Notes: generated by a model not told the origin, from the letters alone. Shown: positions 1 through 55,114, numbered from the stretch's first letter. The stretch is 55,114 nt of DNA from Oscillospiraceae bacterium (GCA_009780275.1 WRAI01000014.1:1-55114); one strand, 5' to 3'. Made by a program: numbers and translations.

Positions 1-58
1 AGAAAAGCTCGGCTGGCTTGCACCGCTTGAATTGCGACGCCAATTGACGACAGCGTAG
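1..58 (+). pseudogene. C-terminal tail of an IS3-family transposase (OrfB), cut by the window edge
   Basis: Frame 2 reads EKLGWLAPLELRRQLTTA and then a TAG stop at 56-58. The pattern K-L-G-x-L-x-P-x-E-x-R is the usual C-terminal signature of IS3/IS150-type OrfB (rve integrase) proteins. A sequence resembling an IS3 terminal inverted repeat follows about 40 bp downstream, as expected for the right end of such an element. Only 18 residues are in the window, so it cannot be judged whether the upstream part is intact. Confidence 0.6.
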
Positions 59-90
59 CGATAACTCATTTCACTCACCCATATTTTTAC

Positions 91-117
91 TTTTCGCTTG
101 TCTACTTGACAGGGGGC
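91..117 (+). repeat. Right terminal inverted repeat of the IS3-type element
   Basis: TGTCTACTTGACAGGGGGC at 99-117 is the exact reverse complement of 2030-2048. Read inward, the two ends are TGTCAAGTAGACAaGcGAAAA and TGTCAAGTAGACAgAtGAAAA, an imperfect inverted repeat of about 20 bp as found in IS3-family elements. The transposase tail at 2-58 lies on the inner side of this end. Confidence 0.55.
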
Positions 118-181
118 GCGGCATTTATGTCTGGATATCCCCCCCGTCGCCGCCTTATCCACGGCAAGGTCGGTAGTTTAT

Positions 182-216
182 AAACCCTGTGCCACAATTT
201 TGGTAACGCAGGGTTT
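182..216 (-). terminator. Hairpin downstream of the bioY operon, possible terminator
   Basis: AAACCCTG (182-189) pairs with CAGGGTTT (209-216) around a 19-nt loop that contains a further short inverted repeat. It lies just beyond the last gene of the minus-strand operon. There is no clean T-run, so termination is only a suggestion. Confidence 0.35.
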
Positions 217-223
217 CGTTCCC

Positions 224-610
224 TTATTCACCGAGGATGTTGCTTTTGCAAGCACTAGTTGGATACCATTCACAAGTGCCGCAAATATCATCCATTATGG
301 CACTTGTCATCTGTTCGTTGATTTTTGAGATAATATTTTTGTATTGATACTGCCTTTCTTCAACCCCAAAGTAATCAACCACTTTTTGGTCAAAAAAAGT
401 TACTTTTTCGTTGGAGCTGCATAAATCATCTCCAAGTTTTTTCGGGCACTCCTCGCAAATGTCATCTGTGGAGAATACAATTTGAATTGTTACATTCGCA
501 TCACTTCGCAAGAGGTTTACGATAGCGGTCATATTCTCGACAAAGGTATCGCTGTATCCACTTCCACTAAATCCCTGTGTGCAAAGCAAGTGATGGGGAC
601 GCAATTTCAT
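224..610 (-). CDS. DUF1284 family protein (first copy)
   Basis: This 128-residue protein of unknown function opens with the DUF1284 signature M-K-L-R-P-H-H-L-L-C. It has two further Cys clusters, CEECPKKL around residue 53 and CGTCEWYPTSAC near the C-terminus. The Cys pattern suggests a bound metal or Fe-S cluster, but nothing in the sequence gives a reaction. Its start overlaps the stop of the second DUF1284 gene by 4 bp (ATGA), so the two are translationally coupled. They are probably co-transcribed from the BirA-controlled bioY promoter at 1618-1646. It is the last gene of that unit. Confidence 0.75.
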   Translation of the reverse strand: MKLRPHHLLCTQGFSGSGYSDTFVENMTAIVNLLRSDANVTIQIVFSTDDICEECPKKLGDDLCSSNEKVTFFDQKVVDYFGVEERQYQYKNIISKINEQMTSAIMDDICGTCEWYPTSACKSNILGE

Positions 611-1020
611 AAGTGCATTTCTCCCTTTGCCGCAACTCGTTCACAACGCTCTAAATAGACACACCCATGACAAACATCTGCAAGTTTTTGGGGATTCAGG
701 ATCTGGTCACACAATTTGTCTCGTAAACTGCTCCAAGGGGCAGGATCGTCTGTGACTTGGTCGCATAGTGAAAGGACTTTCTCGTCAGATGTTGTTACCT
801 CATGTTCTTTACTGCACACGCCAATTTCATTATGTGGACAATGCGTACATATCACATCAAGCGCAAAAGTCATCGTGATTGCTTTTGTTGGATCAGCGGC
901 AATCTCATAAAGCAAACTACGCATGATGTTTGAGTACGGTGTACTGTGTCCCGCTGGATTAAATAGCAAAAGACATAAAGTGTGGTGCGGGCGCAGGAAT
1001 AGCTGCTTTGTATGTAACAT
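607..1020 (-). CDS. DUF1284 family protein (second copy)
   Basis: This 137-residue paralogue of the neighbouring gene has L-R-P-H-H-T-L-C-L near the N-terminus, CTHCPHNEIGVC in the middle and CHGCVYLERC at the end. These are the same ordered Cys motifs as in the first copy, but overall identity is low, so the duplication is old. It starts 18 bp after the end of bioY and overlaps the next gene by 4 bp. The function is unknown. The operon position behind a biotin transporter suggests, as inference only, a link to biotin uptake or use. Confidence 0.75.
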   Translation of the reverse strand: MLHTKQLFLRPHHTLCLLLFNPAGHSTPYSNIMRSLLYEIAADPTKAITMTFALDVICTHCPHNEIGVCSKEHEVTTSDEKVLSLCDQVTDDPAPWSSLRDKLCDQILNPQKLADVCHGCVYLERCERVAAKGEMHL

Positions 1021-1038
1021 GGATTTTCCCCCTTGCTA

Positions 1039-1584
1039 TCAGTTTGCGATATAGTATTTTTCCAATGCCTTTCTCATGATTGGAGTAATCACAAAAACGA
1101 GACCCATCTTGAGTAGCTCAATCAAGATAAACGGAGTAAAGGCAAGGAAAAATGCCGATTGCAGACTGGATCCTGTGATAAGGGCAAACTGGATTGTTCC
1201 CATCGAGAGGTTGAGAAGAGATCCCAAAATGAGTCCGAGAGCCAGCCAAATGAGTTTCTTCCTATCAGCGGAAAAACCAACAATAAATGCCATAAGAGGA
1301 TAAGATAGAATATACCCGCCGGTAGGCCCTATGATGAAATGAAATCCACCATGAAATCCTGCAAACACGGGAAGCCCCACCGCTCCCAATAGCACATATA
1401 CAAAAGCCGCAATTGCCCCTTTTTTCGCCCCCAATACAGCGGCGACAAACGGAATGATGAAGGTCTGCAAGGTCATAGGCACGCCACCCGGCAAGGGGAC
1501 GGCAAGCTGAGAAACGGCAACAATCAAGGCGACAAAAACACTGATGACACACATATCACGGATGGACATTTTAGATTGATTCAT
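1039..1584 (-). CDS. bioY: Biotin transporter BioY (ECF S-component)
   Basis: BioY is the membrane S-component that binds biotin and works alone or with the ECF energising module (EcfA1/A2/T, not in this window). The 181-residue protein has about six hydrophobic segments, the G-G-V-P-M-T-L-Q-T motif near residue 35 and the G-P-T-G-G-Y motif around residue 87, both typical of BioY. Length is normal. The ATG at 1584 is preceded by AGGAGGAACC at 1591-1600. A perfect sigma-A promoter overlapped by a BirA-type operator lies directly upstream, so biotin repression is very likely. Two DUF1284 genes follow in the same operon. Confidence 0.93.
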   Translation of the reverse strand: MNQSKMSIRDMCVISVFVALIVAVSQLAVPLPGGVPMTLQTFIIPFVAAVLGAKKGAIAAFVYVLLGAVGLPVFAGFHGGFHFIIGPTGGYILSYPLMAFIVGFSADRKKLIWLALGLILGSLLNLSMGTIQFALITGSSLQSAFFLAFTPFILIELLKMGLVFVITPIMRKALEKYYIAN

Positions 1585-1617
1585 ATTAAAGGTTCCTCCT
1601 ACTTTGTTTTTGCAAAG

Positions 1618-1673
1618 AGTATAACAGAGGATGCCCTTATTGTCAACTCAAAATGTTTTTAGGTTGACAATAA
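1618..1673 (-). promoter_or_regulatory. bioY promoter with BirA operator
   Basis: On the minus strand TTGACA (1641-1646) is separated by exactly 17 bp from TATACT (1618-1623). The -35 box lies in a perfect inverted repeat: TTATTGTCAAC (1637-1647), 15-bp spacer, GTTGACAATAA (1663-1673). This arm sequence and spacing match the BirA sites of Gram-positive bacteria (TTGTNAAC-N15-GTTNACAA). BirA-biotinyl-AMP bound here would block RNA polymerase. Confidence 0.9.
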
Positions 1674-1799
1674 GGATTTGAAGGGATTCGCCCACAGCAT
1701 AAGCATATAGCATACTCCAACCCCGCAAGAACGCCACGCCGTGATAAGTGAGATTATTAACACTCAAAGGTGGCTGCACCCCCATTGTAACTCCGGCGC

Positions 1800-1842
1800 A
1801 CCCACGGGACAAGATAACGGCGCATTATCCTATTCCGTGGGT
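1800..1842. terminator. Long hairpin in the 1585-2306 gap
   Basis: ACCCACGG (1800-1807) pairs with CCGTGGGT (1835-1842). The loop contains a smaller stem, GATAA/TTATC. TTTTGTGTTTTTG follows on the plus strand, so it could terminate plus-strand transcription. The rest of the gap 1680-2010 shows no credible gene. Confidence 0.35.
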
Positions 1843-2010
1843 TTTGTGTTTTTGTGCCAACAGTCGGGTCGCAAAACTAAATCAAAATTGCGTTCATTCT
1901 GACTGCCAATTTGGACGAAAAACTCACAAACCCCACATCTACAATCATCGCAAAAACTCCAAAACCTTACTCCCGCCGCCGCGCAAAACAAGCCCTTGGG
2001 CGCGACTTAA

Positions 2011-2057
2011 CTTCGGGACAAATTGCAGTGCCCCCTGTCAAGTAGACAGATGAAAAA
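2011..2057 (+). repeat. Left-end remnant of an IS3-type element
   Basis: The segment from CTTCGGGACA to TAGACAGATGAAAAA contains the inverted counterpart of 99-117. It also resembles 44606-44656 over about 45 bp, where a decayed IS3 orfA follows. Here no transposase frame follows, so the interior of the element has been lost. Confidence 0.5.
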
Positions 2058-2192
2058 TAGCGTTTACACCAAGAAAGGAGCATTACAACGCGAAATATAT
2101 CGACATCAAAGCGCACCAAAACCCGCGACATCGGCATGGAGCGGTAGGCATGGCGAGAGATGGGTCTGTGTTTCACAGCCTATCGAAAAGGC

Positions 2193-2221
2193 TTGATTTC
2201 CGGGTGGTTTTATGGTATACT
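2193..2221 (+). promoter_or_regulatory. Sigma-A promoter for the DUF6886 gene
   Basis: TTGATT (2193-2198), 17-bp spacer, TATACT (2216-2221), about 85 bp upstream of the ATG at 2307. Confidence 0.6.
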
Positions 2222-2306
2222 CACGCCGTGGGTAGAAACATTATCTACTCTACGCACACACGCACCCATCGGCGCGTGAAGTTTATATTAGGTGCAGGAT
2301 AATTGA

Positions 2307-2825
2307 ATGAGATTATTCCATGTTAGCGAAGACCCAAATGTTGAAATATTTCATCCACGACTTCCACGGCGGGAAGAACTCGACCCGCACATTGGGTTAG
2401 TTTGGTCGCTAACCGAACCTGCGTTGCCTAACTGGTTGTTTCCGCGTGATTGCCCTCGTGTTGGCTATCGAGATTGTGATAATGTTACCCCGGAAGACAT
2501 GAAAAGATTTTTTACATCGGGAGCGCGCCATATCGTTGCCATAGAAAACGATTGGCATGAACGACAACTTAATGCAACGCTCTATGTTTATGAGTTTGAC
2601 CCGACAAACTTCTACTTTGACGAAGTTGCTGGGTTTTATGTCAGCCAAAAATCTGAAATCCCCATTGATATGGTAACCTACACAAATCTTTATGCAGAAC
2701 TGTTTAATCGCGGTGCAGAAGTGCGGATAGTTGATAATCTTTGGGCTTTGCGTGATACTGTGTTTGCTTCATCACTTACAAAGTGGTCATTTTGCAAAAT
2801 GGCAAACGCAAAACCCCGACCATAA
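2307..2825 (+). CDS. DUF6886 family protein
   Basis: This is a 172-residue soluble protein of unknown function. The N-terminus (M-R-L-F-H-V-S-E-D-P, then F-H-P-R) and the stretch G-L-V-W-S-L-T-E-P-A-L-P-N-W-L-F-P-R-D-C-P-R resemble proteins annotated as DUF6886. There is no signal peptide or membrane segment. It has its own sigma-A promoter, and the start is preceded by a modest AGGAT sequence. The gene ends 41 bp before ruvA. Family assignment is from memory of the motif and not from a search. Confidence 0.6.
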   Translation: MRLFHVSEDPNVEIFHPRLPRREELDPHIGLVWSLTEPALPNWLFPRDCPRVGYRDCDNVTPEDMKRFFTSGARHIVAIENDWHERQLNATLYVYEFDPTNFYFDEVAGFYVSQKSEIPIDMVTYTNLYAELFNRGAEVRIVDNLWALRDTVFASSLTKWSFCKMANAKPRP

Positions 2826-2866
2826 ATACAGCGCACCTAATAAGCAATCTACACCGGAGAATTTAT

Positions 2867-3457
2867 ATGTATTACTATTTAAACGGCACAGTCGCGCATT
2901 ATGAACAAGACCTTGTTGTGTTGGACGTTGGTGGGATTGGCTATGCTTGTCACACAACGCTGGCGACTATTGCGCGATTAACGATTGGAACGCCTGTCAA
3001 ACTGTATACGCACTTACAAGTCAAGGAAGACGCGCAAGACATCTACGCTTTTTTCTCGTTGGAAGAAAAGGCTTGTTTTCTGCGCCTAATTTCAGTCAGC
3101 GGCGTCGGGCCGCGATCGGCATTAAACATTCTGTCGATTTGTACCCCCGATCAGTTGGCATTGGCCGTTGCGACAGAAGACGATAAAGCGCTCACGCAAG
3201 CCGCCGGCGTCGGCAAAAAAATGGCACAGCGCATTATCTTGGAGTTAAAAGACAAGTTGGCACAACTGCCGCAAGATAGCGGCATTGCCTTGCCAAGCAC
3301 CATCGACATAGGCGTTCAGAGCAATTTGCGCCAAGCTCAGGCAGCGTTACAACAGCTCGGCTACACGCCCAGCGAGGCCGGGCAGGCCGTAAAAGGCTTG
3401 AATGCCGAAGACTCAGTAGAGCATCTATTGAGTGCTGCACTGAAGAAATTGGTGTAA
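2867..3457 (+). CDS. ruvA: Holliday junction branch-migration protein RuvA
   Basis: RuvA binds the four-way Holliday junction and loads the RuvB helicase. The 196-residue product has the N-terminal OB-fold (Y-Y-L-N-G-T-V onward) and the tandem helix-hairpin-helix motifs V-S-G-V-G-P-R-S-A-L and A-A-G-V-G-K-K-M-A-Q-R near residues 80-125. It also has a C-terminal domain III with A-L-Q-Q-L-G-Y. The ATG at 2867 is preferred over the upstream in-frame ATG at 2783 because GGAGA lies 6 nt upstream and this start matches the family N-terminus. ruvB is not adjacent, unlike the common ruvAB arrangement. Confidence 0.95.
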   Translation: MYYYLNGTVAHYEQDLVVLDVGGIGYACHTTLATIARLTIGTPVKLYTHLQVKEDAQDIYAFFSLEEKACFLRLISVSGVGPRSALNILSICTPDQLALAVATEDDKALTQAAGVGKKMAQRIILELKDKLAQLPQDSGIALPSTIDIGVQSNLRQAQAALQQLGYTPSEAGQAVKGLNAEDSVEHLLSAALKKLV

Positions 3458-3461
3458 AGGC

Positions 3462-3491
3462 TTGACAAACAACATAAATATGCCATATAAT
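3462..3491 (+). promoter_or_regulatory. Sigma-A promoter for the DUF975 gene
   Basis: TTGACA (3462-3467), 18-bp spacer, TATAAT (3486-3491). It starts 4 bp after the ruvA stop. The gene start at 3533 has GGAGGG 9 nt upstream. Confidence 0.8.
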
Positions 3492-3532
3492 GTTCATACC
3501 ATGGAAATACATTTTAATATGGAGGGATACTC

Positions 3533-4141
3533 ATGCTTAACAGACCTGAACTAAAATCTGCGGCTAAAGCCCAAATCAAAGGGAAAATCGGAATTCTATT
3601 CCTATGCATGTTCTTGATTGGTCTAATCACGAGTGCTGCCACACCTCTTCTCGGCGCAGGCCTTATCCTCGCTCCAGCATTTTCTATCAGCATGATCATG
3701 ATTTACTTGGCGTTGATAAAAGGTGATGCTCCAGAAGTCGGAGATATATTCAAAGGGTTTAACCTGTTTGGCAAAGCACTTTGGTTGTCAGTCATCACAC
3801 AATTCTTTGTTTTCTTATGGTCATTACTCTTCTTTATTCCCGGCATTATCAAGGCAATTGCCTATTCTATGGCACCATATATATTGGCAGAAAATCCAGA
3901 TATGACGGCACGAGAAGCCTTAAACAAGAGTAAGGAAATCACGCAGGGGCACAAAGGCGAGTTGTTTGTACTTGCACTCTCATTCATTGGATGGATACTG
4001 CTGACTGTGGTCACGTTTGGCATCGCCTTTATCTACGTTGGTCCGTATATGCAGGCAACATATGCAAACACTTATAGAAAGCTATCCGGTAATGCAGAAA
4101 TTTCCCCTGCCCCCACCACAGAAATTGTTGCAGAAGCCTAG
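3533..4141 (+). CDS. DUF975 family integral membrane protein
   Basis: This 202-residue polytopic membrane protein has a short cytoplasmic N-terminus (R-P-E-L-K-S-A-A-K) followed by about five hydrophobic segments. The conserved stretch I-P-G-I-I-K-A-I-A-Y-S-M-A-P-Y-I-L-A and A-L-N-K-S-K-E-I-T-Q-G-H-K-G are characteristic of DUF975 proteins. Function is unknown. It has its own strong promoter and SD. It sits between ruvA and the rpoB promoter and is followed by a hairpin at 4197-4228. Confidence 0.8.
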   Translation: MLNRPELKSAAKAQIKGKIGILFLCMFLIGLITSAATPLLGAGLILAPAFSISMIMIYLALIKGDAPEVGDIFKGFNLFGKALWLSVITQFFVFLWSLLFFIPGIIKAIAYSMAPYILAENPDMTAREALNKSKEITQGHKGELFVLALSFIGWILLTVVTFGIAFIYVGPYMQATYANTYRKLSGNAEISPAPTTEIVAEA

Positions 4142-4196
4142 AAACGTTCAGAGAGGCGCATGGCACGAGCTTATTAAAATTATTCAAAAACACAAA

Positions 4197-4234
4197 ACAC
4201 GGGCTTGACATCATCGTCGAGCCCGTGTTATACT
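4197..4234 (+). promoter_or_regulatory. rpoBC promoter overlapping a hairpin
   Basis: TTGACA (4205-4210), 18-bp spacer, TATACT (4229-4234). The same DNA forms the inverted repeat ACACGGGCT (4197-4205) and AGCCCGTGT (4220-4228), which may terminate the upstream DUF975 transcript. The leader to the rpoB ATG is about 190 nt and contains no recognisable gene. Confidence 0.65.
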
Positions 4235-4433
4235 GTTAAAGTATGCTTGTCATGGACAGAGTGCCAAATACTCACCCGCAACGATTGTATCATGGCAAGC
4301 AAGAAAAAGCAAGCACAAAACGCAGTTTGTTTCCACGCTGCCGTGCGTGTCGAGCCAGTGGATGATTATCGCGTATGACCCGTGCTTTTCATTGCTGGCT
4401 ACTCACTACTAAACAATCAAAGGAGAACGCCCT

Positions 4434-7400
4434 ATGGCAAACGCACCGCTCACTAAAGATGTCCGTTACGGCCGGACGGTTCGCAAGAGCTACTCCCGTC
4501 TCGACGAAGTCCTCGAATTGCCGAGCCTTATTGAAATTCAAAAGAAATCTTACAATTGGTTCTGGGCTGAGGGGTTACAGCAAGTCTTCCGCGACCTGTC
4601 CACCGTCACCGATTATACGGGCAACTTAGAACTGACCTTCCTCGATTATCGACTGGAAAACAAACCCAAATACCCTGTTGACGAATGCAAAGAGCGCGAT
4701 GCGACTTACGCCGCACCACTTAAAGTACGTGTACGTTTGCGCAACAAAGCCACCGAGGAAATCAAAGAGCAGGAAATTTTTATGGGCGACTTCCCGCTCA
4801 TGACTGACAGCGGCACGTTCATCATCAATGGTGCCGAGCGTGTTGTCGTCAGCCAAATTGTGCGTTCGCCGGGTGCCTATTTCAACGGCGAAAACAAGGC
4901 CGGCGCGGGTATGTTCTCGGCTTCTGTTATCCCCTATCGCGGTGCATGGCTGGAGTATGAGACCGATATTAACGATATCTTCAACGTACGGATTGACAAA
5001 AACCGTAAGCTACCTGTCACTTCGTTGTTGCGTGCCATTGGGCTAAAAACCAACGCCGAAATCATCGATATGTTCGGCGAAGATACGCGCATTATGGCAA
5101 CATTGGAAAAAGACCCGGCACACACCGAAAAAGAGTCGCTGGAAGAAATTTACCGCCGTGTACGTCCGGGCGAACCGCCTACGGTCGAAAGCGCACAGGC
5201 GTTGTTGAAAAGTCTGTTCTTTGACGCGCGGCGTTATGACTTATCACAAGTCGGGCGCTATAAGTTCAATAAAAAACTCTCCATTGTGCAACGCTTAACA
5301 GGTCAGACCTTGGCATTGCCTGTTGCTGACCCATTGACAGGTGAAATTCTGCATGATGAGGGCGACACGTTAACTCGCGAGCAAGCGCAAGCACTCGAAG
5401 CGCGCGGCGTCAATGCCGTGACGCTGACTGTTGACGGGCAATTGGTCAAAGTGTTGAGTAATGGCATGGTTGACATCAATAATTTTGTTGACTTTGATGC
5501 TCGCACTGCGCTGAACATTCGCGAAAAAGTCACTTTTTCTGTATTGCAAGAAATTCTTGCCGAGGCCAAAGAAAAAGGCGAGAACATTAAAGAATTGATT
5601 GCTGACCGCATCAATGACTTGATGCCCAAACACATTCTGCCGCAAGATATTTTTGCTACCGTTAACTACCTCAACTGCCTTGCTCATGGCATCGGCATTG
5701 AGGACGACATTGACCATTTAGGCAACCGCCGCTTACGTAGCGTGGGCGAATTAATGCAAAATCAATTCCGCATCGGCTTCACCCGTATGGAACGCGTTAT
5801 TCGCGAGCGCATGACCATCCAAGATCTTGAGATTGTTACGCCGCAATCACTGGTCAATATTCGGCCTGTCACAGCTGCTATTAAAGAATTCTTTGGCAGT
5901 TCCCCCCTGTCGCAGTTTATGGATCAGCCAAACCCGCTGGCAGAGCTAACGCATAAGCGGCGTGTATCGGCACTCGGTCCAGGCGGCCTATCACGTGAAC
6001 GTGCCAACTTCGAAGTGCGAGACGTGCATTACAGTCACTACGGTCGTGTTTGTCCCATCGAAACACCCGAGGGTCCGAACATCGGCTTGATTGCCTATCT
6101 ATCCACCTATGCACGCATCAACGAATACGGTTTTATTGAAACTCCGTATCGCCAAATCGATCGCAAAACACGGAAACTTACTGACGAAGTGGTCTACATG
6201 ACCGCCGATGTTGAGGATGAGTTTATCATTGCGCAAGCCAACGAACCGTTTAACAAAGACGGTACATTTGCTAACCGGCGAGTCATCGGGCGACACCGCA
6301 ATGAGATTGTCGAAGTTGAGTGCGATCGCATCGACTACATCGACGTATCAAGCAAAATGATGGTCAGCGTAGCGACATCAATGGTGCCTTTCTTAGAAAA
6401 TGATGACGCCAAGCGCGCCTTGATGGGCGCGAACATGCAACGCCAAGCCGTACCGCTGCTCGTACCCGAAGCCCCCATTGTGGCAACGGGGATCGAGCAT
6501 AAAGCAGCTTGTGACTCCGGCGTAGTGGTTTTGGCGCAAGAGGACGGCAAAGTGTCAAACGTCACAGCCAATTGCATTACGATGAAATATAAAGGCGGCG
6601 ATGTTGTTGATCATAAACTAGTCAAGTTCGTGCGCAGCAACCAAGGTACTTGTATAAATCAACGCCCGTTGGTTAATGTTGGCGAAATGGTTAAAAAGGG
6701 CGATGTGCTCGCCGACGGCCCAAGCACATGTGAAGGCGAAATCTCATTGGGGCGCAATGTATTGATTGGCTTTATGACGTGGGAAGGCTACAACTACTCC
6801 GATGCCATTCTCATCAACGAACGCCTTGTGCGCGACGATGTGTTTACCTCTATTCACATTGAAGAATACGAAAGCGAAGCCCGTGACACCAAGCTAGGCA
6901 GCGAAGAAATCACACGCGACATTCCCAACGTGGGCGAAGACGCGCTGAAAGATTTGGACGAACGCGGTGTCATTCGTATCGGTGCTGAAGTGCGCAGCGG
7001 CGACATCTTGGTCGGCAAAGTCACGCCTAAGGGCGAAACCGACTTGACGGCAGAAGAGCGTTTGCTCCGTGCCATTTTTGGCGAAAAAGCGCGCGAAGTA
7101 CGCGATACGTCGTTGCGCGTGCCGCACGGTGAAAGTGGTATTGTCGTAGACGTCAAAGTCTTTACACGCGAAAACAATGACGAACTGCCGCCGGGCGTCA
7201 ACATGCTCGTGCGTTGCTACATCTCGCAAAAACGTAAAATCAGCGTAGGCGACAAAATGGCGGGGCGCCACGGAAACAAAGGCGTTATCTCGCGCATTTT
7301 GCCACAGGAAGACATGCCTTTCTTACCTGACGGAACGCCACTCGACATCGTGTTAAACCCACTGGGCGTGCCGTCGCGTATGAACATTGGGCAGGTGCTG

Positions 7401-8153
7401 GAAACGCACTTGGGTTACGCCGCGCACAAGCTTGGCTGGAAATGCGCCACACCGATTTTCGACGGCGCGAACGAAGACGACATCGAGAAAACTTTGGAGC
7501 TGGCAGGTCTGTCTCCTGATGGCAAGAGCGTTCTCTATGACGGGCGCACAGGCGAGGCATTTGACAATCCCGTTACTGTTGGCTACACCTACTTCTTAAA
7601 ATTGGCTCACTTAGTTGATGATAAAATTCACGCCCGTTCGACCGGCCCGTACTCGCTGGTTACGCAGCAGCCATTGGGTGGCAAAGCACAGTTTGGCGGT
7701 CAGCGTTTTGGCGAGATGGAAGTGTGGGCACTCGAAGCCTACGGTGCGGCACATACCCTGCAAGAACTGCTCACCGTCAAAAGTGACGATATCGTTGGAC
7801 GTGTCAAAACCTATGAGGCCATTGTCAAAGGCAAGAACGTACCTGCGCCGGGCGTGCCGGAATCATTTAAGGTGCTGATTAAAGAGTTGCAATCGCTATG
7901 TCTAAACATCCGTATCTTAGACAAAGACGGTGAAGAGATCGACTTCCACGCCGAGGAACCTGATTACGCCGCCGCCGACTTGGACGTCGAACCCAACTAC
8001 GCCGCTGAGGAAGAACTTGAGCAAAGCGGTTATTCCATCAATGACACAGGTGCCGATTTTGATCTTTCCGGCGACTCAAACGATGATGAACTCTCTGTCG
8101 ACGACGATGACGATACCCTTGATGATACTGTTGAAAGTGAGGAGCACGCATGA
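4434..8153 (+). CDS. rpoB: DNA-directed RNA polymerase beta subunit
   Basis: RpoB forms half of the catalytic core of RNA polymerase. The 1,239-residue product carries the rifampicin pocket (G488 onward: [11 protein letters not shown]), [12 protein letters not shown], the [13 protein letters not shown] motif and the C-terminal [15 protein letters not shown] clamp motif. A very acidic tail (residues about 1,200-1,239) follows the conserved end. Two rifampicin-pocket positions are Pro (P491, P499), where E. coli has Gln510 and Asn518. The classic resistance positions Q513, D516, H526 and S531 (E. coli numbering) are unchanged. AAAGGAG precedes the ATG. The stop overlaps the rpoC start by 4 bp. 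The usual upstream rplL is absent. Confidence 0.98.
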
Positions 8154-11100
8154 ATCACGCACCATTTGAAGCCATAGAGATTCGTCTCTCATCTCCTGAT
8201 TTAATTCTTGAACGTTCCTATGGTGAGGTAAAGAAACCCGAAACCATCAACTACCGCACGCTCAAACCCGAGCGTGAAGGTCTGTTCTGCGAACGCATTT
8301 TTGGCCCGACTAAGGACTGGGAATGTCACTGTGGTAAATATAAAAAAATTCGTTACAAAGGCAAAGTTTGCGACCGCTGCGGTGTGGAAGTCACTAAAAA
8401 AGATGTGCGCCGCGACCGTATGGGGCACATTGAATTGGCTGCACCTGTTTCGCATATTTGGTACTTCAAAGGCATTCCATCTCGCATGGGGCTGTTGCTC
8501 GACATGACGCCACGCCTGCTTGAAAAAGTGCTGTACTTCGCGGCATATATCGTCACGCGCGTTGAAGAGGGTGAAGTGCCGCTCAGCAAAAAACAAATTT
8601 TAACCGATGCCGAGTACCGCGATATGCGCGAAAAGTATGAAGATGCCTTCACTGCCGAAATGGGTGCTGAGGCGCTTGAAAAATTGTTGGCCGAAATCGA
8701 CTTAGACACATTGTCAATACAACTGCGCGAAGAGTTGAAAGACGCATCGGCACAAAAGAAGCTGCGTATCCTCAAACGCTTGGAAACTGTCGAAGCTTTC
8801 CGCTTGTCAGGTAACCGTCCGGAGTGGATGATTGTCCGGCATATGCCTGTCATGCCGCCGGAATTGCGCCCCATGGTGCAGCTTGACGGCGGACGCTTTG
8901 CCACTAGTGACCTCAACGACTTATACCGCCGCGTCATCAATCGCAACAATCGCTTAAAGCGCTTGCTGCAATTGGGCGCGCCGGATATTATTGTACGCAA
9001 CGAAAAGCGTATGTTGCAAGAGGCCGTTGACGCGTTGATTGACAACGGCCGCCGCGGCCGCCCTGTCACAGGCCCTTCCAACCGCGCACTCAAATCACTC
9101 TCCGATCTACTCAAAGGCAAGCAAGGTCGTTTCCGTCAAAATCTGCTGGGTAAACGGGTTGACTACTCAGGGCGCTCGGTTATCGTTGTCGGCCCTGAGC
9201 TGAAACTCTACCAATGCGGCCTGCCTAAAGAGATGGCCTTAGAGTTGTTCAAACCATTTGTTATGAAGCGCCTTGTCGGGCTCGGATTGGCAAACAACAT
9301 CAAAAGTGCAAAAAAAATGGTCGAACGCTCGCGCGTTGAGGTCTATGACGCGTTAGAAGAAATCATCAAAGAACATCCGGTGCTGCTCAACCGCGCACCG
9401 ACCTTGCACCGCTTGGGCATACAAGCCTTTGAACCGGTACTGGTCGAAGGCCGCGCCTTAAAATTGCACCCGTTGGTCTGCACAGCGTTTAACGCCGACT
9501 TTGACGGCGACCAAATGCCTGTCCATGTGCCGTTGTCAGCTGAAGCACAAGCCGAAGCACGGTTCTTGATGTTGAGCGCCAATAATCTGTTACACCCCAA
9601 AAACGGCCGTCCTGTTACTTTGCCGACTGAAGATATGGTCTTGGGCATTTACTATCTGACCATGGAGAATGCCAACGCAACCGGCGCGGGCAAAATCTTT
9701 GGCAGCCCCAATGAGGCATTGATGGCATATGACGCTGGTGTTATCGGTATCCATGCGCCCATCAAGGTGCGCCGTACTGGCGAATTTAACGGCCAGCCCA
9801 TCCAAAGTATGGTCGATTGTACCGCTGGACGCCTTATTTTCAACGAGGCAATCCCGCAAGATTTGGGGTTTATCGACCGCACACACCCCGACCGTGCGTT
9901 AGAGCTTGAAGTTACCTATGCTTGTGGTAGCAACGAACTGTCACGCTTGATTGAGCGCTGTATCCACCGCAAAGGCTTTACTGAAAGTGCGATTCTGCTC
10001 GACAACATTAAGACACTGGGTTTCCACTACTCAACCCGCGGCGCCATGACCATTTCAATTAGCGATATGGTTGTGCCGGCTGAGAAAAAAGAGTTGATTG
10101 CCAAGAGTGAGGCAAAAGCTGTGAGTATTGATGATATGTACCGCCAAGGCTTGATTACCAACGATGAGCGTTATCGCTTGGTTGTACAAGAGTGGGAAAA
10201 AACAACCAGTGATGTAACCAAAGCGTTGCAAGCCAATCTATCTGACCTCAATCCTATTAAGATGATGGCCGACTCGGGTGCTCGCGGCAGCATGACACAA
10301 ATGCGTCAGCTTGCCGGTATGCGCGGCTTGATGGCTAACGCAGCAGGCCGCACCATCGAGGTGCCAATTAAGTCAAATTTCCGCGAAGGCTTGTCCGTGC
10401 TGGAATACTTCATCTCATCGCGTGGTTCACGTAAAGGTTTGGCTGATACAGCATTACGTACCGCCGACTCGGGTTACTTGACACGCCGTTTGGTTGACGT
10501 CAGCCAGGACGTGATTATCCGTGAAAAAGACTGCGGCACAGAGCAGGGCATTACGTTGCGCGAAATCAGCATCGACGGTCAAGTCATCGTACCGTTGGGC
10601 GACAGGCTCGAAAGTCGTTACACTATGGACGATGTGTTGGATGCCAAAGGTAAGGTTGTCTTAAAAGCTGGCTCGCTGATTACCAGCGAGGTCGCGCAGC
10701 GGCTGGTTGCTAAAGGTGTCGAAAGCGTGCGTTTGCGTAGTCCGTTGGGTTGTCACGCGCGACATGGCGTATGCGCTCGTTGCTACGGTGCCAACTTGGC
10801 GACCAACGAAGAAATCAATGTCGGTGAAGCTGTGGGTATCATTGCGGCACAGTCGATTGGTGAACCAGGCACACAGTTGACGATGCGGACGTTCCACAGC
10901 GGTGGCGTTGCCGGTGTCGATATCACGCAAGGTTTGCCGCGAATTGAGGAACTGTTTGAGGCGCGTAAGCCCAAGCACTCAGCGACATTGAGTGCCGTTA
11001 CAGGTACGGTCAGCTTTGAAGATATCAAGCGTGGCACAGTCAAAGTTGTCACTATCACCAACAAAGAGACGGGTGACAGTGCCAGCTATCAAATCCCATC

Positions 11101-11698
11101 AAATCACCGTTTCCGTGTTAAAGAGGGCAGCCAAGTCACAGCCGGTGAACGATTGACTGACGGCGCGCTCAATCCGCACGAAGTGCTTGATATTCTTGGT
11201 GTTGAGGCGGCACAAAACTATCTCATTCAAGAGGTGCAGCGCGTCTACCGCAACCATGCCGTTGACATCAACGACAAGCATATTGAAGTTATCGTGCGCC
11301 AAATGATGCGCAAAGTGCGCGTTGACCATCCAGGCGATACGCATCTATTGGCAGGCGCAATGGTTGATGTCATCGAATTCCGTGACGCCAACCAGCAAGT
11401 GCTTGACCGCATGGGCCGCGGCGAAGAAAATCTCAGCGAAGCTACCTTTGAGCCAATTATGCTGGGCATTACTAAGGCCAGCTTAGCAACCGAGTCATTC
11501 TTGTCTGCCGCGTCGTTCCAGGAAACGACGCGCGTGCTGACCGACGCCGCCATCAAAGGCAAGGTCGATCACCTCATGGGCTTGAAAGAAAACATCATCA
11601 TCGGTAAACTCATTCCCGCCGGCAGCGGTATGGACACGTATAATAACCCGCAAATCAGCTACTCAGGCGGGTACGACAGTCTTCACGGCGGATATTGA
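8150..11698 (+). CDS. rpoC: DNA-directed RNA polymerase beta' subunit
   Basis: RpoC provides the Mg-binding active centre of RNA polymerase. The 1,182-residue product has the N-terminal zinc site C-H-C-G-K ... C-D-R-C-G near residues 60-80. The catalytic N-A-D-F-D-G-D-Q-M loop carries Asp450, Asp452 and Asp454. The second zinc cluster includes [13 protein letters not shown] near residue 870, and the trigger-loop region with [12 protein letters not shown] follows. Length is typical of Firmicutes. It overlaps rpoB by 4 bp and is followed by a strong terminator; rpsL and rpsG do not follow. Confidence 0.98.
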
Positions 11699-11706
11699 AA
11701 TTGCTA

Positions 11707-11740
11707 AAAAGAGCTGTTGGGATAACCCAACAGCTCTTTT
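11707..11740 (+). terminator. rpoC terminator
   Basis: A perfect 15-bp stem (11707-11721 with 11726-11740) closes an ATAA loop and ends in TTTT, followed by GTTTTTG. This is a textbook intrinsic terminator 8 bp after the rpoC stop. Confidence 0.95.
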
Positions 11741-11783
11741 GTTTTTGACGACTTCGTAGCATGCTTATTAGTACATAATGGCA

Positions 11784-12209
11784 CTAAATATTTTTTCTAA
11801 AAATCATTTTAGTTTTGCCTATATATCCACAAACCTTATACAACGCCTGTGCCGAGCGATTATCAACAGATGTAGCTATATCTGCAATAATAACGCCCAT
11901 TTTTTTAAACTCAGTCTCTATTTCATTTATTAATTTAGCGGCAATACCCTGCCTGCGATATTCATCATCTACGAACAATTCACCCACTGAACCATGTGGC
12001 GTTTTATAGCACATCGAGCGGCATATTTCTCCGCATATAAAGCCGGCAGGTGCGCCATTCGCATATGCAATCATTACTATTTCGCGCGTATTATTCTGCA
12101 AGGAATCAATAATCAATTCCTCAGTTGTACAATTGCCATTAAAAACAGCGTTGAGCCTATATAGAGCAGGAGCGTCCGACAATTCTGCTTTCTTTATTCG
12201 TATATCCAT
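11784..12209 (-). CDS. GNAT family N-acetyltransferase
   Basis: The 141-residue product has the GNAT fold pattern: E-L-F-V-D-D-E-Y-R-R-Q-G-I-A-A-K-L-I (beta-4 and the acetyl-CoA pyrophosphate loop R/Q-x-x-G-x-A) around residues 80-97, and N-R-S-A-Q-A-L-Y-K-V-C-G-Y near the C-terminus. The substrate cannot be predicted. It is convergent with rpoC and stands alone. The 120-bp gap upstream contains a short hairpin at 12247-12269. Confidence 0.85.
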   Translation of the reverse strand: MDIRIKKAELSDAPALYRLNAVFNGNCTTEELIIDSLQNNTREIVMIAYANGAPAGFICGEICRSMCYKTPHGSVGELFVDDEYRRQGIAAKLINEIETEFKKMGVIIADIATSVDNRSAQALYKVCGYIGKTKMIFRKNI

Positions 12210-12246
12210 CGTACATAGCTCCTCATGTTCCTGACATAAATTCCCT

Positions 12247-12269
12247 ACCCTCTTTCGTCAAGAGAGGGT
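12247..12269. terminator. Hairpin between rsmI and the GNAT gene
   Basis: ACCCTCTT pairs with AAGAGAGGGT around a short loop. It could be part of the upstream region of the GNAT gene, which is read toward lower coordinates. There is no convincing T-run on either strand. Confidence 0.25.
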
Positions 12270-12330
12270 CCCCACAGGGATGGGTGTTTTCCCACGCCGT
12301 GCGCAATAAAAATATATAAAACTTTCTACA

Positions 12331-13185
12331 TCACCCAGACAACCCCTTCACCCTCAAGCTCGCATCATACAGCCCATTCCGCGCCAACCCCTCTTTACTC
12401 AACCGCGCCACAGCATCCTTCAATGTACCGCCATGCCGCACAATATCGTCTACCAACCGCGCCTCGTAAGACAGCGGCATTTCGTCACGCTCTTCTTGCC
12501 GCGGCGGCTTTTGCACAACCAGCACATACTCCCCGCGGCCAGCCTTAGCATTTTGCTCAATCGCCTGCATAACAATCTGCGGACTGCCACGATACATGCG
12601 CTCATGCAATTTTGTTAAGTCATTGCACAAGCATAACGCCGCATCATCCCAGTGCGCCGCAACCAGTTCCAATGTCTCACGCAGCCGATGCGGCGACAAA
12701 TAAAATACAGCAATTGGCATAGAGTCGCCGTCGGCACGCGTCAGCAACTCGGCAATTTTCTTCTTCTCCTTGGGCAAAAAACCATAAAACCCAAATGACA
12801 ACCCACTAAACCCCGAAACAGACAACGCCGCAATCAACGCGCACGAACCCGTAACAGGCAGCACCTCAATGCCGGCATCCACAGCCGCCGCAACTAAAAA
12901 CGCGCCCGGGTCGCTGACGCTCGGCGTACCCGCATCACTAATCAGCGCAACATCATGTCCGCCCAGCATGATATCAATAAACTGCGCCGTCACTGCTTCC
13001 TCATTAAATTTATGACAGGCCATTAACGGCGTGTCAATGCCAAATCGCCGCAACAACACCGACGACGTGCGCGTATCCTCACAAGCAATGCGCTCAACCG
13101 ACTGCAATATCTCAACGGCACGCGGCGACAACTCCGTCAAATTGCCAATCGGCGTGGCAACAACGTATAGTTTACCGGCCATCAC
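12331..13185 (-). CDS. rsmI: 16S rRNA (cytidine(1402)-2'-O)-methyltransferase RsmI
   Basis: RsmI methylates the ribose of C1402 in the decoding centre of 16S rRNA using SAM. The 284-residue product has the tetrapyrrole-methylase-fold motifs V-V-A-T-P-I-G-N-L at residues 8-16, E-D-T-R-T-S near 36, the SAM loop I-S-D-A-G-T-P-S-V-S-D-P-G near 80, and V-T-G-S-C-A near 110. The first codon is GTG at 13185, sharing one base with the TAG stop of the upstream ATPase gene. The next codon is ATG, so either may start translation. It is probably co-transcribed with the ATPase. Confidence 0.95.
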   Translation of the reverse strand: MMAGKLYVVATPIGNLTELSPRAVEILQSVERIACEDTRTSSVLLRRFGIDTPLMACHKFNEEAVTAQFIDIMLGGHDVALISDAGTPSVSDPGAFLVAAAVDAGIEVLPVTGSCALIAALSVSGFSGLSFGFYGFLPKEKKKIAELLTRADGDSMPIAVFYLSPHRLRETLELVAAHWDDAALCLCNDLTKLHERMYRGSPQIVMQAIEQNAKAGRGEYVLVVQKPPRQEERDEMPLSYEARLVDDIVRHGGTLKDAVARLSKEGLARNGLYDASLRVKGLSG

Positions 13186-15566
13186 TACGCATCAACATAT
13201 ACAGCATTGGCCTGCCTGCGCTTTTCCCATTTTTTGGTCAGCATACGAACAAAGCGGTTCAAGTAGATAAACATGCTCACTCCTAAGTGCATCAGTGGCA
13301 AATAGAAGAAAGCGTTACGCGACCACAACGGTTCAAGTCGCAAGAAATCGCCACCGCCAATGAACATAATGAGGAACATCGCGATACACCCTGCGTACAG
13401 CGCGATAATAAATCGATTAAACGGCCGCGCAACTCGCGCCAACACAGTGAAGTTGATAGTGCCAATGAGCAAGACATTCATGGTCGACACTTCTTCTGAA
13501 CCTAAATCGAACAATGCGCCCGCTAAAATAACGAGCAAAATTGTCGTTACAACAGCAATGGCGGCCGGCACAGAGTTTTCCAACACATTTGCCAAAAAAC
13601 GCCCGCGCGGCTTATTATAATTGGCACGCATCGCCAAAAAGAAAGTCGGCACGGCAATGGCGGCGGCACTGACCGGCATCATCATCGCCGTGTCATCAAT
13701 GGGCAGGTCGAGCGGTACAAATGCGAAAATCAACCCCAATAGCATAAAATAAATCGTGTTGACAAGGTAAATGCTCGCCACGTTTTCAATGTTGTTAATG
13801 ACGCGACGCCCCTCTTTCATGACACGCACCATGGCCGCAAAATTTGAACTCAACAGCACAAAATCGGCCGCATTACGCGCCGCTTGGCTACCCTCGACCA
13901 TAGCGACCGAGCAGTCGGCCTCCTTCATAGCGAGCACGTCGTTGACGCCGTCGCCCGTCATACAAGTCGAATGCCCGTGGCGCTTTAATGCCCGCACTAA
14001 CTCACGTTTTTGATGCGGCGTTACGCGCCCGAATACGGTATAGTTCTCCACCAACGTATAAAAATCGGCATTTTCACCCTGCTTGCTCATATCGACATAG
14101 CGATTTGCATTGTCAATGCCCGCCTTTGCCGCAATGGTACTGACTGTCACAGGATCGTCACCGCTGATGACTTTCAACATCACGCCCTCTTCGGTAAACC
14201 TACGAAATGTATCATACGCCTCAGGACGAATATTGTCGCCAAAAATAAGCAGCCCTATGCACTTCAAGTCATGTGGCAGTCTGTCCCCGTCTAAACGTTC
14301 CGCACTGTGTGCCAAACACAACACACGATAGCCCTCAGCAGCATATTTGTCTACCGTTTTGAAAAAGGGTTGATTGCCCGCCGGAAATACAAATTGCGGC
14401 GCACCGATAATGTAACTCCCCTGCCCTTGGAATGTTACGCCGCTCCACTTCCGTGCCGAGGAAAACGGCACAAGTCCCGCCGCCCGCCATCTTCCGCCGT
14501 TGGGAAATGTGCCGCGAATGGCTTCTGCTGTGGCATTTTCGTCAGGCAAAGCTGTCATAATCTCGCCCAATACCTGCCCTGCTTTTTCCGTACTATACCC
14601 CTCGCGCAGTACGAATTTTCTGAAACTCAGCGTACCGTCAGTAATCGTACCGGTTTTATCCAAACACAACACATCGACCCGTGCCAGCGTTTCAATACTT
14701 GGCAGTGACTGCACCAATGCCTTATGCCGCGCTAATTTTATAGCACCGAGCGCCAACGTCACGCCGGTCAACAATATCAGTCCGGCCGGAATCATGCCCA
14801 GCACAAGCGTCGACGTGCCCAAAATTGAGCTTTGAAAAGTGGCACCCGGCCGCTGATAGGCATTGTGAAACAACAGCAACCCCAGCGGCACGATAACAAT
14901 GGTGGTTACACGGATAATGCCATTTAGAGTGCGCATCAACGGCGTGGTTTTCTTCTTAAACTTCTTGGCCTCCATTGTCAGCGAGTTAGCAAAATTGCCC
15001 GCACCAACCGCTGTTACCCGAACATAGGCGTTGCCTGCAACAACAAAGCTGCCGCTCATTACCGAATCGCCGACTGTCTTATGAATAGTATCTTGCTCAC
15101 CTGTCAGCAAAGCCTCGTTGACTTCTAGACTGTCGGTATATACCACCTCTGCATCGGCGCAAATTTGTTCACCAGCCGCTAAGATAACGATGTCATCCAT
15201 CACAACATCCTGTTGGTGTATCTCTTGCGACTGCCCGTCACGCAAAACTTTCGTCTTTGACGCAGCGAGAATTGACAGCCTATCCAATGTCACTTTTGAC
15301 CGCCATTCCTGAAAAATACCCATGGCTGTGTTGGACAACGCGACGCCGATAAACAGCACACTCTGTATCTCTCCACCAGCAACCAGAATCAAAACAAAGA
15401 GTGCCACATAAATAAGATTAAAAAGTGTGAGCGTATTCTTAGCGACAATTTTGCCTATGGTCGGCGTAACACCCTCTGGCGCGGCGTTGTACAGCCCCTT
15501 AGCGTGGCGTTGTGCGACCTCCGCCGCTGTAAGACCCGTCATTTGATTTGGTTGCAGTTGATTCAA
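13185..15566 (-). CDS. P-type cation ATPase, CtpE-like (probable Ca2+ transporter)
   Basis: This 793-residue transporter couples ATP hydrolysis to cation movement across the membrane. It begins with the G-L-T-A-A-E-V-A-Q-R motif typical of the CtpE group. It has the actuator motif L-T-G-E-Q-D-T, the phosphorylation motif D-K-T-G-T-I-T, the hinge T-G-D-G-V-N-D near residue 545, and about ten membrane segments. No N-terminal heavy-metal-binding domain is present and there is no C-P-C motif in the membrane, which argues against a copper or cadmium pump. Calcium is suggested from mycobacterial CtpE; the substrate is inference. It is the first gene of a two-gene unit with rsmI. Confidence 0.85.
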   Translation of the reverse strand: MNQLQPNQMTGLTAAEVAQRHAKGLYNAAPEGVTPTIGKIVAKNTLTLFNLIYVALFVLILVAGGEIQSVLFIGVALSNTAMGIFQEWRSKVTLDRLSILAASKTKVLRDGQSQEIHQQDVVMDDIVILAAGEQICADAEVVYTDSLEVNEALLTGEQDTIHKTVGDSVMSGSFVVAGNAYVRVTAVGAGNFANSLTMEAKKFKKKTTPLMRTLNGIIRVTTIVIVPLGLLLFHNAYQRPGATFQSSILGTSTLVLGMIPAGLILLTGVTLALGAIKLARHKALVQSLPSIETLARVDVLCLDKTGTITDGTLSFRKFVLREGYSTEKAGQVLGEIMTALPDENATAEAIRGTFPNGGRWRAAGLVPFSSARKWSGVTFQGQGSYIIGAPQFVFPAGNQPFFKTVDKYAAEGYRVLCLAHSAERLDGDRLPHDLKCIGLLIFGDNIRPEAYDTFRRFTEEGVMLKVISGDDPVTVSTIAAKAGIDNANRYVDMSKQGENADFYTLVENYTVFGRVTPHQKRELVRALKRHGHSTCMTGDGVNDVLAMKEADCSVAMVEGSQAARNAADFVLLSSNFAAMVRVMKEGRRVINNIENVASIYLVNTIYFMLLGLIFAFVPLDLPIDDTAMMMPVSAAAIAVPTFFLAMRANYNKPRGRFLANVLENSVPAAIAVVTTILLVILAGALFDLGSEEVSTMNVLLIGTINFTVLARVARPFNRFIIALYAGCIAMFLIMFIGGGDFLRLEPLWSRNAFFYLPLMHLGVSMFIYLNRFVRMLTKKWEKRRQANAVYVDA

Positions 15567-15712
15567 GAGAGCACCTCATTACTTAACTTAAATTAATGTA
15601 AAAAATTTTATTATTTTTTCTTAGTATATCATAATTCTTCTCGCAAAACAAGTCAGAACACAGAAATTAATGCCGCCTTGACAGAGTGCGCAAAACATGA
15701 ATAAAAAAACAC

Positions 15713-15741
15713 TTGCAAAATGCCATTGTATCTGTTATACT
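15713..15741 (+). promoter_or_regulatory. Sigma-A promoter for the SLH protein gene
   Basis: TTGCAA (15713-15718), 17-bp spacer, TATACT (15736-15741). The gene has TTAGGAGGT about 6 nt upstream of the ATG at 15787. Confidence 0.7.
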
Positions 15742-15786
15742 TAGCACAACACACGCGAAATAAAGAAAAATTTTAGGAGGTTCCCA

Positions 15787-17550
15787 ATGAAAACAAAACG
15801 CATTTTGGCAGTCACTATTGTTCTCGCTTTGCTGATGAGTACCGTCGGTTTGGCTGCCGCACCCGCTGCAACGTCCAGCACAGAAGGCATTGTTGTATTC
15901 GATGTTATGAACATTCCCGTCACAGACTGGGTCGCCAGCCCGCCTGCCGGTGGTGGCGTTGTCGGTACTCCAGTGATTGCCGACGGCGTACTGACACTTC
16001 CGAATGTCGGCGGCGGTTGGCCGAGCACAACCCTTGGGTTGGCACAAGCGATCACCATTCCCCAAGCCGAATGGCAGCATTTCACGCTCTATTTCGACAT
16101 CTCCGTAGCTGTCGAATCGGCATTCTCACTGTTTAACATTGAAGTTGGCGACTTAAACGCCGTCACAATCAATCGTGTATTCCAGCCGGACGACGCGCTG
16201 AGAACCAATGTTGGCGACATCGTTGCCGGCAGTTACAGCGGCTCGCTTAATCTAGCTGATGTCTTAGCAGGCCGTTACTTTATTGAAGACGACGGCGATG
16301 GCGGTTTTATACTTATAGACACGCCGTTCGTAGCTGAAGAATTCATCTTTGCAGGCCTCCGTATCCACGCCGTTCTCGGCAACGTAACCATCCGCGACTT
16401 CCGCTTGGTCGACTATCGTCCCGCGGACACACGCCCACTCCCTATCTCAGACGTTGATACTCCGAACTCTTGGGCACTCCCTTATATGCGTGATGCACTT
16501 GAAATGGGCATTGTCGGAGAGTACTTGCCCTCAGGTATTGGCTTCCGTCCTGACGCACCGCGTTGGTATATTGCTCAACTGTTGGCAGACTTTATGGTAG
16601 CCTATACCGAATCGGCAGACCTTGATGAAGTTGTAGATGCATGGCTGGCCGTTGACGGAAATGATCCGTTCCCCACTGCTTTCCCTGATGTAGACGACAG
16701 CCACCCGGTATACGAGCAAATCGTGGCCATGGCGACCATGGGCGTCATCCGTGGCGGTGAATTTGGCGGCGTCTTTGGCTTTGGCCCTGATTTTTCACTG
16801 ACCCGCGCCGAAGCAGCCGTTGGCTTGACCCGTATGATGGAAGCCTTAGGTGTCGACACCGCAAACTATCCAAGATTGGGCGATGTCTTTGCCGACTGGG
16901 GGCCCTCTGCGGCAGTTGGTGGCATTCCCAGTTGGGCGTTTGACTCGGTTGCCTTTATGTACTACTTCGAAATTATGGGTAACACAACCAGTGGCATCAA
17001 CCTCATTCCTGACGGCGACGGTTGGTGGACAAACTACTTATTCAGCCCCGCTCTCGGCTTTGCAACCCAGCAATTGATTGCCGGTATGGTTCGCATGATG
17101 GACACAGAGTGGCCTGATAGCCCATTCGGCCCGGGCGACCCAATACCCAGCCCGTTTGATATCCTTAGCCTTCCCGCCAGTGCGTGGGGCAATAATTCTG
17201 CCGGCGGCGGTAGCGTAAACACAACCGGTGGCGCCGGCAATCCGCTTGTTATCACCTCGCCGGCAGGCTGGCCCAGCGCAACAATGCTATTCCCCGCACC
17301 TGTTATTGTACAAAGCGGTCATGCCCTGCACTTTGACATGGATATCGCAGTAGGCGAATATGTGCGCATTCACGCTGTCGATTCAGAAGGCAACTATACC
17401 TTTGAACTCACTTGGGTGGCTCTGACAAATGGCAACCAAACCGGATCGATTTCAATTCCGCCAGTTGCCGCTAACCCCATGTATGGCTTTTGGATTCAAG
17501 TTGTCGGTGGTGGTTCAGTAACCGTCAACGAATTGCGCATAGGCGCATAA
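15787..17550 (+). CDS. Secreted SLH-domain surface protein with two related beta domains
   Basis: This 587-residue exported protein has a signal peptide (M-K-T-K-R-I-L-A-V, hydrophobic core, A-A-A cleavage region near residue 28). An N-terminal domain (about 30-205) and a C-terminal domain (about 455-587) share F-D-x(3)-(I/L)-P ... W ... G-G-G ... G-W-P-S-(T/A)-T and look like beta-sandwich, carbohydrate-binding-like modules. Between them are three S-layer homology repeats (about 220-435), including F-P-D-V-D-D-S-H-P-V-Y-E and L-T-R-A-E-A-A-V-G-L-T-R-M. SLH repeats bind secondary wall polymer, so the protein is probably held on the cell surface. SLH repeats usually lie at one end; here they are central. 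Own promoter and terminator. Confidence 0.75.
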   Translation: MKTKRILAVTIVLALLMSTVGLAAAPAATSSTEGIVVFDVMNIPVTDWVASPPAGGGVVGTPVIADGVLTLPNVGGGWPSTTLGLAQAITIPQAEWQHFTLYFDISVAVESAFSLFNIEVGDLNAVTINRVFQPDDALRTNVGDIVAGSYSGSLNLADVLAGRYFIEDDGDGGFILIDTPFVAEEFIFAGLRIHAVLGNVTIRDFRLVDYRPADTRPLPISDVDTPNSWALPYMRDALEMGIVGEYLPSGIGFRPDAPRWYIAQLLADFMVAYTESADLDEVVDAWLAVDGNDPFPTAFPDVDDSHPVYEQIVAMATMGVIRGGEFGGVFGFGPDFSLTRAEAAVGLTRMMEALGVDTANYPRLGDVFADWGPSAAVGGIPSWAFDSVAFMYYFEIMGNTTSGINLIPDGDGWWTNYLFSPALGFATQQLIAGMVRMMDTEWPDSPFGPGDPIPSPFDILSLPASAWGNNSAGGGSVNTTGGAGNPLVITSPAGWPSATMLFPAPVIVQSGHALHFDMDIAVGEYVRIHAVDSEGNYTFELTWVALTNGNQTGSISIPPVAANPMYGFWIQVVGGGSVTVNELRIGA

Positions 17551-17572
17551 TCGCAACCTCATAGCGCTATCA

Positions 17573-17604
17573 AAAGCCCCGCACAAAAATGTGCGGGGCT
17601 TTTT
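17573..17604. terminator. Bidirectional terminator between the SLH gene and the methyltransferase
   Basis: AAAGCCCCGCAC pairs with GTGCGGGGCTTTTT around an AAAAAT loop. T-rich runs on both strands let it serve both convergent genes. Confidence 0.9.
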
Positions 17605-17617
17605 CACACTTTATTCA

Positions 17618-18430
17618 TTACACAACTTGTTTGCGATAGCGGCGCGTCACACCGCCCACATTTCCTATGTAACACATTTCTTCCCAGCCACGTTTTGAGA
17701 GTTCCACAACAGGCCTATGATCACAAGTTCCGTCACCCGGGCAATCGAGCAACCAACCGCCGACGCTACACACACGCTCGATTTCAGCAAGCTCGGCACT
17801 GTAATCATCGCCAATAACATGACCTGACATCACAATATCAAATGTATTGTCAGGATATGGCAACGAATCAGCCATACCGTCAGTTACGCGAACATTGACA
17901 ATGCCCTCGCGGATAATTTTATCATGCAGATATTGCCGCAGTGTACTAACAGGCTCGACGGCATACACCCATGCCGCCTTTTCCGCTGCTGCAAACGCTA
18001 ATCTGCCTGAACCGCTCCCCACATCAAGCACAGTTTTTCCCGTAAAGTCTGCCATCTCAAACAGCCGCGCCTTATCCCACGCATAGATGAAGTCGCAGTT
18101 GGTGTCCATCAATACGGGACGCGTGTAAGTGATAAAGTCTTCTACAGAAATCAATGCGTACATTTCAGCGTTACGAATCTCCGCCGCCTCAATTGTTACA
18201 GGTGCATTTTCCGTAATTTCGGTGATAAAGCTTGCGCTTTCGGGACAATGCTGCTCAAAATACCATCGCACAGCAGGGTTGGCATTAAGCGCAATACCCA
18301 TACTGCGCCGCCACTCGTCTTTGTCATTCCGCCAACCGGCAGACTGAAGCATCATCTTAATTTGGAAACGTTCCAATAGCAGAAATGCGTTGAAGGAAAA
18401 CTCCTTCGGGTCAATCCAATTGAGTGCCAT
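17618..18430 (-). CDS. Class I SAM-dependent methyltransferase
   Basis: This 270-residue protein has an N-terminal helical extension (about 1-120) followed by a Rossmann methyltransferase core. Motif I is V-L-D-V-G-S-G-S-G-R-L-A near residue 137, the acidic end of beta-2 is A-V-E-P-V, and post-I/II is D-I-V-M-S-G-H-V-I-G-D-D. Substrate unknown. SD AAGGGAGGAC precedes the ATG. The gene lies between polC and the SLH gene and has its own TTGACC/TACAAT promoter with a possible short leader ORF. Confidence 0.8.
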   Translation of the reverse strand: MALNWIDPKEFSFNAFLLLERFQIKMMLQSAGWRNDKDEWRRSMGIALNANPAVRWYFEQHCPESASFITEITENAPVTIEAAEIRNAEMYALISVEDFITYTRPVLMDTNCDFIYAWDKARLFEMADFTGKTVLDVGSGSGRLAFAAAEKAAWVYAVEPVSTLRQYLHDKIIREGIVNVRVTDGMADSLPYPDNTFDIVMSGHVIGDDYSAELAEIERVCSVGGWLLDCPGDGTCDHRPVVELSKRGWEEMCYIGNVGGVTRRYRKQVV

Positions 18431-18454
18431 AAGTCCTCCCTTATTTTGGAAGGG

Positions 18455-18505
18455 CTAAAATATCGTCACCCTCCCGTTGTTTTGAGTGATAATTACATGT
18501 GTCAT
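18455..18505 (-). CDS. Possible 16-codon leader peptide
   Basis: ATG at 18505 runs 16 codons to TAG at 18455, with AAAGGGG 8 nt upstream. It lies between the promoter at 18536-18564 and the methyltransferase start at 18430. Good SD spacing is the only support; no homology is recognised. Confidence 0.3.
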   Translation of the reverse strand: MTHVIITQNNGRVTIF

Positions 18506-18535
18506 GTCAATCGCCCCTTTCATTATGATGGTTTT

Positions 18536-18564
18536 ATTGTAACACAAACGTATTGCAGGGTCAA
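18536..18564 (-). promoter_or_regulatory. Sigma-A promoter for the methyltransferase gene
   Basis: On the minus strand TTGACC (18559-18564), 17-bp spacer, TACAAT (18536-18541). It starts immediately after the polC stop codon. Confidence 0.65.
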
Positions 18565-18571
18565 GAGAACG

Positions 18572-21500
18572 CTAAAACAAACTTACTTGCAGCGTATCCG
18601 GCAAATCATCCAACGCACCCAACGCACCCAAGTGCTCAATATGTGCCTTGTTCAACTTGCCACATCGTGCTTGTAAGTCGTCAACCGCCAAAAACGGCGT
18701 TTCTCGCTCACGGATAATCTCTTGCGCCGCAACATCCCCCAGTGACGGAATGACATTGAGGGGCAAACGCAATTTTCCATCCTCAATGGTAAATTGTGAC
18801 GCATCCGACTGATACAAATCAACAGGCAAAAATGAAAAGCCCCGCGCAGCATACTCATATGCCACTTCACCCACCTCCACCGCCGCCTTTTCCAGCGCTG
18901 ACGGACGCGGTATTTTTTTCAACACCTTGATGTAGCGGGCAACTTCGCCAAGCGACGCAGTCATCGCAGCAACATCAAATGTCTTGGCTCGAATGGAAAA
19001 GTATGCACTGTAAAATGCCAGCGGGTGGTGCACTTTGTACCACGCAATACGAAATGCGGCAATCACATATGCCGTAGCATGCGCTTTAGGGAACAAGTAT
19101 TTAATTTTGGCGCAAGAATCGATATACCACCGCGGCACTTGGCAACGCACCATCTCAGCCTCCTGTTCTGGTTTGAGCCCCTTGCCTTTACGCACATCTT
19201 CCATAATCTTAAACGCTGTCAAGCCGTCCATGCCATACTTAATCAGAGAATCCACCATGTCGTCACGCGCACAAACTACACTCTTGATTGTCGCCGTGCC
19301 GTCTTTAATCAATTCCTCAGCGTTATGCTGCCATACCATTTCACCGTGTGATAACCCCGAAATGCGTATTAAATCATCAAAACAATCGGGCTGTGCCGTT
19401 GTCAACATGCCGCGCACAAAATTTGTACCGAATTCAGGCACAGCCACAGCACCGGTTTGCCCAAGAATTTCATCGTCTTGATATCCTAACGCGCTCGACT
19501 CGCTGAAAATGCTCATCACTGCAGGATCGTCCAGCGGCACGGTCTGGCTGTCAACCCCCGTCAAATCAGTCAGCATTTTCAGAATTGTCGGATTATCATG
19601 CCCAAGCAAATCAAGCTTCGGCAAGTTTTCTTCAATGGCATGATAGTCAAAATGCGTAGTAATCATGCCGGAATCGGCTTTATTCGCCGGATATTGCACT
19701 GGGCAGAAGTCGTTGATATCCATATCTTCCCGCACAATCACTAATCCGCCGGGGTGTTGTCCTGTCGAACGCTTAACGCCGACAATGCCGTTCGCCATCG
19801 CCCGTTTCTCAATATGCGTGCGTGTTTCACCAATCGCATCAAGATAATCATTCAGATAGGCAAACGCCGTATTTTCTTGAATGGTAGAAATGGTTCCTGC
19901 CCGATATACATTCTTTTCGCCGAAAATTTCAACGGTATGCTTGTGCGCCTCAGCTTGGTACTCGCCCGAGAAATTCAAATCAATATCCGGCGTTTTCTCT
20001 GCATTGAATCCTAAAAACATGGAAAAGTTGATGTCATACCCATCCTTGATAAAAATTTTTCCACACGTCGGACAAGCTTTGTCAGGCAAGTCGGGCCCGC
20101 ACGCCGCAGGCGCATTTTCGGGGAACTCCCATGCCTTGCATTGTCCGCAACGATAATGCGGCGGCAAAGAATTCACCTCACTAACGCCTGCCAAAAACGC
20201 CACAATCGACGAACCGACACTGCCGCGCGACCCAACTTGATAGCCATTTTCCTCACTCCGCGCAATCAACATCTGCGCCGAAATGTAGATGACAGCATAG
20301 CCGTTATCAATAATTGCATTCAACTCTTTTTCGACACGTTCTTGCAATGTAATCGGTAAACTGCCGCCATAGTATTTTTCAATACTCGCATACGTCAAGC
20401 GACGCAGTTCTTCGTCACTACCCTCAATTTTAGGGAAAAATTCACCTTTTTTAATCGGGCGAATTGCCTCGATACGGTCAGCAATGGCATTGCTGTTCGC
20501 AACGACAACCTCGTAAGCTTTCTCTTCCCCAAGATAAGAAAACTCTCCCAACATCTCCTCTGTCGTACGAAAGTAAAATGGTTGTGACGTAATGTCATAT
20601 TTTTTCTTGGCGCCCAACATGGCGCGGTTGACTTCGTCTTTCGGCTCACAAAAATGCGCGTCACCTGTTGCCACAACGGGAATATTCAGCCTTTCGCCTA
20701 ATGCCACAACCTTGCGATTAAAATCGCGTAAATCTTCATCATCCTTGGCAATACCTTTGTCAATCAAAAAGCGATTGTTACACAAAGGCATAATCTCAAG
20801 ATAATCGTAAAATCTTGCAATATTATCCAAAACCTCATCTTCAACACCGCGTAAAATAGCGTCAAAGACCTCGCCTCGCTCACATGCCGCACCAATAAGT
20901 AACCCCTCACGTCGCTGTGATAACAAAGTTTTATCATAACGCGGGCGACGGTAAAAATGCTTGGTATGGCTGTCACTGATCAAGCTATACAGATTTTTTA
21001 ATCCGTCTTCATTTTGAGCCAACACAATAACGTGGCGTAATTTTTCATCACGTTGCTTAACATTTGCATTATCACACAAATAGCCCTCGACCCCGTAAAT
21101 GACCTTTATTTTATCCCTTGCTGTTTTCATGGCATCAGGAAACGAATGGGCCACGCCGTGATCGGTGATGGCAATCGCCGGATGGCCCCACCGCACAGCC
21201 ATGTCAATCAACGTGCCAACGTCCGATGTCGCGTCTTCGGCCGACATGGTGGTGTGCAAATGCAGCTCCACGCGCTTTTTCGGCGCATTGTCTCGACGGT
21301 ATTCCGGCTCAGCCAATGTGATGGCCGTCGGACGAAAATGCTGTTCAAATGTCTCCTTTGCAGGATTGTAGCGTTGCTTTAACATACCATTCAGCCGCAC
21401 ATATGCACCTTTTTTCGCTGTTTGCAACAACGTCTGGCTCAACTGTTGTTGCTTTTGGTCTATACCGCCGCTTTTTTGATCTCGATACGGCGTGAACATA

Positions 21501-22060
21501 ACACAAACAGCACTACTCTCATCAACAATGCCAAATTCAATATTATATGTATCTTTGAGTGTTTTGCTATGGCGATTATCAGTATAGAAAATCGTGCCTT
21601 CAATCGTAATATTCCGCTTATCTGGCTCCAAATCTTTGATCCTGGTGATTTTTCCGTTTGATTTTACACTGCGAGGGGTAGATGACTTTTTTGATGGCGG
21701 CGGTCCTTGTTTTTTCGCCGGTACGGGCATATCTTCCCATGGCGGCATGTCCGACTGCGACGGAATGCACGCTGACGCATCCCCTATCAGCGGCTCACCC
21801 TTTCTCACTTCCTCATTGCCCCCAACCCGCACCCAAACAGCGCGGTCGCCACTGACAATGCGTTTTTCTACCACTGTCAATTCCAGCCCATTGAGTTGAA
21901 AATGCTCAATCGTCTTGCGCCGCAGAGCCTCTAAATCGTTAATAATGCCGTCAGCGCGCAAAGAAAGAGTCATATGGCGCGTTTGGCGCGATATGGTCAT
22001 CGAAGCAATTTCATATGTTACATCGCTATCAAGCGCAATAAGTTCATTAAGCGTTTTCAT
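18572..22060 (-). CDS. polC: PolC-type DNA polymerase III alpha subunit lacking the exonuclease domain
   Basis: This is the replicative polymerase of low-GC Gram-positives. From the ATG at 22060 it has 1,162 residues; Bacillus PolC has about 1,437. Domains in order: N-terminal domain, OB-fold (about 140-240), PHP domain with H-L-H-T-T-M-S-A near 265-275, zinc ribbon C-G-Q-C ... C-P-T-C near 625-660, catalytic P-D-I-D-L-N-F-S-G-E with Asp692 and Asp694, G-Q-H-P-G-G, and a C-terminal helix-hairpin-helix/duplex-binding region. In other PolC proteins a DEDDh proofreading exonuclease interrupts the PHP domain. Here I-Y-G-V-E-G-Y-L passes directly to L-R-H-V-I-V-L-A, and no D-x-E-T-T-G motif exists. 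An in-frame TTG at 22096 is less likely because it forms the -35 box. Confidence 0.92.
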   Translation of the reverse strand: MKTLNELIALDSDVTYEIASMTISRQTRHMTLSLRADGIINDLEALRRKTIEHFQLNGLELTVVEKRIVSGDRAVWVRVGGNEEVRKGEPLIGDASACIPSQSDMPPWEDMPVPAKKQGPPPSKKSSTPRSVKSNGKITRIKDLEPDKRNITIEGTIFYTDNRHSKTLKDTYNIEFGIVDESSAVCVMFTPYRDQKSGGIDQKQQQLSQTLLQTAKKGAYVRLNGMLKQRYNPAKETFEQHFRPTAITLAEPEYRRDNAPKKRVELHLHTTMSAEDATSDVGTLIDMAVRWGHPAIAITDHGVAHSFPDAMKTARDKIKVIYGVEGYLCDNANVKQRDEKLRHVIVLAQNEDGLKNLYSLISDSHTKHFYRRPRYDKTLLSQRREGLLIGAACERGEVFDAILRGVEDEVLDNIARFYDYLEIMPLCNNRFLIDKGIAKDDEDLRDFNRKVVALGERLNIPVVATGDAHFCEPKDEVNRAMLGAKKKYDITSQPFYFRTTEEMLGEFSYLGEEKAYEVVVANSNAIADRIEAIRPIKKGEFFPKIEGSDEELRRLTYASIEKYYGGSLPITLQERVEKELNAIIDNGYAVIYISAQMLIARSEENGYQVGSRGSVGSSIVAFLAGVSEVNSLPPHYRCGQCKAWEFPENAPAACGPDLPDKACPTCGKIFIKDGYDINFSMFLGFNAEKTPDIDLNFSGEYQAEAHKHTVEIFGEKNVYRAGTISTIQENTAFAYLNDYLDAIGETRTHIEKRAMANGIVGVKRSTGQHPGGLVIVREDMDINDFCPVQYPANKADSGMITTHFDYHAIEENLPKLDLLGHDNPTILKMLTDLTGVDSQTVPLDDPAVMSIFSESSALGYQDDEILGQTGAVAVPEFGTNFVRGMLTTAQPDCFDDLIRISGLSHGEMVWQHNAEELIKDGTATIKSVVCARDDMVDSLIKYGMDGLTAFKIMEDVRKGKGLKPEQEAEMVRCQVPRWYIDSCAKIKYLFPKAHATAYVIAAFRIAWYKVHHPLAFYSAYFSIRAKTFDVAAMTASLGEVARYIKVLKKIPRPSALEKAAVEVGEVAYEYAARGFSFLPVDLYQSDASQFTIEDGKLRLPLNVIPSLGDVAAQEIIRERETPFLAVDDLQARCGKLNKAHIEHLGALGALDDLPDTLQVSLF

Positions 22061-22067
22061 GGATTTT

Positions 22068-22096
22068 ATTATATCAGTTTGCACCGAAAAAGGCAA
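22068..22096 (-). promoter_or_regulatory. polC promoter, probably giving a leaderless mRNA
   Basis: On the minus strand TTGCCT (22091-22096), 17-bp spacer, TATAAT (22068-22073). Only 7 nt separate the -10 box from the ATG at 22060, so transcription should start at or next to the start codon. No SD is present. Confidence 0.6.
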
Positions 22097-22118
22097 GCCC
22101 GGCTATATAGCCAAATGC

Positions 22119-22636
22119 CTATTTTGTGTGGTTCATAGCCCTCAGTTTATCATATACCTCAGACGCGGATATTTCAATAATCGGGAATACACTTTTCAGC
22201 GCCTCCAAATCGTCATTAAAACGCTTACTATTAAGTTCTGATTTACATTCTTGCTTTGCAGAACTGACTTCTCGCAAAAATTCTTCTTTTTCCATATCAA
22301 AAATCTGCTCAAATAATAAATTCGCTATTGCCAACCCATATGACAAAACATCAGAAATAGAATGACCGATGAGAAACACCCTGTCAACATCCAGCCAGCC
22401 AGGCTCAACATAATAGATGTTAATTCCGTCGTCATGTGCAAGCATACAGTAATGACAACCATCCATTCCGGTGCTGGCAAATATAACCGCATTATCCGGC
22501 GTTTCATCATAAGCAGGAAATCAGGTTCAGGCAACAAGTGCAGTACCTCTGTCAACGAGTCTGGGGCGTTCCATTCATGCCCGTCAAGTGCTTTTATAAA
22601 CTTACTTTTTTCGGCTTCGCAGTTGATTCCGTTCAC
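22119..22636 (-). pseudogene. Frameshifted gene of unknown function inserted between ispG and polC
   Basis: A GTG start at 22636 with SD GGAGGTG (22643-22649) opens a frame V-N-G-I-N-C-E-A-E-K that runs to about 22520. From there the reading continues in another frame (P-A-Y-D-E-T-P-D-N-A-V-I-F-A-S-T-G-M-D-G) to the stop at 22119. One base change near 22520-22525 would join them into a protein of about 172 residues. The pattern of an acidic small protein with I-F-A-S-T-G-x-D-G is vaguely like SUKH-type immunity proteins, but I do not recognise it. It is either a recent pseudogene or a sequencing error. Confidence 0.55.
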
Positions 22637-22693
22637 TACAAACACCTCCACAAATATAAACTCCCTACATTGCAACACCATTGTACAACATTT

Positions 22694-23746
22694 TTACTTT
22701 TTATTTGCTTCGTCCCCCGCTATCAATGCCATCAACCCATCAACCAATTCCCTCTGTGGCATTTTCGCCACAACCTCACCCTTGCGAAATAGCAAACCCT
22801 CATCAATTCCGCCGGCAATACCATAATCGGCATCACGCGCTTCGCCCGGCCCATTGACGACACAGCCCATCACGGCAATCTTAACAGCTGTTTGGCAAGC
22901 TTCCAATCGTCGCTCGACTTCTCGCACCAGCGGTTTGAGGTCTATCTTAGTGCGTCCGCACGTTGGGCAAGCGATGACCTCTACGCCCTCGCGCAGCCCC
23001 ATTGCTTGCAAAATCGCCTTGGCCGCTTTGATCTCCTCTACCACGTCCTCGCACAATGACACACGAATGGTATCGCCAATGCCATCAACCAACAACGCGC
23101 CCAATGCCGCCGATGACTTGACCAATCCGTGATACAATGTCCCTGCCTCGGTCACGCCGACGTGCAACGGCACATCCGACTGAGCGTACATCAACCGATA
23201 TGCTTCAATCGTTGTCGGTACCGACGAACATTTTAATGACACGCAAATATCCTCAAAGTCATAACGCCGCAACATTTCCATCTGCGCATGCGCCGAATCG
23301 ACCAAAGCCTGCGCCGTGACAGCACCATGTTTAGCAAGGATGCTTTTGTCAAGCGACCCCCCATTGACGCCAATGCGAATAGGCACCCCTTTTGTCTGAC
23401 ATGCAAAAGCCACAGCGCGCACGCGCTCTGGTTCGCTAATATTTCCCGGGTTAATCCGCACAGCATTCACGCCCGCTGCCACAGCCTCAATCGCCAATTT
23501 ATAATCAAAGTGAATGTCAGCAACCACCGGCATCGGCGCAGCTTTCATAACTTCTGCCAACGGCTTAATCGCCCCCGTGTCCGGCACGGCAACCCGCACG
23601 ATTTCGCACCCAACCGCATGCAATTTTCGCATTTGCGCCAATGTTTCCGTTGCGTCGTGCGGATTGGTATCGCACATCGACTGAATGGAAACAGGCATAC
23701 CACCACCAATAATAGTATGGCCAACCTTTATTGCACGTCTTTTCAT
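22694..23746 (-). CDS. ispG: 4-hydroxy-3-methylbut-2-enyl diphosphate synthase IspG
   Basis: IspG (GcpE) makes HMBPP from MEcPP in the non-mevalonate isoprenoid pathway using a 4Fe-4S cluster. The 350-residue product has the TIM-barrel start (V-G-H-T-I-I-G-G-G-M-P-V-S-I-Q-S-M) and the cluster ligands C-P-T-C-G-R-T near residue 262 and C-V-V-N-G-P-G-E-A near 296. Length is that of the short bacterial form. It overlaps rseP by 4 bp and shares the cluster with dxr, so two enzymes of the pathway are co-transcribed. Confidence 0.96.
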   Translation of the reverse strand: MKRRAIKVGHTIIGGGMPVSIQSMCDTNPHDATETLAQMRKLHAVGCEIVRVAVPDTGAIKPLAEVMKAAPMPVVADIHFDYKLAIEAVAAGVNAVRINPGNISEPERVRAVAFACQTKGVPIRIGVNGGSLDKSILAKHGAVTAQALVDSAHAQMEMLRRYDFEDICVSLKCSSVPTTIEAYRLMYAQSDVPLHVGVTEAGTLYHGLVKSSAALGALLVDGIGDTIRVSLCEDVVEEIKAAKAILQAMGLREGVEVIACPTCGRTKIDLKPLVREVERRLEACQTAVKIAVMGCVVNGPGEARDADYGIAGGIDEGLLFRKGEVVAKMPQRELVDGLMALIAGDEANKK

Positions 23747-24918
23747 CGTGTTATAATCCGCCGAATATCGCCAAAGAAGATAAACACAATCAGCAACATC
23801 AGCAGGAAGAAGAAAGTGGCGTGAATCATGCCTTCGAGCTTAGGCGGAATTTTGCGACGAATGACAGCTTCAATCAAGATAAACAGCACACGTCCCCCGT
23901 CGAGCGCCGGAATGGGCAGCATATTGATAACAGCGAGGTTAACGGCAATCAGCGCTGCAAAAAAGAGTAAGAACTCCACTCGAAGTCCGGTGGACACATC
24001 GGGCGCATCCACAACTTGATGCACCATGTCAACCATACCAACCGGTCCGGCCATATCAGCAATATCAGCCTGCCCGCGGAATAGCTGTCCAATTGAGAAG
24101 GTAACAATTTGCACCATCTCAAACGAGCGATTTACGCTATGCGTCAACCGGGTGCCAAAAGTGAAGCCTTCCTGCCGCAAATAAAAGCCAAAGCGGTCAG
24201 TTTGCGCATAACGCAATGTTTCGCCATCGTCATCAAGAATCAAAAACGGTTGCCCATGCTCATCCAACAAACGCAAAGGGTTCCATTCGAAATACAAGTC
24301 ATGCCGTACACCGTCACGCCGAATGATGATATGCTGTTGCCCATCCTCGGGAATGCGCAGAAATTCACTAATATACTGAGCACTAAATAGATGCATCCCG
24401 TTGACAGAAACAATGCGGTCGCCTTCTTGTAGTATGTCCGTATGCTGAAACGCCTCCACACCATATCTGACTAACTCGCCTTCTTGGTTATAGGCAGGCT
24501 CAACCCCTTGGACAAATCCCTCAATCACCGGCACGGTACGCGATGATAACGTAAAACTAATAATCAGTAGAATCAAAAAACCCAGCACAAAGTTCAACAC
24601 TGAGCCAAAAATCAGCACAAAAATCCGCTGCCATTTCGGCTTGTTGCGAAAAGCATCCGGATCGTCAATTAAAACGCCGCCTTCATCGGTCGGAACATCA
24701 TCCTCGCCCATAGCGCAAAATCCGCCAATCGGAATGGCACGAAGCGAAAACCTTGTCTGCTTTCCCTGTTTGCTCCACAGTTTCGGCCCCATGCCAATGG
24801 CAAATTCATGCACTTTAATCTTGCAAATCCGCGCCGCGATGAAATGTCCAAACTCGTGTACAACAATACATACACCAAGAATGAGAATCATGAGTAAAAT
24901 GGCTATAACAACTGACAT
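23743..24918 (-). CDS. rseP: Site-2 intramembrane zinc metalloprotease RseP
   Basis: This is a membrane protease that cleaves transmembrane substrates such as anti-sigma factors. The 391-residue product has the H21-E22-F-G-H25 zinc motif in the first membrane segment and one PDZ domain (about 170-260, G-D-R-I-V-S-V-N-G). The second catalytic motif is L-P-I-P-A-L-D-G-G-R near residue 335, followed by two C-terminal membrane segments. It lies between dxr and ispG, as in other Firmicutes. AGGAGG precedes the ATG. Confidence 0.95.
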   Translation of the reverse strand: MSVVIAILLMILILGVCIVVHEFGHFIAARICKIKVHEFAIGMGPKLWSKQGKQTRFSLRAIPIGGFCAMGEDDVPTDEGGVLIDDPDAFRNKPKWQRIFVLIFGSVLNFVLGFLILLIISFTLSSRTVPVIEGFVQGVEPAYNQEGELVRYGVEAFQHTDILQEGDRIVSVNGMHLFSAQYISEFLRIPEDGQQHIIIRRDGVRHDLYFEWNPLRLLDEHGQPFLILDDDGETLRYAQTDRFGFYLRQEGFTFGTRLTHSVNRSFEMVQIVTFSIGQLFRGQADIADMAGPVGMVDMVHQVVDAPDVSTGLRVEFLLFFAALIAVNLAVINMLPIPALDGGRVLFILIEAVIRRKIPPKLEGMIHATFFFLLMLLIVFIFFGDIRRIITR

Positions 24919-24936
24919 AATTTCCTCCTAAACCTT

Positions 24937-24985
24937 TGTAGAGGCTGCGCCCTGCCGTCTGCGGACGAACAGTATTGCCCCTACA
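24937..24985. repeat. Intergenic palindromic repeat of the TGTAGGGGC type
   Basis: On the minus strand the rseP-dxr gap reads TGTAGGGGCAATACTGTTCG, then a GC-rich turn and CTCTACAAAGG. Related motifs occur at 26945-26995 and 45485-45510. Similar short palindromes are scattered through many clostridial genomes. Confidence 0.4.
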
Positions 24986-26099
24986 TCAATTTTTTCCTGA
25001 TTTCAACATCCAATGCCAAGCAATCTTCAATATTATTTACTTGCCCATACAACTGCCCTAGTTGCTCCGCCACAATGGCTTCAATGTCCAAGAAACCAAT
25101 CTTATCTTGCAAAAATGCCTCGACAGCACATTCATTAGCAGCATTTAATACAACGCAAGTAGCTTGATCAGCGCACATAGCCTGCTTCGCCAGACGTAAG
25201 CAACCAAATGTCTCTTCATCCGGCACTGCAAAGGTCAACGGCGATTGCGCTCGCCAATCAACCATCTCCACACCGTTCTCCCAACGTTGCGGATGCGTCA
25301 GCGCATAAGCGATTGGTAGGCGCATATCGGGCAATCCCGCTTGCATCAATGTCGCACCGTCGCGGAACTGCACCATCGAGTGTATGATGCTCTGTCGATG
25401 AATCACAGCATCCACCTGTGCGGGCTGCAACCCAAACAAGTGCATGGCTTCAATCAACTCTAAACCTTTGTTCATCAACGTTGCGCTGTCGATGGTAATC
25501 TTCCCGCCCATACGCCATGTCGGATGCGCGAGAGCGTCATTTTTCGTTACGTCGCGCAATTGCCCTCTATCCATGCCGAAGAATGGCCCGCCTGATGCCG
25601 TGAGTATAACCGATTGCACATCGGCAACATCCTGTCCGGCAAGCACCTGAAAAATCGCCGAGTGTTCGCTGTCCATAGGAATGATTTGCACGCCCGCACG
25701 TTGCGCCGCTTGCATCACGAACTGCCCACCTGCAACCAATGATTCCTTGTTGGCCAACGCCACATCGTGTCCAGTGTGAATCGCCGCCATCGTCAGCGGC
25801 AGCCCCGCCACGCCTACTACGGCGTTGAGCACAATGTCACAATCAACAATAACTGCTTCTGTTGCATCATCAGCAACAATAATATCCGTATCAGCTAATT
25901 TCACACGCAATTCCGCCGCCGCCTGTGTGTCTGACATAGCAACCAACTGCGGCCGAAATTCCCGCGCCTGTCGCTCCATCAATGCAACATTGCGGTGCGC
26001 AGCCAACGCCACAGGCCTCAAATGCCACTGACGGCAAAGCTCCAACGCCTGCGTGCCAACTGACCCGGTCGAGCCGAGGATTGAAAGGCGTTTTTTCAT
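24981..26099 (-). CDS. dxr: 1-deoxy-D-xylulose-5-phosphate reductoisomerase
   Basis: Dxr converts DXP to MEP with NADPH, the committed step of the MEP isoprenoid pathway. The 372-residue product starts with the dinucleotide-binding loop L-G-S-T-G-S-V-G-T-Q-A-L. It has A-L-A-N-K-E-S-L-V (residues about 113-121), the metal/substrate motif P-M-D-S-E-H-S-A near 141, and M-N-K-G-L-E-L-I-E-A near 207. It overlaps cdsA by 4 bp. Confidence 0.97.
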   Translation of the reverse strand: MKKRLSILGSTGSVGTQALELCRQWHLRPVALAAHRNVALMERQAREFRPQLVAMSDTQAAAELRVKLADTDIIVADDATEAVIVDCDIVLNAVVGVAGLPLTMAAIHTGHDVALANKESLVAGGQFVMQAAQRAGVQIIPMDSEHSAIFQVLAGQDVADVQSVILTASGGPFFGMDRGQLRDVTKNDALAHPTWRMGGKITIDSATLMNKGLELIEAMHLFGLQPAQVDAVIHRQSIIHSMVQFRDGATLMQAGLPDMRLPIAYALTHPQRWENGVEMVDWRAQSPLTFAVPDEETFGCLRLAKQAMCADQATCVVLNAANECAVEAFLQDKIGFLDIEAIVAEQLGQLYGQVNNIEDCLALDVEIRKKLM

Positions 26100-26932
26100 A
26101 CTTCAATCACCTGAAACACTTGCAATGCCATAGCAACAAAAGGTGCGACAAAAATAATTGAATCAAATCGATCAAGCACACCCCCGTGTCCGGGCAAAAT
26201 CTTACCATAATCTTTTATGCCAAAACCACGTTTGATATACGAAAAAGTCAAATCACCAAACTGTGCTACCATGCTGCCGATTGCGGCGATGGCAACGAGC
26301 CATATGAAATTAATGCTTGGGGAATACAAAAACTGCACAATCGTGCCCAGTCCGGCAGCAAAAAACGCTGCACCAAACAGTCCGCCAATCGAACCTTCAA
26401 TACTTTTCTTAGGGCTGAGCGCTTTTAACGGCCGATGCTTGCCCCACGTCACGCCGACAAAGTAAGCAAAAATATCTGTGCCGAACGCAATGCAAAACGG
26501 AAGCAAAATTATATATGCTCCGCCGCTACTATGCGCGATGGTTTGTAAACTGCTCAAAAAAAGAGGAATCAAAAAAGCAGCAACATATGCCCCCCCTATT
26601 TGTCCAAGTGAAACTTGCGCCTCGCGGTCAGGATGACGCACCAATCCCGCCATTGCTACGGTAAATATCACCAACGTAAATACAAAAACGACGACAAATG
26701 CCCACAATTGCGGCGCACCGTAATACTGCCACATGGGCACAGCCGCAGCGCATACAATGCTAGCCACCACAATAAATCGATCGCGCAAAAATCCGGTTGC
26801 CCAAAGCAATTCATACGCAATTAACGCGCAAACCAGCCCAATAACAAACGGTAATATAATCGGTGGCGTAAAGAACAAAACGACAATCAACAGCGGCACC
26901 AACACAATGCCGACAATAAAACGAGTTAGCAT
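26096..26932 (-). CDS. cdsA: Phosphatidate cytidylyltransferase
   Basis: CdsA makes CDP-diacylglycerol from phosphatidic acid and CTP for phospholipid synthesis. From the ATG at 26932 (SD AAGGAGA) it has 278 residues with about eight membrane segments. The C-terminal family signature is K-R-G-F-G-I-K-D-Y-G-K-I-L-P-G-H-G-G-V-L-D-R-F-D-S. An upstream in-frame start at 26980 has no SD and lies in a repeat-like intergenic segment. Neighbours are uppS upstream and dxr downstream. Confidence 0.95.
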   Translation of the reverse strand: MLTRFIVGIVLVPLLIVVLFFTPPIILPFVIGLVCALIAYELLWATGFLRDRFIVVASIVCAAAVPMWQYYGAPQLWAFVVVFVFTLVIFTVAMAGLVRHPDREAQVSLGQIGGAYVAAFLIPLFLSSLQTIAHSSGGAYIILLPFCIAFGTDIFAYFVGVTWGKHRPLKALSPKKSIEGSIGGLFGAAFFAAGLGTIVQFLYSPSINFIWLVAIAAIGSMVAQFGDLTFSYIKRGFGIKDYGKILPGHGGVLDRFDSIIFVAPFVAMALQVFQVIEV

Positions 26933-26944
26933 AATTTTCTCCTT

Positions 26945-26995
26945 GCAGGGATACCCACTGCTTTCTGCACGGCCACACAATACGTGTCCCTACAC
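26945..26995. repeat. Intergenic palindromic repeat between cdsA and uppS
   Basis: The segment ends CGTGTCCCTACAC and begins CAGGGATACCCACTGC. It is a GC-rich inverted arrangement related to 24937-24985. It overlaps the last codons of uppS. Confidence 0.3.
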
Positions 26996-27724
26996 GGCGC
27001 CGCCTTTTCTACGGTCACGTTTTTGATACGCTAAAATCGCCTTATCAATCTCAGCAGGCGTAAAGTCCGGCCACAGCGTTTCAGTAAAGTAATATTCAGC
27101 GTAAACAGCTTGCCACATCAAAAAATTCGACGTACGATGTTCGCCACCCGGCCGAATGATTAAATCAGGGTCAGGCTGCCCCGCGCTATCGAGATGTTCG
27201 GAAATCATTGCTTCCGTAATATCCTGCAGTGCAACATTCTTCGCGATGTTCCGTACGGCGCGCACAACCTCGTCGCGTCCGCCATAGTTAAAGCAAATGT
27301 TTAAGTTCGCGCGCGTATATTGCGCCGTCACCACTTGCGCCTCCTCAACCAAAGCAAACAGGTGTGCCGGAACACGTGACAAATCCCCAAAGAATCGTAT
27401 GCGTGACTGCTCAACCTCCGCCTTTTCGATAACCTCGCGCAGAAACTTCTCCATCAACTTAAAAATACCCAACACTTCTTCTTCGGCACGCCGCCAGTTT
27501 TCGGTCGAAAAGGCGTACAGCGTAATATGCTTAACGCCAATATCACGACAGTAATAGATAACGCTGCGTGTCGTTTCCGAGAAGCCTGCAATATGTCCCA
27601 ATGATCGTGGCAATCCGCGTTTACGCGCCCATCGCCCATTGCCGTCCATAATAATGCCGATGTGCTTCGGCAAATTCTGCGGATCAATTCCTATAAGCGG
27701 AGTATTCCTTTTTCTTATTCGCAT
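26990..27724 (-). CDS. uppS: Undecaprenyl diphosphate synthase (isoprenyl transferase)
   Basis: UppS adds isopentenyl units in cis to make the lipid carrier for peptidoglycan. From the ATG at 27724 (SD AGGAG, 5-nt spacing) it has 244 residues. It contains the catalytic I-I-M-D-G-N-G-R-W-A motif near residue 26, G-L-P-R-S-L-G-H, Y-A-F-S-T-E-N-W-R-R, and D-L-I-I-R-P-G-G-E-H-R-T-S-N-F near 195. The longer frame from 27745 has no better SD. It is in the classic frr-uppS-cdsA order. Confidence 0.96.
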   Translation of the reverse strand: MRIRKRNTPLIGIDPQNLPKHIGIIMDGNGRWARKRGLPRSLGHIAGFSETTRSVIYYCRDIGVKHITLYAFSTENWRRAEEEVLGIFKLMEKFLREVIEKAEVEQSRIRFFGDLSRVPAHLFALVEEAQVVTAQYTRANLNICFNYGGRDEVVRAVRNIAKNVALQDITEAMISEHLDSAGQPDPDLIIRPGGEHRTSNFLMWQAVYAEYYFTETLWPDFTPAEIDKAILAYQKRDRRKGGAV

Positions 27725-27824
27725 ATTTCTCCTGTTGTGCCTCACGACACCGCTTAACCTCTAATATTCCAATTCATTACTTCCAGTGATTCTGTGAAAA
27801 TTGACAGTGTTCAATAGCCCTTGC

Positions 27825-28376
27825 TTAAACCGCCATCAATTCCTTCTCTTTATCAGCTTTCAGCTCATCGATATTTTTTGTCGCTTTATCCGTCAAGTTT
27901 TGAATCTCTTTTTCGGCGTCTTTTAGGTCATCTTCGGTCATTTCACCGCTTTTTTCCTGCTTCTTGCAGTCCTCCATCGCTTCACGGCGCAAGTTCCGTA
28001 CGGCAACTTTGCCGTCTTCCGCCATTTTGCCCACTTGTTTCGTCAAGTCACGACGACGCTCCTCAGTCAGTTGCGGAAAATTCAGCCGCAATACCTTGCC
28101 ATCATTCTGTGGGTTAATACCTAAGTCGGATTGGTTAATAGTGCGCTCAATGTCTTTCAGTGCCGACACATCCCACGGCTGAATGACCAACGTGTGCGGT
28201 TCCGGCACACTTACCGACGCCATCTGCTGAATCGGCGTAGGCGTGCCGTAGTAATCGACTTGAATGCGGTCAAGTACGCTGGCATTGGCTCGTCCGGCAC
28301 GAATGGTAGCAAAGTCCTGTTTAAGAACTTCCAAAGTCTTGGCAATCTTGCCCTCAAATGCTGCAAATTGGCTCAT
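27825..28376 (-). CDS. frr: Ribosome recycling factor
   Basis: Frr splits post-termination ribosomes together with EF-G. The 183-residue product shows R-A-G-R-A-N-A-S-V-L-D (about 27-37), Y-Y-G-T-P-T-P-I-Q-Q, the D-L-G-I-N-P-Q-N-D-G motif near 88, and P-Q-L-T-E-E-R-R-R-D-L. Length is normal. It lies 34 bp after pyrH, as in most bacteria. Confidence 0.97.
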   Translation of the reverse strand: MSQFAAFEGKIAKTLEVLKQDFATIRAGRANASVLDRIQVDYYGTPTPIQQMASVSVPEPHTLVIQPWDVSALKDIERTINQSDLGINPQNDGKVLRLNFPQLTEERRRDLTKQVGKMAEDGKVAVRNLRREAMEDCKKQEKSGEMTEDDLKDAEKEIQNLTDKATKNIDELKADKEKELMAV

Positions 28377-28410
28377 AGTTTTGCTCCTTTATTTTGTATT
28401 TATCAGCCGC

Positions 28411-29127
28411 TTACTCGGCAGCTCTGACTATCGTCCCTATTTTTTCGCCGTTAACAGCGCGATATATGTTTTGGGGATCCTGTAACGCGAAAACCAAAAT
28501 CGGTAACGCGTTATCTCGCGACATGGCAGTCGCCGTAGCATCCATCACGCGCAAATCATCACGCAAGATAGTGTCATAATCAAGACTGTCGTACTTCTTA
28601 GCAGCAGGGTCAACGGCAGGATCAGCGTCGTATACGCCGTCGATATTCTTGGCAAGCAGTACAATCTCCGCCTTAACCTCCACCGCACGCAGCACAACGG
28701 CAGTATCGGTTGACACATACGGAATACCAAGTCCGCCAGCAAAAATCACCACACGCCCTTTTTCCAAGTGTCGCATTGCCCGCGCCCGATAATACGGCTC
28801 GGCAACAGCGCGCATTTCAATGGCCGTCATCACGCGCACATCAACGCCCTGCGTTTCGAGGTTTTCTGCCAACGCCAAAGCATTGATGGTTGTCGCAAGC
28901 ATGCCCATCTGATCAGCGCGAACACGATCATTCATTACCTTGCCTTCCACCATACCGCGCCAAATGTTGCCGCCACCGACAACAATGCCAACTTGCACGC
29001 CGGCATCAACACAGTGCTTGATGGTTTGACAGACCCGTCCGATAAAATCGAGGTCAAAGCCGCGCTTGCCGTCACCCGCAAGCGCCTCGCCGCTGATTTT
29101 AATCATCACTCGGTTATATTTTGGCAT
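28411..29127 (-). CDS. pyrH: Uridylate kinase
   Basis: PyrH phosphorylates UMP to UDP. From the ATG at 29127 (AAAGGA upstream) it has 238 residues: K-I-S-G-E-A-L-A-G at the N-terminus, [10 protein letters not shown] near 55, [13 protein letters not shown] near 73, and [15 protein letters not shown] near 130. The upstream in-frame start at 29157 extends into non-conserved sequence. It is separated from tsf by an inserted GNAT gene and a terminator. Confidence 0.96.
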
Positions 29128-29202
29128 AAATAGAATCCTTTCTGCTGTTCTAAACATAGAGTAGCAATTAATGCTTAAAGAAACTTGACTTTTATCAAAA
29201 AG

Positions 29203-29655
29203 CTATTCCAGCTTAAATGACGCAGACATAAAGGCAATAGACTCAACTAATTTGAATCCATTTTTTTCATAGAACTTCACAGATGGATAGCCCTTTTCTG
29301 TGTTCAATACCATTCCGTATACGCCTTCTTTATGCAGCGCACTCTTTACAAATGCCAGCAACTTACTCCCTAGACCCTCCCCTTGATATTGGGGATGAAC
29401 ACTGAATTCATCAATAAATAGCTCCTTGAAATCCAAGTAAGTCATTATCCGCCCTATACACATAGCAACAATAGTGCCGCCATCTCCTATAACATACCCA
29501 CGCGACATTCTCGATTCCATCATTTCAGTGATTCGAGTGTACGCGTTCTCAAAACTCCAGCTCTCATTCCAAGGTTCTTCCTTAAACGCCGCGACTAATG
29601 TTTTTGCACAATCTGAAAAATCATCCTCTGTAATCATCCTAATATCTAAGCTCAT
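29203..29655 (-). CDS. GNAT family N-acetyltransferase inside the tsf-pyrH interval
   Basis: The 150-residue product has the GNAT core: E-F-S-V-H-P-Q-Y-Q-G-E-G-L-G-S-K-L-L (the acetyl-CoA loop Q-x-x-G-x-G) near residues 85-102, and V-K-F-Y-E-K-N-G-F-K-L near 125. Substrate unknown. It is not normally part of the rpsB-tsf-pyrH-frr cluster. A hairpin terminator lies between it and tsf, so it is probably expressed apart from tsf and may be a later insertion. Confidence 0.82.
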   Translation of the reverse strand: MSLDIRMITEDDFSDCAKTLVAAFKEEPWNESWSFENAYTRITEMMESRMSRGYVIGDGGTIVAMCIGRIMTYLDFKELFIDEFSVHPQYQGEGLGSKLLAFVKSALHKEGVYGMVLNTEKGYPSVKFYEKNGFKLVESIAFMSASFKLE

Positions 29656-29707
29656 TTAACATCTCCGCTTTTACTACACACAAGCATAGCTTATGCCACT
29701 CTACCAA

Positions 29708-29739
29708 AATGCGGAATTCCGAACCCCGAATTCCGCATT
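29708..29739 (-). terminator. tsf terminator
   Basis: A perfect 12-bp stem (29708-29719 with 29728-29739) around an 8-nt loop, followed by TTTTGG on the minus strand. It begins 13 bp after the tsf stop. Confidence 0.75.
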
Positions 29740-29751
29740 ATAATATTTTAA

Positions 29752-30678
29752 CTATTGTACCATTTTGCTAACTTCGTCAGCGAAATTATCTTCTTTTTTC
29801 TCCAAGCCTTCGCCTTTTTCATAACGCACGAAACTGTTTAGCACAATTTCGCCGCCCAATGTTTTTGCTGTTTCGTCGATATACTGTTGCACAGTAATCT
29901 TGTCGCCTTTGACGTACAGCTGATTAAGCAGGCAAACTTCTGAGAAATACTTTTGAATGCGCCCCTCAACAATCTTCTCAGCAACGTGTTGCGGCTTTCC
30001 CTCTTCAACAATCTGAGTCATTATGATGTTCTTTTCGTTTTCAACAACGGCAGGGTCGGCATCTTGCGAACGCAGCCACAACGGGTTCATCGCCGCCGTT
30101 TGCATAGCAACATTGCGCCCCAGTTCAACCACTGCGTCATTGCCTTTGAGGTTATCACTGACCGACAGATTAATCAACACACCAATGCGTCCACCCATAT
30201 GGTTATAAGCAACATTCACGCCGTTACCACAATTGCAGACAAAACGCCGAATCTTCAAATTCTCACCGATGACTTGCACATTTTCGCTCAACATTTCAGC
30301 CACCGTCATACCGCTGTCCGGATACGGCAATGCTTCCAATGCCGCTAAGTCCTTGGGGCACTCTTTGGCAATCACATCGGCAACCGCATTGACAAACTCA
30401 ACAAATTTATCGGCCTTGGCCGCAAAATCGGTCTCACTGTTGATTTCAACAATTGCACCGTTACCGCAACTACAATCATTGCAAACAGTCGCACACACCA
30501 TGCCCTCAGCAGCAATGCGCCCGGCCTTTTTCGCCGCAGCAGCCAACCCTTTTTCACGTAGAAACAGTGTCGCTTTTTCTATATCGCCGCCAGTTTCTTG
30601 CAATGCATTCTTGCAATCCATCATGCCCGCGCCCGTAGCTTCGCGCAGGATTTTTACATCATTGGCTGTAAAACTCAT
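29752..30678 (-). CDS. tsf: Translation elongation factor Ts
   Basis: EF-Ts is the guanine-nucleotide exchange factor for EF-Tu. The 308-residue product starts with the UBA-like domain (L-R-E-A-T-G-A-G-M-M-D-C-K-N-A-L near 9-24). It has F-L-R-E-K-G-L-A-A-A-A-K-K and the E-I-N-S-E-T-D-F-A motif near 80-88. The stretch around residues 62-72 is unusually Cys-rich (C-A-T-V-C-N-D-C-S-C), with another C-N-C-G-N-G later. The start shares two bases with the rpsB stop (TAATG). Confidence 0.97.
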   Translation of the reverse strand: MSFTANDVKILREATGAGMMDCKNALQETGGDIEKATLFLREKGLAAAAKKAGRIAAEGMVCATVCNDCSCGNGAIVEINSETDFAAKADKFVEFVNAVADVIAKECPKDLAALEALPYPDSGMTVAEMLSENVQVIGENLKIRRFVCNCGNGVNVAYNHMGGRIGVLINLSVSDNLKGNDAVVELGRNVAMQTAAMNPLWLRSQDADPAVVENEKNIIMTQIVEEGKPQHVAEKIVEGRIQKYFSEVCLLNQLYVKGDKITVQQYIDETAKTLGGEIVLNSFVRYEKGEGLEKKEDNFADEVSKMVQ

Positions 30679-31481
30679 TATGCTTGTTCTCCTTTTTCTT
30701 CGACTGCCTCAGCGACTTCTTTTTTCGGTTCAACAACAACTTCCGCAACGGGCTCCACTGGTGTAGCGGCAGATGCCGAAGCTTCAGCCTCATGCTGTTC
30801 ACCTTGACGACCTTCCAACACAGCGTTTGCCATGGTGTGGCAAATTAGTTTAATAGCACGGATGGCATCATCATTGCCCGGGATGGGATAATCAATCTCA
30901 TCGGGGTCGCAGTTTGTATCAGCAATGGCAACAATGGGAATACCCAGTTTGCGCGCTTCCAACACAGCATTGCGCTCCTTGCGCGGGTCGATGATAAACA
31001 CCGCGCCCGGCATTTTGCGCATTTCTTTGACGCCGCCAAGGTATTTATCCAACCGCATAGCCTCATTGCGCAAGCGAATAACTTCCTTTTTAGTCAACAT
31101 ATCAAACGTGCCGTCTTCTTCCATACGCTTGATTTGCGCAATTCGGTCAAAACTGCGGCGCATGGTCGAGAAATTAGTCAGCATACCGCCCAACCAACGA
31201 GCGTTGACATACAAGATATTGGCGCGCTCTGCCTCTTCTTTAATGGCGTCGGCAGCTTGTTTTTTTGTGCCAACCATCAATAACGTCTGGCCATTTGCCG
31301 AGATGTCACGCACAAAATTATACGCTTCTTCCAACTTCTTAACAGTCTTTGCTAAGTCAATGATGTGGATGCCGTTGCGTTCGGCATAAATAAACTTCGC
31401 CATTTTTGGATTCCAACGGCGGGTTTGATGTCCAAAATGGACACCGCATTCAAGCAATTGTTTCATTGATACGACAGGCAT
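30678..31481 (-). CDS. rpsB: 30S ribosomal protein S2
   Basis: S2 binds the 30S head and helps dock S1. The 267-residue product has the N-terminal [19 protein letters not shown] and the signature [12 protein letters not shown] near 175. An acidic, Ala/Glu/Val-rich tail of about 40 residues (from about 228) follows the conserved part. SD AGGAGGATCC precedes the ATG. The 215-bp stretch to tRNA-Trp upstream holds no gene. Confidence 0.98.
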
Positions 31482-31696
31482 TTGAGGATCCTCCTAAAAT
31501 ATTGTTGTTCCCTCCCCGTTGCAAGCGTACAAGACGCACAATATTACGAACGGGTGCGGATTTTTGCGGCGTGTCACGCCTCGTGTACGGCGACTTGACA
31601 ACAAAATTTCGGTCTTCCAACTTCGCTGCTGTTGGCAACTATGCGAAAGTTTACAGACGCTCCAATTTTGTCGGTCGCCTACTCGGCAGTTCGCCA

Positions 31697-31770
31697 TGGC
31701 AGGGGTACCAGGACTTGAACCCGGAAGAACGGTTTTGGAGACCGGCATGTTACCATTACATCATACCCCT
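31697..31770 (-). tRNA. tRNA-Trp (CCA anticodon)
   Basis: The acceptor stem AGGGGTA/TACCCCT is perfect and the discriminator is G with an encoded CCA end. The anticodon loop CTCCAAA gives anticodon CCA. The T-loop is TTCAAGT. One mismatch (C-T) closes the anticodon stem. It lies upstream of rpsB on the same strand. Confidence 0.95.
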
Positions 31771-31818
31771 ATATCGAGTGTAGGAACAGGATTTTCCGTC
31801 TCTACACGCACGACAGTT

Positions 31819-31847
31819 ATTATGCCACAATATGGTGCACTTGTCAA
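31819..31847 (-). promoter_or_regulatory. Promoter for tRNA-Trp (and possibly rpsB-tsf)
   Basis: On the minus strand TTGACA (31842-31847), 17-bp spacer, CATAAT (31819-31824), about 50 bp upstream of the tRNA 5' end. No terminator is obvious between the tRNA and rpsB, so read-through is possible. Confidence 0.7.
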
Positions 31848-31859
31848 TACCTGTAGCAA

Positions 31860-32477
31860 TTATTTATAAATTAATGTGTTTTTAATAAATGGAAAAAGGT
31901 AATAAAACCGCTTGACTTTGCAGTCGGCAAACCCTGCAAACTTTGTCCATGTGTGCTCTGACAAGAAGTTCAAGCACAACGGCGACTGGCCGCCCTCAGC
32001 GGCAATTCTCTCTTTTTGCAGACGTAGTGGCAACCGAAACTTTCCAGAATGCGGCTCAATCAACGTAGAAATTGACGGCACGACCGACAACTGATGCTTG
32101 CCTACTCGCGCTAATTCGGCAATGGCACAGGCCAAGCTCTCCATTGGCTCGATATGTTCCAATAGCCCAATAGTAATCACAACATCAAAAAAATTATCCT
32201 CAAATGGCAATGACGCCACATCAGCCTGCACAACCGTCACATTGTCCTGCTCTATAGGCTTTGTCTTGATGTCAACACCCCAGCAGGCGTATTTTTCACC
32301 GTCGGCGAGAAATTGTAACGCATCCCGTCCATTGGAACAGCCAACTTCCAGAATTTTCAGCCTACCATCTGCTGACAAATCAAGCACATCCATCATTTTG
32401 CCAAACCGGCGGCGCTTAAAACGCTGTGCCAACTTATTTTTCCAAAGCTTATAGCCTTTCAAGTGTCCGACAATCAT
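31860..32477 (-). CDS. Class I SAM-dependent methyltransferase
   Basis: From the ATG at 32477 (AGGGGAAAAG upstream) the product has 205 residues. Motif I is I-L-E-V-G-C-S-N-G-R-D-A near residue 41, the beta-2 acidic residue is in G-V-D-I-K-T-K, then V-V-Q-A-D-V-A-S-L-P-F and V-I-T-I-G-L-L-E-H-I-E-P (motifs II/III). Substrate unknown. The start overlaps the end of rsmA by 29 bp, so the two are probably co-expressed. The longer frame to 32654 is an out-of-frame reading through rsmA. Confidence 0.78.
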   Translation of the reverse strand: MIVGHLKGYKLWKNKLAQRFKRRRFGKMMDVLDLSADGRLKILEVGCSNGRDALQFLADGEKYACWGVDIKTKPIEQDNVTVVQADVASLPFEDNFFDVVITIGLLEHIEPMESLACAIAELARVGKHQLSVVPSISTLIEPHSGKFRLPLRLQKERIAAEGGQSPLCLNFLSEHTWTKFAGFADCKVKRFYYLFPFIKNTLIYK

Positions 32478-33300
32478 CCGCTTTTCCCCTACCGTCAAAA
32501 TGTGCCGCCAAACGCTTCCAGTCATCGCATTGCAGCGTTTCAGCACGAACACTGCCGTCAATACCGGCAGCTTGCAACGCTTCCATGACAACCTCACGCG
32601 GCCATCGCGCTGACAAGTTATTCTGCAACATCTTGCGCCGAGACGCATAGCCAACTTTGACCAACGTCAAACACACCGCCGATGGCTGCACCTCTCGTTG
32701 TGTCAGTCGCACCACTGCCGAGTCGACATTTGGTGACGGCATGAAACAATGCCGCCCGACATCAAAAAGTGGCTCAACTTCAGTTTGTAATTGCACAAGC
32801 ATCGACAATGCCGTCAACGCCGCATCGCCGGGCTTGGCAATCAGCCGCGCCACAACCTCTTTCTGTACCATGATAACAATTCGCTCAAAGCAATTGGAAG
32901 CTAGCAACACCGAAATGGCTTGTGCCGTAATATAATACGGCAGATTGGCAATCGCAACACACCGCTTATTCGGCAAATTTTCACGGCAAATTTTAGGCAA
33001 GTCGGCTTTCAACATGTCAACATGGATAACGGTCGCACTTTTTGCCACTTCATGCAAAACAGGCAGCAGCCGTTCATCCAATTCAAGCGCTGTCACCGCA
33101 GCTGCCTTTTCTGTCAATCGAACCGTCAACGCACCGGCACCCGGCCCGATTTCCAATACACCAGTCTCGCCATCAAGATTCAACGCCGCCACACAGGCAT
33201 CAGCAATCCATGGGTCAATTAAAAAATTTTGCCCCAGTGACTTTCGAAATGTGAAATCATGCTTAGCAAGCAATGCCTTTAACACCTGCGCCTCTGTCAT
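32449..33300 (-). CDS. rsmA: 16S rRNA (adenine(1518)-N6/adenine(1519)-N6)-dimethyltransferase
   Basis: RsmA (KsgA) dimethylates A1518 and A1519 of 16S rRNA. The 283-residue product has L-G-Q-N-F-L-I-D near residue 23, motif I L-E-I-G-P-G-A-G-A-L-T near 50, the catalytic N-L-P-Y-Y-I-T motif near 119, and P-S-P-N-V-D-S-A-V-V-R-L. It overlaps the YabE-like gene by 4 bp. In Bacillus rnmV lies between yabE and ksgA; here it is missing. Confidence 0.96.
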   Translation of the reverse strand: MTEAQVLKALLAKHDFTFRKSLGQNFLIDPWIADACVAALNLDGETGVLEIGPGAGALTVRLTEKAAAVTALELDERLLPVLHEVAKSATVIHVDMLKADLPKICRENLPNKRCVAIANLPYYITAQAISVLLASNCFERIVIMVQKEVVARLIAKPGDAALTALSMLVQLQTEVEPLFDVGRHCFMPSPNVDSAVVRLTQREVQPSAVCLTLVKVGYASRRKMLQNNLSARWPREVVMEALQAAGIDGSVRAETLQCDDWKRLAAHFDGRGKADDCRTLERL

Positions 33301-34481
33301 CGCAAAACATAGACAGTCGCCCAGCGGCGGCCAAAAGCATTGACTTGCGCACGTGTCGGAAAATACACATCAATGATGTAACCGCGCACCGCGCCGCCCA
33401 CATTTTCGGCACGGGCAAAGCCATAACTCCACCGCCCGTTCGCCCCGATGACCAACAGGTTCGTGCGAAGCGGAATGACTCGCCTGTCAACAGCTGCAAC
33501 ACCAAGACGTCCCTGTGTGCCAATGGCTGTCACGCGATTGGACGGCTCACCGTCCGAGGTATACGCCGTCACCATCATATCAAATGCCTTGACATATTCA
33601 ACCACCGAGCCGTCACTCAACACCAACGTGCCGCCCGTCTCACAGATAATGCCTGAGCCTTGGCGATGCCGCGACTCAAAGCGCGGCCCCCACCCCTGGC
33701 GCGTATTCACTACGCCGCCCGATACGACTGTAATAAACGGCTGCGCCGCAGCCGAAGGTGCAGGCAAGCTGGGTACGCGAGTGCCGTACTCTACAATCCG
33801 CTCTTGCGGCTCTGCCACGACCTCTTCGCCCGAGCGCTCACGCGAAATTTCAATCCCGTCACGCAAATTCACTGTATAGGTGATGCGTTTTTCGCCTTCA
33901 CTGCCCTCTTGGCGGACATTTTCACGCCCTCTATACAAGCTGTTGGTGGCAACGCGTCGTGTTTCAAACGGCAGGGTTTCACTAAACTCTTTTGTCATTG
34001 TGCCCACGCGCACGACTGAAATCGTCATACCCGGACGCGTCGTCACACCGGATGTCGGCTCAACCAAATCATCAATGCCGTACTCAATACCAAGCCGCGT
34101 CAACACCGCGCCGACCGTTTCACCGTTGGCACGCGCGGTGGCAACATTGTTGCCCACTTTGACCGTAACGGTATACGAACGATCAATGGTCACACTCGAC
34201 ACGCCACCGCTAAAACGAGTTTGCGGCAAGTGTGCGGGACTCAACCCTGAAATCTGAATGCCGGAGCGCGCAAACGCAGTTTGTACATCCGTTTCATATG
34301 TTTCTAACATAACAACTTGACCGTCGAAGTGTACGATCAATAAATTCCGTGCCATGGCAAAGTGTGACATGATTAACACAGTCGCCGAAAGAAGCAACAG
34401 TGCCGAAAAGACACGGTTGCGCAACAACTGATTCACGCCGCCAAATGTGCGGGCGCAAACATCGCTTAGCGTTCGGCGCAT
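33297..34481 (-). CDS. YabE-like cell-wall protein (DUF348, G5, 3D domains)
   Basis: This 394-residue protein has an N-terminal membrane anchor (about 22-42), DUF348 repeats (about 45-160), a G5 domain (about 165-240, with E-E-V-V-A-E-P-Q-E-R-I-V-E-Y-G-T) and a C-terminal 3D domain (about 300-394). It resembles YabE/Rpf-like wall remodelling proteins. In the 3D domain the first and third acidic residues are present (Asp332, Asp371). The usual A-E-D-T-G is A-E-N-V-G here, with Asn360 replacing the second Asp. It has its own promoter at 34540-34568. Confidence 0.85.
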   Translation of the reverse strand: MRRTLSDVCARTFGGVNQLLRNRVFSALLLLSATVLIMSHFAMARNLLIVHFDGQVVMLETYETDVQTAFARSGIQISGLSPAHLPQTRFSGGVSSVTIDRSYTVTVKVGNNVATARANGETVGAVLTRLGIEYGIDDLVEPTSGVTTRPGMTISVVRVGTMTKEFSETLPFETRRVATNSLYRGRENVRQEGSEGEKRITYTVNLRDGIEISRERSGEEVVAEPQERIVEYGTRVPSLPAPSAAAQPFITVVSGGVVNTRQGWGPRFESRHRQGSGIICETGGTLVLSDGSVVEYVKAFDMMVTAYTSDGEPSNRVTAIGTQGRLGVAAVDRRVIPLRTNLLVIGANGRWSYGFARAENVGGAVRGYIIDVYFPTRAQVNAFGRRWATVYVLR

Positions 34482-34539
34482 TCTTTCACCTCAACTTCTA
34501 GTGCAAAAATGATAAGTATACCACTAGATATATGTGTTT

Positions 34540-34568
34540 AGTATACATAATTTTGCCGTTTTTGTCAA
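34540..34568 (-). promoter_or_regulatory. Sigma-A promoter for the YabE-like gene
   Basis: On the minus strand TTGACA (34563-34568), 17-bp spacer, TATACT (34540-34545). A second TATACT lies at 34515-34520. Confidence 0.75.
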
Positions 34569-34584
34569 GTTTAGGGTGGCAAAA

Positions 34585-34694
34585 CACAAAAAAAGAGGCG
34601 GTTTCTTTACGCCTCTTTACGCATATTGTTACTGCCCATCATCATCTTGACCGCTGCCGTTTTGTCCGCCATCGTCTTCATTTGACTCATCAAT
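34585..34694 (-). ncRNA. Candidate small RNA or small-protein transcript
   Basis: On the minus strand TTGACA (34725-34730), 18-bp spacer and TATAAT (34701-34706) predict a start near 34694. A strong terminator, GTAAAGAGGCG ... CGCCTCTTT followed by seven Ts, lies at about 34585-34620, giving a transcript of about 110 nt. It contains an ATG frame of 27 codons (34690-34607) with no SD. The transcript is either a small RNA or a leaderless mRNA. It lies between spoIVA and the YabE-like gene. Confidence 0.5.
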
Positions 34695-34825
34695 TCAGGA
34701 ATTATATACTAATTGTATTCAACATGTCAATTAATATCGCCGCGCTTTCTCGCCATTTTCTCAAAGCAAAAAGAGGCGATCGCCCTATCAATTACTCCAT
34801 CTTGACCTTCTTATCAAAGAGTGTG

Positions 34826-34854
34826 GCATAAGCCCTCCTCACACTTCATACACT
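34826..34854 (+). promoter_or_regulatory. Sigma-E-type promoter of spoIVA
   Basis: GCATAAG (34826-34832), 14-bp spacer, CATACACT (34847-34854). This fits the mother-cell sigma-E consensus (KMATATT-N14-CATACANT) well, and spoIVA of Bacillus is known to be sigma-E dependent. Confidence 0.75.
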
Positions 34855-34891
34855 ACCAGTGAAATAGACAAACAACAAGGGGGAATTCACT

Positions 34892-36226
34892 GTGGACGCC
34901 ACTCGTATCTATGAGGACATCGCACTTCGCACCGAGGGTGATATTTATATCGGTGTCGTTGGCCCGGTGCGTACCGGAAAATCGACGTTTATCAAGAATT
35001 TTATGGAAACACTGGTCATACCAAACATCGACAACGCCGCCCGCCGCGACCGCGCGCGCGACGAACTGCCGCAATCGGGCTCAGGTCGCACCATTATGAC
35101 AGCTGAGCCAAAATTTGTACCGGAAGATGCCATCGAAGTCGGCATCGGCGGCGGCGCTGTGTTTCAAGTCAGACTGGTCGATTGCGTGGGATATATGGTG
35201 CCGGGTGCAGTTGGCCAAATTGAGGACGGCCAGCCGCGTATGGTGACAACTCCATGGCAAGCTCAACCCATGCCTATGGCTAAGGCTGCCGAGATGGGCA
35301 CACGCAAAGTTATCGATGACCATTCTACCATCGGCATGGTCATCACCACAGATGGTACCATCGGCGACATCAGCCGCGAGGACTACATTGAGGCCGAAAC
35401 TCGTGTTATCACTGAGCTAAAAGCACTCGGCAAGCCCTTTTTGGTACTGATCAACTCGGCGTATCCTGATGCGCCGTTGGCGTTGGCCGTCACCGAAGAG
35501 CTCCGCGCCGCACATGGCGTAACCTGTCTTCCTGTCAACGTCACTCGCCTATCTGAAAATGAAATCGCCGAAATTATCAAGGGCGTACTATTTGAGTTCC
35601 CGCTTAGTGAGCTAGGCTTGTTTCTGCCATCGTGGGTTGAGGCGCTTGACAATACCCATCCCATCAAGACAACAGTATTTGCTGCTATGCTCGAAGCCGC
35701 CGAGTCACTCGTCAAAATCCGCGATGTGCAACCATCGCTTAACAGCATGAAAACCTGTCCCAACATCAGTGGAGTCAGCCTAAATACCATTCATCTCGGC
35801 ACAGGCATAGCACTGGCAAACATCGAGCTGCCGCGCGAACTATTCTATGCCACACTGGGTGAACAGTCGGGCTTTGACATCAATGACGATGGCGACCTAA
35901 TGGCATTGCTGTCTGGGTTGTCAAAAATCAAAAACGAGTATGCCAAAATTGCACCTGCGCTTGAAGATGTCGAAAATTTCGGCTACGGTATCGTTATGCC
36001 ATCTACGGAGGAACTGTCACTCGAACAGCCCGAAATTGTCCGCCATGGCGCGCGATACGGCGTGCGTTTGCGGGCAAGCGCACCTAGCATACATATGATT
36101 CGCGCTGATATTGAGACCGAGGTATCACCATTCAATATGACGGCATCTTCACAACAGCGAAAATTATTCATAAATCAATTAAAATGTGATTCCATCATTG
36201 ATATAGGATATTCTTGTGTGGCTTGA
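34892..36226 (+). CDS. spoIVA: Stage IV sporulation protein A, N-terminal 412 residues plus a foreign tail
   Basis: SpoIVA is the ATPase that polymerises on the forespore surface as the base of the spore coat. It starts at GTG with AAGGGGG upstream. The Walker A motif G24-P-V-R-T-G-K30-S-T is intact, and residues 1-412 follow the family closely to I-R-A-D-I-E-T-E-V-S. At that point, inside the direct repeat at 36112-36126, similarity ends. A 32-residue unrelated tail (P-F-N-M-T-A-S-S-Q-Q ...) leads to a stop. The missing C-terminus is at 41025-41282. Joining both at the repeat gives 492 residues. As it stands the protein lacks the C-terminal region known in Bacillus to be needed for localisation. 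Confidence 0.95.
   Translation: MDATRIYEDIALRTEGDIYIGVVGPVRTGKSTFIKNFMETLVIPNIDNAARRDRARDELPQSGSGRTIMTAEPKFVPEDAIEVGIGGGAVFQVRLVDCVGYMVPGAVGQIEDGQPRMVTTPWQAQPMPMAKAAEMGTRKVIDDHSTIGMVITTDGTIGDISREDYIEAETRVITELKALGKPFLVLINSAYPDAPLALAVTEELRAAHGVTCLPVNVTRLSENEIAEIIKGVLFEFPLSELGLFLPSWVEALDNTHPIKTTVFAAMLEAAESLVKIRDVQPSLNSMKTCPNISGVSLNTIHLGTGIALANIELPRELFYATLGEQSGFDINDDGDLMALLSGLSKIKNEYAKIAPALEDVENFGYGIVMPSTEELSLEQPEIVRHGARYGVRLRASAPSIHMIRADIETEVSPFNMTASSQQRKLFINQLKCDSIIDIGYSCVA
36112..36126 (+). repeat. attL core, left end of the spoIVA element
   Basis: TGAGACCGAGGTATC, identical to 41024-41038, in the same reading frame of SpoIVA (E-T-E-V-S). Together the outer bases of both ends make a near-perfect inverted repeat for the circle junction, GTGAGACC-GA-GGTATCAC. 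Confidence 0.9.
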
Positions 36227-36244
36227 TGCTGCCACACAAGAAAG

Positions 36245-36275
36245 AGCAGGCATTTCAAATTGAAATGCCTGCTTT
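36245..36275. terminator. Terminator at the left end of the element
   Basis: A perfect 14-bp inverted repeat (36245-36258 and 36260-36273) is followed by TTT. It ends the truncated spoIVA frame and also the minus-strand cargo operon. In the excised circle it would lie behind the recombinase gene. Confidence 0.8.
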
Positions 36276-36293
36276 CCATATGCACTTTTTGCT

Positions 36294-36950
36294 CTACTGA
36301 GTGTGCATCGCTCTATATTCTCTCAACTGCTCGTGCCATTTCTCGGTGTTGCATTCTTGTGGCTCTGTCGCCTCACCCATCAACAGGTCTAGCAGATAAC
36401 GCGGTCTCTTGTTGCCAATATGCATAGACTTGATGCAAGAGACGCAATATACACAGACCTCATCACAAGACATCGCAGCCCCGCGCTCACACATTTTATT
36501 ATGCACTTCCTCTATAGACAATCTGGGATAAAAACTATCGCCGCAACAGACAGAACGTTCACCAAAGCGCACAGGCTCTACCACTTGGATGTTCATTTTT
36601 CCAAGCAAACTACGCACAGCACGGTGAACCTCAGGGCGCCCTCGTACAGGGCAAGGATCTTGGATCGAAAGGGATATTTGCTGATAGTCTGCGAAGGGAA
36701 AATAATCCATCTCGTCAATTACCTCCCACAAAGATATTGTGGATATCCCCTCATATAAAGTGTGAAATCGCTTGTCACACCCGGCACACACATTTATAAT
36801 CCGAGATCTTGCCGGGACTTTTGGGTCGTAATGGCAGCAGATAACATGTAGTGAAATGTCATCAAATTTCGTTTTTAAAAACGTAAGCAGCATATGTGCC
36901 ATCTCCGGCTTGTAAAGATTTAGCGCACACCCGGGATTGAAATATATCAT
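36294..36950 (-). CDS. CCG-domain (heterodisulfide reductase B-like) Fe-S protein
   Basis: This 218-residue protein has two cysteine-rich (CCG) domains. The first has F-N-P-G-C-A-L-N-L-Y, I-C-C-H-Y-D and V-C-A-G-C. The second has D-P-C-P-V-R, V-C-C-G-D-S-F-Y-P and C-V-Y-C-V-S-C. Such domains bind Fe-S clusters in heterodisulfide reductase HdrB and in glycolate or lactate oxidase subunits, usually beside catalytic partners. None is nearby here. It is cargo of the spoIVA element and is 56 bp downstream of the transporter on the same strand. The reaction is unknown. Confidence 0.75.
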   Translation of the reverse strand: MIYFNPGCALNLYKPEMAHMLLTFLKTKFDDISLHVICCHYDPKVPARSRIINVCAGCDKRFHTLYEGISTISLWEVIDEMDYFPFADYQQISLSIQDPCPVRGRPEVHRAVRSLLGKMNIQVVEPVRFGERSVCCGDSFYPRLSIEEVHNKMCERGAAMSCDEVCVYCVSCIKSMHIGNKRPRYLLDLLMGEATEPQECNTEKWHEQLREYRAMHTQ

Positions 36951-37006
36951 GCTTACCCTCCAACAATGACCTCGCCGAATATTTCTTTGTCTAAATAACG
37001 CTCACA

Positions 37007-38860
37007 TTAAAACGGGAAAAATAACGGTAACAGCAATATGACCACCAATCCAACAATAAGCTGTAGCGGGATGCCAACTTTCATATAGTCAAGAAACGTA
37101 TATTTACCCGCAACCATCACCATCGCATTTGGCGGAGTCGATACAGGCGTAGAAAAGGACATGCTGGAGGCATATGTGACTGCCATGACAAGAGGAAAAG
37201 GGCTGACGCCCAGTTCCTGAGCCGCTAAGACCGCCACCGGCAAGAACAAAACTGCCGTAGCCGTATTGCTGATAAATATCCCGAAAATAGAAGTTGTCAC
37301 ATAAAGCCCGACCATCACCGCGCTAGGTCCTGCGCCACCTAACGTGGCAGTAATACTATCCGCGATAAAAGCGACACCACCTGTATTCTCCAAAGCTGTT
37401 GCCATAGGCAGCATACAGGCAATAAGTATAACAATCTGCCAATTCACAGCGCGATAAGCTTGTTCAGTACTTCGAACACTACCCGTCAAAACCATGAACA
37501 GCCCTGCTATAATGACGGTTATCACCGCTGGGATCCACTCAAAAAGCAACATTGCAATCATGCATAAAAGGATGGCACTGGCTAAAATAGCGCGAACCGG
37601 TTTAAATACTGCTTCCGGCGCAGTCATTTCTCGACGAATGACGACGAGGTCCCTTTTTTCCTGCGCCAAAAGATCTATGTTTTTCCACTTTCCATACACC
37701 AACATAGCGTCTCCATAATGGAGTTCATCTTGCACAGATGGCGGCTTCGGGTTTTGATACCGGCGTTTTATGGACAAAACGGTAAGCCCATATTTGTCTC
37801 GGAAGTGAATATCCTTCAGTGATTGCTTAATAAGATTTGATCTCGGTGTCAAGATAACCTCGGCAATGTTTTCTTCTTGGATATGAAGCCCTTCCACCAA
37901 GTCGCGAGAAATTGTTTCTAACCCCATCTCTTTTAAAAACCTCTGTAAAGCAGTGCTATCGGCATACAGCAGCAAAATGTCGTTTGCCTCTAACACATAG
38001 GACGGCTCTGCCAACACCTGAGAGAATCTGGACCCCGGCAAAAAGGAAAGCGTTTTTGCCGCTGCCTTTTGCCGCATCTTTAGTACGGTGACGTTGTATC
38101 GACTGGGCCACTGTAACGCTTTTAGTGTTTTGCCGACAAGCGCGTGGTCGGTAGGCAACTGCACATAATGAAGATTCGCATCTATTTGATATTGACACAG
38201 AAGTTCAGATACACCAATTGTATCTGCAATCTTTGACTTTTTCTCGTAGGGTTTGTTAAGCCATCTCCGCCCAACAAACCACATATAGGCGATGCCCGTA
38301 AAAAGAATGATAATGCCTATGGGGGTAAAGTCAAAAAACGACAAACCCTGAAACCCAGAGTTGATAAGCGTTTCTCTCGCAAGCAGGTTGGGTGCTGTTC
38401 CGATTAGTGTCAACGCGCCACCCATACTGGCACCAAATGCAAGAGGCATCAAAAGCTTCCCTGGGTTTATATTCATTTTCACGCACAAACTGACAACGAC
38501 AGGCATCAAAATAGCCACAGTGCCTGTGTTACTGATAAAACTGCCTAGCACGGCGACCATAAGCATGACAAAAATCAGCATTTTAAATTCACTGTTACCT
38601 ATCATTTTCCCAAGCATATTGCCAGCTTTTCCTGCAAGACCTGCTTGGGAAATGCCTTCTCCGACGACAAATAATGCCGCTAACATGACGACTACTGTGC
38701 TGGAAAAACCAGCTAATGCCTCTGATACAGTAAGAACGCCTGATAAATACAATGCTAAAAGCGAGCACAAAGCCACTACATCAGAGCGAAATTTTGGTAT
38801 TGCAAAACATACCATAGTAGCCAATAAAATTATAAATACTAATTCCATTTCACCAAACAT
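37007..38860 (-). CDS. SLC13/DASS-family transporter with two RCK-C domains
   Basis: The 617-residue product has about eleven membrane segments in two halves, separated by two TrkA-C (RCK-C) regulatory domains. The first spans about 215-300, with L-P-T-D-H-A-L-V-G-K-T-L, and the second about 320-400. The S-N-T-G-T-V-A motif in the first half and S-N-T-A-T-A in the second are the family's substrate/Na+ motifs. Homologues carry dicarboxylates, sulfate or similar anions, so the substrate is open. An alternative start at 38848 is possible. It has a TTGACA/TATAGT promoter at 38977-39005. Confidence 0.85.
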   Translation of the reverse strand: MFGEMELVFIILLATMVCFAIPKFRSDVVALCSLLALYLSGVLTVSEALAGFSSTVVVMLAALFVVGEGISQAGLAGKAGNMLGKMIGNSEFKMLIFVMLMVAVLGSFISNTGTVAILMPVVVSLCVKMNINPGKLLMPLAFGASMGGALTLIGTAPNLLARETLINSGFQGLSFFDFTPIGIIILFTGIAYMWFVGRRWLNKPYEKKSKIADTIGVSELLCQYQIDANLHYVQLPTDHALVGKTLKALQWPSRYNVTVLKMRQKAAAKTLSFLPGSRFSQVLAEPSYVLEANDILLLYADSTALQRFLKEMGLETISRDLVEGLHIQEENIAEVILTPRSNLIKQSLKDIHFRDKYGLTVLSIKRRYQNPKPPSVQDELHYGDAMLVYGKWKNIDLLAQEKRDLVVIRREMTAPEAVFKPVRAILASAILLCMIAMLLFEWIPAVITVIIAGLFMVLTGSVRSTEQAYRAVNWQIVILIACMLPMATALENTGGVAFIADSITATLGGAGPSAVMVGLYVTTSIFGIFISNTATAVLFLPVAVLAAQELGVSPFPLVMAVTYASSMSFSTPVSTPPNAMVMVAGKYTFLDYMKVGIPLQLIVGLVVILLLPLFFPF

Positions 38861-38976
38861 AAAATTACGAGTCCGCCCTCTTTACAAGAATTTTTCTCCT
38901 TCAAAATCCCAATTGCTATACATTTTTAAATCAATGCCAAACGAGCTGATTGAACGCACAAATGCTTTGTATCTGA

Positions 38977-39031
38977 ACTATACCATGATACTATACCGAT
39001 GTCAATGCTGCTTTACTATGCATACTATACC
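38977..39031 (-). promoter_or_regulatory. Cargo operon promoter with three ACTATACC boxes
   Basis: On the minus strand TTGACA (39000-39005), 17-bp spacer, TATAGT (38977-38982). The octamer ACTATACC occurs on the plus strand at 38977-38984, 38990-38997 and 39024-39031. Two lie in the promoter and one just upstream, as possible operator sites. Confidence 0.6.
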
Positions 39032-39105
39032 GCGTTCCATGTAAAGTTGAAATGATCATATTTTCGGCACTAAGTATACGTGCACCTAAAACCGGCAAAC
39101 AAAAT

Positions 39106-39133
39106 GAATAGAAAAATTTTTCAAGCATACCTT
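39106..39133 (+). promoter_or_regulatory. Possible sigma-E-like promoter of the recombinase operon
   Basis: GAATAGA (39106-39112), 13-bp spacer, CATACCTT (39126-39133), 29 bp before the ATG at 39162. It resembles the sigma-E pattern seen at spoIVA, with mismatches at the ends of the boxes. No sigma-A boxes are evident here. Confidence 0.45.
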
Positions 39134-39161
39134 TTAATAACACCGGATGGAGGAATAGAGT

Positions 39162-39353
39162 ATGCATCTAACAATAAATCAGCAAAGTCTCGCAAAGGAA
39201 TATGGCAAAAAATCATTAAACAACGCATTATATGACCGTGGCGTAATCTCGAAATCATTGTATGCTGCCGCCTCAGAAAAAATAATCTTAGAAATTGACC
39301 GCCTTAACAATTTATGTTATAGCGAGTTCACAACATATATCACGGCGGTTTAG
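39162..39353 (+). CDS. 63-residue protein, candidate excision (directionality) factor
   Basis: This small, soluble, mostly helical protein (M-H-L-T-I-N-Q-Q-S-L-A-K-E-Y ... L-N-N-A-L-Y-D-R-G-V-I-S) has GGAGG 8 nt upstream. Its stop lies 3 nt before the recombinase ATG, so both are translated together. It resembles in pattern the small ORFs often found in front of clostridial recombinases. SprB, the directionality factor of the spsM excision system, is 58 residues long. The RDF role is inference from size and position; no homology to SprB is claimed. Confidence 0.6.
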   Translation: MHLTINQQSLAKEYGKKSLNNALYDRGVISKSLYAAASEKIILEIDRLNNLCYSEFTTYITAV

Positions 39354-39356
39354 CTA

Positions 39357-41282
39357 ATGGAATTACGTGAAATTAAGCAAGCAATTACAGAAGGTTGCTC
39401 ACTTAACGATTTAGACCTTAAGGTAGCATATTATGCTAGGGTATCCACAGACCGAGAAGAGCAACAAAACTCACTCGAAAATCAAATCAGCTACTTTCAC
39501 CATTTCATTGATAGCAGAAAGGAGTGGACGTTTGCCGGAAAATATATCGACGAAGGCATCAGCGGAAGCAGCGTAGAAAAGCGCGAAGATTTTCTGCGCA
39601 TGATTGAAGATGCGAAAGCTAAAAAAATGAACTTGATATTGACAAAAGAAATCAGTCGCTTTTCTCGCAGCACCTTAGACAGCATCAAGTATACACGTGA
39701 ACTGCTGCGATTCGGGGTCGGCATCCTGTTTATACATGACAATATCTGCACACTCTCTCCAGACGCCGAACTGCGCTTAACAATTATGGCGAGTTTAGCG
39801 CAAGAGGAAATCCGGCGGTTATCTGACCGCGTAAAGTTCGGAATGAAACGTGCCTACGAAAGCGGCAAAGTTTTAGGCAACGACAGCTTATATGGTTATA
39901 AAAAAACAAACGGAAAACTGGAAATCGACAAAGAGACCGCGCCGTTTATCAGAGATTTATACCAAATTTATAGCGAAGGGAAGCACGGCTTTCGCAGCAT
40001 CGCCCGCATTTTAACCGATATGGGTTATCGCAATAAAAAAGGTGAGCATCTTAACCCCGGAACGCTACGTCAAATCATGCAAAATCCTAAGTATAAAGGT
40101 TATTATTATGGCAGGCTTACCGAAAGCAGTGATTACCAAACGCAAAAAAATATTGCGCTACCCAAAGAAGAACAGCTTTATTATAAAGACAAAAACATCC
40201 CTGCACTCGTTTCCGAGGAATTATGGGACAAAGTCAACCGCATTATTAATGAGCGAGCGAGCAGATTCAAGCAAAAATCGAGCGCTCAAGAGCGATACTC
40301 ATATTCACAAAAAATCGTTTGCGGCGTACACGCAACTCATCATTACCGCAAGGTTTGGAACGATCGAAAAATCCCACTGGAAAGTTGGTGTTGCAAGGAA
40401 TATCTGTCGCACGGACGAACAGCTTGTCCAACACCTCATCTACATACCAAAGAACTTGACCTCGTAATGGAAGCCATCGGCAAACAGGTCGTCCAAACCT
40501 GCCACCTTATCACAAATGAGCTCATCAGCTTGTATAAGGAAGTTGTTCTTGATACAGTTGACTTTGACAAAGAAATCACCAACATCTCTAAGGAATTACA
40601 AAAGTATGCAGACAAAAAGCAACGGCTTTTGGAATTGATGATTGACGGCACCATTGACAAGGACGATTTCAAAAAAATGAACGACGGAATCAACATTGCT
40701 TACGCTAAACTCAAAAAAAAGCTAATCGAGCTAAATGAAGAAAAGGCAAAGCTGGAAGACTCGGCTTCAATGTACAACAACGCCAAATCTATCTGTGAAA
40801 AAATTACAGCGGACAAAACTGTTCCGCTTGAAATCGCTAAAGAGATGTTAAATAAAATTATCATCAACCCCGGCAGCACAAACACACATATCAAATTGAC
40901 CATATCGTTGAAATATCAACCAGAGTTTTCTGCCGATATTTTACGTGTAGCATCCAAAAAATGCTCTGCAACAGACAAGCTTTCCATCACCATCTATTCC
41001 AACCGCACCGTCATTTTAAGCAGTGAGACCGAGGTATCCCCCATCGTCGGCAACGAACGGCAAAGTGAGGATTTAATCAACTATCTTCTGTCTGAGTTTG
41101 AAGGTGAGCCGGAAAAAATCTGGCAGAGCAACATTTTTGGCATTTCACTGCACGATTTGGTTAGCGAGGGACTGAACAACAAACTCAAACGCGTCCCGGC
41201 AGACGCACGAGCAAAATTGCAAGAAACATTGCAACGCATCATCAACGAAGGGTCCAACGGGCTCATTTGTATTATTCTATAA
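39357..41282 (+). CDS. Large serine recombinase fused in frame to the C-terminus of SpoIVA
   Basis: The 641-residue product has the resolvase domain (residues about 22-165) with catalytic Ser30 in Y-A-R-V-S-T-D-R. Next come L-T-K-E-I-S-R-F-S-R-S, the recombinase domain (about 185-290), a zinc-ribbon-like region (C-G-V-H ... W-C-C ... C-P-T-P, about 320-360), a coiled coil (about 395-475) and a C-terminal region to about 556. Residues 557-561 are encoded by the attR repeat. Residues 562-641 (S-P-I-V-G-N-E-R-Q-S ... I-N-E-G-S-N-G-L-I-C-I-I-L) are the end of SpoIVA. On the excised circle the tail would become P-F-N-M-T-A-S-S, giving 593 residues. It is predicted to excise and integrate the element. 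Confidence 0.94.
   Translation: MELREIKQAITEGCSLNDLDLKVAYYARVSTDREEQQNSLENQISYFHHFIDSRKEWTFAGKYIDEGISGSSVEKREDFLRMIEDAKAKKMNLILTKEISRFSRSTLDSIKYTRELLRFGVGILFIHDNICTLSPDAELRLTIMASLAQEEIRRLSDRVKFGMKRAYESGKVLGNDSLYGYKKTNGKLEIDKETAPFIRDLYQIYSEGKHGFRSIARILTDMGYRNKKGEHLNPGTLRQIMQNPKYKGYYYGRLTESSDYQTQKNIALPKEEQLYYKDKNIPALVSEELWDKVNRIINERASRFKQKSSAQERYSYSQKIVCGVHATHHYRKVWNDRKIPLESWCCKEYLSHGRTACPTPHLHTKELDLVMEAIGKQVVQTCHLITNELISLYKEVVLDTVDFDKEITNISKELQKYADKKQRLLELMIDGTIDKDDFKKMNDGINIAYAKLKKKLIELNEEKAKLEDSASMYNNAKSICEKITADKTVPLEIAKEMLNKIIINPGSTNTHIKLTISLKYQPEFSADILRVASKKCSATDKLSITIYSNRTVILSSETEVSPIVGNERQSEDLINYLLSEFEGEPEKIWQSNIFGISLHDLVSEGLNNKLKRVPADARAKLQETLQRIINEGSNGLICIIL
41024..41038 (+). repeat. 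attR core, right end of the spoIVA element
   Basis: TGAGACCGAGGTATC, identical to attL. The central dinucleotide of the inverted repeat is GA (41031-41032; 36119-36120 at attL), the likely crossover point. The repeat lies in frame in both the recombinase and spoIVA. Confidence 0.9.
41025..41282 (+). other. spoIVA: Detached 3' segment of spoIVA (last 85 codons incl. repeat)
   Basis: Downstream of the repeat the frame reads the conserved SpoIVA end: G-N-E-R-Q-S-E-D-L-I-N-Y-L-L, K-I-W-Q-S-N-I-F-G, L-Q-E-T-L-Q-R-I-I-N-E-G-S. It lacks its own promoter and start and is translated now only as the tail of the recombinase. It ends at the normal SpoIVA terminus, followed by the spoIVA terminator. Confidence 0.93.
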
Positions 41283-41285
41283 GCA

Positions 41286-41311
41286 AAAGTCCTGCCAACC
41301 GGCAGGACTTT
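41286..41311 (+). terminator. spoIVA terminator
   Basis: AAAGTCCTGCC pairs with GGCAGGACTTT around AACC and is followed by TTG and TTT. It ends the recombinase-spoIVA tail transcript now and restored spoIVA after excision. Confidence 0.9.
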
Positions 41312-41315
41312 TTGT

Positions 41316-41591
41316 TTATTGACAGCCGCAGCCGCCCTTATACTTGTCACGCACCATCGTAATCTCATTACCCGGTGCTTGTTTGACTGGATACCATCCG
41401 CGGCTGTTGGCATCATTGAACAGCTCGGACTGAATACAATGCTCATCTTTCAAAATCGACAAAAATTCATTGCGCAGCTGCTCATTGACGCATTCGCCCG
41501 CAAACGTATTATGGCTGGATGCAGCCTGTTTCTGGCTGGCAATGCAGTCAGTGAGAAACTCTTTATCGCCCATTGTGGATTGTGTTGTCAT
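41316..41591 (-). CDS. Spore coat protein, CotF-like
   Basis: The 91-residue product is similar to the coat F family: D-C-I-A-S-Q-K-Q-A-A-S-S-H-N-T-F-A-G-E-C followed by a helical segment, L-K-D-E-H-C-I-Q-S-E-L-F-N, and the Trp-Tyr-Pro-Val motif near residue 66. It ends K-G-G-C-G-C-Q. CotF-type proteins form part of the spore coat. It is convergent with spoIVA and paired with a second coat-like gene 13 bp upstream. Confidence 0.75.
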   Translation of the reverse strand: MTTQSTMGDKEFLTDCIASQKQAASSHNTFAGECVNEQLRNEFLSILKDEHCIQSELFNDANSRGWYPVKQAPGNEITMVRDKYKGGCGCQ

Positions 41592-41604
41592 GCTGTGTAC
41601 CTCT

Positions 41605-41790
41605 CTACTTCAAAAAATTGAATAGCGCGTCGTAATGCCCCTGGTGACGATTGGCGATATTTTCCAAACGCGATTTGATGGCTGCATCGCTGCATTGGCT
41701 CGCCAGTGTCTGATACTTCTTAATCAGCACCTGCTCATATCCCAGCGTGTCCTCCAGCGCGGTCAGCTCTTTGGTCGTTAAATTGCTCAA
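41605..41790 (-). CDS. Small coat-associated protein, CotF-like/ferritin-like helix
   Basis: This helical protein of about 61 residues has L-T-T-K-E-L-T-A-L-E-D-T-L-G-Y-E-Q-V-L-I-K-K and then H-Q-G-H-Y-D-A-L. It resembles the N-terminal half of coat F proteins, which in this group are often split into two genes. TTG at 41790 is preferred as start because AAGGAG lies 8 nt upstream; a GTG at 41799 overlaps that SD. It is probably co-transcribed with the 91-residue coat gene. Confidence 0.6.
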   Translation of the reverse strand: MSNLTTKELTALEDTLGYEQVLIKKYQTLASQCSDAAIKSRLENIANRHQGHYDALFNFLK

Positions 41791-41876
41791 ACTGCTCACT
41801 CCTTATTGCTTTTGTCGGATGTTTTCCGCATTGATAGTATTGGCGGAAAAGATTGCCTTTATGCAAACAAAAAGAA

Positions 41877-41993
41877 GACGGCATATGGCAGCCGTCCATA
41901 AAACAGTATCGTCTGTTTTCGCCGCAGATGTAGCTTACGCTACATCTGCAGATTTTTGATAACGAAAAGGTCGCCCTGTTTCGGGGCAACCTT
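41877..41993. repeat. Cluster of three hairpins in the gap 41,800-42,060
   Basis: GACGGC/GCCGTC at 41877-41897, a perfect 11-bp stem GCAGATGTAGC with TTAC loop at 41924-41949 followed by AGATTTTT, and AAGGTCGCCC/GGGCAACCTT at 41966-41993. The middle one looks like a terminator. No gene lies in the gap. Confidence 0.5.
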
Positions 41994-42060
41994 GATATGA
42001 TACGCAAAATGTGCCTACTCACGGCATAGGTCGGCGGTTAGCCATTAGGGTGTCGAATGC

Positions 42061-42732
42061 TTATTTTCTACTTCTATTTTGTTCAAAAAGCCAAGCAAAC
42101 AAATCTATTTCGTCGCAAAGGAAATCAATTTTGTTATCTGCGGCTGAATAATCAGTTGATTTGTGATTTGCACTGCCGATTTTAGTTAATTCAGCAACCA
42201 TTTTCTTTGAATAATTTTCAGGTTCATAATCGCTATCTCCATAAAAAATCCAAAGGGGAACTTTTTTGATATTTTCAATCAATTCAAACATATATGCCCC
42301 GCCGATTGTAATCGCACCCGCTATTCCGTTATTGTCTGCTTCATGCCCTATAAAATCATATATAGCAAATGCCCCCATCCCAACTCCCATAATGTATAAC
42401 CTATCGGGGTCACAGTTGTAAGTGTTTATCATTTCTTTGGTGAGTTTGACAGCAACCGTTGCAGGTTGCCAATCGCACCAATTGGCGTTCGTAATCGGTG
42501 CTAAGATAACACAAGGGAACTTGCCGTCATCAATCAGCTTTTGCAGTATTTTCGTATCCGAAGTTCCGTCTGTCCATGTTTCGCCGTTTTCATGTAAGAA
42601 AAGAACAATAGGAAGCTGCCCCATAGATTCGTAACCATCAGGAGCAAACAATCGGTACTCCATATTCATCGTGCTGCCGTCAACCTCTGCGGTGTAAGTC
42701 AGCTTTTTAGAATCATTTAGAAAATTAGCCAT
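42061..42732 (-). CDS. Alpha/beta-hydrolase-like protein with altered nucleophile elbow
   Basis: From the ATG at 42732 (AGGAG upstream) it has 223 residues with the esterase/PHB-depolymerase-like pattern: L-P-I-V-L-F-L-H-E-N-G-E near 40-51, D-P-D-R-L-Y-I-M-G near 108-116, and G-A-I-T-I-G-G-A-Y. The elbow that normally reads G-x-S-x-G is G116-V-G118-M-G120, so the catalytic Ser is replaced by Gly. A pseudoenzyme or binding role is possible. It lies 98 bp after an AraC-family regulator on the same strand. Confidence 0.6.
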   Translation of the reverse strand: MANFLNDSKKLTYTAEVDGSTMNMEYRLFAPDGYESMGQLPIVLFLHENGETWTDGTSDTKILQKLIDDGKFPCVILAPITNANWCDWQPATVAVKLTKEMINTYNCDPDRLYIMGVGMGAFAIYDFIGHEADNNGIAGAITIGGAYMFELIENIKKVPLWIFYGDSDYEPENYSKKMVAELTKIGSANHKSTDYSAADNKIDFLCDEIDLFAWLFEQNRSRK

Positions 42733-42829
42733 AGTATGTTCTCCTGTCCAAAATATAAATTCCGCTGTTGAATTGAACCGCCATCGGCGTGGTCGATTTT
42801 GCTTATTTTGTGCGTGTACACGTTTCCCA

Positions 42830-44251
42830 TTACATATCCACACTAAACAAATATCCGAAGCGGTAATTTCCCTTCACCGGAAATCCGTCAGTGTAAACCA
42901 CAGATTGCCAATATGCCTGCGGATATGGAATTGGTACACCATCCGCCAAAATCTGATCGCGCGTGAAAACATATGCATCGTCAGGGTTGTGAATATTGCC
43001 GCAAAAATTCTCACTGCTGTAAATCACGTATGCCGCATATTCGGTCGGAACATCGTAAAAATCGTAGCCATCCGGCACAGGGGTTCCCTCTTTGTAAAAA
43101 CGACCAAAAATGCTTGGTCCGCCAGACTGCCATTCTTGCCCATTGAAATGCGTCAGATAGCAATAGCTATATTTTATAGGAATATCCGCCGCGTAGGGTT
43201 CCAACGACTCAAAAACTTCGTCAACATTATCATGTTCTACAGTTTGCCCGATAAAACGTGTTTTTCCCAATTCGATATACTCAAATTTTTCGCGTTTCCA
43301 TTTTTTCGATTCAAGTCCATTTTTTACTGAATCGGGCATAAATAACGCCCACTGTACACCAGCATCGCAATTTTTGAGGTTCCAAATATAACCAGTATTA
43401 ATGTGTATAGACCCTGCGTTATATCCCGTTAGGACTTCTCGCACATTGCGCTCCCGCATGACAGAAAAATCGGCAAATACTTTGGCAACCAATTCGTTCA
43501 GTTGCTCGTCATGCGGCTTTCCTGACAACGCCTCATCATATCTGTCCAACACTTTGAAAATCTCCGAATTGACCACGCCGGAAGGCTCAAGTTCTCTTAA
43601 ATACGCACGAAGTTTAGTGTTTTGCTCTTTAATTCGCGCAAATACACCCTGCACCAAAATCTGTTCGTTTTCTGCGAGTTTTCCCTCACTCCATTGCGAA
43701 TCGTCCAATACCCATTCCATCAGCGCGTCAAAAACGCCCTGATTCTGCACTACTGCTTTTCGAGCCCAACCTATAAGCCTGTCGTACTTCTCGGCACTTG
43801 CCGATTTTTCGTCATTTCCCCCGTCGATTTCACTCCAATCGACCAATACCATGTCATCAATGAATTTCCCTGCCATGTAAAATCCCCCTTGAATATTGAT
43901 GTCGATAGTCAGAGGATAAAACGACTGGGTTCGTCCGCTCTGTACTTTCGATGGCGGTACGCCATGAAAGCGTGCGAACGCTTTTGAAAAACTTTCTGAT
44001 GTGTCGTATTGATACTTCATAGCCACATCGACTATCTTACTGTTTGGCTGTAATAAATCTTGCGCGGCTGAACTTAGACGTCTATTGCGAATGTACTCGC
44101 CCACAGTCACGCCTGTCACCAGATGAAACATAAGTTGAAAATGAGAGCTTGACGAGTAGGATTGACTTGCTATTTCGTCAATGCTGATTTCACTTGTCAA
44201 ATGTTCCTCGATATATTGTAGTGCTTTCCCCATGCATTGTATCCAGTTCAT
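42830..44251 (-). CDS. AraC-family transcriptional regulator with C-terminal effector domain
   Basis: The 473-residue protein has an N-terminal AraC/XylS DNA-binding domain with two helix-turn-helix motifs (residues about 8-105; S-I-D-E-I-A-S-Q-S-Y-S-S-S-S-H-F and the second with D-T-S-E-S-F-S-K-A-F-A-R-F-H-G-V-P-P-S). The middle (about 130-280) is helical and unrecognised. The C-terminal part (about 310-473) resembles GyrI-like effector-binding domains. It may control the downstream hydrolase-like gene. The inducer is unknown. Confidence 0.8.
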   Translation of the reverse strand: MNWIQCMGKALQYIEEHLTSEISIDEIASQSYSSSSHFQLMFHLVTGVTVGEYIRNRRLSSAAQDLLQPNSKIVDVAMKYQYDTSESFSKAFARFHGVPPSKVQSGRTQSFYPLTIDINIQGGFYMAGKFIDDMVLVDWSEIDGGNDEKSASAEKYDRLIGWARKAVVQNQGVFDALMEWVLDDSQWSEGKLAENEQILVQGVFARIKEQNTKLRAYLRELEPSGVVNSEIFKVLDRYDEALSGKPHDEQLNELVAKVFADFSVMRERNVREVLTGYNAGSIHINTGYIWNLKNCDAGVQWALFMPDSVKNGLESKKWKREKFEYIELGKTRFIGQTVEHDNVDEVFESLEPYAADIPIKYSYCYLTHFNGQEWQSGGPSIFGRFYKEGTPVPDGYDFYDVPTEYAAYVIYSSENFCGNIHNPDDAYVFTRDQILADGVPIPYPQAYWQSVVYTDGFPVKGNYRFGYLFSVDM

Positions 44252-44468
44252 CGTTTCCTCCTCCTTTCAAGGAGTATTATACAATGGCACAACCACGCAA
44301 ATCATGTCTTAAAATATTATGATTTGTCCGATTAAAAAATCCGTGTTGCAAATGAACACGGTATAAAATATAAATTTCACCGCCCACAGCAATCGCCACG
44401 AGCGATATCACAAAGTATTTCTACTCTGTACACTAAGACTATACCATGGCATGTCGGCAAAGTCAACA

Positions 44469-44656
44469 TTACGAAAGGTAGTGGGCGGCACAGGCTTCTG
44501 AACCAAGTTGGCCTGTTAAATATTCCTGCACTGCCGCCAGTTTTTGCTCCGGGGGTATTGACTTCTTGTTCTGCATTGATATGCTCCTATCTGTTTGTAG
44601 ACTCACTTTTTCATCTGTCTACTTCGAGGGTAGCATAGCAATTTGTCCCGAAGTTG
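44469..44656 (-). mobile_element. IS3-family remnant: truncated orfA and left end
   Basis: An ATG at 44576 (AGGAG upstream) starts a 35-residue frame, M-Q-N-K-K-S-I-P-P-E-Q-K-L-A-A-V-Q-E-Y-L and then 15 more residues. This matches the N-terminus of IS3/IS150 OrfA helix-turn-helix proteins and stops early. Upstream (44606-44656) lies a copy of the terminal repeat found at 2011-2057. No orfB follows. The rest of 44252-44800 has no gene. Confidence 0.65.
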
Positions 44657-44681
44657 CTTTCAAAAGTGCCGTTTTGGCACT

Positions 44682-44719
44682 AACAAGCACCGTGCCACAG
44701 TTGTGACACGGTGCTTGTT
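44682..44719. terminator. Hairpin downstream of the 216-aa gene
   Basis: A perfect 13-bp stem (AACAAGCACCGTG at 44682-44694 and CACGGTGCTTGTT at 44707-44719). It could terminate the minus-strand gene that ends at 44802. A shorter hairpin GTGCC/GGCAC lies next to it. Confidence 0.5.
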
Positions 44720-44801
44720 TACCCTATGGCGACTGCCATGTTTTAGTTTTCATACTGTCTTATGGAAGTCCCACTTACGCCGTCCTCTGCTCTACTGTAG
44801 A

Positions 44802-45452
44802 TTATGGGTCAACCACTTCTGCTGGACCGCGTACAAATACTGTCGCACCATTGCTACCGGCCCTCAGGCCGTTATTGGCAATTGTCACAAAATACAAATG
44901 GTTTGCGACCAACGCCGCGCCGTCGTTCAAATTCGATGCCGAGGTCAGGCTCACCATCGCCGGGTTTCCTGTCGCGACTGTGTTTACACCAGTCGCACTG
45001 CCCAAACGCAAAATAACTTCTGTGCCAATTTGCCCGCGCAAGGTCTGTCCGGCACGCAAGTCAATTCGCCGGAACAGCGCGCTACCGGCTTCGCCGCCGG
45101 CCGTACCGTCAATCTGGTCCATCACACCTCGTACGACAAGTTCAACAAATTCCGGGTCACGTAGGTCAATGCCCTCGTCAAGCAATAGACCGGTAATGAT
45201 ATTATCCAAGTTACGCACCAGCTGATCATAGTGCGCGTCCAACTCATCCACCATACCATCAAGCACGCCGCGCATATCTTCGGTCATACCTTGGATCCAT
45301 AGCGGCTGCAGGGCCTCTAAATAGCTTCTGGCGACCAAAGGGTCATCGCGCGTGCCGTTACGTGCCGAATTGTCGGTAGCAATCGCAACGCCCAATGTGA
45401 CAATCAACACCACCACAAGAAACGACGCCGTGCCAATTTTCCATTTTTTCAT
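44802..45452 (-). CDS. Membrane-anchored or secreted protein of unknown function
   Basis: The 216-residue product has one N-terminal hydrophobic segment (about 6-26) and then an extracytoplasmic domain. The domain starts G-T-R-D-D-P-L-V-A-R-S-Y-L and has a helical region to about 120. A beta-rich C-terminal part has G-T-E-V-I-L-R-L-G-S-A-T-G and A-N-H-L-Y-F-V-T-I. I have seen similar proteins in related clostridia but know no function. AACGGAGG precedes the start. Confidence 0.6.
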   Translation of the reverse strand: MKKWKIGTASFLVVVLIVTLGVAIATDNSARNGTRDDPLVARSYLEALQPLWIQGMTEDMRGVLDGMVDELDAHYDQLVRNLDNIITGLLLDEGIDLRDPEFVELVVRGVMDQIDGTAGGEAGSALFRRIDLRAGQTLRGQIGTEVILRLGSATGVNTVATGNPAMVSLTSASNLNDGAALVANHLYFVTIANNGLRAGSNGATVFVRGPAEVVDP

Positions 45453-45487
45453 TAGTATATACCTCCGTTGGTTTTATCTGTATGTAA

Positions 45488-45506
45488 GGGCGAATACTAT
45501 TCGCCC
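45488..45506. repeat. Palindromic intergenic motif GGGCGAATA...TATTCGCCC type
   Basis: GGGCGAATACTATTCGCCC at 45488-45506, preceded by TGTAA. It belongs to the same style of short palindromes as 24937-24985. Confidence 0.5.
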
Positions 45507-45521
45507 GCCGCAAATGCAAAA

Positions 45522-45923
45522 CTAGCCCGAAATCCCCAAACTTACTGCAATCGCGCTGTTCACACGGTTCATCAACCTGCCGTCAAGCTGCCCGATGCGC
45601 TCTTTCAAGCGCTTCTTGTCAATGGTTCGCACCTGCTCAAGCAAAATCACAGAGTCACGGCTCAAACCATACACACGCGCCGAAAGTTCGATATGCGTCG
45701 GCAAACGCGCCTTGTTCAACTGTGATGTAATGGCCGCTGCAATGACCGTTGGGCTGTGCTTGTTGCCTACATTGTTTTGCACGATGAGCACCGGGCGCAT
45801 GCCGCCTTGTTCGCTGCCCACCACAGGGCTCAAATCAGCGTAATAAATGTCACCGCGCATCACTGTATCCGTTACGGCATAGGGCTTCATGCCTACGTCT
45901 GTAAATGGGATCCTTGCTGTCAT
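45522..45923 (-). CDS. mazF: MazF/EndoA-type endoribonuclease toxin
   Basis: The core G-D-I-Y-Y-A-D-L-S-P-V-V-G-S-E-Q-G-G followed by M-R-P-V-L-I-V-Q-N-N is the highly conserved EndoA (NdoA/MazF) start, and L-P-T-H-I-E-L and V-I-L-L-E-Q-V-R-T-I-D follow. EndoA cleaves mRNA at short motifs. The start is uncertain: ATG 45923 (133 residues), TTG or GTG just upstream with the SD AGGAGAGG, or ATG 45965. In Bacillus the antitoxin gene ndoAI lies between alr and ndoA. Here none is present; only 69-110 bp separate the genes. Confidence 0.92.
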   Translation of the reverse strand: MTARIPFTDVGMKPYAVTDTVMRGDIYYADLSPVVGSEQGGMRPVLIVQNNVGNKHSPTVIAAAITSQLNKARLPTHIELSARVYGLSRDSVILLEQVRTIDKKRLKERIGQLDGRLMNRVNSAIAVSLGISG

Positions 45924-46034
45924 GTCCAAAATATTCACCTCTCCTGTCGTTGGTTTCACTACCATTTTTCCACAGATGAGGGCTTTTTAGTCATGATTTT
46001 AACACCATGATAAAATATTTTTTTGAGCACTTGC

Positions 46035-47192
46035 TCAATCGTCAATGACAAAATTTTTCGTCACACCAACTTCAACGCCATTTTGCTTGTACACACGCGG
46101 CACACGTTTGCCAACGTTACACATAATCTCATAAGTAATTGTCCCAACTTCTTGTGCCACATTTGACAACGACAATTCAGCGTCACCTTGCTTTCCAAAC
46201 AGCACAACTTCCGTGCCTTCGCATACATCTTCAATATCGGTCACATCAAACATCGTCATGTCCATGCAGACGGCGCCCAGCAACGGCGCGACTTTCCCAT
46301 TGATTAACGCCGACCCCCGGCATGACAATGCCCGCGGATATCCATCCGCATAACCAATCGGCACAGTGGCAACCAACCTATCCGACGGCGCAACATATTT
46401 GCGGTCATAGCTCACACCTTCGCCTTTTGCCACACATTTGACTTGCGATACAATACTGTGCAAACTCATCACAGGTTGCAGTTCCCAACCATTAATAGTT
46501 TGTTGCACAGGGCTTTGTCCAAATAAAATCACTCCGGGGCGCACCATATCAAAGTGCGTACAGGGATATTGTAACACAGCCGCGCTATTTGCGCAATGGG
46601 CTACATAAAAGTTTTCTCCCAAATCGCGCAATTTCTTGCGCGTCCCACAAAATCGATCAAGCTGAGCTAACGTAACTGCCTTATCATCACCACTTGAAAA
46701 ATGCGTGAACAAGCCTTGAATGTCAAGATTCGGCAAATTGCAGACCGCCAATATCGCTTCAATCTCATTGTGCTGAAATCCCAAGCGTGACATGCCTGTA
46801 TCTATTTTCAAATGCACAGGCAGTGTACACTGCTGTGCTTGACAGGCTTGCGAAAGCGCGAGAGCTTGTCCTTGACTGTATACCGTTTGCGTCAAACCAT
46901 TATCCAGCAGCTGTTTGGCTGCTTCCGGCGGCGTATAGCCCAATATCAAGATAGGCAACTCAATATCGGCGCGACGCAGCTGCAACGCTTCGTTAATATT
47001 TGACACGCCCAGCATATCGTAGCCAAGTTCCCGCAATAACTCCGCTACAGCCACAGCCCCATGACCGTAGCCATCTGCCTTAACAACACCCATTAGCTTC
47101 GTATGTGGGTGCGTATGTTTTCGAATTTCCAATGCGTTGTGCCGCAAAGCGTCAAGGTTTATTTCCGCCCATGTTCTTCTAAGGTAGTTCAT
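46035..47192 (-). CDS. alr: Alanine racemase
   Basis: Alr makes D-alanine for peptidoglycan using PLP. The 385-residue product has the PLP Lys38 in V-V-K-A-D-G-Y-G-H-G, D-T-G-M-S-R-L-G near 133, and the catalytic Tyr in G-V-S-Y-D-R-K-Y near 265. It ends with the beta domain (G-A-V-C-M-D-M-T-M). It overlaps the lipoprotein gene by 4 bp. The alr-mazF order is as in Firmicutes. D-Ala level also affects spore germination. Confidence 0.97.
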   Translation of the reverse strand: MNYLRRTWAEINLDALRHNALEIRKHTHPHTKLMGVVKADGYGHGAVAVAELLRELGYDMLGVSNINEALQLRRADIELPILILGYTPPEAAKQLLDNGLTQTVYSQGQALALSQACQAQQCTLPVHLKIDTGMSRLGFQHNEIEAILAVCNLPNLDIQGLFTHFSSGDDKAVTLAQLDRFCGTRKKLRDLGENFYVAHCANSAAVLQYPCTHFDMVRPGVILFGQSPVQQTINGWELQPVMSLHSIVSQVKCVAKGEGVSYDRKYVAPSDRLVATVPIGYADGYPRALSCRGSALINGKVAPLLGAVCMDMTMFDVTDIEDVCEGTEVVLFGKQGDAELSLSNVAQEVGTITYEIMCNVGKRVPRVYKQNGVEVGVTKNFVIDD

Positions 47193-47761
47193 CCCAACTC
47201 CACCTGTAAAAATGTAATCGTCAATATATTCGCCCCATCTACATATGTCTCACTGCGCAAAGGGTGCATGGTCTCAACATCAAACCAAACAACCATACGA
47301 TGCTCTATACCACCATGTGTTGACGCATACACTGCACGAATCGCTTGCGTACCAAAAGCATTTTCCGTACCGTATGCCACAATATGACCCTCGCGCCATG
47401 TCTGTACAGCAAAGGGTACAGCCTCAAGCGGCGACAATCCCGTCCCCGGCAGCGCACCCGTTTCCAGCGACAAACCATCAAATTGCAGGATACTTCCGCC
47501 CTCATGCAACACCACGCGAATTCCCGCCAACTCACTCGGTTCTAGGACCTCGACGCTCTCTTCCTCGAGCGAAAGGTTGTAGCGCAATAGGTATTCGACT
47601 ACCCTATCGCCAAAATCTGCCCGAACACGCGCATCCATTGTAGCATAACGCATACTGCCATAAAATTCATGCAATCTCGGCACGGCTTCTCCGCCTACAT
47701 TGCATGCAGGAAACAGCAGCAACACGGCGATTATCATTGGTGCAAAGGTGAACTTTTTCAT
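47189..47761 (-). CDS. Putative lipoprotein, GerS-like by position
   Basis: From the ATG at 47761 (SD GGAGGCG) it has 190 residues. The signal has a lipobox L-L-F-P-A-C near residue 20, so it is probably lipid-anchored outside the membrane. The mature part is beta-rich (L-S-L-E-T-G-A-L-P-G-T-G; W-F-D-V-E-T-M-H-P-L) as in LolA/RseB-like lipid-carrier folds. In Clostridioides the germination lipoprotein gerS is next to an alr gene, and a similar role is inferred here by position only. Confidence 0.65.
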   Translation of the reverse strand: MKKFTFAPMIIAVLLLFPACNVGGEAVPRLHEFYGSMRYATMDARVRADFGDRVVEYLLRYNLSLEEESVEVLEPSELAGIRVVLHEGGSILQFDGLSLETGALPGTGLSPLEAVPFAVQTWREGHIVAYGTENAFGTQAIRAVYASTHGGIEHRMVVWFDVETMHPLRSETYVDGANILTITFLQVELG

Positions 47762-47792
47762 GGGTCGCCTCCGCACGGATTTATTTATTCAA

Positions 47793-49007
47793 TTATGTAG
47801 GGGCATCAAAATATTTTAACAACTTCGGTATTTCAGCCAAAATGTCTGATGGCATCATACCCATTTGACTGCCTTTTTTCACTGCTACATCAGCCGCGCA
47901 ACCATGGACAAATGCCGCAAATGCTGCTGCATCGCCCGGCTCAATGCCTTGTGCAGCCAGCGCACCAACCATACCGGCAAGAATGTCGCCGCTACCGCCT
48001 TTGGCAAGTCCGCAATTGCCAGATTGATTCACTGTCGTACGCCCGTCAGGGCAAGCCGTAACGGTTTGCCCTCCCTTAAGCAAGACAGTGCAATTGGAAT
48101 TGACGGCATAATTCTGCACGGCAGTCAGCCTTGGTGCATTGTCCAACTGCCCGCCAATACGCCGAAACTCACCTTCATGCGGCGTGAGGACAACCTGCCG
48201 ACTCTGTACATATATATGCCGTGCCATGACATTTAGACCGTCTGCATCAATAATCAGCGGCGCTTCGCCGTAGTTCAGCACCTCGCGCATGATTAACTCC
48301 ATGCCGCGCCCATTGCCCAACCCGGGGCCGACGACAACAGCATCGGCGTTGTCGATTTGCTCACGGATGAGCGGCAATGCCTCAACGGAAAGAAAACCGT
48401 CTCCGTCGTCGCGCAACGGCACAACAATATTTTCGCAACAATCACTCGCTACGACTTGATGGATGCAATTCGGCACGCCGACCGTCACCAACCCCACACC
48501 CATGCGCCACGCACCGCCTGCCGCTAATCGCGCCGCACCCGAAAAATTTCGGCTTCCAGCCAAGATGAACAGCCGTCCATTGTTATACTTATGCGCATTG
48601 GCATTTCGTTTGTCAATCACGTTGCACCAGTGCGCCCATTGCTCGGGATAAGGCAGCAACTCTTTCTCATCTTGTGCGACAAGCGTCACAACCGCCGTCG
48701 CCATGCCACCGTCATGCGAAATCGACAGCGATGTCTTCCACTGCGCCGCTAACGCACCGATAAAATGCGGCGCACCGCGCCCATCGTGCGCCACTTCGAC
48801 GCGATGAAATAAATCGCGTGTCAACCCACTGCCCAATGCCTTGGCCAACGCCTCTTTTGCAGCAAAAAACCCCGCCGCCGTCTGCGCATTTTGGCTGCCT
48901 TTTGCCGCGATATACGCCAACTCGTTGGGCGTAAAAATCTGCGCCTTAGTAATGTCGCTCATCGTCTCAAAACGCACGATTTCTACAATATCAATGCCAA
49001 TTCTCAT
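47793..49007 (-). CDS. Fusion: holo-ACP synthase (AcpS) + ADP-dependent NAD(P)H-hydrate dehydratase (NnrD)
   Basis: The 404-residue product has two enzymes in one chain. Residues 1-120 are AcpS (G-I-D-I-V-E-I at the start, F-F-A-A-K-E-A-L-A-K-A-L-G near 50, S-I-S-H-D-G near 95), which puts phosphopantetheine on acyl carrier protein. Residues about 135-400 are the NnrD/carbohydrate-kinase fold (G-V-G-L-V-T-V, V-V-V-G-P-G-L-G, I-I-D-A-D-G-L-N, N-C-G-L-A-K-G-G-S-G-D-I-L-A-G), which repairs hydrated NAD(P)H. The usual NnrE epimerase half of YjeF proteins is absent, with AcpS in its place. It lies upstream of the lipoprotein and alr. Confidence 0.92.
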   Translation of the reverse strand: MRIGIDIVEIVRFETMSDITKAQIFTPNELAYIAAKGSQNAQTAAGFFAAKEALAKALGSGLTRDLFHRVEVAHDGRGAPHFIGALAAQWKTSLSISHDGGMATAVVTLVAQDEKELLPYPEQWAHWCNVIDKRNANAHKYNNGRLFILAGSRNFSGAARLAAGGAWRMGVGLVTVGVPNCIHQVVASDCCENIVVPLRDDGDGFLSVEALPLIREQIDNADAVVVGPGLGNGRGMELIMREVLNYGEAPLIIDADGLNVMARHIYVQSRQVVLTPHEGEFRRIGGQLDNAPRLTAVQNYAVNSNCTVLLKGGQTVTACPDGRTTVNQSGNCGLAKGGSGDILAGMVGALAAQGIEPGDAAAFAAFVHGCAADVAVKKGSQMGMMPSDILAEIPKLLKYFDAPT

Positions 49008-49040
49008 GGATATGTTGCCTCCAGGGTATGTTAGGATAAT

Positions 49041-49820
49041 CTAATGAAACACAGCGTTGCTAATAGCTGTCGCCGGTGGCCATCCAGCAAATGATATTGC
49101 TCCATAGCCTGGGATTCTGAGTTCAAAATCTCTAACATTATGCGGTATTTCAATATCAATGGGCACAGGCTCACATGCCTTAGTCAGAGATACAGTGTAT
49201 GCCTCTACACCATCAAATGTGATAAATAGTCTTGCATTTCCAACTTGCGTCTCGCCTTCAAGAACGAAAAAGATTGCAGAGAATCGGCTGTATGTTCCAT
49301 TTAGCAGAATCCGATATGACCGTCCTTCAAAACTACCAACAACATAGCCACCGTTATGAGAATTTCCCCAATTGTCTCTAAAGGAAGCTGATGAATATGT
49401 AAGCCCTATTCTTGATGTAATATTCGTAAATTGATGCATAGGTGTATATGTGGCAACTGGATCGTTGTTCTGATTATGTGAATCTTCATCTACACCACCA
49501 TTACTTCCAGCATAGGGAATAAAATCAGTGTCATTTACCTCGTCTAGGAGACCTTGAGCATATCCTCTGGAAAACGCCTCTTCAAGTTGATGTTCAAGAA
49601 TAGAATCCATTTCATTTGTTGCATCTAAGAGACCTTGAGCATGCCCTTTAGCAAATGCCTCTTCGAGCTGGTATTCAAAAGTTATATCATTTTGCAGCTG
49701 CTCATTAAAGTGAGCTGTTAAAAATGCACCAATAGCAGCACCTCCAATGACACCTATTGCAGCTACAATGGCACAAATGATTAATGTACGATTATGCTTT
49801 TTTGAATCTGACAATCTCAA
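49041..49820 (-). CDS. Membrane-anchored protein with NPCBM-like domain and an internal repeat
   Basis: The 259-residue product has an N-terminal membrane segment (about 14-36). A helical stalk follows with a near-identical repeat, Q-L-E-E-A-F-A-K-G-H-A-Q-G-L-L-D and Q-L-E-E-A-F-S-R-G-Y-A-Q-G-L-L-D (about 50-95). Then come an acidic linker and a C-terminal beta domain (about 135-259; S-Y-R-I-L-L-N-G, L-F-I-T-F-D-G, D-I-E-I-P) resembling NPCBM carbohydrate-binding domains. Function unknown. The gene precedes the acpS-nnrD unit and is followed at once by it. Confidence 0.6.
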   Translation of the reverse strand: MRLSDSKKHNRTLIICAIVAAIGVIGGAAIGAFLTAHFNEQLQNDITFEYQLEEAFAKGHAQGLLDATNEMDSILEHQLEEAFSRGYAQGLLDEVNDTDFIPYAGSNGGVDEDSHNQNNDPVATYTPMHQFTNITSRIGLTYSSASFRDNWGNSHNGGYVVGSFEGRSYRILLNGTYSRFSAIFFVLEGETQVGNARLFITFDGVEAYTVSLTKACEPVPIDIEIPHNVRDFELRIPGYGAISFAGWPPATAISNAVFH

Positions 49821-49868
49821 ACACCTCTTTAACCTGACAGTAACAATCTAGCATTTGTTTTCTATACC

Positions 49869-50354
49869 CTACACTTCATCGCCCTTACGCATCTTATGCG
49901 GAATGTATTTGCTTATTGCGTCCAAAATCCGCTCGTTGGGCTGCAAGATCATCAACGTCCGCACACCATCTTTACTAAACGCCGCGAACCAGCGTCCCTC
50001 AGCTTTAGGTGTTGAGGCAAGGTCTAACAACGTCGAATTTTCACGCCGCTGTTCAAATTCTTGCGCATAAGCCTTCCGCATAGGCGCCAATAATTCAAAC
50101 GCCTGCACATCAATGGTCAGCAGCCGCTTGCGCCGCTTTTTGTAAATAATACGGTCAATATCTAATTCGCCATTGGTAAAGATATACTCATATTCAACAT
50201 GAAAATTCTGATAGAACCGATACAATCCAAAACAGACTACCAACACCGTCAGCGGCACAAGAAATGGCAACGGAAGCAGCGCGCCAATAAAAAACGCCCC
50301 GGCAACTCCACCGAGTATAGCAACGAGCAACAAGGCATAATCCAACACGCGCAT
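49869..50354 (-). CDS. DUF6106-family membrane protein
   Basis: The 161-residue product has two membrane segments (about 5-25 and 28-48) and then a cytoplasmic domain with E-Y-E-Y-I-F-T-N-G-E-L-D-I-D-R-I and K-K-R-R-K-R-L, typical of DUF6106. The frame continues upstream of the ATG for 14 codons (I-N-Q-D-I-Y-F-E-Q-I-I-A-R-K), which match the family N-terminus. It has AGGAGG 7 nt before an AUC codon at 50396. Translation may therefore start at that unusual codon. Function unknown. Confidence 0.65.
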   Translation of the reverse strand: MRVLDYALLLVAILGGVAGAFFIGALLPLPFLVPLTVLVVCFGLYRFYQNFHVEYEYIFTNGELDIDRIIYKKRRKRLLTIDVQAFELLAPMRKAYAQEFEQRRENSTLLDLASTPKAEGRWFAAFSKDGVRTLMILQPNERILDAISKYIPHKMRKGDEV

Positions 50355-50543
50355 CTTCCGCGCTATAATTTGCTCAAAATAAATATCTTGGTTGATGACC
50401 GCGCCCTCCTATCTCAAAAATTGTGCAAGTATCGCCTTACGCCATATTTTCCCGTAGTATTTGCTTGAATCGGCCAATACAGCGATGTTACCATCGTCAC
50501 TTCCTGCACCACCCTACACAACACATCACTTGCTTTGCGTAAA

Positions 50544-50681
50544 TCAACCACGTTGTAAATACAGATAGGCGCAATCATCCTTTTTGATGCTCTCAATAAG
50601 CCCCATTTGCTCGTAATAGCGCAGAATTCTGGTTGAAAGGTTCAACGCCCTCGAAATTCCATCGATCGTAGTAAGATTCAT
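50544..50681 (-). pseudogene. MerR-family regulator remnant
   Basis: From 50681 the frame reads M-N-L-T-T-I-D-G-I-S-R-A-L-N-L-S-T-R-I-L, then R-Y-Y-E-Q-M-G-L-I, the MerR helix-turn-helix. It stops after 45 codons. No effector or dimerisation domain follows in any frame, so it is probably decayed. It lies 29 bp downstream of pyk. Confidence 0.7.
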
Positions 50682-50709
50682 ATTTGCCGGTGGCCTACTC
50701 GGCAGCTCT

Positions 50710-52146
50710 TTACAAAACCGCCTCTTCTTCACCTACCGTATATACACGCACCATATTGGTTTCGGCGTGATGCCCAACAGGTACACCCGCCGTAATGACA
50801 ATGGTGTCGCCTTTGACAATCAATCCTTTTTCCAATGATGCCTCAATGGCTTGATCAATCAACGCCTTAGTATCTGAACCCTCTTGAGTCAAAATCGGCG
50901 TCACGCCCCACGCCATTTTGAGCTGGCGCTGCGCCACAGGATTGGGCGTACAACCAATAATCGGGCATTGCGGACGGAAGCGCGATACGCTCCGTGCCGT
51001 GCCGCCACTCTCAGTGATGCACAAAATCGCCTTGGCATTGAGGTTGTGCGCCATTGTAACAGTGGCGTGTGAAATGGCGTCACGCACCGATTTATTCTCA
51101 TATTCTTCTTGGCGGAAACGGCGAGCGTAGTGAATTGTTCCCTCAGCGTACTCGGCAATACTCGCCATCGCGCTCAATGCCTCAACAGGGTACTTACCCA
51201 TTGCCGTCTCGCCCGACAGCATAACACCGCTCGTGCCGTCATACACAGCGTTGGCAACGTCAGACACTTCAGCACGCGTCGGCCGCGGATTTTGAATCAT
51301 CGACTCCAACATATGCGTCGCCGTAATAACATTTTTGCCGGCACGACGTGTCTGCTTAATCAACCGCTTTTGAATGTCGGGCAACTCTTGGAAGTCAACT
51401 TCCACGCCCAAGTCGCCACGCGCCACCATCAAGCCGTCAGACGCCTCTAAAATCTCATCAGCATTCTTGACACCCTCGGCATTCTCAATCTTAGCGATGA
51501 TTTTGACTTCACTGTTTGGATTAGTCTTAGCCACTTCCTCACGCAAAATCTTAACATCCTCGGCCGAGCGCACAAAGCTGGCTGCAATAAAATCAAAGTC
51601 ATTTTCCACGATAAATTTAATGTCGCGACGGTCTTGCGCGCTCAAATACGGCATTTTGACGTTGACATCGGGCAAATTGACACTCTTCTTGCCCGAAATC
51701 GCACCACCGTTGACGATGGTGGTATGTACATCGTTGCCGCTGACCGACTCAACAACAAGTTCAATCAGCCCGTCATCCAGCAGCACGCGGTTGCCTTTCG
51801 ACATCTCTTTGGCAAAATCTTCATAGGTCACGCTGACTTTTTCAGCCGTACCATCAACGTCATCAGTGGTCAGCGTAAACTTACCACCCGCTGTCAGTTC
51901 AACTTTACCGTCAGCAAACATACCGATGCGAATTTCCGGCCCTTTGGTATCACCGAGCAAAGCAACGGTCCTGCCTGTTTCTTGGCAGACTTTGCGCATG
52001 GTTGTCGCCCATTGTGTCACTTTGTCATGCAAACCGTGCGAGAAGTTGAACCTTGCAATGTCCAATCCCGCCAGCACCAGTTCTTTCATAACCTCATGCG
52101 ACTCACTCGCCGGACCGATTGTAGATACGATTTTTGTTTTTCTCAT
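50710..52146 (-). CDS. pyk: Pyruvate kinase
   Basis: Pyk makes pyruvate and ATP from PEP. The 478-residue product has R-K-T-K-I-V-S-T-I-G-P near the start, the catalytic I-A-K-I-E-N-A-E-G region near 220, M-V-A-R-G-D-L-G-V-E near 245, and V-M-L-S-G-E-T-A-M-G-K near 310. The extra C-terminal PEP-utiliser domain of Bacillus-type enzymes is absent, which is normal for the shorter form. Confidence 0.97.
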   Translation of the reverse strand: MRKTKIVSTIGPASESHEVMKELVLAGLDIARFNFSHGLHDKVTQWATTMRKVCQETGRTVALLGDTKGPEIRIGMFADGKVELTAGGKFTLTTDDVDGTAEKVSVTYEDFAKEMSKGNRVLLDDGLIELVVESVSGNDVHTTIVNGGAISGKKSVNLPDVNVKMPYLSAQDRRDIKFIVENDFDFIAASFVRSAEDVKILREEVAKTNPNSEVKIIAKIENAEGVKNADEILEASDGLMVARGDLGVEVDFQELPDIQKRLIKQTRRAGKNVITATHMLESMIQNPRPTRAEVSDVANAVYDGTSGVMLSGETAMGKYPVEALSAMASIAEYAEGTIHYARRFRQEEYENKSVRDAISHATVTMAHNLNAKAILCITESGGTARSVSRFRPQCPIIGCTPNPVAQRQLKMAWGVTPILTQEGSDTKALIDQAIEASLEKGLIVKGDTIVITAGVPVGHHAETNMVRVYTVGEEEAVL

Positions 52147-52192
52147 GTGTTATTTTCTCCTTGTATTGCTTATAGAAAATGCTTATTTTGTG

Positions 52193-52441
52193 CTACATAT
52201 CCCTATCCATGTCGGCTCTTGTTAAAACAGTTTTTGCTTCGTGAGGATAGCTGCATAATACGCTATCAATAAATTGCACTCCGCAAAAGTATTTGCAGAT
52301 TGAAGTATGTTTTACCGCACATTTGTGAATATTTTGACCCTCTGCAACATTCCATGGACATTGAGAGTCGCCAAACTTTACATCACTAATGAAGTCAATA
52401 TCCATATTAGAGCCCATTAACTTTTTCACTCTGTTGTCCAC
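52193..52441 (-). CDS. Small Cys-rich protein of unknown function
   Basis: 82 residues from a GTG start at 52441 with AGGAG 6 nt upstream. It contains C-P-W-N-V-A-E-G, H-K-C-A-V-K, S-I-C-K-Y-F-C-G and V-L-C-S-Y-P-H. The five Cys suggest metal or Fe-S binding. I recall similar small proteins in clostridia but no function is known. Confidence 0.6.
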   Translation of the reverse strand: MDNRVKKLMGSNMDIDFISDVKFGDSQCPWNVAEGQNIHKCAVKHTSICKYFCGVQFIDSVLCSYPHEAKTVLTRADMDRDM

Positions 52442-52500
52442 AATAAACTCCTGTTCAAAATATAAATTAGCTGCTAAGCCACTATTCTATCGAAATTAAA

Positions 52501-52803
52501 TCAATAACTTCTCTCCACCGAAAAAATATGCTGTTTGCAGGTCATCAGTCGCATAAAAGAATAAAATTCTTTCGCCGCCTCACACGGATTGCGCGACGCC
52601 GCCTTGAAATTTTCAAGGTCGTCCATAGTCTCAAAGGTGCAAATGTCCGCCCATGTATCGCCATCGACAAGCTGTTGCCAGGAAATATACCCCTTTTGTT
52701 TGGAAATATGTTCATTGTTCAGCCTTTCTGACGCTGACAAAAAATCCGGCACAGACGCCCCTTTTTTCAGCTTATACGAAACATAATAAATGGCATTTGA
52801 CAT
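52501..52803 (-). CDS. Antibiotic-biosynthesis-monooxygenase-like (dimeric alpha/beta barrel) protein
   Basis: The 100-residue product from the ATG at 52803 (GGGGGTG upstream) has I-Y-Y-V-S-Y-K-L-K-K-G near the start, K-G-Y-I-S-W-Q-Q-L in the middle, and T-F-E-T-M-D-D-L-E-N-F-K. This pattern of small ferredoxin-like folds occurs in ABM/EthD proteins. No substrate can be given. Confidence 0.6.
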   Translation of the reverse strand: MSNAIYYVSYKLKKGASVPDFLSASERLNNEHISKQKGYISWQQLVDGDTWADICTFETMDDLENFKAASRNPCEAAKEFYSFMRLMTCKQHIFSVERSY

Positions 52804-52866
52804 AGTACACCCCCATTTCTTGCAAGGGCGGCAGATGCCGCCCTTCTGCATTATCAGTTCTTAATT

Positions 52867-53802
52867 TTATGCTTTGCCGTCGCAACCCAACACGTTAATC
52901 AACTTATCTTTGACCAACTCTTTAATATTGGTACGCGCCGGCGCAAGATATTGACGTGGGTCAAAATGGTCTGGATGTTGTGCAAAATACTGACGAATTG
53001 AACCTGTCATAGCCAAACGTAGGTCGCTATCGATGTTGATTTTGCAGACCGACAGCGATGCGGCTTTGCGTAACATATCTTCAGGGATACCGATGGCATC
53101 CGGCATTTTTCCACCGTTATCGTTGATCATCTTAACGTATTTGGGGATGACCGACGACGCACCGTGTAGCACGATGGGGAAATTGGGCAAACGACGGCCG
53201 ATTTCTTCGAGAATGTCAAAGCGCAATTCGGGGGTTTGGCCCGGCTTGAATTTATACGCTCCATGGCTTGTGCCGATAGCAATTGCCAAGCTGTCGACGC
53301 CGGTTTTTGCTACGAATTCTTCCACTTCTTCGGGGCGGGTGTAAGACGCGTCTTCTTCGCTGACGTTGACGTCATCTTCCACGCCTGCCAAACGCCCCAA
53401 TTCTCCTTCAACTGTGACACCGTGGGCGTGGGCGTACTCAACAACTTGCTTGGTCAGCTGGATATTATCTTCAAAGCTATGATGGCTGCCATCGATCATC
53501 ACCGATGAAAAGCCACCATCAATGCACGATTTACACAGTTCAAACGTGTCGCCATGATCAAGATGGACAGCAATGGGCAGGCCCGTTTCGATCACAGCCG
53601 CCTCAATGAGCTTCATTAGATAGGTGTGGTTGGCGTACTTGCGCGCACCTGACGAAACTTGCAAAATCAACGGGGCATTGACTTCTTTTGCCGCCTCGGT
53701 GATGCCTTGCACAATTTCCATGTTGTTGACGTTGAACGCACCGATGGCATAACCGCCTTTGTACGCTTTGTCAAACATTTCTCTGGTGTTTACGATTCCC
53801 AT
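52867..53802 (-). CDS. fba: Class II fructose-bisphosphate aldolase
   Basis: This Zn-dependent aldolase splits fructose-1,6-bisphosphate in glycolysis. From the ATG at 53802 (AGGGAGAAAA upstream) it has 311 residues: A-V-H-L-D-H-G-D-T (zinc His near 82-86), G-E-L-G-R-L-A-G near 134, T-S-H-G-A-Y-K-F near 179, and L-H-G-A-S-S-V near 208. The upstream extension to 53868 has no SD. It is near pyk, so two glycolytic genes are close together. Confidence 0.96.
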   Translation of the reverse strand: MGIVNTREMFDKAYKGGYAIGAFNVNNMEIVQGITEAAKEVNAPLILQVSSGARKYANHTYLMKLIEAAVIETGLPIAVHLDHGDTFELCKSCIDGGFSSVMIDGSHHSFEDNIQLTKQVVEYAHAHGVTVEGELGRLAGVEDDVNVSEEDASYTRPEEVEEFVAKTGVDSLAIAIGTSHGAYKFKPGQTPELRFDILEEIGRRLPNFPIVLHGASSVIPKYVKMINDNGGKMPDAIGIPEDMLRKAASLSVCKINIDSDLRLAMTGSIRQYFAQHPDHFDPRQYLAPARTNIKELVKDKLINVLGCDGKA

Positions 53803-53864
53803 GTGTATTTTCTCCCTTTTATTCATGTAGTTTCCATTTACTATACCACACCCTGCCGCAAAAA

Positions 53865-54977
53865 TCAATCAAAAATTCCTAAGCCCATCAACTCTTTTTG
53901 CAAATGCGGCATAACACCCCACGATTTCGCCGCATCACACGCCTTTTTCCACAATTGATGGTCGGGTTTGCACGTTAATTGCGCCTTGATAAGTAAATTT
54001 TTCGGTGTGTGCTCGGACTCAATAAATTCACATACCGTCACGTTATATCCACACGCTTCCAAATACATCGCCCGCAAACCATCGGTTAGCAATGATGCCA
54101 ATTTTTCTTTCATCGCGCCATGCTTTGCAATAAACTGCATGTCCTCGCGTCCCATAGTTTTCAACAATTCGTGCTGACAACACGGCGCGGCGTAAATCCA
54201 AGGCGCACGCCATGTAACGGCTTTTGCCAGCGCGTCATCAGTCGCTGTGTCGCACACGTGCAGACTCACCACCATGTCGACGGGCGGCTCGATTTTCAAG
54301 CCCTGAATATCGCCTTGTTGAAACCGCAAGCCTTTGCAATCCAACCGCTCGGCAATCTCATTGCAGCTTGCAATCACATCTTCCTTCAAGTCCAATCCAA
54401 TAATTTCGCCGCGCTGTAAATAATGCTGCAACGCAAACGTCAAATACGACTTACCACAGCCAAAATCAACAATGCGCGGCTGTTTTGGCAAAGTGTCCAA
54501 CCCATCTTTGAGCAGTTCGAGAAAACTATTGATTTGCCTAAATTTCGCCATTTTATTTTTACGGACATGACCATCTTGTGCCATCACGCCCAGTTCGATC
54601 AAGAATGGTACAGGCTCGCCGTCACGCAAAATTGTTTGCCGTTCGCGGTCGTGGGTGCGTGGCGTGTGGTTTGACTGTTTCATCGTCCGCTTAACTTTGA
54701 GTTTGCTAAAATACGTGACATGAAATTCTGTCTCAGGCGTGACAATTAAGGCTTGTCGGAAATGTTGCGTGAGTAGTATTTCAATACACGTATAAGCCTC
54801 AACAAGCGGCAGATTCTCGTGTCGGACCTTGCCGCTGTTATGATATTCAAACTGCACCATATCCCGCCCTTGGGCGGTATAGCGTCGCGCAATCACTTTT
54901 CCGTCGCCACCTTTGCTGCGCGGTTGGCTAAATGTAGCCTGCGTAAAGCCAGTAATTTCTTCGATAAAGTCTTGCAT
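53865..54977 (-). CDS. Class I SAM-dependent methyltransferase (probable rRNA or nucleic-acid target)
   Basis: From the ATG at 54977 (AGGAGGCGC upstream) it has 370 residues. The N-terminal part (about 1-150) is unrecognised and is followed by the methyltransferase core with I-V-D-F-G-C-G-K-S-Y-L-T-F near 176, G-L-D-L-K-E-D-V near 204, and V-V-S-L-H-V-C-D-T-A-T-D near 245. P-C-C-Q-H near 275 suggests an rRNA- or tRNA-type methyltransferase. Target unknown. Confidence 0.75.
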   Translation of the reverse strand: MQDFIEEITGFTQATFSQPRSKGGDGKVIARRYTAQGRDMVQFEYHNSGKVRHENLPLVEAYTCIEILLTQHFRQALIVTPETEFHVTYFSKLKVKRTMKQSNHTPRTHDRERQTILRDGEPVPFLIELGVMAQDGHVRKNKMAKFRQINSFLELLKDGLDTLPKQPRIVDFGCGKSYLTFALQHYLQRGEIIGLDLKEDVIASCNEIAERLDCKGLRFQQGDIQGLKIEPPVDMVVSLHVCDTATDDALAKAVTWRAPWIYAAPCCQHELLKTMGREDMQFIAKHGAMKEKLASLLTDGLRAMYLEACGYNVTVCEFIESEHTPKNLLIKAQLTCKPDHQLWKKACDAAKSWGVMPHLQKELMGLGIFD

Positions 54978-55001
54978 GATGCGCCTCCTTGCGTAATGCA
55001 A

Positions 55002-55027
55002 AAGAACCGTCCTTACGGACGGTTCTT
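55002..55027 (-). terminator. Terminator of tRNA-Arg
   Basis: AAGAACCGTCC (55002-55012) pairs with GGACGGTTCTT (55017-55027) around TTAC, followed by TTTTGC on the minus strand. The stem starts at the last base of the tRNA CCA end. Confidence 0.85.
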
Positions 55028-55103
55028 GGCGCGCCGCGGAAGATTCGAACTCCCGACCTTCTGGTCCGTAGCCAGACGCTCTATCCAGCTGAGCTAGCGG
55101 CGC
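55027..55103 (-). tRNA. tRNA-Arg (ACG anticodon)
   Basis: The acceptor stem GCGCCGC/GCGGCGC is perfect, with discriminator G and an encoded CCA. The anticodon stem TCTGG/CCAGA closes loop CTACGGA, giving ACG. The D-arm is GCTC...GAGC and the T-loop is TTCGAAT. Confidence 0.96.
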
Positions 55104-55114
55104 AATTTCTTAGG

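Follow-up and report, generated by a model that had tools for sequence, protein, structure and literature searches.

A putative skin-like intervening element carrying a large serine recombinase splits the sporulation gene spoIVA in an Oscillospiraceae genome

The window, that is, the whole stretch of 55,114 nucleotides that was analysed, is contig C14 of the Oscillospiraceae genome GCA_009780275.1 (G000; 2.09 Mb in 49 contigs, 97% complete). The spoIVA gene is interrupted here at 36112/41024 by a 4,912-bp element, which is flanked by two copies of the direct repeat TGAGACCGAGGTATC (Table 1). The product of the 5′ part, which starts at 34892 behind a SigE-type promoter, matches the Pfam domains SpoIVA_ATPase and SpoIVA_middle, departs from the SpoIVA family after the residues ETEV and continues in a foreign tail, while the final ~85 SpoIVA residues (SpoIVA_C, E=1.5e-35) are encoded on the far side of the element. 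With SpoIVA domains on either side and a SigE-type promoter in front, the interrupted gene is a mother-cell sporulation gene.

The two copies of the 15-bp repeat lie 4,912 bp apart in the same reading register; by our own estimate, a 15-bp match between two flanks of ~100 bp is expected by chance with a frequency of about 1e-5. Joining the gene at this core gave a single in-register frame of 492 codons plus stop, which is the exact length of the NCBIfam model TIGR02836, and the two parts together cover all 492 positions of the model. The original prediction that spoIVA is split by a serine-recombinase element, and that the join at the repeat yields one frame of the length usual for the family, was borne out by the domains on both sides and by the spacing of the repeats. 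It had placed the recombinase in the DNA between the two parts of spoIVA; as a correction, the recombinase and the 3′ part are not separate but form one 641-aa frame, which runs without interruption through attR into SpoIVA_C. A second, complete spoIVA elsewhere in the genome, named in advance as evidence against the prediction, was ruled out, as the search of the 2.09-Mb, 97%-complete genome found no other SpoIVA copy.

Table 1. Features of the split spoIVA locus in the window and of the split sigK in the same genome (promoters, terminators and sites are predicted)
Feature	Position	Strand	Details
SigE-type promoter of spoIVA, GCATAAG - 14 nt - CATACACT	34826..34854	+	consensus 13/15; weighted score 14.5
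spoIVA 5′ part, codons 1 to ~411, plus element-encoded tail FNMTASSQQRKLFINQLKCDSIIDIGYSCVA	34892..36226	+	PF09547, PF20438, TIGR02836 1-417
attL core TGAGACCGAGGTATC	36112..36126	+	in register with right copy, codon 407-412
Strong hairpin and T tail, just within the element	36245..36273	.	13-pair stem
Cargo 1, 218-aa protein	36294..36950	-	NF045663 E=3e-28, far under cut-off
Cargo 2, 617-aa anion permease (CitMHS/SLC13 type, TrkA_C domains)	37007..38860	-	PF03600 E=1e-90, PF02080
Sigma-70-type promoter of cargo 2	39005-38977	-	predicted
SigE-like site, GAATAGA - 13 - CATACCTT, ahead of small ORF and LSR	39106..39133	+	weak, 12/15
63-aa ORF immediately upstream of LSR	39162..39353	+	counterpart at this position in class relatives
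Large serine recombinase (LSR), about 556 aa, frame into SpoIVA_C	39357..41282	+	PF00239, PF07508, PF20439
attR core TGAGACCGAGGTATC	41024..41038	+
spoIVA 3′ part, codons ~408-492	41025..41282	+	PF20439, TIGR02836 405-492
spoIVA terminator	41285..41312	+	12-pair stem and T tail
sigK 5′ part	G000 C19:47935-48291 (L109:3936-4292)
sigK remainder and serine recombinase	G000 C25 (L257:3585-5649)

The hairpin just within the element is predicted from its stem to end transcription of both the truncated spoIVA and the cargo genes. Cargo 1 is related to part of the dicluster-binding oxidoreductase-associated family (NF045663) and had no match in Pfam, and no phage genes were recognised within the 4.9-kb element. 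The recombinase appears intact, with both of its Pfam domains present (PF00239, E=2e-29; PF07508, E=5e-19; PF20439 of the fused part, E=1.5e-35) and with the catalytic Ser in YARVST and the Cys residues conserved. The nearest named families are CcrC (NF047347, E=2.5e-34) and XisF (NF041201, E=5.5e-24), the latter being, by its name, the fdxN element excision recombinase, but the LSR scores far below both equivalog cut-offs and is a member of neither. The SigE-like site ahead of the small ORF scores weakly, with p about 0.03 in comparison with shuffled sequence. The 63-aa ORF matched no Pfam or NCBIfam model; its counterparts in the class relatives were recognised by phmmer with E-values of 9e-8 to 4e-4, and a small ORF of roughly 40–70 aa just upstream of the LSR is common across the family; its product is a candidate recombination directionality factor or accessory protein. 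According to the computed join, the LSR frame in the post-excision circle would end in the same ~30-residue tail that now ends the split SpoIVA.

The neighbourhoods of the 80 nearest relatives of the LSR in GTDB species genomes were surveyed. At least 71 of the 80 lie next to a sporulation or cell-wall gene fragment (sigK 35, spoIVA 20, D-Ala-D-Ala carboxypeptidase 7, penicillin-binding protein 5, sigG 4), and three further ones fit the pattern by eye. A tree of 60 rows, representing the targets spoIVA-408, spoIVA-400, sigK, sigG, PBP and D-Ala carboxypeptidase, grouped the recombinases by target gene, each target having its own clade or nearly so: the six targets required five changes, the minimum possible, compared with a mean of 34.8 after shuffling. 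The LSR of the window falls inside the spoIVA-408 clade (SH-aLRT 100) on a long branch (0.95), which could reflect relaxed constraint. Members of the same family also split a PBP gene (L203, L214, L222) and a D-Ala carboxypeptidase gene (L212, L217, L226) in uncultured Bacilli, for which spoVD and dacB/dacF are candidate identities.

At least six other genomes, from several families, have spoIVA split at codon ~408 and SpoIVA_C fused to an LSR (G007, G017, G407, G408, G410, and G409 as one of two inserts); scanning of named genomes contributed Oscillospiraceae MAGs and one MAG each of Monoglobus and Defluviitaleaceae. G007 and G017 belong to the same family as the window; their LSRs are 50–55% identical to that of the window, and the cargo of G007, the only one that was readable, differs from that of the window element. 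Congeners of these two genomes carry an intact spoIVA. In-register cores of 7–15 bp at codon ~408 were identified in the genome of the window and in G007, G407, G408 and G410; the join analysis of the class relatives found none for G398. One contig of G406 holds an uninterrupted spoIVA, the unoccupied site of which coincides exactly with the predicted attB; another contig holds a 3′ part fused to an LSR. As these copies are not identical after the core (about 97%, six mismatches in about 204 bp), they probably stem from two strains, with and without the element, and not from one cell in alternative states. The possibility that the 3′ part of spoIVA travels with the element was rejected, since the 3′ parts follow the host genus. 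A search of viral contigs for the free circle (attP form) of the spoIVA-408 type found none, the pattern matching 28 unrelated stretches instead. On contig C15 of G007 (L033), the spoIVA-splitting LSR is preceded by clpP, clpX and tig, hence either this element is very large or the locus has been rearranged.

A second class of LSRs cuts spoIVA at codon ~400, around ATACATAT, about ten codons from the 408 site. Its carriers include Ruminiclostridium papyrosolvens C7, where the N and C parts of the gene are 6.25 kb apart, R. sufflavum, Flavonifractor An306 and An10, Pseudoflavonifractor, Dysosmobacter, a Lachnospiraceae MAG and G313 (41 kb), among others. Joined frames were open in 15 of the 17 pairs from the codon-408 and codon-400 classes together. 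The spore-forming Ruminiclostridium listed in PMC10701907 include R. papyrosolvens and R. sufflavum, and the search of the R. papyrosolvens C7 and R. sufflavum genomes found no SpoIVA other than the split copy; if these bacteria sporulate through SpoIVA, the gene must be rebuilt. Both sites are occupied in G409 (contig C37; L263, L152), the spoIVA of which is in three pieces and requires two joins: SpoIVA 1-400 is followed by an element, a piece coding HMMRADITTEI, a second element and SpoIVA 412-492, so that a mini-exon of about 12 codons lies between the two elements.

The genome of the window also contains sigF, sigE and sigG. Its sigK is interrupted at the classical skin site, next to a serine recombinase other than the one in spoIVA, the 5′ part ending ...CRCIENAILT on one contig and the remainder lying by the recombinase on another (Table 1). 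Since sigK is split as well, this genome appears to carry two intervening elements, one in spoIVA and one in sigK.

Considering these results, we propose, with a probability of about 0.85, that the spoIVA insert is a skin-like intervening element which is excised in the mother cell to rebuild the gene. The skin-like reading of the original prediction has been strengthened by the target-faithful recombinase clades, the sister elements of spore formers and the split sigK in the same genome. Among the alternatives, the one that survives best, though we regard it as improbable, is that a plain mobile element integrated into spoIVA and inactivated it, sporulation being lost or on the way to being lost. 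The lack of detectable SpoIVA in some relatives within the family (G001, G003, G004, G005, G013 and G015), most of which are incomplete assemblies, would agree with this, and excision from spoIVA is a step that we infer. However, both halves of the gene are intact in the window and match in GC3 (0.56 and 0.55, the element genes having 0.38–0.48), and the split copies of G007 and G017 have not evolved faster than the intact copies of their congeners (Tajima chi-square at most 3.4); both halves are under continued constraint in the relatives. The presence of all four sporulation sigma genes, with sigK itself split at the skin site, makes a simple loss of sporulation less likely, and in spore-forming species the sister element sits in the sole spoIVA.

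SpoIVA might also function as two polypeptides, a 444-aa N part and the LSR–SpoIVA_C fusion, both of which could be translated from unrearranged DNA without any excision. This is very improbable, because the N part ends in a tail without homology, there would be no need for precise att cores, and the 3′ part in the codon-400 class lies outside the LSR frame, yet is equally conserved. Least credible is that the assembly is faulty or chimeric at 36112 and 41024, a possibility against which the original prediction had itself cautioned: the assembly does consist of 49 contigs and the halves are on different contigs in G007 and G017, but misassembly is unlikely because the same junctions were assembled independently in other genomes, on a single contig in G410, and those of the sister class in R. 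papyrosolvens C7, R. sufflavum, Flavonifractor An10, G404 and G313.

SpoIVA is the product of an early SigE gene and forms the basement layer on which the spore coat is built; as it is needed early, excision of the element would have to be early, too. For the skin-like element, we envisage that spoIVA is split in growing cells and in the germline, and that during sporulation SigE would turn on spoIVA and probably also the small ORF together with the recombinase gene. The LSR and a directionality factor, for which the 63-aa protein is the candidate, would then recombine the two att sites, attL and attR, at their 15-bp core, so that the 4.9-kb circle would be released and the mother cell chromosome would regain a spoIVA of 492 codons. 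In the forespore, the chromosome would retain the element, which would therefore be inherited. What we infer here concerns the excision as such, the cell type and time at which it occurs, and what the small ORF does; excision in the mother cell is proposed by analogy with the skin of Clostridioides difficile, where the recombinase CD1231 and the factor CD1234, the latter under SigE and SpoIIID control, excise the element in the mother cell (PMC5025042). As the same split recurs in other gut and cellulose-degrading spore formers, the carriers probably have to excise DNA to make the spore coat. If this is true, DNA excision becomes a condition for the start of the coat, earlier than the known sigK switch, and the presence of the sister class in Flavonifractor isolates and in Ruminiclostridium, which is cultivable and spore-forming, makes it testable now.

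Both within the family of the window and outside it, the same LSR family splits sigG, the gene of the forespore factor, at residue ~238 of 254 (G002–G006, L179, L180, L195, L200, L207), and the last sigG residues are fused in frame to the LSR (L207:7976-11686; L180:1443-11695; L179; and L085–L089 of G002–G006). Another break, near residue 94, is seen in G007 (L090) and G008. On contig C1 of G008 (L103, L091, L040), sigG is in three pieces, the last of which lies on the opposite strand about 85 kb away, hence joining would need inversion, not excision, if the contig is correct. An ORF inside one sigG element (L207:9548-9742) resembles an alpha/beta small acid-soluble spore protein, typically encoded by a SigG-controlled gene. 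On a 34-kb viral contig (L299:5989-7737), an LSR runs through EIGI into a tail like that following the split sigG of L180, an arrangement matching the attP form expected of a sigG-targeting phage.

Since SigG acts in the forespore, sigG would have to be rearranged in the germline cell or before septation, which would break the rule that excision takes place only in the dying mother cell. We tentatively suggest, as a possibility we hold to be less probable than its opposite, that one LSR family is specialised on sporulation genes and that some Clostridia run several excisions per spore (spoIVA at two sites, sigK and sigG), that of sigG being germline or pre-septational. The sigG siblings call into question the idea that only mother-cell genes tolerate intervening elements, and run against the reported rule: published elements are almost all in such genes (PMC6957869).

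Neither a spoIVA nor a sigG element was found in the mostly open-access literature searched, so that this absence is no proof; for spoIVA, it agrees with the original prediction, which knew of none. The known targets are sigK, spsM, spoVFB, spoVR, gerE and yabG (PMC10747680, PMC6957869, PMC4191935), and spoIVA is not listed among the interrupted genes in PMC4191935, PMC6957869, PMC5595907 and PMC10747680. The spoIVA element shares with the skin in sigK of Bacillus subtilis and C. difficile an element-borne serine recombinase, a short direct-repeat core, a split mother-cell gene and an in-register join, and a sigK clade exists in the same LSR family tree. Unlike skin, it targets spoIVA instead of a sigma factor, is 4.9 kb long with no phage genes detected, and its LSR frame is fused to the 3′ part of the target. 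The same principle, gene rebuilding through excision by a serine recombinase, operates in SPbeta/spsM, vfbin/spoVFB, vrin/spoVR, gin/gerE and yin/yabG (PMC4191935, PMC6957869, PMC5595907, PMC10747680), which are mostly from Bacilli and of which gin, like the spoIVA element, contains no phage genes. Elements of this kind are known; new, as far as we have found, are spoIVA as the target, the pair of adjacent sites and the fusion of recombinase and SpoIVA_C in one frame.
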